64,000 nt of DNA from Gari tellinella (Eukaryota > Mollusca > Bivalvia > Cardiida > Psammobiidae): the NCBI GenBank assembly GCA_922989275.2, contig OV277864.1, positions 52,947,550 to 53,011,549 on the forward strand, given 5' to 3'. Numbering within the stretch: position 1 is the stretch's first letter; each line of letters begins with the position of its first letter. The position numbers and the translations under genes were made by a program. The notes under the pieces were generated by a model that worked only from the letters and a program-made list of their open reading frames with translations, was not told the DNA's origin and did not search any database. Positions 1 through 64,000 of the stretch are shown here, piece by piece.

Positions 1-116
1 TCAAGAGACCTTGCGGATTTATTGCATTGATTTTATATAAAGGTTTGAACATCTCGTCATATCACGAATACTGTTTTATGACAGTCGTTTAATTAAACAA
101 TACAACTCCGAAAGCA

Positions 117-313
117 GTTAAGTATGTCATTCTCAATGACGACATAAAGCGCGTTTGCAAACAGTTTGGGTCCTGATCAGACGTCTGATCCGGACCCAAA
201 CTCTTTGACAATTCTATCAATATTTATTGAGTCATACAACCTTCAATCTAATTTTGAAACGTGCCTTGCAGACGAAAATACTGAAGCAGACGACAATGAA
301 ACGGTGAAGGGGT
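117..313. repeat. MITE fragment with fold-back core
   Basis: A fold-back core at about 157-208 has arms starting GCAAACAGTTTGGGTCC that pair with GGACCCAAACTCTTTG. The flanks carry the GCAGACGACAAT motif also seen beside the core in elements at 34857 and 39399. It is probably a decayed piggyBac-like MITE; its TTAA ends are eroded. Confidence 0.5.
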
Positions 314-755
314 AAGTAATTTGGTAAGGAGAAGGTTGAAAATAGGAAGATGCGTGACTTTTACAACAGGTAAATGCTTAATGCAGTTGAAAGATTGCAG
401 GGGAAGTTATTTTGACAGAAAACAATGGTTAGAACATATTCAGGACAGGAAACTCTGCCATACTGCCATTATACTTGTTCTGTCGACTTACAGTGAGGAA
501 ATTATATTCTATTAATTGCGTTTAGGCAATAAAATAGTACATGTAAAAGTCACTCTCATTCAATTTGGAATATTTCTGATTCTGATCAGATCAATACTTT
601 TACATGTAACTCGACCATTATTCCGATTTATTAATAGAGCAACAGTATATTTCAAAACACGTAATTTTCAAAATTCATTAAATTGCGTATGCGTTTAATA
701 TGTGTTAACGCATTATCCACGGTTATAACATGCTGACTAAAACTTTACTCTAACA
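314..755. other. No gene recognised
   Basis: AT-rich sequence with only short random open frames (64 and 60 codons, neither with recognisable domains). No repeat with clear ends was found. Confidence 0.5.
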
Positions 756-1765
756 CAGTGCTTCCTCTCTACAACAACACCTGATAAGAGACAAAGTTGC
801 GTATGTGGTTCGGATGAAGTTGTTAAAGGGAGGGAAATTAAGACTGTGCTTACATGTACATATGCAAACAGCTTGAATTCTGATCAGGATTCAAGCTGTT
901 TGTGACTCTTCATTGTAAATCTTCTGTTTAGTTTAAACGATATTTTATTCAGAAGAAAAGGATTGGACAACAAAATGTCAGCTAATATTTAAGTTTGAGA
1001 AAAACAGCAGCCGACAACTTTGAGCAGACAATGTTGCAGCAGTGGAAGTATTAGACGTAATTGAACTGTTGGGAGAACAGCGGCAAATGTTGTTTTAAGG
1101 AAGGAATCGTCGATGTGAGGGCCGTTGAAATGAGGTATCAATGTATATTTAGAAACGATTATTACACTATGATAAAAATGTGCGATTGGTATAGCTACTA
1201 GAATACCAGTCAGACATAAACTACAGTACTCCCTCCTTACTGTCCCCAAAACAAAACAAGACAATTATATCTAATACTTTCACTGCTGTAATATCGTCAT
1301 ATTAAATGTATGGTCTGCTTTTTTATTCTCATAGTTACGTATTGGACATGTTAACAGAAGAAGCATTCAGACGAGTAATCTGATCTTGGTTAAAACTGTT
1401 CGAACTGTAAACTACGTCATGTTTAGCAATATAAATAGTCCCTCCTTATAACAAACAACTCCCTCCGAACAACACTTATAATATTTGTCGGCTAGGGTTT
1501 ACAATTAGTCCGCCACCAAAACCTAGGGTTAGGAACTTAGGAATAAGGTAAACTTTACTATCTGTCCGCAGGTCCTTTTGGTATTTTCGTAGAAATTAAA
1601 AGGTTATCTCCTGTGACATTAACCTGGCCATTTATTGTAACATTAATCTGGCCATTTCTTGTGACATTAACCTAACCATAAAAATAACATTTTTGGTGGC
1701 GGACTAATTGTAAAATCGCTCCATATTTGTCTCCTATTGAGTGTCGTTGTAGGGAGGAAGCACTG
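756..1765. mobile_element. Non-autonomous DNA element, CAGTGCTTCCTC ends
   Basis: Inverted ends of about 40 bp: the left end reads CAGTGCTTCCTCTCTACAAC and the right end is its near reverse complement, followed by TA. Single or degraded ends of this family recur near 2290, 9610, 11179, 17358 and 46795. The interior has a fold-back at 864-902 (arms GCAAACAGCTTGAAT) and a nested MITE at 1497-1716. No transposase is present. CAGT ends next to TA suggest the pogo/Tc1-mariner group. Confidence 0.6.
1497..1716. mobile_element. Nested MITE, TTTACAATTAGTCCGCC ends
   Basis: Inverted repeats of about 25 bp: TTTACAATTAGTCCGCCACC on the left and its complement at about 1690-1715. It sits inside the 756-1765 element. 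A motif containing ACATTAACCTGGCCAT occurs three times in imperfect tandem at about 1614-1680. Confidence 0.65.
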
Positions 1766-2023
1766 TAACATCTAACATAAACGTATTTATCAGCTATGCT
1801 ATGAAATCGAAGTGTATTCAGGCATAAATCTAAAAATCTGACTACTCGATATTAGCAAACGGTATCACGTCCGTATTTATGAAAACATGAACTGAATTAT
1901 AAACATTACTCAATTCAAATCCGTTGAAACATAGTGAACACGAATCGTATGCGCTATCCTTTCTAACATAGTGTATAGGCCGCTTTTATTGACCTGGCAG
2001 GGCGGAGTTTCGATGGAGACCAT

Positions 2024-2313
2024 TGAACTTTTAGGGCGGCAGCACTGTCGTTTTATTATCGGAATTACCGTTATCGTCCGCCTTTTTTCTCAACGTTACA
2101 AGTAAGTGGACATTTTGAGAAAAATAATGCAATGGCGAGTGGCAAACAGCTTGAATCCAGATCAAAAGCCGCGTAACGCGGGGTCTGATCTGGATTTGAG
2201 CTACTTGCAAATATAAGCCAAGTCTTATTCTCTCTCCCTTTAACAACTCCCTCCGTACAACACACGCAAAATGTATCTTCTATTGAGTGTTGTTGTAGAG
2301 AGGTAACACTGTA
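2024..2313. mobile_element. CAGTG-family element, partial
   Basis: The right end (GTTGTTGTAGAGAGGTAACACTGTA region, 2288-2313) is a good family end; the left end is poorly preserved. It contains a fold-back core at 2139-2213 with a CCGCGTAACGCGG centre. Confidence 0.5.
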
Positions 2314-2412
2314 TATACCCATTTCACGTTAACATGACTGCATGCATAAATTGTGATTCTCCATGTTGAAAGTATTGGATAACAACGATATAATACGGAA
2401 CTGTATAAAAAA

Positions 2413-2655
2413 GTCAAACAACTAGGTCTGACGTGTCAAAGGTCAGCCGAGTCCATTTTTTAGGGATAACAGCATTCCGCATGTTCTCGGACCATTTTTT
2501 TAACAGTCGAGTTTAGTATATTAGCTACAAATGAAGGCGGAATTGCTGTCAGCTGTTTAGCGCAGTTGGCAAAGTGTAGGTACCCAGAGTGCATTGTGAT
2601 AATAGTATTTTTGTTCAGCGTGGGTTCGAATCCCGCGTCAACCTCAAACTTTTTT
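2413..2655 (+). repeat. tRNA-like interspersed repeat, copy 1
   Basis: The head GTCAAACAACTAGGT is shared with the minus-strand copy at 4262-4530. About 140 bp later comes a tRNA-like stretch (TTAGCGCAGTTGGC as A box, GGTTCGAATCC as B box, 2560-2640), then a T run. The acceptor stem does not pair, so it is not a functional tRNA. The tRNA part is at the 3' side, the reverse of most SINEs. Confidence 0.55.
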
Positions 2656-2821
2656 TTAATCTAGAATGAATAGTAAAGCATTATCTTATTTCATACTGTA
2701 TTATACTGACTATTTATGCACATGTTCTTCAATGTTGAAGAAGGGGTGCATTAGTTTGAGTTCGAGTCCTATATTAGCCATATTTTCAAAAACAAAGGGA
2801 TGATAAAATACAAATATCAAT

Positions 2822-2960
2822 ACAAGTTATATATATTGCATAGCTCCCACGAGTTATCTCAATTAAACGCGCACACTGTACATGAGTGCGCGCATGCGCA
2901 CGAGTGTATGTGGGCGTGTTTAATTAGATAACGAGTGGGAGATACTGCAATATATTGCTT
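2822..2960. repeat. Fold-back element, 138 bp
   Basis: Arms of about 50 bp (containing CTCCCACGAGTTATCTC and GAGATAACTCGTTATCTAATT-type complement with small mismatches) flank a centre rich in GCGCGCATGCGC. The whole stretch can form one long hairpin. Confidence 0.65.
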
Positions 2961-3277
2961 GTAATATGGCTAAATATAGACCAAGAGGTTGGGCTCTGTG
3001 CAATTTACATCAACTATTGAGCGCTTTTGACATCCATTAGAATCCCCATTTGAACGACCAATCAGTGACAGGAACAACATCGCTATCTGCGCAAGTTATA
3101 CCAAATGTTGGGCGCTTTGCTAATCAAAGGTAGTGTAAACCCCATAAAAGAGACCAAACAAAGACTGGAATGTATACTCGTTAACCATTCCGACAACTTC
3201 CAGGATAGATCGCTTTCGCGGGCAGTGTGTTAAAGTTTTGCTGTAAAGACGAATGTTCTAGTTTCTGGGAATATTTG

Positions 3278-3532
3278 CAGGGTTGCCATTTCTCCGGATT
3301 TTTCCTAAATCTTCGGATTTTTTTCTAGTACATGGTAGCTTAAAGCAGGCTGAAAGTAAAGCAGAATGCGCCTTAAGGCGTATTTTGCTTTACTTTCAGC
3401 CTGCTTTAAGCAGTCACGTGTCAACAAAACTAGAAACAGGCGACGGGGAAAAGGTATGATTCGTAAAATCGCACTTGAAAAATGCAAATTTGGAAACCTT
3501 CGGATTTTTTTTGTCAACTTATGGCAGCCCTG
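3278..3532. mobile_element. hAT-like MITE, CAGGGTTGCCAT ends
   Basis: Ends CAGGGTTGCCAT and ATGGCAGCCCTG are inverted, 255 bp apart. The centre is a strong palindrome (about 3340-3415, arms CTTAAAGCAGGCTGAAAGTA). CAGGG ends suggest the hAT group, but the flanks show no clean 8-bp duplication. Related copies are at 6558, 27351 and 30837. Confidence 0.65.
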
Positions 3533-3670
3533 TATTTTCGTCACTAGCTTTCGCGCGTGTTTACTTCAAATGATTAATATGGATATCGGCACAGTGATGA
3601 CGGGACGATTTGCAGTAGAGAACACGTTTGCATTTCTCAATCAAATATTTAGCAATTTTTCCTTTGCACA

Positions 3671-3737
3671 ATATTTGGACCCAGATAAGACGCGTTGTAC
3701 AAGGCGTCTGTCTGGTCTGGATCCAAACTGGTTGAAA
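3671..3737. repeat. Fold-back core, GGATCCAAACT type
   Basis: Imperfect palindrome with arms TTTGGACCCAGATAAGACGC and GCGTCTGTCTGGTCTGGATC. It is related to the core found in many other MITEs of this window. Outer ends were not identified. Confidence 0.5.
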
Positions 3738-3828
3738 AGGAATTATCAATTTTGCACAAAATCGTTTATTGTTCAAAACAAATCGTGTTATTTCTCCATT
3801 GTGACTTGTGCTGCTATTACTATGCCAA

Positions 3829-4013
3829 GGCTCCAGATAAGAGGAGTTTTTCAAGAACTAAAATCTTTATTTCTGCATTAAACCCTATGGTGTCACTACT
3901 CACTAGAATCGTCTCTTCGAGACGATTCTAATGAATAGTAACACCATAGGATTAAATGTTGAAATGAGTGAGAAAATTTGGATTTGTTCCATTTACTCGC
4001 TCTTATCTGGGGC
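3829..4013. mobile_element. MITE, GGCTCCAGATAAGAGG ends
   Basis: Imperfect inverted ends about 185 bp apart and a central hairpin GAATCGTCTCTTCGAGACGATTC-type (about 3905-3928). Further copies lie at 17710 and 43382. The central hairpin is shared with the GGGGCCCG element at 15593, whose ends are different. Confidence 0.65.
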
Positions 4014-4261
4014 TTTATATCTGCCACACCGGATGTGCGCCAGACTGTGCGGTTAACTAGATGTCCGCCATTACTGTGCGGTTAACTAGTTAACTGCATG
4101 GTTTTCTACCAGTTATTGCATGGGCGGGGAAACTCCGCCCACTACAAAGTGTGCGGTATCCAACTTAAACTGGGGTACTTTTCTATAGAAAAATGCCGCA
4201 GCCGTGTTACAAGTTTTAGTTGTTTTATTGAGGGGGCTTTCTGCATTACTTAAATGCAATG

Positions 4262-4530
4262 TAATTACAGAATCCTTAATATTGTTTTAGCCAAAAAAAT
4301 AGTTTAGGTTGATGCAAGACTCGAACCCGCGCTTGATAAAATGTTTCTCGGCCATGCTTTCTTTCAGTCCTACGTCTTATCCACTACGCTATGTTTCCGA
4401 TAACTAATTCGTTTATTGTTTGTACAATAACTAAAACTTTTCATTTAAAATTGCCACGAAGATATCCGAAATGCTGATCTCCCTTATATATGGACTCGGC
4501 GACCCCGTGACACGTCTAACCTAGTTGTTT
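4262..4530 (-). repeat. tRNA-like interspersed repeat, copy 2
   Basis: Minus-strand copy of the repeat at 2413-2655. Head GTCAAACAACTAGGTT near 4530, B box GGGTTCGAGTC near 4328, and an A-box-like TAGCGTAGTGGATAAG near 4385, followed by a T run at the low-coordinate side. The head alone recurs at about 40013. Confidence 0.55.
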
Positions 4531-4718
4531 GACTATACCTTTCATCTTACAATCAAATGCAAATAAGATTATATTTGCCAAAGGTTAGCTCCACCCTGCC
4601 AGATGAAAAAAAAAATCGGTCTGTACATGTAACCGATAATGTGCTACATATCAACTAGACATATATAAGTTTTACAAGTTATGTTTTCCAATATTCATCT
4701 TCAAAAGACAATATGGCA

Positions 4719-4968
4719 TACAGTGGAGAATCTGTTATTCTTTCCCAATAAACGCGTTTACGCTAAAACTATTATTTGCAGTGCAAACAGTTTGGGGCAA
4801 GATCAGACGCCGGGTAACCCGGCGTCTGATCAGGCTCCAAACTGTTTGCCACCAAGATAAACATGAAATATCAGAAGTGTCAAAAAGTTGTTTTTTTCTA
4901 TGTTTTAGCGCTTTGCGTTTGCGTACGTTTGCGTTTAAACGGGAAAGAATAACAGATTCTCCACTGTA
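4719..4968. mobile_element. Pogo/Tc1-like MITE, CAGTGGAGAATCTG ends, copy 1
   Basis: Perfect inverted ends of about 28 bp (TACAGTGGAGAATCTG on the left) with TA at both edges, 250 bp in all. The interior holds a palindrome at about 4790-4850 with arms GTTTGG...GACGCCGGGT. It is close in sequence to the copies at 6800 and 48823, which implies fairly recent spread. Confidence 0.8.
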
Positions 4969-5208
4969 AGTAGAACTTGATAAACGAGGTTTCAATTGAC
5001 TGATTGACTCTGAACATGTGCGTGACAATCTTATCTTAAATAAATTTGGGAACTAATTGAAAAGCATTTGGAGGATGATTTCATCAATCTGACAAAATTC
5101 ATAAACATTTTCATTACGTTGTGTGCCATGCTATCAGTTTCACGTATTTCAGCAAGAAATGAAATTTAATTAACCTTGATCATGCTAAGAAAGAACTTAC
5201 CTAATAGT

Positions 5209-5662
5209 TTAACCAATTGCCTCATAAATTCGTTTTTTATGCCTTTAATGTATTCCTCCACTGAATAAAATAGTTCCAGTTGAGCATGTATCATAAGAAA
5301 TGATTTCTATGTTTTAGCAGATAATGGCTTAAAGCAGGCTGAAAGTAAAGCAAAATGTGCCTGAAAGCGCATTCTGCTTTACTTTCAACCTGCTTTTAGT
5401 AGTCACCTGCCTTCAAAACTAGAGTCCGGCTATAGGGTATCGGGTTTCGTTTTTTATGCCTTTAATTTATTCATCCATTGAAGAAAATAGTTCCAATTGA
5501 GCATGTATCATAAGAAACGATTTCTATGTTCTAGCAGATAATGGCTTAAAGCAGACAGAAAGTTAAGCAGAATGCGCCTGAAGGCGCATTCTGCTTTACT
5601 TTCAACCTGTTTTCAGTGGTCACCTACCGTCACAACTACAGTCAGGTTATAGGGTAATGGGT
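5209..5662. repeat. Tandem dimer of a TTAACCCATTACCC-type MITE
   Basis: Two copies of the same MITE lie head to tail with a period of 217 bp (CGTTTTTTATGCC recurs at 5231 and 5448). Each carries the CTTAAAGCAG...CTGCTTT palindrome. The right end reads GGGTAATGGGT; the left TTAA end is worn. Confidence 0.65.
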
Positions 5663-6557
5663 GAAACTGTAACACAGAGTCTTATTAGAATCCAAACATT
5701 TTTACACTCGTATTAAGATAGATTATAACCAGGATTATCCGAAACGTGGCTAATCCAGAAAATTGCTTTATTTGATAACGATTTTTAAACCCATGTCGAA
5801 TGACATACACGAAGCTCGCTATCTCGAACACATTTAGTAGAGCTAACCCGTATTACTTTTTGATGAATTTCTTAATTTTAAGTTCGCTTATACGGAAATT
5901 ACCCGTATTTCTAACGTATACATAATACGGGTATGTTACATTTGAAACAATTTGAAATATCAAAGTAAACATGTATATCTTAAACCTTTCTCAACCAGCA
6001 CACGACCTTATCCGACATGATCATTTGGAGGATGTCGGATAAGGCAGGTTAAACTGTATATTGAAGTAAATTGTGTTCAGTTATTTCACAGATGCCAGTT
6101 CGCTAGTAGCCGATAATGTAACAGTGTAATGGCTTATGTGATCACAGTCTCAAATAGATTTGACCCTGCTCAGATATCAAGGAGCTGTACGTCTCTTCTC
6201 GATTCAAACTATTTGACAATCTACTGATTTTTACAAAGAGAAAAACGAATGAATCGATCTAAAACACTATATAGAAGAACGAAGTTGCTTATCAAAACTC
6301 TCTAGAAATCTGAAGGTCCCGATGATTTCCCGAAAAAAAGGACACCGATCGAACCACACGTTGTTGCAACCTGCTTTGTGTCATGCGGTCATTATAAGCC
6401 TAGTGTATATAACAGGAGGCAGACAGTTTAGATCCTGATGACGCCACGTGACACGGCGTCTCATCAGTGTCTGCACCGATTATGTTATATATTAAATGTT
6501 CTGCTGTGTGTATGAAAAAGTATTACAGTGTACTAAGATCATCCTCATATATGTTTC
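5663..6557. other. No gene recognised
   Basis: AT-rich DNA without a convincing open frame. It includes a worn fold-back at about 6136-6223 (CAGTCTCAAATAGATTTGACCCTGCTCAG with GATTCAAACTATTTGACA) and a short inverted motif around 6000-6045 containing CTTATCCGACATGATC. Confidence 0.4.
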
Positions 6558-6731
6558 TCTATTATTTTCCGAATTATTCCGAAATCTTCGGATTTTTATT
6601 CTATCAGATTGTAGATTAAATCGTATTGAAAGTAAAGCAGAATGTGCCTCCATGCGCATTCTGCTTTACTTTCAACCTGCTCTAAGTAATCGCGTTTGAA
6701 AAATAGAAATAATCAACTTACGGCAGCCCTG
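6558..6731. mobile_element. hAT-like MITE, 5' end lost
   Basis: Right end CGGCAGCCCTG and internal TCTTCGGATTTTTATTCTA match the element at 3278. The central palindrome at about 6635-6685 (AAGTAAAGCAGAATG arms) is kept; the left end is missing. Confidence 0.55.
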
Positions 6732-6799
6732 TGCTAGTGATGTGCACTCTCACGGTACATGTTAATTATCATTTTAGACATATCTTGTATTACATATAG

Positions 6800-7049
6800 T
6801 ACAGTGGAGAATCTGTTATTCTTTCCCAATAAACGCGTTTACGCTAAAACTATTATTTGCAGTGCAAACAGTTTGGAGCCAGATCAGACGCCGGATAACC
6901 CGGCGTCTGATCAGGCTCCAAACTGTTTGCCACCAAGATAAACATGAAATATCAGAATTGTCCAAAAGTTGTACTTTTCTACGTTTTAGCGCTTTGCGTT
7001 TGCGTACGTGTGCGTTTAAACGGGAAAGAATAACAGATTATCCACTGTA
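6800..7049. mobile_element. Pogo/Tc1-like MITE, CAGTGGAGAATCTG ends, copy 2
   Basis: 250 bp with TA at both edges and inverted ends like the element at 4719 (one mismatch in the right end). The central palindrome GCCGGATAACCCGGC is at about 6890-6905. Nearly the same sequence as copy 1 along its length. Confidence 0.8.
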
Positions 7050-7892
7050 AGTCAAATAAAACATCTGTTCCGTTCTTTTCTGTATAATGAAATATTCCAG
7101 TAAGCTCATAGGGAGAGGTTATTGCAAAACCCAGACATAAATCGGTTAAAAACGTCTCGTGGATAGGCATTACAATTACGAGCACTGTCCCCATTGACTA
7201 GAAACTGTACGGCTACAAATGACTAAATGTGATCGAGAAATGAAATTAAGTAGTTGGCATTGCAATGGTTTAGTCATATCAATATTGAAATCATCAATCA
7301 AATAAACTTGGTTTACTCGGACAAGCATGCGGGAAAACAATTAGTTTCCTTCATTTAAGACAGGAGCAAATATCTCTATGAGGTTTTGTGCTTGTTCGGA
7401 GAGAGAACTGTGTTGTACATTGTATCTTAGCTACAGCATCTCCATTCTAATACCGCTAATGGGTATAAACATATATTTGTTTTACATGTGTTATCCTTGA
7501 ACGTTCCACACTCTACGGGTACATTAAGAGCACTATTGCAAAAACTGTATTGCCTTTATCGTAAAACTGTTGCAAGAAATTTGTTGAAATAGCACTGCTT
7601 TCTCTAAACACTAATGATTGCTTAAAGAGATTGAAATACAGAATTGACCTATTTCTATATTTACTTTTTTTTACACTTCAATGCAAGATGACAATATAAA
7701 TGTCAAAATGACACGATTTGTTTTTTTTAGAAAACAGTGATTACATGCATATAAGCAAAGACAATAAACGGTGTGTACAACTGAAACATGTATAGGCATA
7801 GTGATTAGTTTTAACCTTGAACTGCCAAATTGTTCGTGATACATTTACCTATTCACCCTTTTATTGTCGTCTGCATAAAGCTGTAAATAAAT
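7050..7892. other. No gene recognised
   Basis: AT-rich sequence with no supported gene and no repeat with clear ends. Confidence 0.5.
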
Positions 7893-7893
7893 A

Positions 7894-8101
7894 GAGTGGA
7901 GAAGATGTTATCCTTCCCCGTTTACAAAACAAAATGCAGATGCGTTGCCTTGAATAAGGTAGAATGACACAATTTGACAAGTTTGAATACTTATTCAAAA
8001 TTCAGTTGCCCGGTGTCTGATCTGGTTCCAAACAGTTTGCAGTGAAGATAATAGTTTAACCGTAAACGCGATAATTGGTAAAAATAACATCTTCCCCACT
8101 G
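7894..8101. mobile_element. Diverged relative of the CAGTGGAGAA MITE
   Basis: Left end AGTGGAGAAGATGTTAT pairs with right end ATAACATCTTCCCCACT. The inner GTTTACGATTA-type and GTCTGATCTGGTTCC pieces resemble the 4719 family, but one arm of the core is lost. Confidence 0.55.
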
Positions 8102-8808
8102 AAACGCAGATAATGCCTCAGATACAAAAATTTTTTAACAGACCAGTCCTTACAAACAATTCAAATAGGATGAGCTACTAGTTACATGTATATGTACATA
8201 ATGTAATTATTGTTTGCCACTCAGGGAAGTATAAAATCTCACCTCATTATTCATAAACGAACACTCTTCCTTGTGAACTATCGCGGCAGTTTTGTAAGAT
8301 ACACGTTTACACAACAATATATTAGTTTACCCTTCATTGTCATGGGAAATGGTAAGAGCATTTAAAGCATGCAAAGTAATGTTTAATCATTTAAACTGCC
8401 ATAAACGATAACTCATGCGTTACATCTCACATATTTTAGGTTTAGAAGCATACAGTAAATGAACCGTGCATGTATTGTTGCCCGTTTATGTGTATGTGTA
8501 GGTTTCTATGCCTTTTAGACCATGTCAGCTAAGGATACCAGATGTGGTTTGAGTACAGTGTTTGTCGTACTACTTTGTGTTAATGTATATGAGTATATTT
8601 GCATGGCTGCGTTCAGCAACAAACTGCACATTTCAATATCAAATCAACATAGTATGACATTTGTCACTTACTGTGACAGTTCTTGTTTCCGAAAAAACTT
8701 TTAACAGCTAGAAGTTATTATTGTAATGCACAAATATCATTGATCTTAATGCACTGGTGCAAGTTAATGTTTGGCGCATATCATGCAATGACCAACCAGA
8801 TGTAACTT
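8102..8808. other. No gene recognised
   Basis: Only a 60-codon open frame at 8522-8704 with no recognised domain; a signal-like hydrophobic start is visible, but no splice or homology support. Confidence 0.4.
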
Positions 8809-9134
8809 ACAGTACTGAATCTTATTAGATTAACAATTTTTGCGATTCGCTTGCAATTCGATGGAAATTCGCTTGCAATTCGATGACAATTCGCTTGCGA
8901 TTCAAGGTACTAGCTTTACCCTCGGGTAAGTTTTCTTGAATGGTATTTTTCACAAATTTTCGCAAATATGCCTTCGTTATTGTTTTCGATTCCATTTTTG
9001 TCACAACCGCTTCGGAAAATTCGCGTAAAAATATTCAAACGTAGGATTTGTTATTTGAAGCGCGCGATTCGATGGCAATTCGATGGCAATTCGCTTGCGA
9101 TTATTAATTTAATTTAATAAGGTTCAGTACTGTA
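8809..9134. mobile_element. MITE, TACAGTACTGAAT ends, with internal short repeats
   Basis: Inverted ends TACAGTACTGAATCTTATTA and its near complement ending at 9134, both starting with TA. Inside, CAATTCGATGG/AATTCGCTTGC motifs repeat at 8840-8905 and again at 9064-9102, in the same orientation near each end. 326 bp. Confidence 0.65.
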
Positions 9135-9604
9135 ATGTTAGTAAGCTTAGTCACCTAACATGATTTGATGTTCAACAGTTTGAAAATTTTACACATGCCA
9201 ATCAAACGAAGTTAACAGCAATAGCAGAATAAATGTAATAAATAAATATTTTGATAGCGACGTGAAAACTGAATTGATGACATGATCATAGACTGACACA
9301 TCTTTGTCAACTAAATTTATACAGGAAAAGGTACGTTTACAACAAGACGATGCCATGCCCGACAACTGCTTACCGAGTACGATCGGACAGTAGGTAAAGA
9401 TTACATGTGTCTTTGCTCAGTGAAATGATAAGTATCTTCCGCAAGGCTAAACTCTCTGACAATAGCATTATCTAGGTTCTTTACTTCCAAATACTGATCT
9501 TCTTTAATGTTTACAACGTATGTTATGCCATATAAAATAGCTCACTCGTCTCTAGTGCAGATTTGTTGAATAATAATCGAAGGAATTGTAAATCGTCATG
9601 AATT

Positions 9605-9677
9605 TATAGATACACTGTGCCCCCTCTATACAACGACACCTGATGGAAGACAAAGATTGTGTGCGTTGTTCGGAGGG
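9605..9677. repeat. CAGTG-family element end
   Basis: TACACTGTGCCCCCTCTATA followed by CAACGACACCTGATGG matches the left end of the 756-1765 element. The rest is displaced by the nested repeat that follows. Confidence 0.5.
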
Positions 9678-9812
9678 AGTCGATATCTCGAACTCGCTTA
9701 ACTCGAATTTTCCGATATTTCGAAACATGAATTTGCCATCTTTCAAGCTTGGTTTAGGTGAAAATACCCGTGTTTCAATGTTTAACGGAGTTCGAGATAT
9801 CGAAGTTCGACT
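9678..9812. mobile_element. MITE with TCGATATCTCGAACTC ends
   Basis: Left AGTCGATATCTCGAACTC pairs with right GAGTTCGAGATATCGAAGTT. It lies inside a broken CAGTG-family element. The ends resemble pogo/Tigger-type CAGTCGAACTTCGATATC termini. Confidence 0.55.
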
Positions 9813-10521
9813 GTGAGTACACATGCTTAAACTATAAGAATAGGAAATACAGATCGACGACCCTTGCTAATAAAAGCATGCTCTGGCAGTGAAAGGGGTA
9901 ATCTATCAAGATGTCTCTAGGCATGATGTTCCACAAAAATACATGACAGTTACATAATGAGTCCAATAATTAGAGTCAACACTACAATGACTTGGAATAG
10001 TATTGCAAATTAGCTTGTGCATAAGTCGGCAAACCTCTCATTCGAACCGATTGATATTATTAAGGGCAAATAGAAAATAATGTATACTCAGATTGCTATG
10101 GCAAACATCAATCAATGCAGTTATAGATTATTGGTTATTGGGCGAAATATCATATCTGATTATCGACATAAATTATGTATAAAAGTGTGTTAAGAAAGCT
10201 GTACATCGAATATCAAAAGTCGTGCTATTGAACAGTAATTCACACAACGGGATTCGTGTTTTCCCCATGTATGACAAAATTGCTAATATATGTCTTATTC
10301 AAAAGAAGAGAAACGGCACGGTCAAGGTAATGTGTACTGATATAAGGTTGTCCATAGCACTATATGAAGAAGACATATCTAGAACTAATATTGAGTTTAC
10401 ATAATAAGCATATAGAACTGTATAATGATGTAAAAAGCTAAAATAACCGAAGTACAATAAACCCCCAGTTCTTACATGTCATGCATTAACATACTAATGT
10501 GTTCGACTTATGCGAATTCGA
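9813..10521. other. No gene recognised
   Basis: AT-rich with only a 60-codon chance frame at 10222-10404. Nothing else supported. Confidence 0.5.
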
Positions 10522-10730
10522 TACAGTAAAGCCTCTCTATTACGACCACTTAATCGAAGGCTCACTTGTTGTTTTACCAAAACAGCTAACAGCTTTAAGC
10601 AAAGTGACAGTTAAACAGAAAGCTCCTAAAAGAGCTTTGTTTGTACTGTCAACTTGCTTTAAGCAGTCACCTGTCGTAAACACCTAAAAGTTAACACAAT
10701 TTCGTGGTCGTAATAGAGAGGTGTACTGTA
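10522..10730. mobile_element. Pogo-like MITE, CAGTAAAGCCTCTCTATTACG ends
   Basis: Inverted ends of about 28 bp (TACAGTAAAGCCTCTCTATT and its complement with GTGGTCGTAATAGAGAGG) with TA at both edges. The centre is a hairpin of GCTCCTAAAAGAGC type within arms TTTAAGCAAAGTGACAGT. Further copies: 18016, 44320, 49266, with fragments at 22683, 29857, 42222 and 62216. The ends match the pogo/Tigger style. Confidence 0.75.
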
Positions 10731-11178
10731 TTTATGGGTTCGCGTGTAATTAAATCAAATGGCAGGGCTCCACCTTCATTTATCATAATCAATATGAAAA
10801 GGGGAAAATGGTAAAAATCTTTAATACATTTCTACAACAGTTTATTGTGCAGCACAACACAAATCATGGAATATATTAGCCTACTAAATGCAAACGTATT
10901 ACAAGTGGTATTGCAAAAGTGTCAACTGATGTAATAATTATATATTACAGAATTTGTATTGCTTCATTCGCCAGTTTTAAGAAGTATGATATATCGATTC
11001 AGCAATACCCTACCACAGCAACCGCTTAACATGTTGTTAGATGGGAAAGAGAATGTCTGATTCAAGTTTTTGTCTTATTTGGAATAAATACTACGCTTTT
11101 GAACTTATGCAACATTGATGTATTTGCAAATCAGTTTTCTCCTGATCTGACGCTTCGTAACACATACAAATTTCAATA

Positions 11179-11370
11179 CAGTGCTCCCTCTCTACAACAA
11201 TACCAAGTAGGAGACAAATACTTTGAGGATGTCTTTGATGGGAGGATAAAATTACACTCTTAGAGTGTTGAGCATGAAATGGCCTACACTATTTTTATTA
11301 ACATTTTGAATCCAGACCAGATTCTACGTAACGCAGCATCTGATCTAGACTCAAACCGTTTCCAATTAGT
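11179..11370. repeat. CAGTG-family end plus fold-back core
   Basis: Left end TACAGTGCTCCCTCTCTACA at 11179, then at about 11310-11368 a palindrome with arms TTTTGAATCCAGACCAG and CTGATCTAGACTCAAA around CTACGTAACGCAG. No right end was found. Confidence 0.5.
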
Positions 11371-12267
11371 ATAATTGGTTATGTCTTTTTTCTGTCAAAA
11401 TGTTCAATATTTAACAACAGACGAATAGTTTAATGAGAATTGAACTTAATGGAAACGATTAATGACATTTGAACACCTTTCGGTGTTGAACTAAATTACT
11501 TAATAGAGGCATACCTAAAGAAAATTATGCAAACTGGTATTATAATTATGTAATAAAACCTTCTCCAATTTGCAAGTAGTGTATTACGACATTAGAGGGC
11601 TCCCATTGTAGAACATATTGTATTGGATAAAACTGCTATACCTAAACGCCATTTGGATACAAATAATTTAAAAAGACTGAAAAGCAAATATTTGCAAGAA
11701 AATAAAATTAAAACAGCAAACGTATGGCATTGTAACTCGTTAGGCATTCGTAATATGATCAGTCTAAAATCATCCGCAAAAACAGTTAAGGATCTGATTA
11801 CTTTTACTACTCCCTCTACAAGGAATGCACTTTACAAACGATCTACGGATTTACTCAATACTCAGTTACACGGAATAATCATATGTGAGTTTTGGTTTAT
11901 TTTAGTATACATATTTACTAGGGTTAACATATATTATTGCTTTAAAATTAGTTGCATCAAAATATTAATAATATTCTCATTATAGTTTTCTGTATGACCG
12001 AGTATTGATGTAAATGAACTATCATAACTGTTTGGTGGAATGCCATTCAGACAACTAGGGCAGAAGGAACAAATTAGATCTTCTGTTGCCCCAGTACATC
12101 TATCAAAGATCCTCAGATGCAACACATATAGTTATATTGAGACAAATCAGTTTAACACTTTCAACACTAAGTAACATTTATGTGGATCATTTCAGTTACC
12201 AACACATGAGCCAGTCAACCTTGTAATTGGAATTAAGGTAAATTAATACAAACTGCTCTAAATTAGT
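11371..12267. other. No gene recognised
   Basis: A 120-codon open frame at 11623-11985 (plus) is lysine- and asparagine-rich, with a hydrophobic tail. It has no recognised domain and its composition follows the AT-rich background, so it is not called as a gene. Confidence 0.35.
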
Positions 12268-12342
12268 TAACAGTGTAGACCCTGATCATAAGACTCATAT
12301 CCGAGCCCTCTGATCTTGGTCTGCACTGTGTGCAAATGAATG
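12268..12342. repeat. Fold-back core, GTGTAGACCCTGATC type
   Basis: Imperfect palindrome CAGTGTAGACCCTGATC with GATCTTGGTCTGCACTG around a CATATCCGAG centre. Related to the cores at 15255, 38100 and 39060. Confidence 0.55.
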
Positions 12343-12409
12343 TACTAAGTAAATGATAAACAGGTCCATGTTTTTGAAAGAGTTATCCCATGTGTGCCCA
12401 CGATTCCAT

Positions 12410-12610
12410 ATATCGGACATAGGCAAACAGTCAAGACTCTGATAAGACTCCGCATTATGCGGCGTCTGATCAGAGTCTACATTGTTTGCTGATAGGAATT
12501 GCAATATGAAACAAAATGAAAATGAAAATTTAGACCAGGCATCCCTTTGATAAAAATGGACTAATCCAATATATAAACATGGAATAATCCACTTGGTATA
12601 AATGGGTTAA
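12410..12610. mobile_element. PiggyBac-like MITE with fold-back core
   Basis: A core at 12425-12493 (arms GCAAACAGTCAAGACTCTGA / TCAGAGTCTACATTGTTTGC around CCGCATTATGCGG). The right end reads AAATGGGTTAA. It shares internal text with the elements at 15208 and 38026 (AATGGACTAATCC). Confidence 0.55.
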
Positions 12611-12865
12611 CTTACATCAAATCAGTTGAGCACCTCATCTCTCAGAAAGTTCACAAGTCATGACACCAGACCAAAGGCAGTAGTGTTATATAACAATCCC
12701 ACGCGTGTATGTTCGAAGACGGATGAGTAGGATACAGAAGTACATAACATTACGTTATACATACGCTATACCGCCATATTGTCGTCTGCTTCACTATTTT
12801 TGTGTGAAATATTGTTTCAAAGTAAGATTAACGACAGTATAACTGACGTTATGTCAAAACAAGTG

Positions 12866-12930
12866 GCAAACAGTTTTGATCCTGATCAGCCAACGATTTG
12901 TGCGGCTTCTGATCTGGATTCAAGCTGTTT
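12866..12930. repeat. Fold-back core, GGATCCAAAC type
   Basis: GGCAAACAGTTTTGATCCTGATCAG pairs imperfectly with CTGATCTGGATTCAAGCTGTTT. No outer ends were identified. Confidence 0.5.
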
Positions 12931-15207
12931 AAAAATGCGCTTTATGGTCTCGTTGAGAGGGTTAAACAAAATACAATCTTAAAAATATCGTAATACGAGT
13001 TAAATACAATGTTGATTTATTTAAACTCAAGAATGTCGTCATACAGTTTCATAATCTTAATAATCTTTGATAAATATGTTGTCAGAACATTTCATCTCCA
13101 TTCAGACTGTTTGCAAGAGATATCACATTTCATTGTCACGGATCAGGTACTGGGTTCTGTCTAACGAAAGTCGCACGACATAAACGGTCGTAAATCAAAA
13201 CTTTAAAATACTGATTTCAGATTAAATTATGGTATCGAAGATAGCAAGCAAAGAGCAATATCATCATTGAAGTATTGAACGCATTTGTTAATATGATTAT
13301 ACGTACCACTCGCTGGATCATATTGCAAAACGCGAGTATTTAGATTTTACCAACGTTGATACAGATCTGATGTTACGATGTTGAATATAATTTAAGAAAG
13401 CATCTCAATGGTTCATTCCATTTCTAAACAATACAATGTTACAGAAAACATATGTTTACCAGAGCAGACCTTCAGCAAAGTGTCTATAACGACCTCTAAA
13501 TCAATATCAAAGTTCATTCTTCAGTGCAAAAAACAGGTTGCTCCTATTGTAATTTTATCTTGTATGTCAAATTGTTTAAGGCTGTCATCTGTTTTTGATA
13601 ATATCATTTAATTTTCGCTAGCCATAAAGGAAGAGAAATTCTGTGTAAGAACTTGCTGGAATAAGCTGTTAATACGGAGGTCAAAATATTTGTGTCTACC
13701 GTGTTAAATTTTTATTGACTTGTCTGTGAGATGGACTTCTTGTGAGTTAAAATGCTGGTATATTAAGTTTTTTAACAAAAGAAGCAAACATCAATAACCA
13801 GTCTATGCTGGTTTGCAATAAACATTGAAAGAATGCAATAACAGTCAGTTAAACACTTCATAACAAGTTTTGAACACTGTTTGCCATTTTAAATGCTGGA
13901 TAAACGTTCTCCGCTGGAAACTTACCTGTTGGCCAAAACTAGTATACATTGTGTGATTTAATGTCTTAGGTCGGATAGTTAATCCGCGTTGACATGTTAT
14001 TTCGATAATCAATGATTTGCGTTCTCTTTTTGTTAGTGCATTACATTATATTAACAACTGCCCCCACTCCATTGTTAATTATTGAAAGTCGCTTATGACG
14101 TGATGCATATCTCGATTTTCATTGGTATCTTAGACTAACGTTGTGAAAGGTACAACAGGTAATTGTTTCTCAACACACATATTTGTGTTAAAACAAGTAC
14201 ATGTATGTTTTAAATATAACAAAGTAACTCGTTTATGACTCATGTTTAAATAAATTGTCATAATTGCGAATACACTGTCATTTTTACATCTTGTTGCATT
14301 TCCGTTCAATCTTAATGGGTTAATGAAGGTTTTAGATACACTCCTGAATGTTTATATTTCAGTGGTACATACTATTATTTCAAAGTTAAAACGCCTTTTA
14401 GCCATGTTTCAATATCGAAAAACTAATATGTTCAACTTAGACGAGCTTCAGATTAAAATAATCATCTAAAGTAATACGGATTCGCTACACTAAAATGAAG
14501 TTCGTGTGTGCCATTCGACTTTTGGGTTCGAACATCATTGTCCGATAAAGCAAGATTCTGAAATAACTGCTGCTCTTGTCTTTTGAATCTTTGTTATTAT
14601 CTTTCGTGGATATAGATCAAACATTGTGCAGATTGGAAAGGAGTTAACGTAATTGGAGTCAAATCTTATATGTTTTCAATATTTACTGAATAAACCATTC
14701 AGTCCACAGACATACACACGCACGCACAAACGGACATTGCACAGAAAACGGATGCTTAACCAGTACATACAAAATAACAAATACAATATATGCATGTAGT
14801 CTTACAAAATTCGTTTATTATTTATTATCATTTGTGTGATTTATATTTCATAAAGCAGTTTTATTTGATTACGTCAAATACTGCAGGCAAGCATTGCATG
14901 TAATTGTCGATGGTATGGCAAAATTAGATAAAGATTACTGTGCGTTATTGGTCTATTTTCCTGGTTTGATAAATAAGTAGATTAACGGAGCCTAAATTGG
15001 TAAACTAGCTTGAGGAACTGAATGTCTCCGTATACAAACTAGATATTCTAATTGAGGACTGAAAATAAACATGAACTTACTCGAGAAGACTGTGTAAACC
15101 GAATCAGTGTAATTAGGTTCAAAAATGTTTATATCGCTTGCAATACGTATATCAAGTGAAGTCAAATAAAATGCTGTGAAAAGGTATTGACATGTGCTAC
15201 TATCAAG
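12931..15207. other. Longest stretch without a recognised feature
   Basis: About 2.3 kb of AT-rich DNA with no convincing gene, MITE ends or tandem repeat. The 67-codon frame at 13408-13611 has no recognised domain. Confidence 0.5.
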
Positions 15208-15434
15208 TTAATCCATTTGTGCCTAGCGTCCAATAAAAAGGACATATACAAATAGAGTAGAGTCTGATCAGACGCAGCATTTTGCGCCGACTGACTAGGG
15301 TCTACAATGTTTACTCATAGGACTTTCAATATAAAACAACACGTAAATGAAATTTAGAGCAGGCACAACTTCGATACAAATGGACTAATTCAAAATCTAA
15401 ATATGGCTGAATCCACTAGGCACAAAAAGATAAC
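15208..15434. mobile_element. PiggyBac-like MITE
   Basis: The left edge TTAATCCATTTGTGCC pairs with the right edge GGCACAAAAAGATAA. The core at about 15262-15316 is an eroded palindrome around CGCAGCATTTTGCGCC. Similar layout to 12410 and 38026. Confidence 0.55.
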
Positions 15435-15592
15435 GGTATTGTAGAGCTGCTTCAACCGTCGATCGGAAACAATTTTGCTTAGTTCGAAAGGGGTCAGTTG
15501 TTAAATGTTATTTTGTGACCCGTGTAAATGCCGAATTATTGAAGCGTAAAATTATGCTTAGTGCAACAAGGTTGTTACCAAGTTAGAGCTCA

Positions 15593-15828
15593 GGGGCCCG
15601 TTTCATAAAACGAAAAAATTGATCGTATGTCAAAACTTTAAAATGCATTTAATTTCTTATTTCTCTATTTAATCCGGTCTTGTGACATTTTTTTGGAATC
15701 GTCTTTTCAAGACGATTCCAAAAAGATGTCACAAGACAGGATTAGATGGAGAAATAAAAACATATTGAGACTTTTATAATCTGACTTACGACAACATTTG
15801 TCGTACGAAGTTTTATGAAACGGGCCCC
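15593..15828. mobile_element. MITE with GGGGCCCGTTTCATAAAAC ends
   Basis: Perfect inverted ends GGGGCCCGTTTCATAAAAC (19 bp). The centre (about 15660-15745) is a palindrome around GAATCGTCTTTTCAAGACG, matching the central hairpin of the GGCTCCAG elements at 3829 and 17710. Confidence 0.75.
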
Positions 15829-16362
15829 TATTCGACAACACCTCGTACATCCTAGCTTACTAGGTTTTTCGTGGCATCATCCACTCTAACCTACACGAAC
15901 TATGATCAATTACCATCCAGGTATTTGTAACGTTTAAGCGAATTTAATTGTTTGTGTTAGTTTAAAGAACGAACATGTCATTGCGCCTTGATCAGGATAT
16001 TATATATCTACATTCATTTTCAAAGACATTATAACTTGTAAACGAGTGACAAATGACTTTTAACTTTGCGACTTTTGTTTTACATACGGTCTTTCGATTA
16101 TCTTAGAGGCGACGAAGGTTAGATACTAAGGGAAAACAAATGAAGCAAAAAGGTAGCAAACAATCGATATATAAGTACTTGTAGCCATATACAAGTACTA
16201 TTATATTTTAGACAGTTGCACTGACGGTTTACTTATATTGTCTGGAAAACTATCGCTCAATAAAGAGAGGAATAGAGTTTGTTTACGCGCATCAACCGAA
16301 GACAAATCTACTCAGCCGCTTAAGAGTGATCACAACCCATCAATGTTCTCTACGTAAAGCAA

Positions 16363-16591
16363 GGTGCCCATTTTACTAAACAACTTACGCAATTATTTGC
16401 GTAAGTCAACATTTCAAATTTTAATTTATATTTTTTATTATCACTTGCTTCAAACAGCAAATAGCCAGCTTTTAGCGCGTCCTCTGATCTTGCTTTTTGC
16501 TGTTTGCAAACGTTTATGATCGAAAAATAAGTGTTAAACGATTTTGACTTACGCAAAAATTGTGCGTAAGTTGTTTAGTAAAACGGGCCCC
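16363..16591. mobile_element. MITE with GGGGCCCGTTTTACTAAAC ends
   Basis: The right end GTTTAGTAAAACGGGCCCC is intact; the left reads GGTGCCCATTTTACTAAAC. Sub-terminal TTACGCAATTATTTGCGTAA is itself palindromic. Same terminal G4C3 as the element at 15593, so probably the same superfamily. Confidence 0.7.
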
Positions 16592-17011
16592 AGTTCCAGC
16601 GGGTTTTACTGTTTCTGACACATTTTGGACATGTGCAGAGTCGGCCAATCCGATTAAAAAGAATTCCGGGAAATAATATAACTGTTTCGTCGTTTGTTTG
16701 GTCTCAAACTACAGGTTCGTTTGTGTTTCATATAAGTTTAAGATGAATCGTTTATGAATATATAAACGTGTTATTCAAAGTAAATTTAAGAGTGGTGTTG
16801 AAAATGAGTTATTCATGGTTTTATGTGATTTTATATTGAATTTACGTCTCTTTTATGTTGCAGTAGTTCAGTCATAGCGCGGCGTCTAGCTGAAAACCTA
16901 TGCAGAAAAACCTAATATGTCCTTTATATGCTGTCAAGGTACAAGTCGGATATTGGATAGAACAATCAACCTACAAAAGCCAGATAGAGGGCTTCATCAC
17001 ACAACAAATTT
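16592..17011. other. No gene recognised
   Basis: AT-rich spacer with no supported gene or repeat. Confidence 0.45.
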
Positions 17012-17095
17012 CAAATGACCAGACCGGGATTCGAAACCACAGCGGTAAGTAGGTAGGCAATTGCAAGTGGAGGTAACTACAGCCACATGGTCACA
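17012..17095 (-). repeat. tRNA-derived SINE remnant
   Basis: On the minus strand: TGGCTGTAGTTACC (A-box-like) and GGTTTCGAATCCCGGTC (B box). The CCAGACCGGGATTCGAA side matches the SINE pieces at 33472 and 33714. Confidence 0.5.
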
Positions 17096-17357
17096 GAGGT
17101 ATGAGTGATTCGTTTACAAACTAGCTAAATCTCTCGTTATAGCAAATACAATATTTCAACCAATAACTCAAACTACAGGAAACAGCTATCATCCAGCTGG
17201 TCATTGGGGAGATCGCTAGAGACAATTAAACCAATTCACGTGTTCTTCTATTCCCATGTCCATTCTGGACGTCATGTCACTAGAATAGTAATTGTTGAAC
17301 TAGCATAGACAGTTTAACATTTTTGTTCTTTACTATGCACCAGCTGCTGGTGAAGTT

Positions 17358-17610
17358 TATATAGCGCTCCCACCCAACAACGACCCTCCAAACAACGACT
17401 CTCACCTTACAACGACCCTTGTCGAAGTTTCTTAACCAGGACAACTATGTCTAACGCTTTTACTGGTGAATTCGTCTGCTTAAAATTGTCGTTTTGCTGT
17501 TTGCAAATGTAAGCCAAGTATTCATTTCCCCTCCCTATAACGACTATCTCCGAATAATACACACTATATGCGTCTCCCTTTGATTGTGTTGAATAGAGGG
17601 TTACAATAAT
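17358..17610. mobile_element. CAGTG-family related MITE
   Basis: The left end ATAGCGCTCCCACCCAAC and a right end around TTGTGTTGAATAGAGGG are loosely inverted, with a second inner pair CTATAACGACTATCTCC / ACAACGACTCTC. A core remnant TTGCTGTTTGCAAA is at about 17491. Weak ends, so the assignment is tentative. Confidence 0.4.
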
Positions 17611-17709
17611 TATGAAGCGCAAAAACAAAATCAGTCATTTAGGCAGCGAACAAAAAAATCAAGTTAAGGCTAAATAGTACAGACAGCAGAAACAAGAATA
17701 TGTGTACCA

Positions 17710-17897
17710 AACTCTAGATAAGGGGAGTATTTCAAAAATTTAAAAAAAAAATTTCTGCTTTAAACCCTATGGTATCACTACTCATTTGAATCGTCTCGAA
17801 GAGACGATTCTAAAGAGTAGTAACACCATAGGATTTAGGCTAAAATAAGTGAGAAAATGTTGGATTTGTTTAGTTCACTCCCTCATATCTGGAGCCC
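17710..17897. mobile_element. MITE, GGCTCCAGATAAGAGG family, copy 2
   Basis: Ends CTCTAGATAAGGGGAGT and CTCCCTCATATCTGGAG; central hairpin GAATCGTCTCGAAGAGACG at about 17789-17811. Same family as 3829 and 43382. Confidence 0.65.
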
Positions 17898-17899
17898 TA

Positions 17900-17970
17900 C
17901 CAAACAATTTAGATCGAAATAAGTTGGCGCGTTTCGTGGCGTCTTATCTGCATCCAAACTGTCTGTAAAA
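17900..17970. repeat. Fold-back core fragment
   Basis: ACCAAACAATTTAGATCG pairs imperfectly with CATCCAAACTGTCTG around GGCGCGTTTCGTGGCGTC. A worn copy of the GGATCCAAACTG core. Confidence 0.4.
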
Positions 17971-18015
17971 TGTTTCTAGATCACGACCACAGCAGTGCCG
18001 TATCATGCCAGCATA

Positions 18016-18263
18016 TACAGTACAACTTTTCTATTACGACCATTAAATTGTGTCAAATATAAGTCGTTTAAGACACGTGATTGAGAAGAAGGCTAATTGT
18101 CTGCATAAAGACACGTGACTGCTAAAAGCAATGTGAAAGTGAATCAGAAAGCTCCTACATGAGCTTTTCTGTTTCCCATTCTCATTGTTTTAAGCTGCCA
18201 CATGTCTTTTATGCAGACAATTAGCCTTCTTCTTAGTGGTCGTAAAAGAGAGGCTCTGTTGTA
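18016..18263. mobile_element. Pogo-like MITE, CAGTA ends, copy 2
   Basis: Same family as 10522: left TACAGTACAACTTTTCTATT, right GGTCGTAAAAGAGAGG. A long inner inverted repeat carries AGAAGAAGGCTAATTGTCTG and its complement, around a GAAAGCTCCTACATGAGCTTTT centre. Confidence 0.7.
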
Positions 18264-18355
18264 CATACAATAATCTGTTTGCAAACACATCGGATATTGA
18301 TTAAAACGACGTCCTTTTAGAACTACAGTTACAAAACACCTATAGAAAATAGTGT

Positions 18356-18574
18356 TTAACCCTTTCCCCCATAGAAGCGACTTTTAGCGTATTTAGTGTA
18401 TTCTTCCGCTGAAGAAAATAGTTCCATTTTTTTATATAGCCTAGTAGATGGTAGTTTAAAGCAGGCTGAAACTAAAGCAGAATGTGCATTCCGGCACTTT
18501 CTACTTTACTTTCAACCTGTTTTAAGTGATCACCTATATTTAAGTTATAAACGGGTTATTGGGTAATGGGTTAA
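18356..18574. mobile_element. PiggyBac-like MITE, TTAACCC ends
   Basis: TTAACCCTTTCCCCCATAG to GGGTAATGGGTTAA. Central AAGCAGGCTGAAACTAAAGC palindrome at about 18455-18525. Complete copy of the family also found at 27621, 34037 and 47918. Confidence 0.7.
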
Positions 18575-18879
18575 AGTATATTGCACTTCTTTGTGATGAC
18601 AATCATGATTTGCACAATTATCAACACATCGCTTCAATTTACAAATTTATAAATTACAAAAAAAAAAGTGTTATATAATGTTACGAATTAGTATACTCAG
18701 CGTCACTAGAAAGTTACCATTGTTATATATAATTTATATTGTATTCCAGATACGATGCTCTCCTTTTCGACCATGGACGGCACGTGCAAATTGACGTTAA
18801 CGTGCAAAGTCAACATGTACTCGAAATTTATCTCCAACCATTTCTGGTTTTTGAAAGTCAGTGTTCATGCCAACATAAA

Positions 18880-20040
18880 AATGCTAAATTTCGTAAAAGA
18901 TTTTCTCAAAATAGGACGTTTGACGGATGCCCAACGTTAGCAGGACGTCGGCATGGTGGACACTGGGTAATCGTATCGAGACAAAGCAGGTCAAATGGGG
19001 GTGTTCTAACCAAACGATCATAAAACTCATCCAGCGACACTATCAGCCAGGGTTTGTGGGTGATAAGTGGCGCCCAGGACGCCCAAATGTGACGTCAAAA
19101 AGTACTTACCTAACTTCACAATGGCCGGATAAGCGCACCGGCGGCAGTAGCTCAGTGGTTACACATTGGACTACGGTACCAGGGGTCGTGAGTTCGATCC
19201 CCCGCCAGACCAGCGGTCTGACTAGGGGATATTTTCTGAATCCCCGATGATGTACAGGAATGTTCTTGAGCGGGATATGTACCGCGAAATGCTCCTCTCC
19301 ACCCAGGGGTTAAAATGGGTACCTGTGAAGGGTCTGAGTCGGTACTGCGGCTGTATTTGACTGCGCCATATGTTAGCAGTGCTCAAAATAAGAACGTCGA
19401 CAAAACCTGGTAAATTGGTGTACGATACACCGGAGATGGCTTATATCTACAGTGGCGAGGTGTTGTCTTTATCGACGAATCCAGATTTTTGTTAGATATG
19501 GTCGACGGGCGAAAGACGATATGAAAACGTCGGGGAGAACGGTTTGCGGCATGTTGTGCGAGACAGGCTATTCGATGGGTGGGGGAGTGTTATGATGTGG
19601 GAAGGCATCTCTTGGAGGCATGAAACACCACTCGTCGTGGTTGACGGAAATTTGACGGCACAGCGGTATATTGACAACATCTTAAGACCAGTTGTTGCCC
19701 CCTTTCTACAGACACACGGTGACGTTCACGTATACCAATACAATGTCCGGACTCATTCTGCAAGGTTAACACAGGGTTTCCTGAGAAACAATAATGTCAA
19801 TGCACTTCATTTGCCTGCTTACTCGCCAGATCTAACCCCTTTAGAACATTTGTAAGACCGATTAGGACGTGCACTATGACGGTCGACGTCACGTAGAGAA
19901 CCGTCAGCAGCTTATCAAAGCCCGCGTGGACGAATAGGAGGCCATTACCCAGTACCGTATAAGGCGTTTGATACAGAGTATGCGGCGCAGACTCATATCA
20001 GTCCTTCGTGCACAAGGAGGCCATACCTTGTACTGAGGTT
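18880..20040 (+). pseudogene. Tc1-family transposase pseudogene
   Basis: Tc1 transposases cut and paste their own element through an N-terminal helix-turn-helix pair and a DDE domain. Seen here: GRLTDAQR near 18912 and a DNA-binding piece with LIQRHYQPG and GDKWRPGRP (19025-19085), then the SINE, then VVFIDESRF (19470-19490, a second-Asp region), and the best-kept block at 19544-19855 (GWGSVMMWEGISW, VVVDGNLTAQRYIDNILRP, AYSPDLTPLEHL). The frame changes several times and stops occur. The usual QDNARPH catalytic block reads QYNVRTH, so a catalytic Asp is lost. A segment between the DNA-binding part and the DES motif seems missing next to the SINE. It is clearly dead. Confidence 0.8.
19138..19392 (+). 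repeat. tRNA-derived SINE inside Tc1
   Basis: RNA polymerase III promoter boxes: TAGCTCAGTGG at 19148-19158 and GAGTTCGATCC at 19190-19200, with tRNA-like spacing. A body of about 190 bp follows, ending near GCTCAAAATAAG. It interrupts the Tc1 pseudogene. No clear target duplication was seen. Confidence 0.65.
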
Positions 20041-20594
20041 TTTGAATTTTTGATTTTCCGGTGACCTTCTTAAAGCAAAGAATCGTCACGTCTTTCTCTG
20101 GAAAATGCGTATAAAATATTAATATCAATGTTTATCATTTTAATAACACTTCACCGTGATATAAAAAGAATTGCATCTATATGTAATAAAGACAATGAAG
20201 TATCTACATGTACATACATATTGATGGTAACTTCCTGGTGACGCTGTGTACATCTTTGGCTGTTTCGGATACCAAGCTACCTGCATTTCAAGAAGAGAGC
20301 ATTTATCAAGTTCAACTTAATTTGCATTAATGGATGTAAAATGTTTGGCCGACTTTCTCAACATTAATTGTAAACCTGCATATACTCACCGTTAGTCTGT
20401 TTGTTTTTTCAATAAGTTTACCTACCAGCATTGAAAACAACAAGTGGTCTAGCTTACAGACACGTCATAAAAACTTAAACGTAGAACACCTCAATATATG
20501 TTAGCTGTCAAAATGTACAGCAGCTCATTTCAGGCGGCTTCTATACTGTGAGCCTTCCTCGTTTATGACTACTGAAATATATACTAATGAAAGG

Positions 20595-20682
20595 TATCAG
20601 CGTATTGCCTACGTTTTTCGCGCTTTGCATATCCTATTTATAGGATATGCAAAGCGCGAAAAACGTAGGCAATACGCTGATA
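20595..20682. repeat. Perfect palindrome, 42-bp arms
   Basis: Arms 20595-20636 and 20641-20682 are exact reverse complements around a TTTA loop; they start TATCAGCGTATTGCC. The arms contain CGCGCTTTGC. There are no further matching flanks, so the outer nature is unknown. Confidence 0.85.
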
Positions 20683-21271
20683 TTACTATGTACCCGGTGC
20701 ATCATCTAAATATTAGAAGAAAGTGGTTACAAAGGTTATTGCCAATGTAGGTGTAATCGTAAAAGATTACACTTTGTATTTCATCATTTAGTCGCCTGTT
20801 GGTGTCTATTATTACCAAAAAACCATAATTTAAATCAACCCAATAAAACACATCATGTACGTGATTCCGTGTCGTTTAAACTAATACTTTTCCCTCCGGC
20901 CGGCTGTGTACTTGTTTGCGTAAACATGTGTGTAATAATAGCATGATAGAAGAATACTCATGCAAATGCTTGATACATGTATTAGTGTCTGTGATTTAAA
21001 ATCTGATTACAAATTATGTCGACCTAAAATATAAAAGGAATATGCAATGTTCAGTGTCAATCTATTGTATGCTTAATATATATGCTATTTACATATGCAA
21101 GTCGTATAGATGTTTCGTGTTTGAAAATAGATCAATTGACCTGTTGATCGACGACCAAACACTCCAATGTCGATAGCATTGGCTCCTTAACAGACGTTGA
21201 ATCTGAATCAATTCGTTCTGTATATACCAATGAAGGTATGCTGTGCAGCAGTGAAAAATGCCCATAAAAAG
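20683..21271. other. No gene recognised
   Basis: AT-rich sequence; no supported gene or repeat. Confidence 0.5.
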
Positions 21272-21629
21272 TACAGTGAAACCCCTCTAAACCGGAACCT
21301 CCAAATACCGGAATTCCTTCTAAACCGGACAAAAACTTTGGTCCCGTTTTCAACCCATCTTTATTTTAACCCATTACACCATAAATATGCCTTTTACGCC
21401 TTTGATTTATTCCTACACTGAAGAAAATATTTTATTGAATACGTATCATCAGAAATAGTTTCTATATTCTAGCAGATGATAGCTTAAAGCAGGTTAGAAG
21501 TAAAGCAGCATGCGCCGTAAGGCGCATTCTGCTTTACGTTCAACCTGCCTTAAGCGATCAGCTATTTTCCATACTAGAAACAAGATATGGGTAAAAACAA
21601 AACTTTAAACCGGAAACAGTTTCACTGTA
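21272..21629. mobile_element. Pogo-like MITE, CAGTGAAACCCCTC ends, with nested MITE
   Basis: Left TACAGTGAAACCCCTCTAAA and right GGAAACAGTTTCACTGTA, TA at both edges. Interior tandem pieces AACCGGAACCTCCAAAT / ACCGGAATTCCTTCT. A TTAACCCATTAC-type MITE with the AAGCAGGTTAGAAGTAAAGC palindrome is inserted at about 21368-21595. Confidence 0.7.
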
Positions 21630-23515
21630 CACCTACGAATCATACAAATAACAAATCATCGTGTATTACTGCCTCTATTCTATTGTAAACTGTCTGGTGC
21701 CATGACTTGTGGAAGTACTGAGGGATTATGTGTTAAACTGATTTGTCTCAATTTAGCTCCGCGTGTTGTATCGCTGAGAAATATTGAGAGATGTGCAGAG
21801 TCAACAAACGAGCTAATTATTTCCCACTAGGCTAGATGTCTAAATTGCAATATAGGAACTATATTGAATCAGCCCATTGTAATGTCAACTGCACTGTAAA
21901 TAAGTTGATACATATACATATACTATCAGTAGTTAGGAACATAGAAATACATTGATTAACATCAGCGTGATAACACTTATCTTATATAGTCTATAAGGTG
22001 TATGGTGTTTCATAAATAAACTAAAATCCGACAAAATAACTTTAACAGAAATTAACTGACCCAAGTCGAAATTGCAAAATAAAATAAAATAGAAAAGCAT
22101 AAGTGAAAATGTCGTGCTTTGTTGTGTTGGCCTTATAGTGGAAAGTGCGAACGCCAGAGAAACCTATGAATCAACGCTAGCCTACATCTGGAATTTACTT
22201 TCAGTATCGTGTTTTAGCGGTTTCGTCCTGATGCGATGAGACTAATGAAAGACAAGCACATCAATTAATTGTGTTTTGTCTTGTTATCAACCTATCAAAC
22301 GCGTAGGCGAAATAAGAAGTAAGAAGTAAAAGACGACAACAAGCAAATACAATACTGATAGTGAAAAGGGGTATTTGTTTCATTGCGCTGTTGGATCAGT
22401 TAATCGCGATTTCACCATTTAAATTAGGTCTCCCATACGGAAACATACTAGCACTAACGCAGCCCGCCTGGTTTACTCTGTACTGTTGTGAATGGATATT
22501 TATAAGTGATTGGGGCTCAGGGACATTCGTTAGAAAATAATAAACTGTTACACCGTATAGTAACTCATTATATGTATATACAGTAAACAAACACTATGCA
22601 ATCTATTAAGGTGTGTATTCGAGAGTATTTAAGAAATATGTTTGCATTGAGCATGGTGTAGATGAAACATAAAAACTTCATTTACTACTACCTCAGTTTA
22701 AGCTGTCATCTGTATTTTATGCCACCAATGAGCTTTCTGTTTAGTTGTCGTAAAAAGGGGCGTTACTGTAACATGACACTATGGAACAACATCTAAACTA
22801 ATGATAAGCCGCTTTGTACAACCGACACGGTTATACGTTCGTAATTGTCATATCCAATATACTGTCAATCCTACTTATCAGGATAAAATCATTAACGATT
22901 CTTTGATGCATCTTGACTCGTTAAAGCTCATTATATTTATCGCATCGATATCACTTGGCATTCTTGAAAACAAGTAATCTGTGCCGTCAGTGAATTTAAC
23001 CTTCGTTTAAGAAGTTTGAACTTTTTTCAATTTCTATTTAAAACCGAAGTCAATATGGATTCAGTAAAAACGTCATCTTAATTTAAGCTGTAAACACTAT
23101 ATAATAAACAGTGTATTAACAATGAACAATTTCATGATATACTGGATGAGTCAATGGTGTGTTATTTTTGTAATTACATTAACGTTTGAATAAAGTGACG
23201 ATTGATCTTTTCCGTAGACGATTCATTCTGCACATTTTTGGTTACACAGATTCCGTCAATATCTATTTGTGTTCGTTCAAGATATACCAAATTAATGTTG
23301 CACTTTATTGTACTTACTGTGTTTTGACGATACATGTTGCATGCTTCATATTTAAAATGTAGCTGTCTCCTATGACAAATATTTGCTTTACACCGTTTTA
23401 ATACCCATTGATCTTAGTATTCCTAATAGCTGTGTTTACTGTACGGTACACAAACTAATTTACACCACAACTAAATGTTTTGCCTGGTGCTGATTCAACG
23501 TATAGGACACATTAT
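21630..23515. other. No gene recognised; one MITE fragment
   Basis: About 1.9 kb of AT-rich DNA. A right half of a pogo-like MITE (TTAAGCTGTCATCTG to GTCGTAAAAAGGGGCGTTAC) lies at 22692-22770. Nothing else could be supported. Confidence 0.45.
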
Positions 23516-23690
23516 AACTGTGTCTTTTTTAAATGAGGATTTTTCCAAAGAATCCTAGTTACTGGGGGTTGATTTAAGGGAAAAGAGGGGGTTGAATCCT
23601 ATATTTGAGAGGTATGGAAGACAACAAATAGTCATATTTTATCATTTATTTCAGCATTATATATAAATGATAGGAGAACAGTCTAAAAAA
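23516..23690 (+). repeat. Head module of satellite-bearing element, copy 1
   Basis: Starts AACTGTGTCTTTTTTAAATG. It matches the reverse complement of 46191-46362 with only about three small differences. It includes a hairpin GGATTTTTCC...GAATCC and another with 10-bp stem TATCATTTAT at about 23640-23672. Flanks outside AACTGTG differ between the copies, which sets the element edge. Confidence 0.8.
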
Positions 23691-26600
23691 ACTGTAACAT
23701 TATGACACAGATAGGGAGTAACATTACTCCCTAGCACTTGCGATCACTAGTCTAATTGAGAAATGTTCCTCTCTCTTATAACATTCTGATACAGAGAGGG
23801 AGTAACATTACTCCCTAGCACTAGTGATCACTTGTCTAATTGAGAAATGTTCCTCTCTCTTATAACATTCTGATACAGAGATGGAGTAACATTACTCCCT
23901 CACACCACTGACCACTAGTCTAATTGAGAAATGTTCCTCTGTCTTATAACATTCTGACACAGATAGGGAGTAACATTACTCCCTAGCACTAGTGACCACT
24001 AGTCTAACAGAGAAATGTTCCTCTCTCTTATAACATTCTGATACAGATAGGGAGTAACATTACTCCCTAGCACTAGCGATCACTAGTCTAGTTGAGAAAT
24101 GTTCCTCTCTCTTATAACATTCTGATACAGAGAGGGAGTAACATTACTCCCTAGCACCAGTGACCACTAGTCTAATTGAGAAATGTTCCTCTGTCTTATA
24201 ACATTCTTGTACAGAGAGGGAGTAACATTACTCCCTCACATAAATGACCTCTAGTCTAATTGAGAAATGTTCCTCTGTCTTATAACATTCTGACACAGCT
24301 AGGGAGTAACATTACTCCCTAGCACTAGTGACCACTAGTCTAACAGAGAAATGTTCCTCTCTCTTATAACATTCTGATACAGATAGGGAGTAACATTACT
24401 CCCTAGCACTAGCGATCACTAGTCTAATTGAGAAATGTTCCTCTCTCTTATAACATTCTGATACAGAGAGGGGGAAACATTACTCCCTAGCACTAGCGAT
24501 TACTAGTCTAATTGAGAAATGTTCCTCTCTCTCTTATAACATTCTGATACAGAGAGGGAGTAGCATTACTCCCTAGCACCACTGACCACTAGTCTAATTG
24601 AGAAATGTTCCTCTCTCTTATAACATTCTGATACAGAGAGGGAGTAACATTACTCCCTCACACCACAGACAACTAGTCTAATTGAGAAATGTTCCTCTCT
24701 CTTATAACATTTTGATACAGAGAGGGAGTAACATTACTCCCTAGCACTAGTGACCACTAGTCTAATTGAGAAATGTTCCTCTCTCTTATAACATTCTGAC
24801 ACAGATAGGGAGTAACATTACTCCCTAGCACCACTGACCACTAGTCTAATTGAGAAATGTTCCTCTCTCTTATAACATTCTGATACAGAGAGGGAGTAAC
24901 ATTACTCCCTCACACCATAGACAACTAGTCTAATTGAGAAATGTTCCTCTCTCTTATAACATTTTGATACAGATAGGGAGTAACATTACTCCCTAGCACT
25001 AGTGATTACTAGTCTAATTGAGAAATGTGCCTCTCTCTTATAACATTCTGATACAGATAGGGAGTAACAGTACTCCCTAGCACCAGTGACCACTAGTCTA
25101 ATTGAGAAATGTTCCTCTCTCTTATAACATTCTGATACAGATAGGGAGTAACATTACTCTCTTGCACTAGTGATCACCAGTCTAATTGAGAAATGTTCCG
25201 CTCTCTTATAACATTCTGATACAGATAGGGAGTAACATTACTCCCTCGCACCTATGACCGCTAGTCTAATTGAGAAATGTTTTTCTCTCTTATAACATTG
25301 TGACACAGATAGGGAGTAACATTACTCCCTAGCACTAGTGACCACTAGCCTAACATAGAAATGTTCCTCTCTCTTATAACATTCTGACACTGAGAGGGAG
25401 TAACATTACTCCCTAGCACTACCGATCACTAGTCTAATTGAGAAATGTTCCTCTCTCTTATAACATTCTGATACAGATAGGGAGTTACATTACTCCCTAG
25501 CACTAGTGACCACTCGTCTAATTAAGAAATGTTCCTCTCTCTTATAACATTCTGATACAGAGAGGGAGTAACATTACTCCCTAGCACTAGTGACCACTAG
25601 TCTAATTGAGAAATGTTCCTCTCTCTTATAACATTCTGATACAGATAGGGAGTAACATTACTCCATAGCACCAGTGACCACTAGTCTAATTGAGAAATGT
25701 TCCTCTCTCGTATAACATTCTGATACAGAGAGGGAGTAACATTACTCTCTTGCACTAGTGATCACTAGTCTAATTGAGAAATGTTCCTCTCTTTTATAAC
25801 ATTCTGATACAGATAGGGAGTAACATTACTCCCTCGCACCTATGACCACTAGTCTAATTGAGAAATGTTTTTCTCTCTTATAACATTTTGATGCAGATAG
25901 AGAGTAACATTACTCCCTAGCACTAGTGACCACTAGTCTAATTGAGAATTGTTCCTCTCTCTTATAACATTCTGATAAAGAGAAGGAGTAACATTACTCC
26001 CTAGCACCACTGACCACTAGTCTAATTGAGAAATGTTCCTCTCTCTTATAACATTCTGATACAGATAGGGAGTAACATTACTCCCTAGCACTAGTGATCA
26101 CTGGTCTAATTGAGAAATGTTCCTCTCTCTTATAACATTCTGATGCAGATAGGGAGTAACATTACTCCCTAGCACTAGCGATCAATAGTCTAATTGAGAA
26201 ATGATCCTCTCTCTTATAACATTCTGATACAGAGAGGGAGTAACATTACTCCCTAGCACTAGTGACCACTAGTCTAATAGGGAAATGTTCCTCTGTCTTA
26301 TAACATTCTGGTACAGAGAGGGAGTAACATTACTCCCTAGCACCAGTGACCACTTGTCTAACATAGAAATGTTCCTCTCTCTTATAACATTTTGACACAG
26401 AGAGGGAGTAACATTACTCCCTAGCACCAATGACCACTAGTCTAATAGAGAAATGTTATTTTCCCTTATAACATTCTGATACAGAGAGGGAGTAACATTA
26501 CTCCCTGGCACTAGTGACCACTAGTCTAATTGAGAAATGTTCCTCTCTCTTATAACATTCTGATACAGATAGGGAGTAACATTACTCCCTAGCACTAGCG

Positions 26601-27341
26601 ATCAATAGTCTAATTGAGAAATGTTCCTCTCTCTTATAACATTCTGATACAGAGAGGGAGTAACATTACTCCCTAGCACTAGTGACCACTAGTCTAATAG
26701 AGAAATGTTCCTCTGTCTTATAACATTCTGGTACAGAGAGGGAGTAACATTACTCCCTAGCACCAGTGACCACTTGTCTAACATAGAAATGTTCCTCTCT
26801 CTTATAACATTTTGACACAGAGAGGGAGTAACATTACTCCCTAGCACCAATGACCACTAGTCTAATAGAGAAATGTTATTTTCCCTTATAACATTCTGAT
26901 ACAGAGAGGGAGTAACATTACTCCCTGGCACTAGTGACCACTAGTCTAATTGAGAAATGTTCCTCTCTCTTATAACATTCTGATACAGATAGGGAGTAAC
27001 ATTACTCCCTAGCACCAGTGACCACTAGTCTAATAGAGAAATGTTCCTCTGTCTTATAACATTCTGATACAGAGAGGGAGTAACATTACTCCCTCACACC
27101 AGTGACCACTAGTCTAATTGAGAAATGTTTCTCTCTCTTATAACATTCGGATACATAGAGGGAGTAATATTACTCCTTTACATCAGTGACCACTAGTCTA
27201 ATTGAGAAATGTTCCCATGTCATATAACATTCTGATACAGAGAGGGAGTTACACAACTACCTCACACCACTGACCACTAGTCCAATAGAGAAATATTATG
27301 ATGTCTATAACATTCTGATACAGAGAGGGAGTAGCATTACT
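23691..27341 (+). repeat. 84-bp tandem array, about 43 units
   Basis: Units of 84 bp (for example GGGAGTAAC at 23714 and 23798). Each unit has three inverted repeats: GGGAGTAACATTACTCCC, ACTAGTGACCACTAGT, and CCTCTCT paired with AGAGAGG across about 20 bases. Units differ by a few substitutions, often ACTAGTGACC versus ACTAGCGATC. The last units near 27180-27341 are the most worn. No open frame runs through it. Confidence 0.95.
26161..27000 (+). repeat. Higher-order duplication in the array, 2 x 420 bp
   Basis: 26161-26580 and 26581-27000 differ at only two positions by eye, while neighbouring 84-bp units differ more. 420 is exactly five units, so a five-unit block was copied recently. Confidence 0.85.
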
Positions 27342-27350
27342 GCTGCATTA

Positions 27351-27555
27351 CAGGACTGCCATAAGTTGACATGAAAAATCCAAAGATTTCCAAACTTGCA
27401 TTTTTCAAGTGTGATTTTACGAATCGTACCTTTACACCATCGCCTGTGTCCAGTTTTTTTTTACATGTGGCTGCTTTACTTTCAACCCGCTTTAAGCTAC
27501 CATGTACTAGAAAAAAAATAGATTTAGGAAAAAATCCGGAGAAATGGCAGCCTTG
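27351..27555. mobile_element. hAT-like MITE, CAGGACTGCCATAA ends
   Basis: CAGGACTGCCATAAGTTGAC to AATGGCAGCCTTG. Same family as 3278 and 30837 but with half of the central palindrome lost. It abuts the satellite array. Confidence 0.65.
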
Positions 27556-27620
27556 GTTTTAAATGAATGATGTCACTTATTATAGACACCTTTTATACAA
27601 TATACACATCACAATCACAA

Positions 27621-27871
27621 TTAACCCATTACCCCATCACCAGTTTCTACTTTTGAGGACATGTGACCACTTAGAGGATTTTTAAGCAGATTGAAAGTTA
27701 AGCAGAATGCGTCTTGAGGCACAATCTGCTTTACTGTCAGTCTGTTTTTAGCTACCATGCCCTAGGACAAAGAAAATATTTTATCTATTCCTGAATAAAG
27801 TGGATCTATTTTCTTCAATGTAGAATTAAATAAAAGGTGTAAAATGGCATATTTATGGGGTAATGGGTTAA
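27621..27871. mobile_element. PiggyBac-like MITE, TTAACCCATTACCCC ends
   Basis: TTAACCCATTACCCCAT to ATGGGGTAATGGGTTAA, 251 bp, with good inverted ends. Central palindrome at about 27688-27753. One of the most complete copies. Confidence 0.75.
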
Positions 27872-29464
27872 TATGCTTATATATTGGATCGAATACATCA
27901 ACATGCTTAAACTGTGTCAGTGACAGTAAGATTATTAAGAATGAAGTGCGACAGAACGAAAAAGGAGAACAAAAGTGATATTCCACTAAGTTGTCTGTTG
28001 TTTGGATAGCCAAGTTCTTGACAAAGGTCACAAGTCAGAAACAGCTTTGAAATGGTGGGGCATGTGTAAATGGGGTAAGCACAATCCTGGTTATAGAGAA
28101 CATCATGGTATGTATTTGCTCTACATAAGTTTCACTTGGTCTCTTCTAAGCCTGTCATCCTCCTTATACCTGACTGTGTACCCTGCAATAGCAAAAATAA
28201 CGTTATCAATAAACTCATCTTAGTTTTATAGTAACAAAAGCTTTTAATATTATAGTCCTCCGCTAAAGAAAATAGCTCTAATTGATACAGTCATGAATAT
28301 GTGCCGTAAGAAATATTTTCTATGGTTACTGGACGTTTTGCTACCTTAATTAGCATGTTCGCTACGTTGTGGCAGAGAAAGGGTATACACTGTCTCTGGT
28401 TATGGCTTTCGCGGCTGGTCTTTTCACTGCCTAGACTTTTTTGCTACTCTGTTTTATTTTTCACACCTCTTATTCACCAACATGCAGGCGCTATGCGCCC
28501 ATATAATGTATTTTATTTACAGATCTGGATCCACACTAACGTACATAACTAGAACAGAACACAACTTATATTTATTACACGTAATCATTACAGTTTCTGG
28601 TGTTTTACAACATACATTTTATCTATTTAATATTTTTTATTATCACTCTATCAAGACATAATATATGAATGTTTTTTCATAAACTATTATTTTTGTAGGT
28701 TTAATTCAATAATATATTATAGGTTAATTTTCATATATCATTATGTGGACAAATAGTCGGGTATATACGCATGAATATGTGTGCAAACGTGTAGAACAGG
28801 TTTTATGTACTGATCTTGGTCCATACTGACGGACAGAAATATTTGCACAGACGCCACGAGTCCATTTAAGAGATTTTCATTTATTAATCTGGACCCAAAC
28901 AAAAGCGAATCACCATATAAGTTTTTGTTATTCAATAAGCAGGGGCCAAAATAACGGAACATAAGACGGTAAAATTTATTGATCTGGATCAAAACTTACG
29001 GTCATAACTAGATCTAGAAGACATTTTTATATACTTATCAGTATCTGGATTCAAAATTAGTTTAACTAGCAGCGGCAGATCGATATAATTATGCTTTTGA
29101 CGAATACTTTGTTTACAACTCAACTAAAAAAAAAGTATTTCTTTAACCTTTGTAAACATGTGTTCTCGAAGAAACGCTTTTCAAAAATGACAACTGCAGC
29201 GCTAACTTCATTTTAACTGCAAATTTCAGATCATTCAACTTCTATCATTTAAACATTTCAAATACTCGTATATTACGCTAAATTGAAAGTATATTTAATA
29301 CTTAGGGTAAAAAAACGATTAGTTATGTACAAAAATATATATATTTCATTTAGTCCGATAACAAAATAGTGTACGGGTAGCGAAACGTCCAGGGTAAAAT
29401 CACCATGGGTAGCGAGCTGATATGCGCGACGCGAACAGTGTAGCGAAACGTCCTGAAATATTTT
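27872..29464. other. No gene recognised; MITE scraps
   Basis: A scrap of the TTAACCC-type MITE (TCCGCTAAAGAAAATAGC) is at about 28256-28325. A short frame at 28018-28075 ends at a GTAAGC donor-like site but has no other support. The rest is AT-rich. Confidence 0.4.
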
Positions 29465-29573
29465 TCCCAACATATCATAGCTCAAAGCAGGCTGATTGAA
29501 GCAGACTGTGTCCAAAGGCACATTCTGCTTTAAGTAGGCATCTGTCTTCAAAACTACAAATGTATAACGGGTT
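29465..29573. repeat. TTAACCC-type MITE remnant
   Basis: CATATCATAGCTCAAAGCAG to AACGGGTTAAG with a reduced central palindrome (AAAGGCACATTCTGCTTTA). Confidence 0.5.
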
Positions 29574-29856
29574 AAGAATGTTTGACATGTGTCTAATCCA
29601 CTACATATCCCCCAGGAGCAGCCTTTGATGGGTCTAATCTGCTTGCGAAAAGTAAATAACATAAAGATATGAAAAGAAAGTTGGGATCCAGATATATAAT
29701 TGATTTTCTCAGCATATTCAGTTTTACTGCTTGTTATTATATAGAGACAATTTAGACTATAAATAAGACGAGTACATTCTCACCTGGATCCAACCTGTTT
29801 GTAGATTTACTGCATAGAAAAAGCTGGACATGCAAGACAGATTAAATTTTAGTTTT

Positions 29857-29975
29857 TTAAGACAAGTGGCAGCTTATGTTACATAAAGTTATTTAAGACA
29901 GGTGACAGCTTAATACAGGAAGAAAGCTCACATGTAAACTTTCTGTATTGTATTTCTGTTTAGTTTGTTCCTGTA
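29857..29975. repeat. Pogo-like MITE remnant
   Basis: GACAAGTGGCAGCTTA and GACAGGTGACAGCTTAA, followed by GAAAGCTCACATGTAAACTTTC, resemble the core of the CAGTAAAACC family. No ends remain. Confidence 0.4.
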
Positions 29976-30239
29976 TCAATTGTTTACCTAATAGAAACTT
30001 AATGCCTTTTAACGCCTTTGCTAATAGGGTAGACCCAGAAAGGACTACTCTGTTTGCTTATACAAAACATGTATTATAGAAATGAATTTTCACTGTTTGC
30101 TAGGACAATAAAACCTATGGTTTTATGTGCCATAGTAAAATTTCTGTTAATTGATATTCATAATGAGTGGAGTTCTGAAAGATGCCACTTGTCTGTCTTG
30201 AAACCGTTTATTACATCCACTATAAACATATGGAGATGG

Positions 30240-30385
30240 GTAGTTAAAGCTGTAGGGTATCAAGTGGACAGTATATTGGTGCAGTGTACAATCATGCTAA
30301 ATACACAGTTGTTACATCCTATTACCCAGAGGCATCATGGTCTAAGGTACTTACTAAATATTATTAACGGTAGATAAGGGATCTG
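30240..30385 (+). repeat. Dispersed repeat, plus copy
   Basis: Contains AATACACAGTTGTTACATC and ATTACCCAGAGGCA, matching the reverse complement of 36218-36372. The 107-codon frame across it is not conserved in the other copy and is not called. Confidence 0.55.
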
Positions 30386-30568
30386 GTTGTAATTGTTGTA
30401 TAAATATGAATGGGCCATCAAATAAGCACAAATGTGCATCTAGATAATTTTCTTTAATCGACAAATTGTCAAGTAATGAAATTTTCCATTACATTTATTA
30501 ACAACTATATTTCATCCACTAAAATCTGTCGAGACTCCTTATACTGTACATTAATTTTTTAAGAGGAT

Positions 30569-30833
30569 TGTCCCTTGTTTTGAACACAGGTGACCATTTA
30601 AAACAGTTTGAAAGTAGAACTTACTGTGCTTTACTTTCAGCCTGCTTTAAGCTACCATAATTTTCTGCTAGGATAAAGAATCTATTTTGTATGGTAATTA
30701 TTCAGAGGTATATAATACATGTACTATGTTTGCAGAGGAGTAATCCTTTGTTTGAACACAGGTGACCACTTAAAGCAGGTTTTAAGTAGAGCAGAACGTG
30801 CTTTACTTTCAGCATGCTAAAGGCTACCATCTA
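30569..30833. repeat. Two tandem MITE units, GAACACAGGTGACCA type
   Basis: TTGAACACAGGTGACCA recurs at about 30580 and 30754, each followed by a short AAAGTAGAAC...CTTTACTTTCAGC palindrome and GCTACCAT. Similar units occur in opposite orientation at 35724-36010. Confidence 0.55.
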
Positions 30834-30836
30834 ATA

Positions 30837-31090
30837 CAGGGATGCCACAAGTTGATCATGAATAATCCTAAGATTTGCCAAATTTTCATTTTTCAAGAGT
30901 GATTTTACGAACCGTACTTTTACCCCATATTCTGTATCTAGTTTGAAGACACGTGACTACTTCATGCAATGTAAGAAGTAAAGCAGAATGCGCCTGAAGA
31001 GCTTTCTGCTTTTTTTCAGCATGCTTTAAGCTACCATCAACTAGAAAAATATCCGAAGATTTCGAATAATCCGGTGAAATGGCAGCCCTG
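30837..31090. mobile_element. hAT-like MITE, CAGGGATGCCACAA ends
   Basis: CAGGGATGCCACAAGTTGA to AAATGGCAGCCCTG, 254 bp, with the AAGTAAAGCAGAATGCGCC palindrome. Nearly full relative of the element at 3278 in reverse orientation. Confidence 0.7.
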
Positions 31091-32298
31091 CTGATAGGAT
31101 AAAGAATATATCTTGTATGACAGTTACATCTTCAACCCTAGCGATGAGTATAATTGTCTATGGAAAAACAGTGTGTCTGTATCAAGTAAAGTTGTCCTAA
31201 GCAAATACATGTAGTGTAAACCAGATCGGTACATTCTGACCAGGGTTTGTACTATTTGTAAAACCTTGCTAAACTGGATACTCAAAAAAGTAATGTTTGG
31301 TCTTCAAGATAGGTGGCAACTGAATTCAAGAATAAAGCATTACATCGCTAGATATCCAATCTAGGTAAAACCATATCTATAACTCTGTATGTGACAGGAA
31401 GTCCATGGATTGAGGAATACTTCAAATAGGGTGATATCACTTAAGAGTTGTTTTCTTTTAAAAGTGATATCACCAGTTCGAAATATGTGAATAAAAAGTA
31501 AAACAGCGCCCGACATATATATGGATCAGATCTAGACTGTTTGCAAATCACAGCACATACAGGTAATCGCCAGTTCCAATCACATGACATAAACAGCATA
31601 CTACAAAAGTGATTTCGCACCATTTGAACAATACAAAACAATAAGGTGTTAATACAGAAGTACATATTTTATGTATCCAGATACTCAATACCTAGTAACT
31701 CGGCATCTGATCTTAATCTTAATGTTTGCAAATGTTAATCGCAGCTCATTCACCAATTTCCCATAATTTTATACATATAACATTCATAGGTACATGTAAA
31801 TATGTCTTAAAATGTTAATAAAATAATGCCATTGATGCATCTGATTCAAATGAGGCGCAAAATCGGCCTGAATACAGCCCATAAACATATCTCTTTTTAT
31901 GGGCTAGGGTATGCCTAAAATAAGTGTATAATTCGTATAATTACCTTAACACCAGATGGAAGGTTCATTCTTCAAGTTTTGCACATCCACAGATATCTTT
32001 CATGAACAAACACATCGCTTCAAGCCTTACGAGTTTCCCTAAACACCATAGCCTATATTACTTCTATTGAACATTTCAAGCCGCGGTGTTCCGGTTTTCA
32101 GAACGAGGCTCTAAATGGACTAGTCTATTCTAAGGGGTTAGGTAAACTATAATTTCAACTAAATTGATTTGACCCAAAATATTAACGTGTATGTGTCAGC
32201 GGAATGAATATGCAAATGTCCATATCTGTTCATTTAAACAAATGATTTAATAACAAAATAAGCATTGAACCATCTACTGTACACTTAACATCGCCCTG
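31091..32298. other. No gene recognised
   Basis: AT-rich DNA. A short inverted pair GATATCACTTAAGAGTTG / AAAAGTGATATCACC is at 31432-31470. No coding support. Confidence 0.45.
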
Positions 32299-32300
32299 AG

Positions 32301-32521
32301 ACCCCTATCAAAGAAATCACCTCGTGTCAAGATCACGGCGGCAGCAACTTGAAACGGAAGCGCGTACACCACATGGCCTGTACATGGTGTCTGTTAGCGG
32401 GACTTTGAGAGCAGCCACAGTGTATCTGGACACTGGACAGTACACACACTGCACTTGGCGATGGTCAGATGCACACTCTATATATTGTTACTGGGCAGAT
32501 GCGGGAGTTGGACCGAATACG
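32301..32521 (+). CDS. Possible exon of unknown gene
   Basis: An open frame, richer in GC than its surroundings, runs to an ACG|GTATGT splice-donor consensus at 32522. The translation includes GTLRAATVYLDTGQY and CTWRWSDAHSIYCYW. A weak acceptor (CCTGAG) is at 32300. No family is recognised and no partner exon was located, so this may be chance. Confidence 0.25.
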
Positions 32522-32636
32522 GTATGTATATATGATTTATATAATATATTTGATTAATGAGGATGTTCGAGTTGTTTGGTTATGCCATGGAGGAATTATA
32601 CTTCCTCCATGGTTATGCCTACTTTAATTAACTCTC

Positions 32637-32745
32637 TACCATAACATGTTTTGCAGACGGGTAACCACTTAAAGCAGATTGAATTTAAGCAGATTAAGGT
32701 GCATTTACTTTCAATCTGCTATATGCCACCATCTGTCAACCTGCT
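32637..32745. repeat. MITE unit with CTTAAAGCAG core
   Basis: GCAGACGGGTAACCACTTAA to GCCACCATCTGTC with a short palindrome of TTTAAGCAGATTAAGG type. Related to the 30569 units. Confidence 0.45.
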
Positions 32746-32791
32746 AGGCTAATTAATTGATACAGAATATGTTGACTGTATGATGTATATT

Positions 32792-33001
32792 AACCCTTAT
32801 CCTGCTGCAAGGTCGTCTGCTTTGAAATTGTCGTCTGAAAAAAATGTTAAATTTAGATTGATACATTTTTTTCATTAAAGAAACCTAAAGACTTGTGTCA
32901 AACAGTGTGTTTCCATATCAGACGCCGTGTTACACGGTGTCTGATCTGGATCCAAACTGTTTACAAAAAATATTGAAGTCGCGATCAGTCGGATAAAGGT
33001 T
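32792..33001. mobile_element. PiggyBac-like MITE, TTAACCCTTATCCTGCTG ends
   Basis: TTAACCCTTATCCTGCTG to CGGATAAAGGTTAA. Core at about 32900-32965: CAAACAGTGTG...CAGACGCCGTG and CACGGTGTCTGATCTGGATC. Same shell at 34857 and 39399. Confidence 0.7.
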
Positions 33002-33221
33002 AAAAGAAATACGCAAGAAATATTTTTCAGTGAGTAAATGAAAGCGTACTTTTATAAAGTCTTACCAGTTAGAGCTAGATCTACTAGGATTGTCTAGAAG
33101 ATACGTCTAAAAAATGCTCTAGGTGTAACCCACATATTTGTCAACGGCTTGACTTCTTCAAACTCGTCTTTCAATAAGCAAAATAAATTATTATGAATAT
33201 ATATGAATATATATGAATTAA

Positions 33222-33227
<6 letters not shown>

Positions 33228-33264
<37 letters not shown>

Positions 33265-33455
33265 ATCTCCATCTCTCTCTCTCTCTCACTCACACATACT
33301 CTGTCTCTCTCACTCCCTATCTTCTCTGAGACTCCCCACCTGTACAGCTGTAAACAGTCTCTTGTCCATTCTCTGTCCGTCTGTCTGTCTATCTCTATCT
33401 TTTCATTATGCATAATTATGTAAACTGTCTCCATCTCTCTCTCTCTCTCTCTCAC
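33228..33455. repeat. CT-rich microsatellite
   Basis: Uninterrupted (CT)n at about 33228-33258, then mixed CTCTAT/CTCT and CTGT runs, ending in CTCTCTCTCTCTCACAC near 33455. The open frames over it are artefacts of the repeat. Confidence 0.9.
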
Positions 33456-33471
33456 ACATTGTGAGAAAAAT

Positions 33472-33600
33472 ATCTAGCCAGACCGGGACCCGTCAGTTAC
33501 AAGGTGCTCTACCGACTGAGCCATCATGACCGCTTACACAAACCTCTCCCCAAATGGCATTTAACCAACCCGGCTAGGCGGCAACCATAGATGCAAGCTA
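33472..33600 (-). repeat. tRNA-derived SINE, copy 1
   Basis: Minus strand: ATGGCTCAGTCGGTAGAGC (A box) then CGGGTCCCGGTCTGGCTAG. The B box is partly deleted compared with the copy at 33714. Shared tail GATATTTTTCTCAC. Confidence 0.65.
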
Positions 33601-33713
33601 ACTTAAAGAACACTCCATGGGTTTCTTTTTATTATACTTGAGCACTCTGTGAGTTATAATGCTATCCTACAGGCTATTTACGTTGGGGGCAAAGTCATTT
33701 AGAAATTTAACAT

Positions 33714-33846
33714 GGTGAGAAAAATATGCAGCCAGACCGGGACTCGAACCCGGGACTTCTTGCTTACAGTGCTCTCCGACTGAGTCATCTGGACCGTTTA
33801 CACAGATATACATGTATAACCATTTAACCGTTATCAACCCGGCTAC
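33714..33846 (-). repeat. tRNA-derived SINE, copy 2
   Basis: Minus strand: GATGACTCAGTCGGAGAGC (A box) and CCCGGGTTCGAGTCCCGG (B box), then CTGGCTGCATATTTTTCTC. Flanking AACCCGGCTA is common to both copies, so they are two inserts or a local duplication about 240 bp apart. Confidence 0.7.
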
Positions 33847-34036
33847 ATCTTTTTCATTTGTACTGGTTAATATTAAACTGATATGTTCGAATCGATGTGT
33901 GATCTGAGCTCGAACTTATTGGCTAAACCAAGACACAACGCTGCGTTTGTGACATGGTGTAATGTGTATCTTCACAATTTGTGAAGACAGTTTGGTTTTC
34001 TGATGGCTATTATGGCTTATACATTATGTTTTTTAC

Positions 34037-34297
34037 TTAACCCATTACCCCATTAATACACATTTGTACTCCTCTAATCTTTTCTTCCGCTGTAAAGAAA
34101 ATATTTCCAATTTATTCTGTCATTAATTTGTATCATAAGAAATAATTTTTTTATCCTATCAGATGGTAGCTTAAAGCAGGTTGAAAGTATTTACTTTAGC
34201 AAAATGCGCTTTAAGACGCTTTCTGCTTTAATTTTTAACTTGCTTTAAGGGAGCCCCTGTCTTCAAAACTGCAAAGAAGCTATGGGGTAATGCTTTA
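34037..34297. mobile_element. PiggyBac-like MITE, TTAACCCATTACCCC ends
   Basis: TTAACCCATTACCCCATTAA to CTATGGGGTAATGCTTTA with central palindrome about 34170-34250. Right TTAA mutated. Confidence 0.7.
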
Positions 34298-34600
34298 GAA
34301 GACAGTTAAACTGACTGTTTGTCTGAAAAATATGAAAAGACAAAGGAAATGATCCAGGAGCCACACTAGTAGTTTTGACTCAGCGGGATACCAATTTCGG
34401 TTGTTTATTGTCCCCACATATCAATGACTGTTGCTACATAATTCATCAATACACCATGTGCTCACAGTCTCTCTGGGTACTAGGCAGTTAGATAAGAGAT
34501 CTGTCTTTATATGGAATGTTTGAATCAAAATGACAGCTATAACTTAAAAAAAAACTGAAATCCAAACTGTTTGCTACTCTTATTCAGCTTTGAGCTTCAC

Positions 34601-34710
34601 TTAACCCATTTCCATATAGCCTGTTTCTAGTTTAAAGATAAGTGTACATGCACTTAAAAGCAGGTGGGAAGTAAAGCATAATGGACCTTTAAAGCCCTAT
34701 ATCAAGTTCT
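34601..34710. repeat. TTAACCC-type MITE, left half
   Basis: TTAACCCATTTCCATATAGC then GTTTCTAGTTTAAAGATAAG and AAAGCAGGTGGGAAGTAAAGC. The right half is missing. Confidence 0.5.
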
Positions 34711-34856
34711 ATATAGCAGTCCCCCCCAATCACAGCTTGATACTTGGTGATTAGATCGCCCTTATCAGGGTATGTTTATTACAAACAAATTATCACAGCA
34801 GGGTACTAATTGATAGATGTAGACCAATATAGGGGCAAGTGATAGCTGTGCATTTA

Positions 34857-35069
34857 ACCCTTAAGCTGTGGATCGTGAGTTGACTGTTATTTTTTCAAAC
34901 AGTTTGGATCCAGATCTGATGCTGCATAATGTCGCATCTGATCTGTATCCAAACTGTATACCAGTTATCGCTCAGATTTTTTCTAATTGAAATATGTACA
35001 AATCTAATTTAAATATTGTTTGCAGACGACAATTTAAAAGCAGAAGCTATTACTGCAGGGTAAGGGTTA
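34857..35069. mobile_element. PiggyBac-like MITE, TTAACCCTTA ends
   Basis: TTAACCCTTAAGCTGTGG to GCAGGGTAAGGGTTAA. Core at about 34898-34960: CAAACAGTTTGGATCCAGAT with ATCTGTATCCAAACTG. Same shell family as 32792. Confidence 0.7.
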
Positions 35070-35480
35070 AGCACACAGTGAAATTGTCTGTAGATTAAAA
35101 ATTGATGAAATTGATTTTATTTTATTAATCTGTAATTTTGGGTCTTATAATATAATACATAACAAAACAGTGGGTTAGCAATCTAGCTTTAATAAATAAC
35201 ATCAAGCATAATACCAAGCAAGTCAAAACATTACATTTACAATCATCAACTATCAAACTACATTTAAAAAAGGCAAACTGCATAGATCCAGATCAAATTC
35301 TCAGTTACAAAGCACATGAGCTGGAGCCATACTAAAGACTTTAGGGCAAATAGTTATTAGCTAAATATTTGATATGTTTGATCAGCATGAATCTTTTTAA
35401 TAACAATTCCAGTTTCTCAAAAAGTCTAGTCCATTGTAACTATAAAGAAAATGCTTTACTTTCTTGGCATTTTCTTGTAA
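35070..35480. other. No gene recognised
   Basis: AT-rich spacer, nothing supported. Confidence 0.45.
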
Positions 35481-36020
35481 TTTAACCCATTACTCCATAA
35501 AAACACATTTGACACATTTTATGTATTAGATCTACTACTCTGAAGAGAAAACTTCCACTTTTTACTACATGAATATGCAAAATAATATATCCTAGCAGAT
35601 TGTAGCAGAGATTAATCGGAATTTACCTTCTGTTTCATTCTGCTTTACTTTCAACGTGCTGTATGTGGTCACATGTTGTTTACACACTACCCCATAAACA
35701 CACCTTTTTACACATTTTCTTTACTTTACGAAATATATTATTTATCCTAGCAGACGGTTGCTTAAAGCAGGCTGAAAGTAAGGCACATTCTGCTCTACTT
35801 TCAACCTGCTTTAAGTGGCCACTTGTATTCAAACAAAGAATTAATCCTCTGCAAACATGGTCTAAATATATATATAACTCTGAATAAGAACTTTACGAGA
35901 TATAGTATTTATCCTAGCAGACGGTTGCTTAAAGCAGGATGAAAGTAAAGCACATTCTGCTCTACTTTCAACCTGCTTTAAATGATCACCTGTATTCAAA
36001 CAAAGCATTTTAAAGGGTTA
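35481..36020. repeat. Cluster of three MITE units
   Basis: A TTAACCCATTACTCC-type unit (35481-35695) followed by two tandem units with TTTATCCTAGCAGACGG at about 35742 and 35910, each with AAGCAGG...CTTTACTTTCAACCTGC. Tandem period is about 168 bp. The pair mirrors the 30569 units in opposite orientation. Confidence 0.55.
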
Positions 36021-36217
36021 ATCTTCTAGAAAAAATTGTATACATATAACGTATACGACAGTTTTTAGTTGACAAAATATAGATGTTAAATAGTGTAGAA
36101 AAAGGTTTCATAACTTGATAATTTGACAATTAAAGCAAATGATCTAGATGCAAACTTTTGATTTTTTGTGAAGGCCTATTCTTATCTTTATATTTATGCA
36201 ACAATATCACAGTGTTG

Positions 36218-36372
36218 AAATGGTTCAGCTAGATCCCTTATCTACCTGTATTAATACCTAGTACCCTATCCCATGATGCCCTATGTGCCTCTGGGTAATA
36301 TGATGTAACAGTTGTGTATTAAGCCTGTTGTGTGACCCTGGCACAATATACAATCCGATAGACATCCTGCTG
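36218..36372 (-). repeat. Dispersed repeat, minus copy
   Basis: Contains TGCCTCTGGGTAATATGATG and ACAGTTGTGTATTAAG, the reverse complement of the repeat at 30240. The two lie 5.8 kb apart in inverted orientation. Confidence 0.55.
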
Positions 36373-36391
36373 AGCCAGAAATAGGTCTTTA

Positions 36392-36560
36392 AGAGAAAGT
36401 GCATCATGCTTTACTTTTAACCTGCTTCTAGGATATGGGACCTATTCTTAATCTTATGGTGCATACTATTTATGATTGTATAATGTGGGATTATTTTCTT
36501 CAGTGGATAAATATTTGAAAGGTGTAAAAAGGTGTGTTTATGGGCACGGAGTACTTAGAC
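36392..36560. repeat. TTAACCC-type MITE remnant
   Basis: AGTGCATCATGCTTTACTTTT, then ATTTTCTTCAGTGGATAAAT and GGTGTGTTTATGGG: the right half of the family, in order but worn. Confidence 0.45.
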
Positions 36561-36837
36561 CCGGTGTAAAGATGTAAAAAGTACTCCGTATTATGGGATC
36601 AAGATCAGTTCCATTTTTTTCTCTTCTGATTTTGATTAAAAAATTGCTTCATATGGAAAAGTCATTCTAAAATAATGAGGTGTCACAGAGAACATTATAC
36701 AGAGAACATTATACAAACAGATTTGGGTTCATATTCACCATGAATTTGATAAAAATGCCGGTATGTCTCTCACCTCCCCTCTGTGGTTCCTCTCTATGTG
36801 TCTCTTTGACTCTCTGTAACTGTCTCTGTATTTGTCT

Positions 36838-36885
36838 CGTTCTGTCTGTGTATGTCTGTCTGTCTGTCTCTCCATCTCTTCACGT
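36838..36885. repeat. CTGT microsatellite
   Basis: TGTCTGTCTGTCTGTCTC run inside a longer CT-rich stretch (36770-36885). Confidence 0.8.
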
Positions 36886-37845
36886 ATAAATAAGTTCAGT
36901 CTACTTTACATACCAAACATTCTCCTCTATATATAGGCATCAATGCAAAAGCTAATAGTCTGTATCAAAATAATAATGCAAGTGACTGCTAAAAGAATTA
37001 TGAAAGTAAAGCTAAACATTGCTTTAGGGGCCTTCAAAGTGATTTTCACACTGCTTTATGAAGTAACCTTTGCTTTATACTATCGTCTGCATTTTCATAC
37101 TGCCTGCTTCAACCTGACTTAGAATAGACTGACAGGGACCTGTCGCGGGCGACATGCCTTCCTTCCCGGCGGTCTCTTCGCGACATGATCTGGCCGACAT
37201 GCCTTAATCTGTTGAGCGACTAGCCTTAAATTAGTGCTCTATGTTGTGTACTCGATTAATTGTTTCATATGCCAAACGCCGTCATGCGTGTCGGGCCTGT
37301 GCTTAGCTTCATCAACCAATCACGAGCCGAATTTCCTTATCTAAACGGTGATTGACAGGGACTCGTTCCATTTTGAGCAAGATTAACTGTTGATTGATGT
37401 TGTCACAGAGTTAAAATGTGTTTTCTGTTTTTATGATGGATCGTTGTTTAGAGCAGACTTAAAGTAAAAATGAGTCCTCCATTAGACATCCACTTGCCGG
37501 GATGCAGTGAAATTTTCTCGATAGAATACAAAAAAAAAATTTCTTTAACCTCATGGGAACAGTAAAGGCATAAAAACGTATCTCAAATGACTATGAGGAA
37601 TAAGAGTTAAAACAAATTACATTTAAATCATATTGTACATGCACTGTACTAACTTTTAAATTAGGTAGGTGTATGTGTGTATGTTTGACAATTTAATATT
37701 TGGCAAGTTAATGTTGAACATTTTCAAATAAATTATTTGATTAAGTTTATGAGATTGGTAACTAGGTTTTTCTATTTGGAGTTTCAGGGAGGCAAGGGTT
37801 ATTCATATTTAAAGCCATGATGAATACAGCATTTATATACATGTA
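36886..37845. other. No gene recognised
   Basis: A pogo-like core scrap (GTGACTGCTAAAAGAATTATG to TTTCACACTGC) is at 36980-37070. A slightly GC-richer patch at 37130-37370 has CGGGCGACATGCCTT and a repeat of GACATGCCTT, without coding support. Confidence 0.4.
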
Positions 37846-37849
37846 TATG

Positions 37850-38325
37850 AACCTTTTAGCGCATTTAAATTCACTCTTCCTCAGAAGAAAATACAAATGT
37901 AGTTCTAAAACTATAAGTCGTGAACATGCACCATAATACAGAGTTTCAAAATACAAGCAGATGGCAGCTTAAAGCAGGCTGAAAGTAAAGCAGAATGACC
38001 CTGTTTGACGTTCAATCTGCTTTAACCCTTTGAACCCTAGTCCCGCATATAGGCGTCCTTTTCAAACAGTATACATGTGAAAAGTGCACATGCCCTATGC
38101 AAACAGTGAAGACCCAGATCAGAGGGCTCCGAAAGGAGCCCTCTGATCAGGGTCTTCACTGTTTGTCATAATGCCAATTATGGACAAAAACAACCCTTAA
38201 AAGTCAGAAATGGACTAGACTCAAATGGAAACAGGGATTGTCCATTTTAAGTTTCAGGGAGGAAAGAGTTAAGTGGTCACCTGTCTTCAAACCTAGAAAA
38301 ATAATCCATGAGGTTAAGGGTTAAA
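37850..38325. mobile_element. TTAACCC-type MITE split by a nested insertion
   Basis: The left part (CCTTTTAGCGCATTTAAATT to CAATCTGCTTTAA) and right part (TTAAGTGGTCACCTGTC to GGTTAAGGGTTAA) are halves of one family member, separated by the element at 38026-38268. Confidence 0.7.
38026..38268. mobile_element. PiggyBac-like MITE, nested, TTAA duplication
   Basis: Starts CCCTTTGAACCCTAG and ends AGGGAGGAAAGAG, with TTAA directly on both sides (38022-38025 and 38269-38272). Uninterrupted relatives of the host element read CTGCTTTAAGTGG here, so the TTAA was duplicated on insertion. The core at 38099-38164 is a near-perfect palindrome (arms CAAACAGTGAAGACC). Confidence 0.85.
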
Positions 38326-38404
38326 GAAAGATTTAAGTTAAATACTAGAAAGCTTCTAGAGGATATTTCTGCTTAGCTTTCATCTTACGTGATGCAGCCA
38401 CCTG

Positions 38405-38546
38405 CTTTAACTCATTTTTTACCCCTAACAATTTTAATGGACAATTCCAATTTCATAATAAGTCTAGTCCATTTCTGACTATTTAGGGTTGATTTTAACA
38501 ATATATTCCAATGACAAACAGTGTAGACCCTGATTAGAGGGCTCCT
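38405..38546. repeat. MITE fragment, GTGTAGACCCTGAT core left arm
   Basis: ATTCCAATTTCATAATAAGTC to CAAACAGTGTAGACCCTGAT and GAGGGCTCCTTCG, where the palindrome is cut by the following insertion. Confidence 0.5.
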
Positions 38547-38990
38547 TCGTACAGAACAGAACAGAACTTTATTCACTCAGTCATACAAAGTACGAAACAA
38601 GAGGTTGATACAGTTCACACATACACAATATAAGTGATCAACATGGTTGTCAGGCTAGGTTGTATAATTATGATGAATTTTGAAAAGATCCAAAAACACT
38701 GGAATAGAGAAAAACTTGGGGAAAAGATTTCTTCGTTATATTATTTATAACTCACATTTGTTTTAGGTCCACGTTAAAGGGGGAATTAACTAATTTTGCC
38801 TATTTGCTTAGACTATTTTGTTCTTCTTCTTTTTTCTTCTGAGAGTTAACTACTACTTATATGTTTTCAAACATTCATTTAGCTTTCATACAAAGTTCCT
38901 AATACAACATGCTTGTAAACAGTGAAACAATATAACATCTATTACTCGCCATACATATACACACAAACCTTTCTATATATTCTTCATTTT
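38547..38990 (-). repeat. Possible CR1-like LINE 3' end
   Basis: Minus-strand end reads GAATAAAGTTCTGTTCTG with TTCTG repeats, the style of CR1-group LINE tails. The insert splits a MITE core at 38546. No coding part is left, and the 5' limit is approximate. Confidence 0.4.
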
Positions 38991-39140
38991 CAATTTACAA
39001 TTAGGTCTGTATAATTCTATATTTGGTTATTAAGAGTTGAATTTTACAATATATTGCACGAATGCTTACAGTGCAGACCCTGGTCGGGGGTTTTTCAGGA
39101 GCTCTCTGATCTGGGTTTACACTGCTAGCATAGTGCAACT
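38991..39140. repeat. MITE fragment with GTGCAGACCCTGG core
   Basis: TTTACAATTAGGTCTGTATA, then CAGTGCAGACCCTGG paired imperfectly with TGATCTGGGTTTACACTG. Related copy at 39789. Confidence 0.5.
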
Positions 39141-39398
39141 GTTCTATACACAGGTACCCTGGTGCTAAATTTCGAGTTACTCGTTTCTAGGGCTCAGTTA
39201 ATTATAGGTTTACAAGTTAAATAATAGAATTTAATGTAGATAAGACGTTTAAAATATTTACACTGGTTGTAACGTAGTTGTCTTAATTAGTTTTATGCCA
39301 GACTAATACTTAAAATAGTACCTCTTTATGTCGCACCCTATCGAAACGAAACACAGGGATAAACTAAAGGTATATAGAGTTGCGTGAACAAATATTTA

Positions 39399-39602
39399 AC
39401 CTTTATCCTGCTGATCGAGACTCCATTGATTTTTGCAAACAGTTTGGATCCAGATGGCGTAACGCGGCGTCTGAACTGAACCCAAACTGTTTGACACTCG
39501 TCTTTAAGTTTCTATAATTCAAAACTGTATAAATCTAAATCTAACAAAGTTTGCAGACGACAATTTCGGAGCAGACGACTTTACAGCAGGAAAATGGTTA
39601 AT
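39399..39602. mobile_element. PiggyBac-like MITE, TTAACCTTTATCCTGCTG ends
   Basis: TTAACCTTTATCCTGCTG to CAGCAGGAAAATGGTTAA. Core at 39437-39492 around GGCGTAACGCGGCGTC. Third member of the 32792/34857 shell family. Confidence 0.7.
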
Positions 39603-39788
39603 ACAGAAGTTAACATTCTTTATGATAAAAATGAGTACATTTAGGGAAATCACTCGAACAGATATTTAGAAAATACCCTTAATTTACAACAGTTTCTCAA
39701 TTATGAGTTAAACAATCAAGTAAATACATGTACAAACGACTGCATATAAAATATTTCCAAAGGATGGTCAGCATACTTCTTCCGCCTT

Positions 39789-39965
39789 TAACTCATTCAC
39801 CCTTATAACTGCAAATGGGAATTTCCAATTTACAATTACGTCTGTACAATCTTTGATAATTAAGAGTTGACTTTTACAATTTATTGCAAAATTTCAAACA
39901 GTGCATGTCCTGATCAGAGGGCTTATTACGATCCATCTGATCTGTGATTACACTGCCATCGGTGC
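39789..39965. repeat. MITE with GTGCATGTCCTGATCAGAGG core
   Basis: TTTAACTCATTCACCC, TTTCCAATTTACAATTACGTC, then CAGTGCATGTCCTGATCAG with CTGATCTGTGATTACACTG. The right end is not seen. The GTCAAACAACTAGGTT head of the tRNA-like repeat follows at 40014. Confidence 0.5.
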
Positions 39966-40496
39966 CCTGAGTGTAAAGCCGAGTTACTCGTCACTTGGGC
40001 TCAATAGGTATTGTCAAACAACTAGGTTAGACCACAGGGACCCGGTACGATTGATTTTTGAGAGAAAAAATTGTCAAAAGGTATTAATATATAGAGACAA
40101 GGGGTACAACTGATTGTTAGTACATTCTCACCCTATCTCGACAAAACCGGACATATCATAAATAATAATTGATGAAACGACACCCTTTTTGCACTTCTGT
40201 CTAGCTAATATAACACCCTTCCATAAAAACATAACATAAAACCAACTGTATGCATGCACTTTCAAAAGTAATTGCATTACTCACAGAAATCAGCGACTTT
40301 TGGAAAACGGGACGCAACACTGGTTCTATTTAAAATTAAAAAGGAAAACAAATAATCAAATGGCCTCTATTGAGGTGGGAAACGTGGGATTAACTAAATC
40401 AAGGTAAGTGTTGTTTTATCATCATGCATTAGTAGAAATGAATGGGTGTAGGATAATACGAATGAGAATGGAAGAAAAGATGGGTAATATAAGGAG

Positions 40497-40670
40497 AGAA
40501 TGGGACAGAGAGAAAGAGAGATACAGACAGACGAGTCGAGACGACCAACAGGCCGATAGAGAGAGAGAGAGACATAGACAGAGACAGACAGACAGACAGA
40601 CACAGACAAACATACAGACAGACAGGAACAGTAAAATACAGCGAAAGAGTCAGAGAGACAGAGGGATACA
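40497..40670. repeat. GA/GACA microsatellite
   Basis: AGAGAGAGAGAGACATAGACAG and CAGACAGACAGACAGACA runs. It borders the 3' end of the LINE fragment. Open frames on both strands here are repeat artefacts. Confidence 0.9.
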
Positions 40671-40680
40671 GATAGATTAA

Positions 40681-42115
40681 TTACCGGGGCACTTGTCTCA
40701 TTAATTTAGCAGCAAATTGACTGAGTAGCAGCAAATCTGATTTTGACGATAAATTGAATAGCCTTTTGATCTGAGTATCATCGTTTGAGCTGTTATTTAT
40801 AAAGTGAGTAATGGTGTTTCTGTCATTTGAAAAATGTTTACATTCAAATAGATAATGTTTTTCATCTCCTATTTTGTTGTCAGCGCACATTTGACATTTT
40901 CTATTTTCAGTTGGTATACTTAGCCATCTTCCTGTTTCGATTGGGAAGTAATGGTTAGCAGTTCGTAACTTTAGAATTGGCAATGCTTTGTGAAAATCCA
41001 AAAGCTTTAAGTATGGCTCTAGTTCAAATCTTGATTTGTATGATTTATAAAATTTACCCTTATTTGAGAGTGACATTAGATTGTTCCAGTTTTGGATATT
41101 CTGATCGTAAAGCGATTGTTTTATAAGGCATTTAATGCTTTTAGAAGTTATAATTGATTGAGTATTCCATAAATAGGAGTAGCCAGTTAGGTTAAGTATT
41201 TCCTTAATTTTGTTCATCCATTTATAATTATGGCTTTGGTCTTTTAACATGTACGTATAACTTTTCTTAACATATTTTTCATTTTTACCCGTTATGATTT
41301 TGTTCCAGAAACCAATCATTCTACAATGGATTGTCACAGAGAGAGGGTACCTACCAAGTTCTCCATATAACATGTAACTAGGTGTACTCTTTCTTGTGTG
41401 TGTTATTTTTCTTAAGAAATCTCTATGGACTTGTTCTATGATGTCTAAATTTTCATACCCCCATATTTCACATCCATATGTTAAAATTGGGACAATGGTG
41501 TGGTCAAATAATTTTAAAGTAAGGTCTATAGGGAGGTCTAAGTTATTACTTCGGGTATACAATAAATGCATTGCTTTCTTTGCTTGTTCAACGTTGTGTT
41601 TTCTGGCACTAAGGAAAGATCTAGTACTGGTGAATAGAACACCTAGATATTTATACTGTTTAGTTATTTCTATTTCGTGATCTCCTATAAAGAAGTGTAA
41701 GTCTGAAGTGTTTCTTTTACCAAAAATTATTATTTTTGTTTTAGTAGCATTTATAGTTAACTTCCAATCCTTGCAATATTCATTGAACGCATTTAGGCAT
41801 GACTGAAAATCGCTTTTATCGTCGGAGATAATAATTGTGTCATCGGCATATAAAATGATTAAAAGCTTCAGCCATTGTAATGCAGTTACTGGGTCATCAA
41901 GCTGTACCCCTTTACAGTTGTTCATTAATAAGTGCGACTCCATGTCGTTAAGGAATAAAGAGAATAGCAAAGGTGACAGATTTACACCTTGCCGAACTCC
42001 CGTTTGACAAGGGAAAGACGCAGATGTTTCACCATTACTGAATACGCATGATTTTATGTTTTGATACATATTATAAATCACCCCGAAGACCTTTCCAGTA
42101 ACAGTAATTTTCGTA
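40681..42115 (-). CDS. LINE reverse transcriptase, 5'-truncated
   Basis: C-terminal part of a non-LTR retrotransposon ORF2. Target-primed reverse transcription needs the RT palm, of which GVRQGVNLSPLLFSLFLND and the catalytic LYADDTIII (Y-A-D-D) are present. A following region has KYLGVLFTS, VPILTYGCEIWGYE, YMLYGELGRYPL and a C-terminal CQMCADNKIGDEKHYLFEC knuckle (C-x2-C-x8-H-x4-C). The endonuclease and fingers are missing. Homology-like text (TVTGKVFGVIYNMYQ) extends above the first Met to about 42110, where the insert was cut, as usual for LINE 5' truncation. The frame is open for 466 codons, so the copy is fairly young. The stop codon nearly touches a GACA microsatellite. Clade not assigned. 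The copy cannot move by itself. Confidence 0.85.
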
Positions 42116-42221
42116 AATGACGAGTATACATGTACTCTAGGGTTGAATATGTTAATTACTTAAACTCGTGAAATGATGCCAATAGATGGGGTTTACTGAT
42201 TATAGTATTGTGATAAATGGA

Positions 42222-42331
42222 AATTGTAGGAGCTTTCTGTTTTATTGTCACACTGCTTTAAACTGTTACCTGTCTTTCATAAAACCAATTAGCCTTCGTT
42301 TCAGTGGTCGTAATAGAGAGGTATTTCTGTA
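42222..42331. repeat. Pogo-like MITE, right half
   Basis: GTAGGAGCTTTCTGTTTTAT to AGTGGTCGTAATAGAGAGG and TTTCTGTA. Right half of the 10522 family. Confidence 0.6.
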
Positions 42332-42527
42332 TTGTGCATGTCTATAGCAATTAACAGTCAATTTAATATACATGTACTTTACTTCTATTAATAGATTTGT
42401 GTGTGTTTTTGGTATTTCATTGAATAGGTTTCACATAAAAGTGGTAAAAGTTATTATTTTATCTTTTATGGGATGGGTACGAAATGACCAAACATATTGG
42501 TACGAAATGACTCCGGCCAGGCACTAT

Positions 42528-42600
42528 AATTCTACCTGCTTTAAGTGGACGCCTGTCTTTAAAACTAGAAACAGGCTGTCGGGTAATGGGTTAAGCGGTC
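42528..42600. repeat. TTAACCC-type MITE, right end
   Basis: CTACCTGCTTTAAGTGGACG, CTTTAAAACTAGAAACAGGC, then CGGGTAATGGGTTAA. Confidence 0.55.
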
Positions 42601-42779
42601 TCTTAGTATTTGATTTATAATTATTCACTGACTTTTATTTTCTGTTTCTAGGCTGAGACTCGTAGAAAGCAGACCTTGAGTACTCCAAGCCATATCTTCC
42701 ACAGCTTCTGCTGATGATACAGATCGATCGGATGAGAACCAACACTGCATTGTTACAATTCTCTGCTTTACTTCAATCT

Positions 42780-42955
42780 TGCTTTAAGCCAAAACACCAT
42801 AAATACCCCATTTACGCCTTTAATCCCCCCCCATTGAAAACATAGTTCCAATTTATATGGCAGTGACCATGTACCATAAGGAATAAGTTTATTATTTCGT
42901 ATATTATACCTGATGGTAGCTTAAAGCAGACTGAAAGTAAAGCAGTATGTGCGTA
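42780..42955. repeat. TTAACCC-type MITE, left half
   Basis: CCATAAATACCCCATTTACG, CATAGTTCCAATTTATATGG and GGTAGCTTAAAGCAGACTGA up to the palindrome centre, then unrelated sequence. Confidence 0.5.
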
Positions 42956-43103
42956 AAAGTTGCACAACTGCGAACCTGTACAGTGTTACCGACTTGACTA
43001 TTCCAAGATGATGTGTGCCCTGCTTTGCAAATATACGTAGAACATTTTTTCTTTGAGCAATTGGAATTTTTTGGCTGAAAATTAGAAAAAAAAGAAGGCT
43101 ATC

Positions 43104-43380
43104 GGCGGACGTGGTCCAGTTGTAGCACACTCGACTATGGTGCCAGGGGTCGCGAGTTAGATCCAACGCTGAGCCAAGTCCTTCCGATGAGACTTTATAA
43201 AAACCGGGGTCCGATGTATTAGTGTTTTACACTGGGCTTCTAACAGAACCAGAGACCTCTGTCGCTAATGAGAGTAGGGTATCGCGTCCCGGTTTTCTGT
43301 ACACGTCTCACTCTCTCTGGGGAGTCCAATTAGCCCATGCGTGTAGATGGCAGAAATGACAAACAAACAAACACACTTCA
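43104..43380 (+). repeat. tRNA-derived SINE
   Basis: GGACGTGGTCCAGTTGTAGC (A-box-like, 43108 onward) and GGGTCGCGAGTTAGATCC (B-box-like), a body of about 200 bp, and an (AAAC)n-like tail AAACAAACAAACA at 43361-43374. A tRNA-head SINE with a simple tail. Confidence 0.65.
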
Positions 43381-43381
43381 G

Positions 43382-43566
43382 AGCTCCAGTTAGGGGAGTA
43401 TTTCAAAAATTGAATTCTTTATTTCTGCTTTATACCCTATGATGTCACTACTCATTAGAATAATCTCTCCGAGACAATTCTAATAAGTAGTAATACCATA
43501 GGATTTTGTGTATAAATGAGTGAGCAAATGTTGGATTCGTTCAGTTTACCTTCTTATCTAGATCCC
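43382..43566. mobile_element. MITE, GGCTCCAGATAAGAGG family, copy 3
   Basis: AGCTCCAGTTAGGGGAGT to TTCTTATCTAGATCCC; central hairpin GAATAATCTCTCCGAGAC. It follows the SINE tail directly. Confidence 0.6.
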
Positions 43567-44319
43567 TGACACTTTTTGCCATTTGGAACATAGCCCCAAA
43601 ACTTCACAAGTAGATTTTTAGATGCATGTTTATATCTTATTTATAGGTAAACTCAGCTGCCGTCAGTGGACTAAACTGTCAACAGAGGTCTTGAGGAAAA
43701 CATGTCAAACTTTGTACATAGAAAGGGACTGCTTTCCATCTGATGCATGGTCCCCTTGAGCCAGGTATTCAGCTTGGAGGAAGTTAAAGGGGACTGGACT
43801 TTGGGAAACTGAAACCACAGGAATCCATATACTCAGGGTACGAAACAAACTTAATTCTTAGTTCACTTAAAAAATAACAAGATAATGCAAAATGAAGAAA
43901 AAGCATAAAAAATGATGAAGATTTTTCTCTTTTTAAAAAAAACAACAACCCCCTCAAAAAAAGAAACATACAGTTTATAAGCAAACAGTATATATTTTAA
44001 AACTATACCTACATTGTTGAACTTATTTAGTCATCCATTTTTCAGACAGAGTAGACATAGATTAGACAGCTGGTGTAGCTGTCAGATATGTTTGGATGTA
44101 AAACTTTTATCCTGCAGTTAATACTGTTACTGCTTTGAAATATTCTGCAGTTTCTACTATTATTGTCAACTGCTAGACTGTTCTGAATCATTTTCGGAAT
44201 ATGTCGGCGGTTGAGAAGAATGACCGATCACTCACCGTAGAGTTTCCAATAGTGACCGACATTGCTCGATCTCATTAGGGATCCTAAATCTTTAAGGTCT
44301 ATTTTCACTTCAGGCCATA
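43567..44319. other. No gene recognised
   Basis: AT-rich spacer without supported features. Confidence 0.45.
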
Positions 44320-44505
44320 TACAGTAAAACCTCTATATTACGCCCACTAAAACGAAGGATAATTGATTGTATAAATGACAGATGACAGCTAAACGCAAGG
44401 TGACAGTAAAACAGTTTTAATGTCACATTGTTTAAAGCAATCACCTGTTGTATAAAACTAATAATAAACACAATTACATGGTCGTATTAGAGAGGTGTTA
44501 CTGTA
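44320..44505. mobile_element. Pogo-like MITE, CAGTAAAACCTC ends, copy 3
   Basis: TACAGTAAAACCTCTATATT to GTCGTATTAGAGAGGTGTTA followed by CTGTA. TA at both edges. Core AAACGCAAGGTGACAG is partly deleted. Confidence 0.7.
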
Positions 44506-44703
44506 TAATTAATTCTCTAATGAGACTCAATTCTTTTGTCATCAATATTTGAAGTCATTATTTTCATTTTAGAGTCTCTTGATTTTCTTTTAGATTATGT
44601 CAACACAGTGCAGGAAAAATACAGACCCACCTTTCCAGACTAGGCAATGAATGAATGATGCCATGAAAGAAAACTTATCGTATGCTGGGAAACAACTAAA
44701 AGG

Positions 44704-46190
44704 TCTCACTAGTGCTAGGGAGTAATGTTACTCTCTCTCTGTGTCAGAATGTTATAAGAGAGAGGAACATTTCTCTGTTAAAACTAGTGGTCACTGGTGC
44801 ATGGGAGTAATGTTACTCCCTATCTGTGTCAGAATGTTATAAGAGAGAGGAACATTTCTCAATTAGACTAGTGGTCACTAGTGCTAGGGAGTAATGTTAC
44901 TCCCTATCTGTGTCAGAATGTTATAAGAGAGAGGAACATTTCTCAATTAGACTAGTGATCAGTGGTGTGAGGGAGTAATGTTACTCCCTCTCTGTATCAG
45001 AATGTTATAACAGAGAGGAACATTTCTCAATTAGACTAGTGGTCACTAGTGCTAGGGAGTAATGTTACTCCCTCTCTGTATCAGAATGTTATAAGAGAGA
45101 GGAACATTTCTCAATTAGACTAGTGATCGCTAGTGCTAGGGAGTAATGTTACTCCCTCTCTGTATCAGAATGTTATAAGAGAGAGGAACATTTCTCAATT
45201 AGACTAGTGGTCACTGGTGCTAGGGAGTAATGTTACTCCCTCTCTGTATCAGAATGTTATAAGGGAGAGGAACATTTCTCAATTAGACTAGTGATCGCTA
45301 GTGCATGGGAGTAATGTTACTCCCTATCTGTGTCAGAATGTTATAAGAGAGAGGAACATTTCTCAATTAGACTAGTGGTCACTAGTGCTAGGGAGTAATG
45401 TTACTCCCTATCTGTATCAGAATGTTATAAGACAGAGGAACATTTCTCAATTAGACTAGTGGTCAGTGGTGCTAGGGAGTAATGTTACTCCCTCTCTGTA
45501 TCAGAATGTTATAAGAGAGAGGAACATTTCTCAATTAGACTAGTGGTCAGTGGTGCTAGGGAGTAATGTTACTCCCTCTCTGTATCAGAATGTTATAAGA
45601 GAGAGGAACAATTCTCAATTAGACTATTGATCGCTAGTGCTAGGGAGTAATGTTACTCCCTATCTGTATCAGAATGTTATAAGAGAGAGGAACATTTCTC
45701 TGTTAGACTAGTGGTCACTAGTGCTAGGGAGTAATGTTACTCCCTATCTGTGTCAGAATGATATAAGACAGAGGAACATTTCTCAATTAGACTAGTGGTC
45801 AGTGGTGTGAGGGAGTAATGTTACTCCCTCTCTGTATCAGAATGTTATAAGAGAGAGGAACATTTTTCTGTTAGACTAGTGGTCACTAGTGCTAGGGAGT
45901 AATGTTACTCCCTATCTGTATCAGAATGTTATAAGAGAGAGGAACATTTCTCTGTTAGACTAGTGGTCACTAGTGCTAGGGAGTAATGTTACTCCCTATC
46001 TGTGTCAGAATGTTATAAGACAGAGGAACATTTCTCAATTAGACTAGTGGTCAGTGGTGCTAGGGAGTAATGTTACTCCCTCTCTGTATCAGAATGTTAT
46101 AAGAGAGAGGAACATTTCTCAATTAGACTAGTGATCGCTAGTGCTAGGGAGTAATGTTACTCCCTATCTGTGTCATAATGTTACAGTTTT
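44704..46190 (-). repeat. 84-bp tandem array, second copy, about 18 units
   Basis: Same unit as the 23691 array but on the other strand (GGGAGTAATGTTACTCCC). The array is shorter and its units are more alike. The left edge stops inside a unit near CACTAGTGCTAGGG at 44708. Confidence 0.95.
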
Positions 46191-46362
46191 TTAGACTGTT
46201 CTCCTATCATTTATATATAATGCTGAAATAAATGATAAAATATGACTATTTGTTGTCTTCCATACCTCTCAAATATAGGAATCAACCCCCTCTTTTCCCT
46301 TAAATCAACCCCCCAGTAACTAGGATTCTTTGGAAAAATCCTCATTTAAAAAAGACACAGTT
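46191..46362 (-). repeat. Head module of satellite-bearing element, copy 2
   Basis: Reverse complement of 23516-23690 with about three small differences; ends AAAAAAGACACAGTT. Beyond it the sequence no longer matches the other copy. Confidence 0.8.
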
Positions 46363-46414
46363 TTATGTAACTGTCATGTATTTTTGCAGAACATTATACA
46401 CAGAGACATCTTGA

Positions 46415-46690
46415 TATAGTAACCCTTTCACTGCCTGAATTAACATCTGCTAGTATTTCGGCGTCTGCTTGTGCTTCTTAACATTAGATCTAAGTCAGTT
46501 TGACATAGTATCATTGATAGCTATATTGTGTAGTTTGGATCCCGACGACACGCCGAGTAACATTACGTCTGATAATGATAGAAACAGCGCATTAAGACCA
46601 GTGCATTTGGCACAATACAATGAAGAGGCTGATAACACGACAGTTCATAGCAATGGCAATATCCAGTGGAGAAGATAGTAGTTTGTTGTC
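46415..46690. repeat. MITE-like region with worn core
   Basis: AACCCTTTCACTGCCTGAA resembles a piggyBac-like end. GTAGTTTGGATCCCGACGAC and GCCGAGTAACATTACGTCTG resemble the left arm of the common core. The 69-codon frame at 46469-46678 is not supported. Confidence 0.35.
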
Positions 46691-46794
46691 CATGCACTGA
46701 AAAGGGAGTTGTTAGAATAACTAATACCGTCCCGGAGCAAATTGAATAAATCGCATTAGTTTGATTACGAAGTTATGTTCGCATGTCATGTTTA

Positions 46795-47065
46795 TACAGT
46801 GCCCCCTCTCTACAACGTCACCCAAAGGGAGACATATATCGTTGTATGCTGTTTGAAGATAAGTGTTATAGGGAGTGAAAATTCCTACCCTTCAAATACA
46901 TTTGCAAACAGTTCAAACCCATACCATCCACATCGTGACGCAACGTTTGATCTGGGTACAAACTGTTTGTCACTCGTCTTTGTTTCTTTTGACATAATAC
47001 GTAACTTTGCGATAAATCGGCAAAGGACAATTTTAAGCAGACGATATTGCAAACGTGAAAGCTTT
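46795..47065. repeat. CAGTG-family left end with fold-back core
   Basis: TACAGTGCCCCCTCTCTACA at 46795. Core 46905-46972: GCAAACAGTTCAAACCC with GGGTACAAACTGTTTG around CATCGTGACGCAACG. No right end found. Confidence 0.5.
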
Positions 47066-47751
47066 ACACACAATTGTCTTATTATCTTGATTTTAGAGCT
47101 TCGGGAGGATTGTTGTTGAAGGTACTTGTTAATCAGGGCGCCGTGGTAGGGAAAGAGTACTGTATCACCCTTAGCGGGTTAGACATTAACCATTGAGTGA
47201 CACATGCGTACTGGTGACTGACGGAGTTATATTAACGGAGTAAGTAAAATATCAGGTTGATTCTTTCAACACTTTGTCACACTTGTGGGTTATTAGGTTC
47301 CCCTGGTGGTATTTGCCATTACCAAAATATGACCTAGTCTACATTGAAGTATGAGTTTTTAACAAATACTGGTCTTAATATAAAACAGAGTAGACCCTGA
47401 TAAGAGAGCTCGAATGGGAGTCCTCTGGTATGAGTATTCACTGTTGTCAAATGAATTGAGTATACTTTAAACAGGTCCATGGTGTTGATATAGTTGATAA
47501 ATGAACTACTACAGTGCACTGCTGCTTGTTAAAAGACATAACACAATTGATTAATTTGCAGACGTTACCGCATGAATTAACGAAAGTCACATTACAATAC
47601 TGCAAGTCAAATACAGCATATCCATGGACCAATATCCAATTAAAACAATTGCTTCATTATGAAATCCCACCACGTGAATCCTTTAGATTAATAACCAAGA
47701 AGTTACCGACTTTTTAAATCAACTACGTGTAAACTGTAAACAAAACACAAT
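47066..47751. other. No gene recognised
   Basis: A worn GTAGACCCTGATAAGAGAGC core lies at about 47388-47446. Nothing coding is supported. Confidence 0.4.
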
Positions 47752-47912
47752 TTAACTCTTTGACTGCCATTTGCGCCAAACTGCGACTTTGAAAACAGTT
47801 TTGATCCTGATCAGACACTCGTATTGGCATATTTACTGTCTAAGCATCACTAAAGCTAACTTTCAAAATAGTGCAGACGACACTATCAATGCCGACGATG
47901 TTTTGACGTTAA
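47752..47912. mobile_element. PiggyBac-like MITE, reduced
   Basis: TTAACTCTTTGACTGCC to TTTTGACGTTAA, flanked by TTAA on both sides. Core reduced to one arm (CAGTTTTGATCCTGATCAG). GCAGACGAC motif kept. Confidence 0.55.
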
Positions 47913-47917
47913 AAGAC

Positions 47918-48170
47918 TTAACCCTTTACCTCATAGCATGTTTCTAGTTTTGAAGACAGGTGACCACTTAAAGCAGGTTGAAAGTAAAGCAGAATGTGCC
48001 TCAAGGCACATTCTGCTTTACTTTCAGCCTGCTTTAAATTACCATCTGTTAGGCTACATAAAAATATTTGTTATGGTAATTGTTCATGAGGGTATAAACT
48101 GGAACTATTTTCTTCAGCGGAAGAATAAATTAAATACGCTAAAAGTCGCTTCTAAAAGGGAAAGGGTTAA
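47918..48170. mobile_element. PiggyBac-like MITE, TTAACCCTTTACC ends
   Basis: TTAACCCTTTACCTCATAGC to AAAAGGGAAAGGGTTAA, 253 bp. Long central palindrome 47967-48038 (arms TTAAAGCAGGTTGAAAGTAA). One of the best preserved copies. It lies only 5 bp from the previous element. Confidence 0.75.
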
Positions 48171-48330
48171 AGGAGACGATAACACTTGGCAACGAAAGAG
48201 TTAAAGAGATATCAAAGGACAAATATTAACGCTCAGTGCTTTTCAATACCTCTACTGAAGCTCAGCGTCTGTATTTACTGCAAACCAGCATGGTCTTTCT
48301 AAATGCTGTTTTGCTTAAAGACAATATATA

Positions 48331-48509
48331 GTTAAACTCGATACTTCGGACTCAAGTTAGTTCGAACACACCAAGTTAAAACGAGACGGAATCAATTTTA
48401 ACTTTGAAATATGTGTATGTTCGACATAAGCGAGATCGAGTTATCGAAAGTTTTGAAGTACTTTTCAGATAGATTGAAGCAATTTTGAAATACCGAGTGT
48501 CGACTGTAT
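48331..48509. mobile_element. MITE with CTCGATACTTCGGAC ends
   Basis: AGTTAAACTCGATACTTCGG and ATACCGAGTGTCGACTGTA are loosely inverted; inner CGAGATCGAGTTATCGAAAG. Related in style to the element at 9678. Confidence 0.45.
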
Positions 48510-48822
48510 TTCGCTAATTCAGGAAATAGTCTGTTAACTCTATCACACGTCACGGAAATAGACGTGCATTTACACACAATTCAGTTCGGTGTCTGATCAT
48601 AATCCGCTATGACTGATGCCCGTATCGATACCTTTGAGCCAAAATGAATATAACGTTCTTGGATTGCTATATTCCTCTGCAAACAACTCTTTTAAATTAG
48701 ACAATTAGTATGAGAAGTAGTCATGTCTATAAACAAATTACACTTTAACCCCCTTCTGAAACAGTTCAATACCAAGCGTATAATGCTATTTATGCATTGT
48801 TCTATGATGTAACCTCGTCACA

Positions 48823-49063
48823 TACAGTGTTATTCTTTCCCAATAAACGCGTTTACGCTAAAACTATTATTTGCAGTGCAAACAGTTTGGAGCCATCTCA
48901 GACGCCGGGTAACCCGGCGTCTGATCAGGCTCCAAACTGTTTGCCACCAAGATAAACAAGAATTATCAGAATTGTCCAAAAGTGTTTCTTTTCTACGTTT
49001 TAGTGTTTTGCGTTTGCGTACGTTTGCGTTTAAACGGGAAAGAAAAACAGATTCTCCACTGTA
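48823..49063. mobile_element. Pogo/Tc1-like MITE, CAGTGGAGAATCTG family, copy 3
   Basis: Right end GATTCTCCACTGTA intact; the left end lacks nine bases (TACAGTGTTATTC). Central palindrome GCCGGGTAACCCGGC at about 48904-48918. Internal sequence is nearly that of copies 1 and 2. Confidence 0.75.
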
Positions 49064-49265
49064 TGTTTTAAACCTTTTAACAGACACCAAATTATATTTT
49101 GGTACCTTCTTTGCCCATGTAACATTCCTTTCACCTTTATCCTTACAACGATGATGAACTAATGCAACTATCATAGTTCTGTCCGTATGTTTGGGACTGC
49201 TATAAAATAGTACCATTTATAAAGCATTATACAAAAAACATTTGAAATTCATATTAAATTCAATA

Positions 49266-49475
49266 TACAGTAAAACGTCGCTATAACGACCACTAAAACG
49301 AAGACTAATTGATTAGATAATAGAGAGGTGGCAGCTTAAAGCAAGGTGACAGTGAAACAGAAAGCTCCTAAAGGAGCTTTCTGTTTCACTGTCACCTTGC
49401 TTTAAGCGGTCACCTGTCGTAAACACCATAATGATAAACAAAATTTAGTGGTCGTAATAGAGCGGTTTTACTGTA
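49266..49475. mobile_element. Pogo-like MITE, CAGTAAAACGTCGC ends, copy 4
   Basis: TACAGTAAAACGTCGCTATA to AATAGAGCGGTTTTACTGTA with TA edges. The central palindrome (49335-49405, arms CTTAAAGCAAGGTGACAGTG) is near perfect, so this is a young copy. Confidence 0.8.
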
Positions 49476-50172
49476 ATATATATTATATAGTTTTTACTGT
49501 AATTTTAGGTTCAGACAAAAAGGACTATACAGACTTGATATTTCGTTCTTAGAAATTAAAAGATATATTTGTCTGTTTAGATGTAAAGAAACTATACCAT
49601 CCGTAGCATGAATAAAACATCATTTAAAATTGGCTTCAGATATAAATCAAAGTGCCGACAATATAGCTAAAACTGAAAGTGTATGGACAATTATAAAGTT
49701 GTTTTGTAACCTAACTACACTTTGCCATATATAAAATCATTATAAGGATAGGAAAAATATATTATATACCTTTGGTTTCGTTCAGTTTATTCTTCATTTC
49801 TCTTTTCCTGTCAAAATACATACCAACTCTTGAATATTGCAATATTAACAAGTTTTCACTATTTTATTTGTTCACCTTTTGCCATATTAAATACATGTAT
49901 ATTGTTGCAGACTCTTTTCATGCTGAGGCAACGCGTACAAAATGTATGTGCATATCAAAGAACTTAATGGAAATGAGCTAGGTACACACTTGTGTGATCT
50001 GTTCGATTGTTCACGCAGCATGAATTTTAACTTCACCTGTCGACAAAACTTTAGAAATATCTCAGCCTAACAAAACGTTGATCAGCGTTCAAAGAGACAA
50101 CAAAAACTATTAGATACATACGTAATGCTTAACAACTTATGATCTAACATGAATATGAGTATATATGTAAGA
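49476..50172. other. No gene recognised
   Basis: AT-rich. Short frame 49772-49981 is hydrophobic and has no recognised domain. Confidence 0.45.
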
Positions 50173-50275
50173 CTCAAATCGAGGGCCGCTCCCAAATCGG
50201 GGGCCGATTCGAAAATCGTGGGCCAATCCCAGATCGTGGGCCGTTTTCTCCCAAATCGAGGGCCGATTTGTAGCC
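50173..50275. repeat. Minisatellite, AAATCGGGGGCCG motif
   Basis: Five degenerate copies of (A)AATCGNGGGCCGNT at about 20-bp spacing. Confidence 0.75.
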
Positions 50276-50416
50276 CATAAAAAGTCCGCGACATAGGCTT
50301 AAAATTAATACACAGATTAATACACATATTAAAATGCTAATTTAAAAACTGCATAAAGATTTAAGAATAAAAAGAACCATATAAACTAGTGTAAAGAACG
50401 GAATAAAATGTCAAAT

Positions 50417-50470
50417 TTTTTGGCGCGAAATGATAAGACGTCAAAACAAACGTTTTGTGTAAGTGACGTC
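50417..50470 (+). promoter_or_regulatory. Possible promoter: E2F and CRE sites
   Basis: TTTGGCGCGAAA (about 50417-50428) fits the palindromic E2F consensus, and TGACGTCA (50464-50471) is a perfect CRE. A further GACGTCA is at about 50437. They lie 30-85 bases above the ATG at 50503. Motif matches only; no TATA box is seen. Confidence 0.4.
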
Positions 50471-50502
50471 ATATTTTGGAAAATTTCAACCGTTACGAAA
50501 CA

Positions 50503-50775
50503 ATGGACTCCCTTGTAGACTTCGGATCGCAACTAATTGAGAAACAAAAGTAGAAAGCCTTTGCCTAAAGATCCAAACCCCATGGTTCTGGAAGAGAGAT
50601 GCAAACGTGTTTGTTATACTGAAGAAGTCAGTGAGAGAAAGCCATGATAAAGGGTGTCTCGCCAAAAAGGAAATCATCTCCAGATTGCTCGGAAAGTGGA
50701 ATCTCTCTATGAATAAAAGAGGAACCCTTCTTTCCTATCGTTCGAGTAACGCTTGCCAGTCTATTCAAGACCGAG
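50503..50775 (+). CDS. Possible first exon of unknown gene
   Basis: ATG at 50503 in good context (ACAATGG) opens MDSLVDFGSQLIEKQK, then a stop. One base out of frame, from about 50550, a longer frame continues through WFWKRDANVFVILKKSV and KEIISRLLGKWNLSMNKRG to SNACQSIQDR and a GAG|GTAAGA splice donor at 50776. The two parts read as one exon broken in an A4 run, or as a sequence error. No family is recognised. E2F- and CRE-like sites lie just upstream. The LTR element begins 366 bases after the donor, hence within the presumed first intron and on the same strand. Confidence 0.4.
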
Positions 50776-51141
50776 GTAAGAACTCATGCCTAATTGTTTT
50801 AACTTTTAAACCAGAAAATCTTTCATTCATAGCGCGTCAAGAGTAGGCCTATAGTTGGCATTATTTGCCTAACATAGGCTAAGTATTGAAATTACCTAGG
50901 ACACAAGTCAAACTGTGAAACAGACTATACTCTGTCGTATTTATGACGTATGATAATGACGTTCCTGTTTTACATGTGTACTGTACTGTTAAACCTGTTT
51001 CAAGCGACATCACATCTTAAAAAATTCGCTGTTTGTAGCAGTATTTCCTAAAGAAAAGCAAACATGTAATGAAAAAATCAAACATGCAAAGTATTTGTGA
51101 ACCAGACGCAACACGAAATCATGATGCTCACTCAATGTTCT

Positions 51142-51414
51142 TGTTGTGAAAGTAGACCAGTGTATCACGTGACAGTTAATACCAAGAACCACGTGACAAT
51201 TCCCGTAGTTCCCAAGTCCCGTGAGATCTGGGAGAAAAGCCCGCGAACGGAGTGCGCAGACTTCACTTCGTTACTTGACCACATTACAGACAAGACGTCT
51301 CGAGCCAGGCTCAAAAACATACCGGGGAACAACCGAAGACTGCGGCAGGCGATACCAGAGGGAGACCACTGGCCCTGATACTGTGAGTAAACATAGTTGA
51401 GCACATTTACTTTA
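51142..51414 (+). repeat. 5' LTR
   Basis: Begins TGTTGTGAAAGT and ends TTTACTTTA; matches 60869-61141 base for base by eye. Contains two E-boxes CACGTG at 51166-51171 and 51190-51195 and a donor-like GTGAGT near its end (51383). No clear TATA box. Open frames across it occur in both LTRs and are not genes. Confidence 0.95.
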
Positions 51415-51415
51415 T

Positions 51416-51426
51416 TGGCGACGAGG
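51416..51426 (+). other. Primer binding site
   Basis: TGGCGACGAGG begins one base after the LTR. TGG pairs with the CCA end of the priming tRNA. Which tRNA was not determined. Confidence 0.75.
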
Positions 51427-52468
51427 AAAAACCATTGAAAAACAATATTTTTGTGACACGAGGTTGTGTCTGCGTAAGCAAACAGGAATTTGTTTTTTCA
51501 ATTTTGTCTTGCAACGAGGGCGTTGTTAAGTGCAAACAGTTGCCATTGTGCATATTTCAACGCTGGCGAAGAGAAATTTGGAAAAACAAGTTAAAATTGT
51601 ACATTTGGAGCATTTTTTGATTTCGGCCGAGGTCGGCTATTTCCGTGACGAAAATTCCGGGAAAAAGCACATGGTGGTGCGTACGCATCATAGACTTCCG
51701 GTTATACTGTAAACTTCCGGTAACAGCCCACGAGATTGAGAATTTGGATGTTTGTACTTGATATACCTGTTTTTCTTCAACAACGTTAACTGGAATTGTG
51801 TTTTAGGATTATTTTATTTAAGAATGGAAATGGCCAAGTGGTAATTTCTGTTTAGAGAATATAAATAATAATTTTTCGCTTAGGGAAATAGCAAGTGGAG
51901 TCGAGGCCGACTTCTGTAATTTTTTTTGTTTCCTAATTAATTCCAGTTTGAAAAATTTGATTCAACTGCCTGCCAACGACGATTTAAGCCAGAAATAGTG
52001 TGTGTAGAGGGTGATTGATGAGGTCGTCATTTATTCCCAGTTCCCTGTCTACATGGGACTTTGTTGAGTGTTTGACGAGGGCGTCATCAACTCTGGACAT
52101 CTACATCACAAACTCAGCTGTTTCTTGCCGAAGTCGGTAAGGTGAGTTATTTTAAGGGTGGTAACTATTTTGTTAAAGAACTCAGTTAGGGTACTGAGAG
52201 GATGTTGCAGACAGTATTTGGTCAGGGTATCAAACTGAGATATTGAAGATAATTTTTTGGAAGGAAATTGTCATATTTTGCAACAGATTTAGATCTTAAT
52301 CCGGCAATAAATTTGAACCTTTACCTTGCACAGAGTTGGATCCTGAAACAGATTTGCAATTTTTAACCCGGTTTATACCATTTATTTGGAGATTTGGATG
52401 AATTATATATATATTTTTTATTTTTTTTTTGAAACTATTTTTTGTATTGGGTAAACCTTTGCACCATT
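51427..52468 (+). other. Retrotransposon leader
   Basis: About 1 kb before gag with no long frame. It contains the splice donor at 52142 and a pyrimidine- and T-rich stretch just before the gag ATG. Confidence 0.7.
52139..52147 (+). promoter_or_regulatory. Splice donor in the leader
   Basis: AAG|GTGAGT is a full match to the donor consensus, with the intron starting at 52142. It would join to the acceptor at 58273 and remove gag-pol, giving a short mRNA for ORF3. Confidence 0.55.
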
Positions 52469-53398
52469 ATGGCTTGTAATAACCCTGTTCCAAAGGTTGC
52501 AATCAATTTTGCTACTGAGAGGGAGTTAACGGCATTGCAGGGGGTGGCTAACAAAACAGCAAAGAAAATTGTTAAACACAGGAAAAAGAATGGAAATTTT
52601 ACTTATGCAACCATTTATAATGTAAGGGGACTAAGGGTGACTCGTGAGTTGATGGAATCCATCGACTTCATGCCAAATCAAGAGTTTGGTATGGAGGATG
52701 ATGCGGGTTGGATACAAAATATGGCTCATTTTGTGGACAGGGCCCAGGGTAGGCCCGTTCAATCTTTATTTGATAGCAGGGGAAGACATCAAGCTGGACC
52801 ACTTCCACAGAAGGAGCAATTGCCTCCTCCTTATAATAGTGAGGTAAGTGGTTCTAATACAGAATCTGATTCGGAAGGGTCTGATTCAGATGTGGTGGCA
52901 AAGCGTAAGGTAAGAAAGGTGAAGAAGGATTCCTCTAACCATTTCCGTCCATCGACTCTACCAAAGAGTTTAGAATTTGATGGCGAGTCCAACTGGAAGC
53001 TTTTCAAGAAGAAATTTTTGCATTACGCGGAAGCTTCTGGGTGGTCAAGTAGGGAAAAGAGGGACGCTTTGTGTTGGAGCTTGAAAGGTAAGGCTGGTGA
53101 ATTTTATACCATGCTCTGTGAAGTTGGGGAGGAGCCTAATTTCAAAACTCTTTTATCACAACTTGATAAGCGTTTCAAGGGTGCAGAGCTTGAAGAGACC
53201 TTTCAAGCAAAATTCAGGGCAGCTCACCAGCGAGATGAGGAGGATCTTTTGGACTGGGCTGATAGGGTTTTGATGCTTGCAGCAAAGGCTTTTAAAGGGT
53301 TGCATGAGCCTTTTTATAAGGAAGAGTGCTATACTCCAGTTTTGCCAGGGTTGCAGCAATGTGGAGGCGGGTCAACATGCTTCATTACAAAAGCCTAA
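52469..53398 (+). CDS. gag: Gag, N-terminal part
   Basis: Structural protein that forms the retrotransposon particle and packages its RNA. The start is the ATG at 52469 (an upstream in-frame TTG is ignored). Residues about 12-67 look like a ComEA-type double helix-hairpin-helix: INFATERELTALQGVANKTA with GNFTYATIYNVRGL, normally a sequence-independent DNA-binding fold. Then an acidic/serine linker (about 128-145), a basic KRKVRKVKK stretch, and the retrotransposon-Gag capsid block (FDGESNWKLFKKKFLHYAE, WSLKGKAGEFY, LDKRFKG, WADRVLMLAAKAF). The native frame is lost at about 53305-53340; the last 20 or so residues up to the stop at 53398 are out of frame. The rest of Gag continues one base over. 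Confidence 0.85.
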   Translation: MACNNPVPKVAINFATERELTALQGVANKTAKKIVKHRKKNGNFTYATIYNVRGLRVTRELMESIDFMPNQEFGMEDDAGWIQNMAHFVDRAQGRPVQSLFDSRGRHQAGPLPQKEQLPPPYNSEVSGSNTESDSEGSDSDVVAKRKVRKVKKDSSNHFRPSTLPKSLEFDGESNWKLFKKKFLHYAEASGWSSREKRDALCWSLKGKAGEFYTMLCEVGEEPNFKTLLSQLDKRFKGAELEETFQAKFRAAHQRDEEDLLDWADRVLMLAAKAFKGLHEPFYKEECYTPVLPGLQQCGGGSTCFITKA

Positions 53399-54005
53399 GA
53401 CAATGGATACGGCTGTGGAATCCATTGAGTGGTATATGGCCATATGTGATAGCAGAAGGGCTCACAAGAAAAAAACAGAGAAGTCCGAGAAGTCTGATTA
53501 TAATATCTATAAGACCACCTGTTACTCAGAAGATTCTAGCTCTGGATCTTCAGAAGAAGACGAGCCTGTGCCACGGAGGAGAAGGAACCGAGAATCACTT
53601 AGGGAAGTGAAACAGGAAAAAGGAAGACGAGAATTTAGGGAAAAGTATTCCCCTCCTATTTTAAAGAAACCAGGGGGTTTAGAAAACCGTATGGCGAAGG
53701 TAGAACAAACTTGCAATGCTTTAGCCGAAAATGTTCAAATAATGGCTTCTAAATTTGATCAGCTGACTTCATTGGTGACCAAAGTGGATCAGCTCGCTAT
53801 AAACATGAACGATATTCAAAGGAGAGCAAGAAGTCGGAGCCCGAGTACAGGAAGACCAACCTCGCCGAGCTATGTTTGTTTTAACTGCCGACAGCCAGGT
53901 CATTTTCGAAGGGATTGTCCAGCAAAGAAGGTGAGTTTCTCGGAGTCTTTAAACGAGAAAGGGTCGGGGATAAAGGCCGATTCCCCACCCCACCGGGAGG
54001 CCTAA
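53305..54005 (+). CDS. gag: Gag, C-terminal part
   Basis: Continues Gag in the +1 frame: QFCQGCSNVEAGQHAS is the usual end of the capsid block. A charged, serine-rich stretch and a probable coiled coil follow (LENRMAKVEQTCNALAEN to LAINMNDIQRRA), then a CCHC zinc knuckle CFNCRQPGHFRRDC (C-x2-C-x4-H-x4-C) that binds genomic RNA. Stop at 54003-54005. The frame overlaps protease by the frameshift region. AAG|GTGAGT at 53928-53936 just after the knuckle is a second donor-like site, falling on a codon boundary. The break from the upstream part is a one-base change; no known programmed-shift motif was seen there. Confidence 0.8.
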
Positions 54006-55195
54006 TGGATAATCTAGTTCCAGCGGTTGGTTTGTCCAAGGTGGGACAGCCCAATATTGATTTTCAAGGGGAGGAATTTAAAGTAGTTCAGGCTGAACAT
54101 ATTCCCATAGAGGGTTCCCAGGGGGGAAAAATTCAATGTAAAGAGTCTGGAACAGAAAATGTTGTTTCCAAGGGTGGAATCGTTTCAGGCGACGACTCGG
54201 AAGATGAAGAGGTTATTGTTGTAGAGCGGGTAAAGTCCCTCGCTTTATACCATGTAGTTGTTCAAATTGGTAATACTCTTGTAGATGCAATAGTGGATAC
54301 AGCCGCTGAATCAACAATTATATCTGATAAGGTTTTTCAGAAACTTGACCCGAAACCCAAGGTTTTAAGTAAATTGAAATTGTTGGCCGCTGGAAGGGAT
54401 ATGATTATGCCAGGTCATAAAGTAGGTCCAGTTCAGCTGAAAATTGGTTCTTCAGTCTTCAGTCAAAACATTAATGTAGGGCCTATCGATGACGATATGT
54501 TGCTTGGTTTTGATTTTTTAACTAAATGTGGAGCTCAGATAGATATGAAAGATAATCGTATGTCTATTGGTAAGAATGTCATTCAGCTTCGATTAGCTAA
54601 TGAGTCCAAAGATCCGAAAGTATGCAAGATAACTATAGCCAAGAGGCGAGTTATTCCACCTAATTCGGCAGTAAGGGTTTCCTGTTCATTAGATGTTTCC
54701 ATGCTAGATTATTATGTTGAGCCAGACATAGATTTAAATTGTGCAATCCCAAGAACTCTGCATTCAGGGAAGGATCAGTCTTATATCTGTGCCATTAATT
54801 TGTCTGAAAATTTCAAAGTGCTAAAGAAAGGAAAAGTAATTGGACAAGCTTGGGAAGCCGATGTACTGGGAGACCAGGTTAATATGGAGGTTATCTCTGA
54901 GGGCAGAGAGGAAGACTCCAGTGAAACACCAAATAAGCCATTCGAGAAGGTAACAATACCTGAACATCTCAAAGACATGTTGGAATCCTCAAGGGCTAAT
55001 CTCACTGAGGGTCAGTTTGAGAAATTGCAAACGGTGGTGAGTAATTTTCAGGATGTGTTTGCTAAAAATTCCTTTGATCTTGGAACGTTCTCCGCTGTTG
55101 AGCATTCTGTAGATACAGGGGGGGGGGGGGGCCTTACCTATCAAACAAAAGATGCGTCGAACCCCATTGAAATTTGTAAAGGAAGAGGAAGATGA
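53915..55195 (+). CDS. pro: Protease and start of Pol
   Basis: Entered by the -1 shift at 53954; residues before that are formal. Aspartic protease cleaves the Gag-Pol polyprotein. The active-site loop reads VDAIVDTAAESTIIS (residues about 123-137), DTA where most retroelements have DTG or DSG; the matching LLGFDFL block is about 70 residues on. After it lies the usual beta-rich linker to RT (KRRVIPPNSAVRVSC, KVIGQAWEAD) and the start of RT (FEKLQTVVSNFQDVFA, AVEHSVDTG). The frame then meets 14 consecutive G at 55118-55131, beyond which RT lies one base over. The last 22 or so residues to the stop at 55195 are out of frame. Confidence 0.85.
   Translation: MSSKEGEFLGVFKRERVGDKGRFPTPPGGLMDNLVPAVGLSKVGQPNIDFQGEEFKVVQAEHIPIEGSQGGKIQCKESGTENVVSKGGIVSGDDSEDEEVIVVERVKSLALYHVVVQIGNTLVDAIVDTAAESTIISDKVFQKLDPKPKVLSKLKLLAAGRDMIMPGHKVGPVQLKIGSSVFSQNINVGPIDDDMLLGFDFLTKCGAQIDMKDNRMSIGKNVIQLRLANESKDPKVCKITIAKRRVIPPNSAVRVSCSLDVSMLDYYVEPDIDLNCAIPRTLHSGKDQSYICAINLSENFKVLKKGKVIGQAWEADVLGDQVNMEVISEGREEDSSETPNKPFEKVTIPEHLKDMLESSRANLTEGQFEKLQTVVSNFQDVFAKNSFDLGTFSAVEHSVDTGGGGGLTYQTKDASNPIEICKGRGR
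53948..54003 (+). promoter_or_regulatory. Programmed -1 frameshift site with pseudoknot
   Basis: TTTAAAC at 53948-53954 is a canonical slippery heptamer and is in phase (codons TTA AAC in the gag frame). After a 6-base spacer, GGGTCGGGGA (53961-53970) pairs with TCCCCACCC (53982-53990) with one bulged C. AGGCC in the loop (53974-53978) can pair with GGCCT (53999-54003), giving an H-type pseudoknot just before the gag stop. A -1 slip leads into the protease frame. Confidence 0.8.
55118..55131 (+). repeat. 14-G homopolymer at pro-RT frame break
   Basis: 14 G in a row within the conserved linker before RT. Protease reads into it in one frame and RT out of it in the next. It may be polymerase slippage in the element or a base-count error in the assembly. 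Confidence 0.85.
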
Positions 55196-58100
55196 GATTA
55201 ACAAAATGCTTGAAGCAAATGTTATTCAACCATCCATGTCTGATTGGGCCTCCGCTCCTGTGCTTATTAGGAAAAGGGATGGATCGGTCAGGTATTGCAT
55301 TGATTATAGGGCAATTAATAATGTTACAATAAAAGATGCATTTCCGTTACCTTTAGTGGAGGATTGTGTCGATACATTATCAGGCAATGAATGGTTCTCA
55401 AAATTGGATGCAAATAGTGCGTACTGGCAAATTCCAGTTAAAAAAGAGGATCAGAAGAAAACTGCTTTCATAACCAAGTATGGACTGTATGAATTCGTTC
55501 GAATGCCTTTCGGAATGTCCAATAGTCCGAGCAGTTTCATGAGGGCAATAAATTTGGTCCTACGAGGGTTAAACTGGAAAACGGTTTTGGCATTCTTGGA
55601 CGATATACTGGTTCTGGGTAAAAAATTTGATGATCATTTGCAAAATCTGACTGAGGCGTTGTCTAGGTTTCGTAAGTATGGTCTCAAGTTAAAACCCAAG
55701 AAGTGTATATTTTTCCAAAGGAAAGTAGAGTTTCTAGGGAGAAACGTCAGTAAGGATTCTTTAGAAATGTCAGAATCTGACATTGAGGCCGTTAGGAAAT
55801 GGCCAATACCAACAACTTCTAAGGATGTTGAGCGTTTTTTGGGTCTGGCGAATTATCATAGGTTATTTATCAGAGATTTCGCAGAGATAGCTGGTCCATT
55901 GTATAATTTGACAGGAAAACGTCCTTTTAAGTGGGAGGCAGTGGAACAGGAAGCTTTCGATACGTTAAAAGAGCTGTTGACCCAACCTCCTGTTTTGACT
56001 CTCCCGAATGAGACGGATGAGTTTATTCTGGATACGGATGCATCAAATACAGCAATAGGGGGAGAGTTATTGCAAGTTCAACAGGGTAGAGAACGGGTAA
56101 TCGCTTATGCTAGTTTTGCATTAACTCCGGAACAGCGTAATTACTGCACTACAAGAAAGGAGCTACTGGCAGTAATTAGATTAACGAGACAGTTCCGTCA
56201 TTATCTGCTGGGTAGGCCGTTTACCGTAAGAACTGACCATAGCAGTTTGGTGTGGCTGATGAGATTTAAGGAGCCTCAGGCTCAACTAGCCAGGTGGTTA
56301 GAGGAATTGAGTCAGTACAACATGATTGTGCAACATCGTAAAGGTAAGCAACATGTAAATGCAGATTCTCTTTCTAGATCTAATTCTACAACCAATCACT
56401 ATAAACATGGGGTTAAACTGCAGGATCTACCTTGTGGAGGTTGCCGAAAATGCAAACGGGCTGAGGACACCTGGGGTTCGTTTATCGCTGAGGTGGATGA
56501 TGTTGTTCCAATTTCGGCGGTTCCTTCAACCATAAGCTTGTGCTATATGGAAGAGAACAGGAAATGGGATCCAGGGGGAGATCCAATTACTATTGAGGTT
56601 TGTCAGGACAAAGAGAGGGTGAGTCTTTTGTCAGAAACTGGGATGGTTTTGGGTGATGTAGATCCAGCGTTGCACGAAACCAGCTCTGTTTGGGGTTTCT
56701 CCAGGGTAGAGATATTAGACAAACAGGGTAGTGATGAAGACTTGGTGTTTGTGTTAGGATGGTTAAATGGGAATATTAGTCCAAGTGCAGCTAAATTAGC
56801 TTTAGCGAGTCCTGCCTGTAAGTTCTATTGGATCAATAAAGATCGTTTAGGATTTATAGATGGGGTTTTGCAAATCCAGCGTAAAAATGAGAGATCTTAT
56901 GACTTAATTCTCCCCAAAAGTTTGCAAAATATTGCATTAGGTCTGCATCATGATATTCCATCTTCAGGCCACCAGGGGGTAAGCCGAACCAAGTTGAGAA
57001 TGAAAGAAAAATTCTTTTGGTATGGAATGGGTAAAGACATTGAGGGGTATGTCTCTACTTGTGAGATATGCAATCAGAATAAGAAATCTATTCGGCAGGG
57101 CAAGTACCCATTGACTAATTATCATGCTGGATCCCCAATGCAGAGGGTTCATTTAGATTTCATGGGTCCTTTAAGTGTTACAAAGAATGGGAATGAGCAT
57201 ATCCTCATGATGGTTGATCAATTTACCAAATGGGTGGAGATTATCCCACTTCCTTCACAAACGGCTGAAATAACAGCTAGGGCGGCAGTAAACTCTTTCT
57301 TTTCCAGATTTGGAGTTCCGTTCGAAGTTTTCTCGGACCAGGGTAAGAATTTCCAAAGTAAATTGTTTACAGCTCTGTGTGAGGTTTTGCAAATCCATAA
57401 AGCAAGAACCACTCCATATAGACCTTCAGCTAATGGACAAGTTGAGCGTTTCAACAGAACTCTAATGGATGCGGTAAGATGTTTTGTGGGTAAAAAACAA
57501 GATAATTGGGATGAGTTTCTTCCTCAGCTGGCAGGAGCAATGAGATCGACTGTGAATAGGAGTACCGGTTTCACTCCTAATATGCTCATGCTAGGTAGGG
57601 AAGTTAATATTCCTGCTAATCTAATGTTTTCCTCCACGACTCCGAAAACCGATAAAGAAGCACATCAGTATATCTATGATCTTGTAGAAAATATTCAGCA
57701 GGTTCATCAGCTTGCCCGTCAAACATTAAAGCAGACGCAGCAGCGAATGAAAAAGGACTATGATCTCAGGGTTCTAGAGAGGTCGTATGAGGTGTTGGAC
57801 AGAGTGTATTTGTTGGACTGTGCAGCGGTCAAAGGTAAGAGTAAGAAGTTGTGTCCTCCATGGAAGGGTCCGGGGGTGATTATTCAGAAACTTACTCCTT
57901 ATCTTTTTAGGGTTCAACTCAGGAACAAGGTCTTCACAGTTAATCATGATAAACTGAAACCCTGTAGGGATAGGCATTTACCAGCTTGGCTTAGTAATTT
58001 TACCCTAGATGGTTCTGATGCATCAGAAGACACCGAGGACGGTATTTTCTGTGTGTGTAGGAGACCATGTGGGGGCGAGTTTATGATACAATGTGATTAT

Positions 58101-58205
58101 TGTGATGAGTGGTATCACGGATCTTGTATAAATCTTGCGCCCTCGGATGCGTTGGATATTGATAAATACAAGTGTCCATGGTGCAAAGGTTTCCCTACTG
58201 TTTAA
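55152..58205 (+). CDS. pol: Pol: RT, RNase H, integrase and PHD finger
   Basis: 1,017 residues from the first ATG; native RT starts a little upstream, across the G tract. RT: KLDANSAYWQIPV (about 84-96), PFGMSNSP, catalytic FLDD (148-151). RNase H: D294/D296, E337, D362, D405 (DTDAS, TRKELLA, RTDHSS, NADSLSR). Integrase: zinc part H600-x6-H607-x29-C637-x2-C640, and catalytic D669, D729, E765 with a D35E spacing (HLDFMGPL, FSDQGKN, GQVERF). GPY/F-like module WKGPGVIIQKLTPYLFRV (904-921). C-terminal PHD finger, 965-1012: C967-C969, C981-C984, H989-C992, C1008-C1011, with W987 in CDEWYH. It most resembles the PHD fingers of KDM7/PHF8-type demethylases, which read H3K4 methylation. All catalytic residues are present. 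Frame is open throughout. Confidence 0.95.
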   Translation: MRRTPLKFVKEEEDEINKMLEANVIQPSMSDWASAPVLIRKRDGSVRYCIDYRAINNVTIKDAFPLPLVEDCVDTLSGNEWFSKLDANSAYWQIPVKKEDQKKTAFITKYGLYEFVRMPFGMSNSPSSFMRAINLVLRGLNWKTVLAFLDDILVLGKKFDDHLQNLTEALSRFRKYGLKLKPKKCIFFQRKVEFLGRNVSKDSLEMSESDIEAVRKWPIPTTSKDVERFLGLANYHRLFIRDFAEIAGPLYNLTGKRPFKWEAVEQEAFDTLKELLTQPPVLTLPNETDEFILDTDASNTAIGGELLQVQQGRERVIAYASFALTPEQRNYCTTRKELLAVIRLTRQFRHYLLGRPFTVRTDHSSLVWLMRFKEPQAQLARWLEELSQYNMIVQHRKGKQHVNADSLSRSNSTTNHYKHGVKLQDLPCGGCRKCKRAEDTWGSFIAEVDDVVPISAVPSTISLCYMEENRKWDPGGDPITIEVCQDKERVSLLSETGMVLGDVDPALHETSSVWGFSRVEILDKQGSDEDLVFVLGWLNGNISPSAAKLALASPACKFYWINKDRLGFIDGVLQIQRKNERSYDLILPKSLQNIALGLHHDIPSSGHQGVSRTKLRMKEKFFWYGMGKDIEGYVSTCEICNQNKKSIRQGKYPLTNYHAGSPMQRVHLDFMGPLSVTKNGNEHILMMVDQFTKWVEIIPLPSQTAEITARAAVNSFFSRFGVPFEVFSDQGKNFQSKLFTALCEVLQIHKARTTPYRPSANGQVERFNRTLMDAVRCFVGKKQDNWDEFLPQLAGAMRSTVNRSTGFTPNMLMLGREVNIPANLMFSSTTPKTDKEAHQYIYDLVENIQQVHQLARQTLKQTQQRMKKDYDLRVLERSYEVLDRVYLLDCAAVKGKSKKLCPPWKGPGVIIQKLTPYLFRVQLRNKVFTVNHDKLKPCRDRHLPAWLSNFTLDGSDASEDTEDGIFCVCRRPCGGEFMIQCDYCDEWYHGSCINLAPSDALDIDKYKCPWCKGFPTV

Positions 58206-58273
58206 CAAAAGGTATCATGACATCAGGGTTTTGTCTCTCATTATGTTTGTTCTCTTCTTTGTTTCCTTATTAG
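58206..58273 (+). promoter_or_regulatory. Splice acceptor abutting ORF3
   Basis: The pyrimidine-rich tract TGTTCTCTTCTTTGTTTCC leads to TTATTAG with AG at 58272-58273, and ATG follows at once. Branch-like CTCAT sits about 35 bases up. Fits a spliced subgenomic mRNA. Confidence 0.6.
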
Positions 58274-59221
58274 ATGGAGAACCATAAATTGCCATGGGAT
58301 GAAGTTCAAGACTGTTCCCTCATCGATTATCTCTTGAGGCCTAGAGATCTGACAAACAAGTTGACCATGCCTTTCAAATCTGCTGGAAAAATAATCTTCC
58401 CAACCAGAACTCAGATTTTGGGGGCATTGGCAACCCAAGCTTCGGTAGCCAGGAGAAAGAACAAGAAAGCCTGGCTTCGGACTATGGCTTTTGAAGCCCT
58501 GCATGTGATTGGAGCTGAGCGGGATTGGGTCCTTAAGTATTTTGGTACCGCTCCTACTGAGCATAAAAGACCACCAGACCCACCCTCACCAAATTGTTCG
58601 GAGTCCGATGAGGACTGGAAACCTGCGGTGCCTATGAAAAAGGGATCTGCCCCCGTCAGGACAGCCACAATCTCTTCGGCTCCTGTTCCGCAGATAGTGT
58701 CCCCAGCTCCAGTTCCGCCTACATTGTTTCCTTTGCCGTTATCCTTGATGCCTTTCCCTTTAGATTACACGGGCAAGGATTTCCCACCTTTACCTTCGGT
58801 TTCAAAAGATACGTCCATGGAGCCGGTAGTTGTTGATTCTCCTATAATGGTGAATCAAGAATTATCTTCTTCATGTATGGAAGTCGTTGATTCTCCTAAG
58901 AGGTCTTGGAAATGTGTGTCTAAGGGGTCGGGGGTTTCAGATAAAGGTATTACGCTTGGAGAAGGAAGATCGGATGCATCAGCCAGACCGTCTTCTGAAA
59001 AGAAACGCAGGATGGATCCGGTCACCCCGTCCCTTGAGGTAACGAGGTCGTCCTCAGGAAGGGTAGTTTCTCTTTCTTCAACACCCAGAGTATCGATTAC
59101 AACCAAGGTGTTCACTAATAAGCCGGCACGAGGGCGTGTCGTGATGTTCAACAACCCTCAAGACAACAACCTGTATCCCGGATTCGTATGGGGGGACGCA
59201 AGGTGGGCGTTTGTGGAATAG
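58274..59221 (+). CDS. ORF3, unknown accessory protein
   Basis: 315 codons from an ATG touching the splice acceptor. Not recognised. Residues 1-95 look folded (KLPWDEVQDCSLIDYLLRP, IIFPTRTQILGALATQ, WLRTMAFEALHVIGAERDW). About 100-200 is rich in proline and serine and likely disordered. A basic SSEKKRRMDP (about 240-250) could be a nuclear signal. The end reads FNNPQDNNLYPGFVWGDARW. No signal peptide or membrane segment, so it is not a typical Env. It overlaps the zinc-finger ORF by 34 bases in another frame, with a run of six G at 59190-59195 in the overlap. Probably made from spliced mRNA. Confidence 0.7.
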   Translation: MENHKLPWDEVQDCSLIDYLLRPRDLTNKLTMPFKSAGKIIFPTRTQILGALATQASVARRKNKKAWLRTMAFEALHVIGAERDWVLKYFGTAPTEHKRPPDPPSPNCSESDEDWKPAVPMKKGSAPVRTATISSAPVPQIVSPAPVPPTLFPLPLSLMPFPLDYTGKDFPPLPSVSKDTSMEPVVVDSPIMVNQELSSSCMEVVDSPKRSWKCVSKGSGVSDKGITLGEGRSDASARPSSEKKRRMDPVTPSLEVTRSSSGRVVSLSSTPRVSITTKVFTNKPARGRVVMFNNPQDNNLYPGFVWGDARWAFVE

Positions 59222-59740
59222 CCGGTTGTGAGAAGAGGACAAGTTTTTTAAAGCTTCATCTTGTAGAGGATCACCTGCCCATTGTGTTTTCCGAGAAGAT
59301 GAAGCCGACAGAAGAGGTTACCCAACGCCGTTATGCATGTCTAGTCAGCATCGCCAAAACTATTTTAGGACCCAGGGCCACTCTGAAGGATGTCCAGGAT
59401 CACTTTAATCGTGGAAATTATATCCGGCCGGGGTGGGAAATTTTACCAGCACAGGTTGAGGCGATGTCGCAGCTATGTCATAGTATGGGGTGGAGGGTTC
59501 CCGATAGATTTTCCTTGAATCCTATTAATTCTCCAGCTGTGTTGTTGCACTGGAGGTGTCTTCTTGTAATGACTAACTTCATGACCAGGGCTGTTATGGA
59601 GGATTTGCGCTATAAGTTCAGTGGTTCACGTGTTCCTGTGCACTCAGGGTTGTGCCCGTTGATGGTTTGGAAGATGTATCAGAGGAGGAGTTGGAGTCCC
59701 TTAAGCCCGTCATATTTGCATTTGATAGCCATTTTCATGC
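59188..59740 (+). CDS. C2H2-like zinc finger, N-terminal part of TatD protein
   Basis: ATG at 59188. A single C2H2-like finger C9-x4-C14-x9-H24-x4-H29 (VCGIAGCEKRTSFLKLHLVE), then a helical region of about 110 residues (RRYACLVSIAKTILGPRATL, VEAMSQLCHSMGWRVPDRF, LLHWRCLLVMTNFMTRAVM). Around 59645-59660 the reading passes, one base over, into the TatD frame; from there to the stop at 59751 this frame is noise. The likely original protein is zinc finger, helical region, TatD. A zinc finger would supply nucleic-acid or protein contact. Whether it starts at its own ATG or by shifting from ORF3 is open. Confidence 0.65.
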
Positions 59741-60536
59741 TGATAGATTAGCAAAAAGCTTAGGGACTGCAGCTAATTCTTCAGTTCCATCTCTCCTTGG
59801 AAACATGCCTTTACAAGAACGGGAGGATTATGTCCTGCAGGTGTCTGGAGGTATAGCGAATTATTGTGATCCAGAGGAGTATCCAACGGGAGACGACCTT
59901 AGTAGGTTGGTTTCCAATGGCTTCAGAGCAGCCATTGGGATTCATCCTAAAAAGATTGCCTCCGACCGTCAGTTTAATAGTATGATAGGATTGTTACGAT
60001 CCTCTGCGGTTGTTGGTTTGGGGGAAGTGGGGTTGGACCATTCTGTGAGCCCGGAGAAGTGGTATCCTCAGGAACAGCAGTTGAAAAGGATTCTTCAACT
60101 TCTAGATCCTAGCCAGGTGTTAATTCTACATCTTCGTGGTTCAGATCGTGCTGGTGCTTATGTTTATCGTCGAGGTCTAGATATAGTTAAGGAGTTTGCA
60201 TCAGTACAACAGCGTATCCAGCTCCACTGTTTTTCTAGTGATTTGGACGTGGTGAATTGTTGGCTGCAAGATTTTCCTGAGACACATTTCAGTTTTTCGG
60301 GTATGTGTCGCAACTTCAGTTCAGTGCAGAAAGACGCTTTGAGGAATGTTCCTGAGAACCGACTTCTTCTAGAGACGGACGCTCTGTATTTTCCTCTTTC
60401 CACGGAGTATAGCTGTAGTGCCCCTCACATGTTGGATATAGTTGCTAGTACTGTGGCGGATATTAGAGGTACTACAACAATGGAGGAAATTATGGAGATT
60501 TCGGAAGCAAACGCCAAGAGATTTTTCCGTGTCTAG
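59652..60536 (+). CDS. TatD-family metal-dependent hydrolase
   Basis: TatD proteins are TIM-barrel, metal-dependent DNases (3'-5' exonuclease activity and roles in DNA repair or apoptosis in known members). About 280 residues, full length for the family. Metal ligands are all visible: DSHFH (H27, H29), GIHP (H98 region), VVGLGEVGLD (E125), LILHLRG (H160), LHCFSS (H192), LLLETDALY (D243). The C-terminus IMEISEANAKRFF is the usual TatD end. No ATG starts this frame; the first codons (GTG at 59652) are formal, and it is best read as the continuation of the zinc-finger ORF after a one-base break. The stop falls 330 bases before the LTR. The frame is otherwise intact, so it was under selection until recently. 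Confidence 0.9.
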   Translation: MPVDGLEDVSEEELESLKPVIFAFDSHFHADRLAKSLGTAANSSVPSLLGNMPLQEREDYVLQVSGGIANYCDPEEYPTGDDLSRLVSNGFRAAIGIHPKKIASDRQFNSMIGLLRSSAVVGLGEVGLDHSVSPEKWYPQEQQLKRILQLLDPSQVLILHLRGSDRAGAYVYRRGLDIVKEFASVQQRIQLHCFSSDLDVVNCWLQDFPETHFSFSGMCRNFSSVQKDALRNVPENRLLLETDALYFPLSTEYSCSAPHMLDIVASTVADIRGTTTMEEIMEISEANAKRFFRV

Positions 60537-60868
60537 AAGATGGCAGTGCCCAGGGGGGTAGTTGATATTATTCATCCTTAAATGATCAGTGTTAGGTTAG
60601 TTAAGGTTGGATTATTATGGAACTGTGAATTTTGTAGAATACTCAGGGGAGTATATTAGATTTGTATCATTTAAGTTGGAGAACTTTATGGATCAGTGAA
60701 TTTTGTAGAATACTCAGGGGAGTATATAGAAATCATTTTCCTAATCCATTGTGGACGGATTCGGGATGTTGCAGAATACTCAGGGGAGTATGTGGTTTTT
60801 TAATGAACTGGGAATATGGAATATTTCTGTTGAGGAGTACAGATTTGAGTCTATAAAACGGGGAGGAG
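60537..60868 (+). other. Retrotransposon 3' region with three hairpins and polypurine tract
   Basis: ATACTCAGGGGAGTAT, a 6-bp stem with AGGG loop, occurs at 60639-60654, 60710-60725 and 60776-60791, each preceded by G(T/C)AGA. At 60855-60868 AAAACGGGGAGGAG is the polypurine tract that primes plus-strand synthesis, directly before the LTR. Confidence 0.8.
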
Positions 60869-61141
60869 TGTTGTGAAAGTAGACCAGTGTATCACGTGAC
60901 AGTTAATACCAAGAACCACGTGACAATTCCCGTAGTTCCCAAGTCCCGTGAGATCTGGGAGAAAAGCCCGCGAACGGAGTGCGCAGACTTCACTTCGTTA
61001 CTTGACCACATTACAGACAAGACGTCTCGAGCCAGGCTCAAAAACATACCGGGGAACAACCGAAGACTGCGGCAGGCGATACCAGAGGGAGACCACTGGC
61101 CCTGATACTGTGAGTAAACATAGTTGAGCACATTTACTTTA
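60869..61141 (+). repeat. 3' LTR
   Basis: Same 273 bases as the 5' LTR by eye, followed by the TTCT duplication at 61142-61145. E-boxes at 60893 and 60917. Confidence 0.95.
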
Positions 61142-61412
61142 TTCTTTCATTATGAAATTAATTGTTTATTATCAGTTAGATCTAGATCTAGATTCTAGCT
61201 GGGCGATTTTTGTTTCGATAAAAAGATATTTAGGACAAATATTTTCGGAATTATATCTCGATCTACATTGTACATGAGACTTACTGTCTGAACAGGAGCT
61301 ACAGTTCTGCTGCAGGTGGTAAACGAACTTTTTTCTGGCTTGCGTGTGTCCTTCTTTAAATCAGTACAATACCTTTAAAGTTTGAAATCTGTTTAAACAA
61401 ATACAGCATTAC

Positions 61413-61588
61413 CAGATCCGCATAATTTTGTTTCAGTGGCTGTTACTATTGAAGAATGGTGAACACCAAAGAACACAGTGTCGCAGGAAGAATCAGTAAA
61501 GGGTGACACTTTATATTCAGTCATGGAAAGATTAGTCGCTGGTAAGGTTCGATTACTGCAGATTCTAACATGACACGTGCATTCAACT
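61413..61588 (-). CDS. Possible minus-strand exon, cysteine-rich
   Basis: The minus strand is open for about 100 codons. A strong acceptor (TTCTTTGTTTATAG) precedes 61588 and a G|GTAATG donor follows 61413. The exon encodes CTCHVRICSNRTL and SSCDTVFFGVHHSSIV with a final LCGS, like an extracellular, CUB-like domain. That resemblance is weak. Partner exons were not found. Confidence 0.3.
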
Positions 61589-61987
61589 CTATAAACAAAG
61601 AACAGGTCTATCGTGGTATACCTGAGACGTTTTACAACGCTCTTCTCTACCCCGCTCCTCCCGCGGTTATATGACATGGCGTGACCTCGTGCGTTCATTC
61701 GTTATGATTTTTAAATTTCTTACGTTATTCATACAGCCCGTAAAGACCATATACCTTTAATCAGTCATGTTACTGTAATTATCCCATTATTCTGTCTTGT
61801 TTCATGTAATGTTTGTTCTATGCCAGATTGTGGATTGATAAATGTAAATTTGCTGTTGGGTGTAAGGTTCTTGTAATGCCGCGGATAAAGTTATTCGGTC
61901 GAAAAAACTGCATCCGCTGAGGAAATAAGTATGGATCATTTGATTTCCTTTCTAATGAATTTCTTTAAATCTGGTCATGTTAGAATC

Positions 61988-62156
61988 GAAATAATCTCTG
62001 TTCTACCGTTGTGAAACGGTATTTTACAACGGTCGGTCGTTGTGGTGCGCAGGAATTGACCACTCAGGCCTTCGGCCTTCGTGGTCAATTCCTGCGCACC
62101 ACAACTCCCAACCGTTGTAAAATACCGTTTCACAACGGTAGAACATAGATTATTTC
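61988..62156. repeat. 168-bp fold-back element
   Basis: Arms of about 75 bp (GAAATAATCTCTGTTCTACC to GGTAGAACATAGATTATTTC), few mismatches, with AGGCCTTCGGCCTT at the centre. Contains a smaller inverted pair CCGTTGTGAAACGGTATTTT. No further ends. Confidence 0.85.
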
Positions 62157-62215
62157 TTAATTGACCGTAAAAACGTGTTTTTTTTTTCTCAATCAGATGG
62201 GTTCTATTTGGCATA

Positions 62216-62420
62216 TACAGTAAAACCTTCTTATTATGGCCAATACTTTATGTTAACTATTACCGGTATGTGTTCCGAGTATGTGGCTGCTTAAAGCAAG
62301 ATGAAAATAAAACAAGCTCTTTGAAGAGCTTTCTGTTTTACTTCCACCTTGCTTGAAGCTGCCATTTGTCTTTTATACCATTACTTAACCGTATTAGTCG
62401 TCGTTATACAGACATTTAAC
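62216..62420. mobile_element. Pogo-like MITE, CAGTAAAACCTTC end
   Basis: TACAGTAAAACCTTCTTATT left end; palindrome AAGCTCTTTGAAGAGCTTTC at about 62310-62330 within AAGCAAGATGAAAATAAAAC arms; right end eroded (GTATTAGTCGTCGTTATACAG). Confidence 0.6.
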
Positions 62421-62489
62421 TGTTGTTTCACTTTGTATGACTCTTTTGAGTTTATCACCACTACGTATTATCAAACTTAAACGGTCAGA

Positions 62490-62807
62490 ATGGTTGTCGC
62501 GAGTTTGGAGCCACCGACCTACAACCCACCAGTTGTACTCACTGAATGGGTATCAAATCTTAGTCTGGACAATAACTTTAATTACTGTAAAGCGGTATTC
62601 GGGCTGGCTTACATCGCAGTTGCAGTACTGGGTTTTGTTTTAAGCCGATTGTCTACAAAATGTAACACAAGCTATTGACGGATACTGGTGCCATGTTTTT
62701 TTCAATACAGTTCTAAATAAAACTCTATGGAAAATGCATTATTTTCAGATGCCTCCCCACTGAATGACGAGCAGATGTGGCCACCTATGTCAATGCCGAC
62801 ACCGTAA
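62490..62807 (+). CDS. Possible two-exon gene for a small membrane protein
   Basis: Exon 62490-62661 starts at an ATG in strong context (AGAATGG) and exon 62749-62807 ends at TAA. The 87-bp intron has GTAACA at its start and ATTATTTTCAG at its end. Phase matches and the total is 231 bases, 76 residues. The first exon has PPTYNPPVVLTEWVSNLSLD, then a membrane segment KAVFGLAYIAVAVLGFVL at about 34-52. The tail, ASPLNDEQMWPPMSMPTP, comes from exon 2. A second donor CAG|GTGAGA at 62850 would allow an exon in the 3' UTR. No family recognised. It may be chance; the donor is weak. Confidence 0.4.
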
Positions 62808-63562
62808 CCTGCAGTTGTTAATTAACAGATTGGCCCATCATGAACCCAGGTGAGATTTTGAATATGAGTAAAGGAAATAATTTACATTTGAAAAAAAAAG
62901 AAGAAAGGTCACCACTTAAATCAGGGTAAAAGTAAAGCAGATTCGAATTGAGAAAGGAAAACAAGACAGGTCACCACTTTTAAAAAGCAGGCCTTATGTT
63001 TTAGTCTACGCTCTAACCCATTAGACACAGAGCACTTATCTGATGGTCTGTTTTACCCTATTTGAATTGTATTTAGTAATGTTTAAAAACAAGATCTACT
63101 CCGTATATCGTAGAGTGTTGGTATAAGAAGCGATCCTATACATAACTAGGAGACATTGATTATTCTTGAGGATTTTTATACGGTCATTATGCAACAAACT
63201 TGCCCTTTATTATAGAGAATTAAAAACATAGATACGTTTCTTATTCGTTTATATGCGGGTGTGCGTGAGGTGTGTTAGAATGTGATTTAACGGGTGAATC
63301 CCACCCAAGTTCGAGTATAAAGCATAGTGTTTGTGGACCAGTTCCATCGTTCATCTAAAAAAATCATATTTTATATTCTCGTCTATCTTCATCTTTCCTA
63401 AAAATTATTGTATTCATTTAACGGGCGAGTGGAACGTTAAATACACTACCCATGAAGTTCGAGTCCGGATATTTAGAGTACGTGTAAAGCATAGTGTTTT
63501 AGTTTGTAACAGATTCATCGTACAACACAACTAGAATGTACCTTCGTCTTATTTTATTTCAG

Positions 63563-63716
63563 CATCGCAATGAAAACAGCCAGATTGATTCAGCACGAAT
63601 ATCTCCACAAGGACATGTATACATTGGAGCAGTTTGCTACAGCTTACAGGACGAAGTTCTCTTCTACTCGAATGGATGGGGGATATAGGCCGCCTGTTAT
63701 GTCCAGTACAGACTGA
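63563..63716 (+). CDS. Possible terminal exon
   Basis: Acceptor TTATTTTATTTCAG before 63563. The frame IAMKTARLIQHEYLHKDMY then TLEQFATAYRTKF and a tail GGYRPPVMSSTD ends at TGA 63714. Could be the last exon of a longer gene or start at ATG 63570. No family is recognised. Confidence 0.3.
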
Positions 63717-63960
63717 TTCCGGCGCTGGCTGAAGGAACGGCATTTTACAGACTGTTTATTTTAAGACAGGGCGTTTACAAGTTTGGATATCATTAAAGTA
63801 CCGTTCGGTACCACATACAGTATCAAAGACAGCAGTTTACTCGTACGCGTTTATGCTATAACAACTAATACATTATTTTTTATTGACTCAATATTACCAT
63901 AAAAGCGTGTTCAATTCGTTCAACCATAGCGACGATTATACTAGTCGTTTACAAAGTTTG
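63717..63960. other. No further feature recognised
   Basis: AT-rich, possibly the 3' UTR of the preceding exon. Confidence 0.3.
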
Positions 63961-64000
63961 TACAGTGCGGAAAACGTTATCATTTCCGAATAAACGCATT
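63961..64000. repeat. MITE left end cut by the window edge
   Basis: TACAGTGCGGAAAACGTTAT followed by CATTTCCGAATAAACGC resembles the start of the 4719 family. Confidence 0.5.

Follow-up and report, generated by a model that had tools for sequence, protein, structure and literature searches.

A Ty3/Gypsy retrotransposon lineage in the bivalve Gari tellinella with a PHD finger after the integrase and a TatD-type nuclease domain in a third open reading frame

The LTR element at positions 51142-61141 of the window (the whole stretch of 64,000 nucleotides analysed, from contig OV277864.1 of Gari tellinella) is a young copy of a Ty3/Gypsy retrotransposon and one of a lineage, and its unusual combination of modules is an inherited design of that lineage and not an accident. 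Our reading, to which we give a probability of roughly 0.6, is that this Gypsy lineage gained, most simply in its ancestor, an HhH-containing Gag, a PHD finger after the integrase (IN) and a third open reading frame (ORF3) with a TatD domain, the PHD finger serving to bind H3K4me3 and ORF3 acting as an accessory nuclease. The firm part consists of the anatomy, its recurrence, the co-occurrence of the modules with one group of reverse transcriptases (RT), the metal site and a largely conserved PHD cage; from these we infer the mechanism.

Anatomy of the element in the window

The element lies on the forward strand. Both LTRs (TG...TA; 51142-51414 and 60869-61141) are 273 bp long and 100% identical in a repeat search, the perfect direct repeat being 275 nt, of which the final 2 nt are shared flank and not LTR. 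They are bordered by the target-site duplication TTCT, read from the sequence at 51138-51141 on the left and 61142-61145 on the right. A putative tRNA primer-binding site (TGG..., 51416-51426) directly after the 5' LTR and a polypurine tract (60860-60868) directly before the 3' LTR were recognized by eye. Paired LTRs, a short target duplication and priming sites at the inner LTR edges are as in Gypsy elements, and the domain order of protease, RT, RNase H and IN is that of Ty3/Gypsy according to Pfam.

The gag region (52469-54005) contains an HhH motif at its N-terminus (HHH_3, PF12836, E=2e-9; 52493-52603) and a CCHC zinc knuckle (PF13696/PF00098, zf-CCHC_2 E=3e-8; 53865-53921), its capsid part giving only a weak PNMA match (7e-4) under the Pfam cut-off. 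It is followed by an aspartyl protease (PF13975, gag-asp_proteas E=7e-8; 54260-54523), RT (PF00078, RVT_1 E=2e-35; 55266-55745), RNase H (PF17917/PF17919, RT_RNaseH E=2e-33; 55932-56318), an integrase with H2C2 and DDE core (PF17921 Integrase_H2C2 1e-16, PF00665 rve 4e-13; 56913-57425) and, at the end of pol, a PHD finger (PF00628, E=2.5e-7; 58050-58184). ORF3 (58274-60536) begins shortly after pol and carries a C2H2 finger (59212-59274) followed by a conserved helical module, and then the TatD nuclease domain (TatD_DNase, E=1e-31; 59721-60530). A 16-nt palindrome was found three times in the 3' untranslated part (60639-60791) by the repeat search. All Pfam domains from HHH_3 through TatD_DNase exceed their curated cut-offs in this element, which answers the call of an earlier note on this DNA for an HMM search of each module.

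That note had described a complete Gypsy element with identical LTRs. The identity of the LTRs and the full set of domains hold, but the frames are broken: gag is spread over two (52469-53398, 53277-54005), protease and pol over two, and ORF3 over three (58274-59221, 59188-59751, 59652-60536). In other genomic copies gag, protease-pol and ORF3 are open, gag as one frame and ORF3 as a frame of 762 aa. The window element is about 99% identical to three sister copies across 9.9 kb, with about 1% of bases differing. The zinc-finger module of the note is present and proves to be of two kinds, the Gag knuckle and the ORF3 finger; TatD is likewise carried by the element, within the larger separate ORF3 and not within pol.

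Recurrence and history of the lineage

A protein search of the host genome (1.6 Gb in 80 contigs; 133 of 240 candidates scored) gave at least 135 TatD matches, merging into at least 129 loci. Among the matches listed, 98 of the 129 TatD loci have a PHD finger on the same strand 0-8 kb upstream, compared with four of 129 for downstream PHD fingers and none of 129 for the opposite strand as controls; for near-full TatD matches among those listed, the proportion is 80 of 98. An upstream PHD finger is absent at 31 of the 129 loci among the matches listed. Six of the 18 unpaired near-full loci were inspected (L012, L018, L027, L030, L035 and L036): L012 contains a nested insertion, L027 and L035 are related to one family (F, below) but degraded, L018 has kept its TatD ligands and shows no pol in the stretch fetched, and L030 and L036 are considered below as stand-alone relatives. 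PHD loci without a TatD partner numbered 46 of 144, many of them weak matches that may be host PHD genes.

Co-occurrence follows RT relatedness. With an RT query of the host genome, TatD lies no more than 8 kb downstream of 70 of the 78 RT matches that reach 60% identity, and of none of the 44 Gypsy RT matches at 52% or less. Eight of the 78 close relatives have no TatD match within 8 kb, and the one inspected holds a nested insertion. In stretches of 7-10 kb around 23 TatD loci (L009-L028, L030-L032), IN, PHD and TatD stand in this order at 19, the exceptions being L012, L018, L027 and L030. Ten families by our own grouping, A (that of the window copy) to J, contain RT, RNase H, IN and PHD, and then ORF3 with the C2H2 module and TatD; Gag and protease were seen in nine, the stretch for family C beginning at RT. 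Open frames of 1,400 aa or more enclose 45 of the 78 RT rows, one of these frames having an in-frame stop, and in several families many copies score equally; several families have therefore probably moved recently. Among the candidates scored in an LTR search (40 of 123), near-identical LTR pairs from the family of the window copy stand on several other contigs. Unpaired LTR matches also occur, as do at least six pairs, about 3 kb apart, whose match is limited to LTR positions 120-273.

It might be proposed that this copy alone, an otherwise ordinary Gypsy element, received host TatD and PHD genes through chimerism, nested insertion or misassembly, and the broken frames of the window copy would agree with such an origin. 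Its probability is practically nil, since the IN-PHD-TatD order recurs in ten families across many contigs, near-identical LTR pairs stand on other contigs and the joining of pol with a PHD finger also occurs in other species. The extra modules belong to the element, as the earlier note had supposed, and the recurrence of the IN, PHD and TatD order in other copies, many of them with open frames, speaks against the one-off chimera that it had named as its own refutation.

The HhH motif was present in five of the six Gags scanned, which were those of A, D, E, F, I and J. It exceeds the cut-off in A and falls short of it, with E<1e-3, in D, E, F and I. In the Gag of family J Pfam found no HHH_3, although a stretch resembling it can be made out by eye. 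In all nine families with a gag, pol is in the -1 frame relative to it, and the overlap contains the slippery heptamer TTTAAAC in five families and a different one in two, the remaining two having none. Gag and pol would be read from full-length RNA through a -1 frameshift.

Of the 44 more distant Gypsy RT loci, L033 and L034 were fetched, which at 51-52% RT identity are the nearest other lineages in the genome. Each has a single gag-pol frame, of 1,658 and 1,892 aa respectively, flanked by identical 300-nt repeats that stand 6.4 and 6.9 kb apart, and neither yielded HhH, PHD or TatD in Pfam. Both fall outside the TatD lineage in a midpoint-rooted pol tree, and the simplest history would be that PHD and ORF3 were gained once, when the lineage arose. 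Two trees, one of RNase H plus IN with 20 rows and one of TatD with 24, have the pairs H+I, E+F and B+G in common, the comparison being one of shared pairs; B+G has 94/94 support in the former and a long-branch warning in the latter.

Predicted roles of the PHD finger and ORF3

The best PDB matches of the PHD finger are PHF8 (E 1e-13), PHF2 (4e-13) and BPTF (6e-12), all of them H3K4me3 readers. We take the cage positions of an H3K4me3-reading PHD finger to be Y, Y or W, M and W. Across the ten families the first position is Y in eight, F in A and H in J; the second is W in six (B, E, F, H, I and J), C in A, D in C and D, and H in G; the M and W of the third and fourth are kept in all ten. All four positions fit in five families (B, E, F, H and I) and the rest fit partly. 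Outside the host genome, 37 proteins match the integrase end plus PHD, 36 of them with PF00628, and their sources include the crinoid Anneissia japonica and the gastropod Nucella lapillus, the gastropod protein continuing into the N-terminal domain of ORF3. A further match is in a bacterial MAG from a lucinid clam, which probably holds host DNA. The cage pattern was found in 34 of 39 outside proteins (Y/F in 33, W/Y in 26, M in 34 and W in 34), the other five being P0001 and P0002, which are ORF3-like, P0039, which has no PHD finger, and P0032 and P0035, which miss the pattern.

Given the match to H3K4me3-reading PHD fingers and the largely conserved cage, we favour the targeting role that the earlier note had proposed: on balance, the PHD finger appears likely to bind H3K4me3 and to bias integration towards active promoters, where it would hold the integration complex much as chromodomains reading other marks do in chromoviruses. 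It is rather improbable that the finger instead lends stability to the integrase or to Gag-Pol, or that its ligand is unmodified histone or nucleic acid. Such a role would accommodate the lack of the second aromatic cage residue in four of the ten families, H3K4me3 binding being a prediction from sequence, but it leaves aside the cage M and W, which all ten families and 34 of 34 outside proteins keep, and the fact that the nearest solved relatives, PHF8, PHF2 and BPTF, are readers of this mark.

ORF3 consists of an N-terminal helical domain, a disordered linker, the C2H2-finger module and a TatD-type metal nuclease, TatD_DNase being the only Pfam domain recognized. The C, C, H and H of the finger are invariant in 12 of 12 sequences (the ten families, P0001 and P0002). 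The six TatD metal ligands, H, H, E, H, H and D by motif position, are conserved across the families. The domain has the fold of the solved bacterial TatD/YcfH and human TATDN1 and TATDN3 (YcfH sequence match E 2e-12) but is fused to N-terminal and C2H2 modules of its own; TATDN2 was absent from its PDB matches. ORF3 is probably an active nuclease, which the finger module would bring to nucleic acid, and it would trim element intermediates or host nucleic acids.

It also seems probable that ORF3 is made from spliced mRNA, in the manner of a retroviral env. In the window a predicted 5' splice site (AAG|GTGAGT, 52139-52147, intron start 52142), with a 9/9 consensus match, lies upstream of gag, and a predicted polypyrimidine tract and 3' splice site (58229-58273) lie directly before the ORF3 ATG. 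A perfect donor upstream of gag was seen in family A alone; E, F, H and J have candidate donors with 7-8 of nine matches, that of E inside the LTR stretch. A YAG preceded by at least 12 pyrimidines in 16 lies within 45 nt before the ORF3 ATG in seven of ten families, compared with 355 of 9,948 overlapping windows elsewhere in the elements, the ATG having been picked by eye (in B and F the one after the acceptor and not the first). This enrichment is suggestive, and the strict criterion is missed by three of the ten families.

In six family pairs pN/pS was 0.39-0.52 for TatD, 0.10-0.27 for RT and IN and 0.05-0.31 for PHD, values that are rough because pS is saturated. They show, at that resolution, a TatD domain that is constrained, less so than pol, and that evolves about 2 to 4.5 times faster. 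The faster change suggests a host-facing role for ORF3 and also fits relaxed constraint.

Several long open frames may represent ORF3 outside the element. L030 (1,627 aa) and L036 (907 aa) contain the finger module and TatD with no upstream PHD match, and no pol domain was found around L030 in the 7 kb fetched; the L036 stretch is 3 kb. Three TatD ligands are lost in L030, and L036 shows ligand-motif changes by eye. P0002, a protein of 1109 aa from Saccostrea echinata, has lost four of the six ligands; its identity with L030 is 29% across 244 aligned TatD positions. All three could be host genes derived from ORF3, or relatives of ORF3.

For TatD the earlier note had suggested DNA end processing or defence against host DNA sensing, either of which may apply. 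What the nuclease acts on can be suggested tentatively, with element intermediates and the nucleic acids of host defence as equally possible targets and the remaining odds going to others, such as host R-loops or repair ends. ORF3 might serve the element's own replication, with TatD clearing RNA primers, flaps or abasic ends from cDNA before integration and having no host-facing role. The available part of PMC12709183 describes E. coli TatD as a 3'-5' exonuclease on ssDNA and ssRNA, AP-endonuclease activity for TATDN1, TATDN3 and TatD, and resolution of R-loops by TATDN2 through RNA cutting, all of which would suit such work, as would the 3'-end processing suggested for the DEDDy ORF3 of bdelloid elements (PMC5408684, in part). 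This possibility is held to a minority one by the two sister Gypsy elements L033 and L034, which are without TatD and yet have the full set of pol domains between identical repeats, so that standard replication seems independent of TatD; change faster than that of pol is moreover unusual for a core replication enzyme. Counter-defence, in which silencing or sensing would fail because ORF3 degrades small RNAs of the host, RNA from R-loops or sensed cDNA, is an equally tentative proposal. Its accessory position, likely spliced expression and fast change relative to pol are in keeping with it, and the long stand-alone ORFs, which have these modules and an active site that has decayed, are as expected of decoys reused by hosts; they could, however, be decaying ORF3 copies or unrelated in role. 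Considerably more speculative, and improbable as a whole, is a two-part kit for host manipulation, in which an H3K4me3-reading integrase aimed at active promoters is combined with a spliced TatD disarming nucleic-acid defence, and hosts have repeatedly kept dead-site stand-alone copies as decoys or restriction factors.

Relation to known elements

Chromoviruses are Ty3/Gypsy elements with a chromodomain after the integrase and are readers of heterochromatin. The present lineage resembles them in having a histone-reader domain at the C-terminus of pol but differs in that this is a PHD finger of the H3K4me3-reader type; no chromodomain was listed in pol by Pfam. Its many natural members, each an LTR element with a predicted H3K4me3 reader at the end of the integrase, are a mirror image of the heterochromatin-reading chromoviruses and make histone-mark targeting testable with an independent module. 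A retrovirus or errantivirus was also considered and rejected, no env match being found by Pfam after pol.

Searches of one open paper library, which takes in neither Repbase nor subscription journals, turned up no account of an LTR element with TatD or of a Gypsy integrase followed by a PHD finger. The term "undescribed system" in the earlier note was nevertheless overstated: enzymatic ORF3s, nucleases included, are already known in LTR elements, as the available text of PMC5408684 indicates, so that the TatD lineage is a variant and not an undescribed kind. The bdelloid rotifer elements Juno and Vesta carry such ORF3s, including a DEDDy nuclease, and share with the present lineage a nuclease gene in the env position of an LTR element, without coiled-coil or membrane domains; their ORF3s are typically produced from spliced messages and have intact catalytic residues (PMC5408684, in part). 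They differ in their rotifer hosts and in their nuclease, which is DEDDy (RNase D-like) and not TatD, and in the accessible text PHD occurs solely within a reference title (PMC5408684). With TatD beside DEDDy, the enzymatic ORF3s of LTR elements comprise two unrelated nuclease folds, which suggests that nuclease accessory genes answer a recurrent problem of these elements.

Other likenesses are partial. The CERV gene of Cer1 in C. elegans also occupies the env position, is expressed from a spliced mRNA and encodes a non-envelope nuclear protein; in contrast to ORF3 it has no obvious homology outside nematodes and is needed for export of genomic RNA, with no nuclease domain mentioned in the available part of the source (PMC10309623). 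PHD fingers are found in Ginger1 mobile elements, where Ginger1-9_HM has one on a Gypsy-like integrase, but Ginger1 is a DNA transposon and neither TatD nor an HhH-Gag is mentioned in the part of the paper available (PMC2836005). CR1-like non-LTR elements with PHD are known from a reference title. In the giant squid, one TATDN2 adjoins transposon-like genes according to the available text of PMC6962438, and a number of the TATDN2-like genes listed in the gene sets of molluscs may belong to elements.

Stand-alone frames resembling ORF3

Two open frames in the host genome carry a C2H2 module together with a TatD domain, as does ORF3, the third gene of the element: one of 1,627 aa on the reverse strand (L030:474-5354, G000:C19) and one of 907 aa on the forward strand (L036:200-2923, G000:C17). 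Metal ligands have been lost in both TatD domains (for L036, changes at the ligand motifs were seen by eye), and a search upstream of the two frames gave no PHD match. The Saccostrea echinata protein P0002 appears similar. These two frames and P0002 are possible domesticated relatives of ORF3.

Reduced and related elements

The LTR search of the host genome also recovered LTR pairs of about 3 kb, namely L029 (G000:C5:81830900-81834330) and at least five others like it. The repeats of L029 are identical, and its ORFs, examined by eye, retain HhH-Gag pieces and lack ORF3, with pol reduced to short remnants. Three family-B-like elements are spaced exactly 11,988 bp apart at G000:C19:42569896-42597022, a regularity that stems either from tandem arrangement or from the way the sequence was assembled.

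The pol frame of L034 (L034:1816-7491), a more distant Gypsy element, continues for about 300 aa past the integrase domains; a C-terminal part of this extension, which had no match in a Pfam scan, resembles an Hsp20/p23-like beta domain by eye. The metagenome pol-PHD protein P0037 (1,379 aa) is named KptA/TPT1 RNA phosphotransferase in its database entry, which also includes PF01885.

Palindromes and inverted repeats

Three copies of a 16-nt palindrome lie in the 3' untranslated part of the element (window 60639-60791). The palindromes are retained in 11 of the 12 family-A loci (L001-L012), with four copies in L006 and none in L007, and had no match in the remaining host loci searched. Outside the element are two tight inverted repeats, at window 61988-62156 (83-nt arms, 93% complementary) and 49323-49418 (47-nt arms, 94% complementary).
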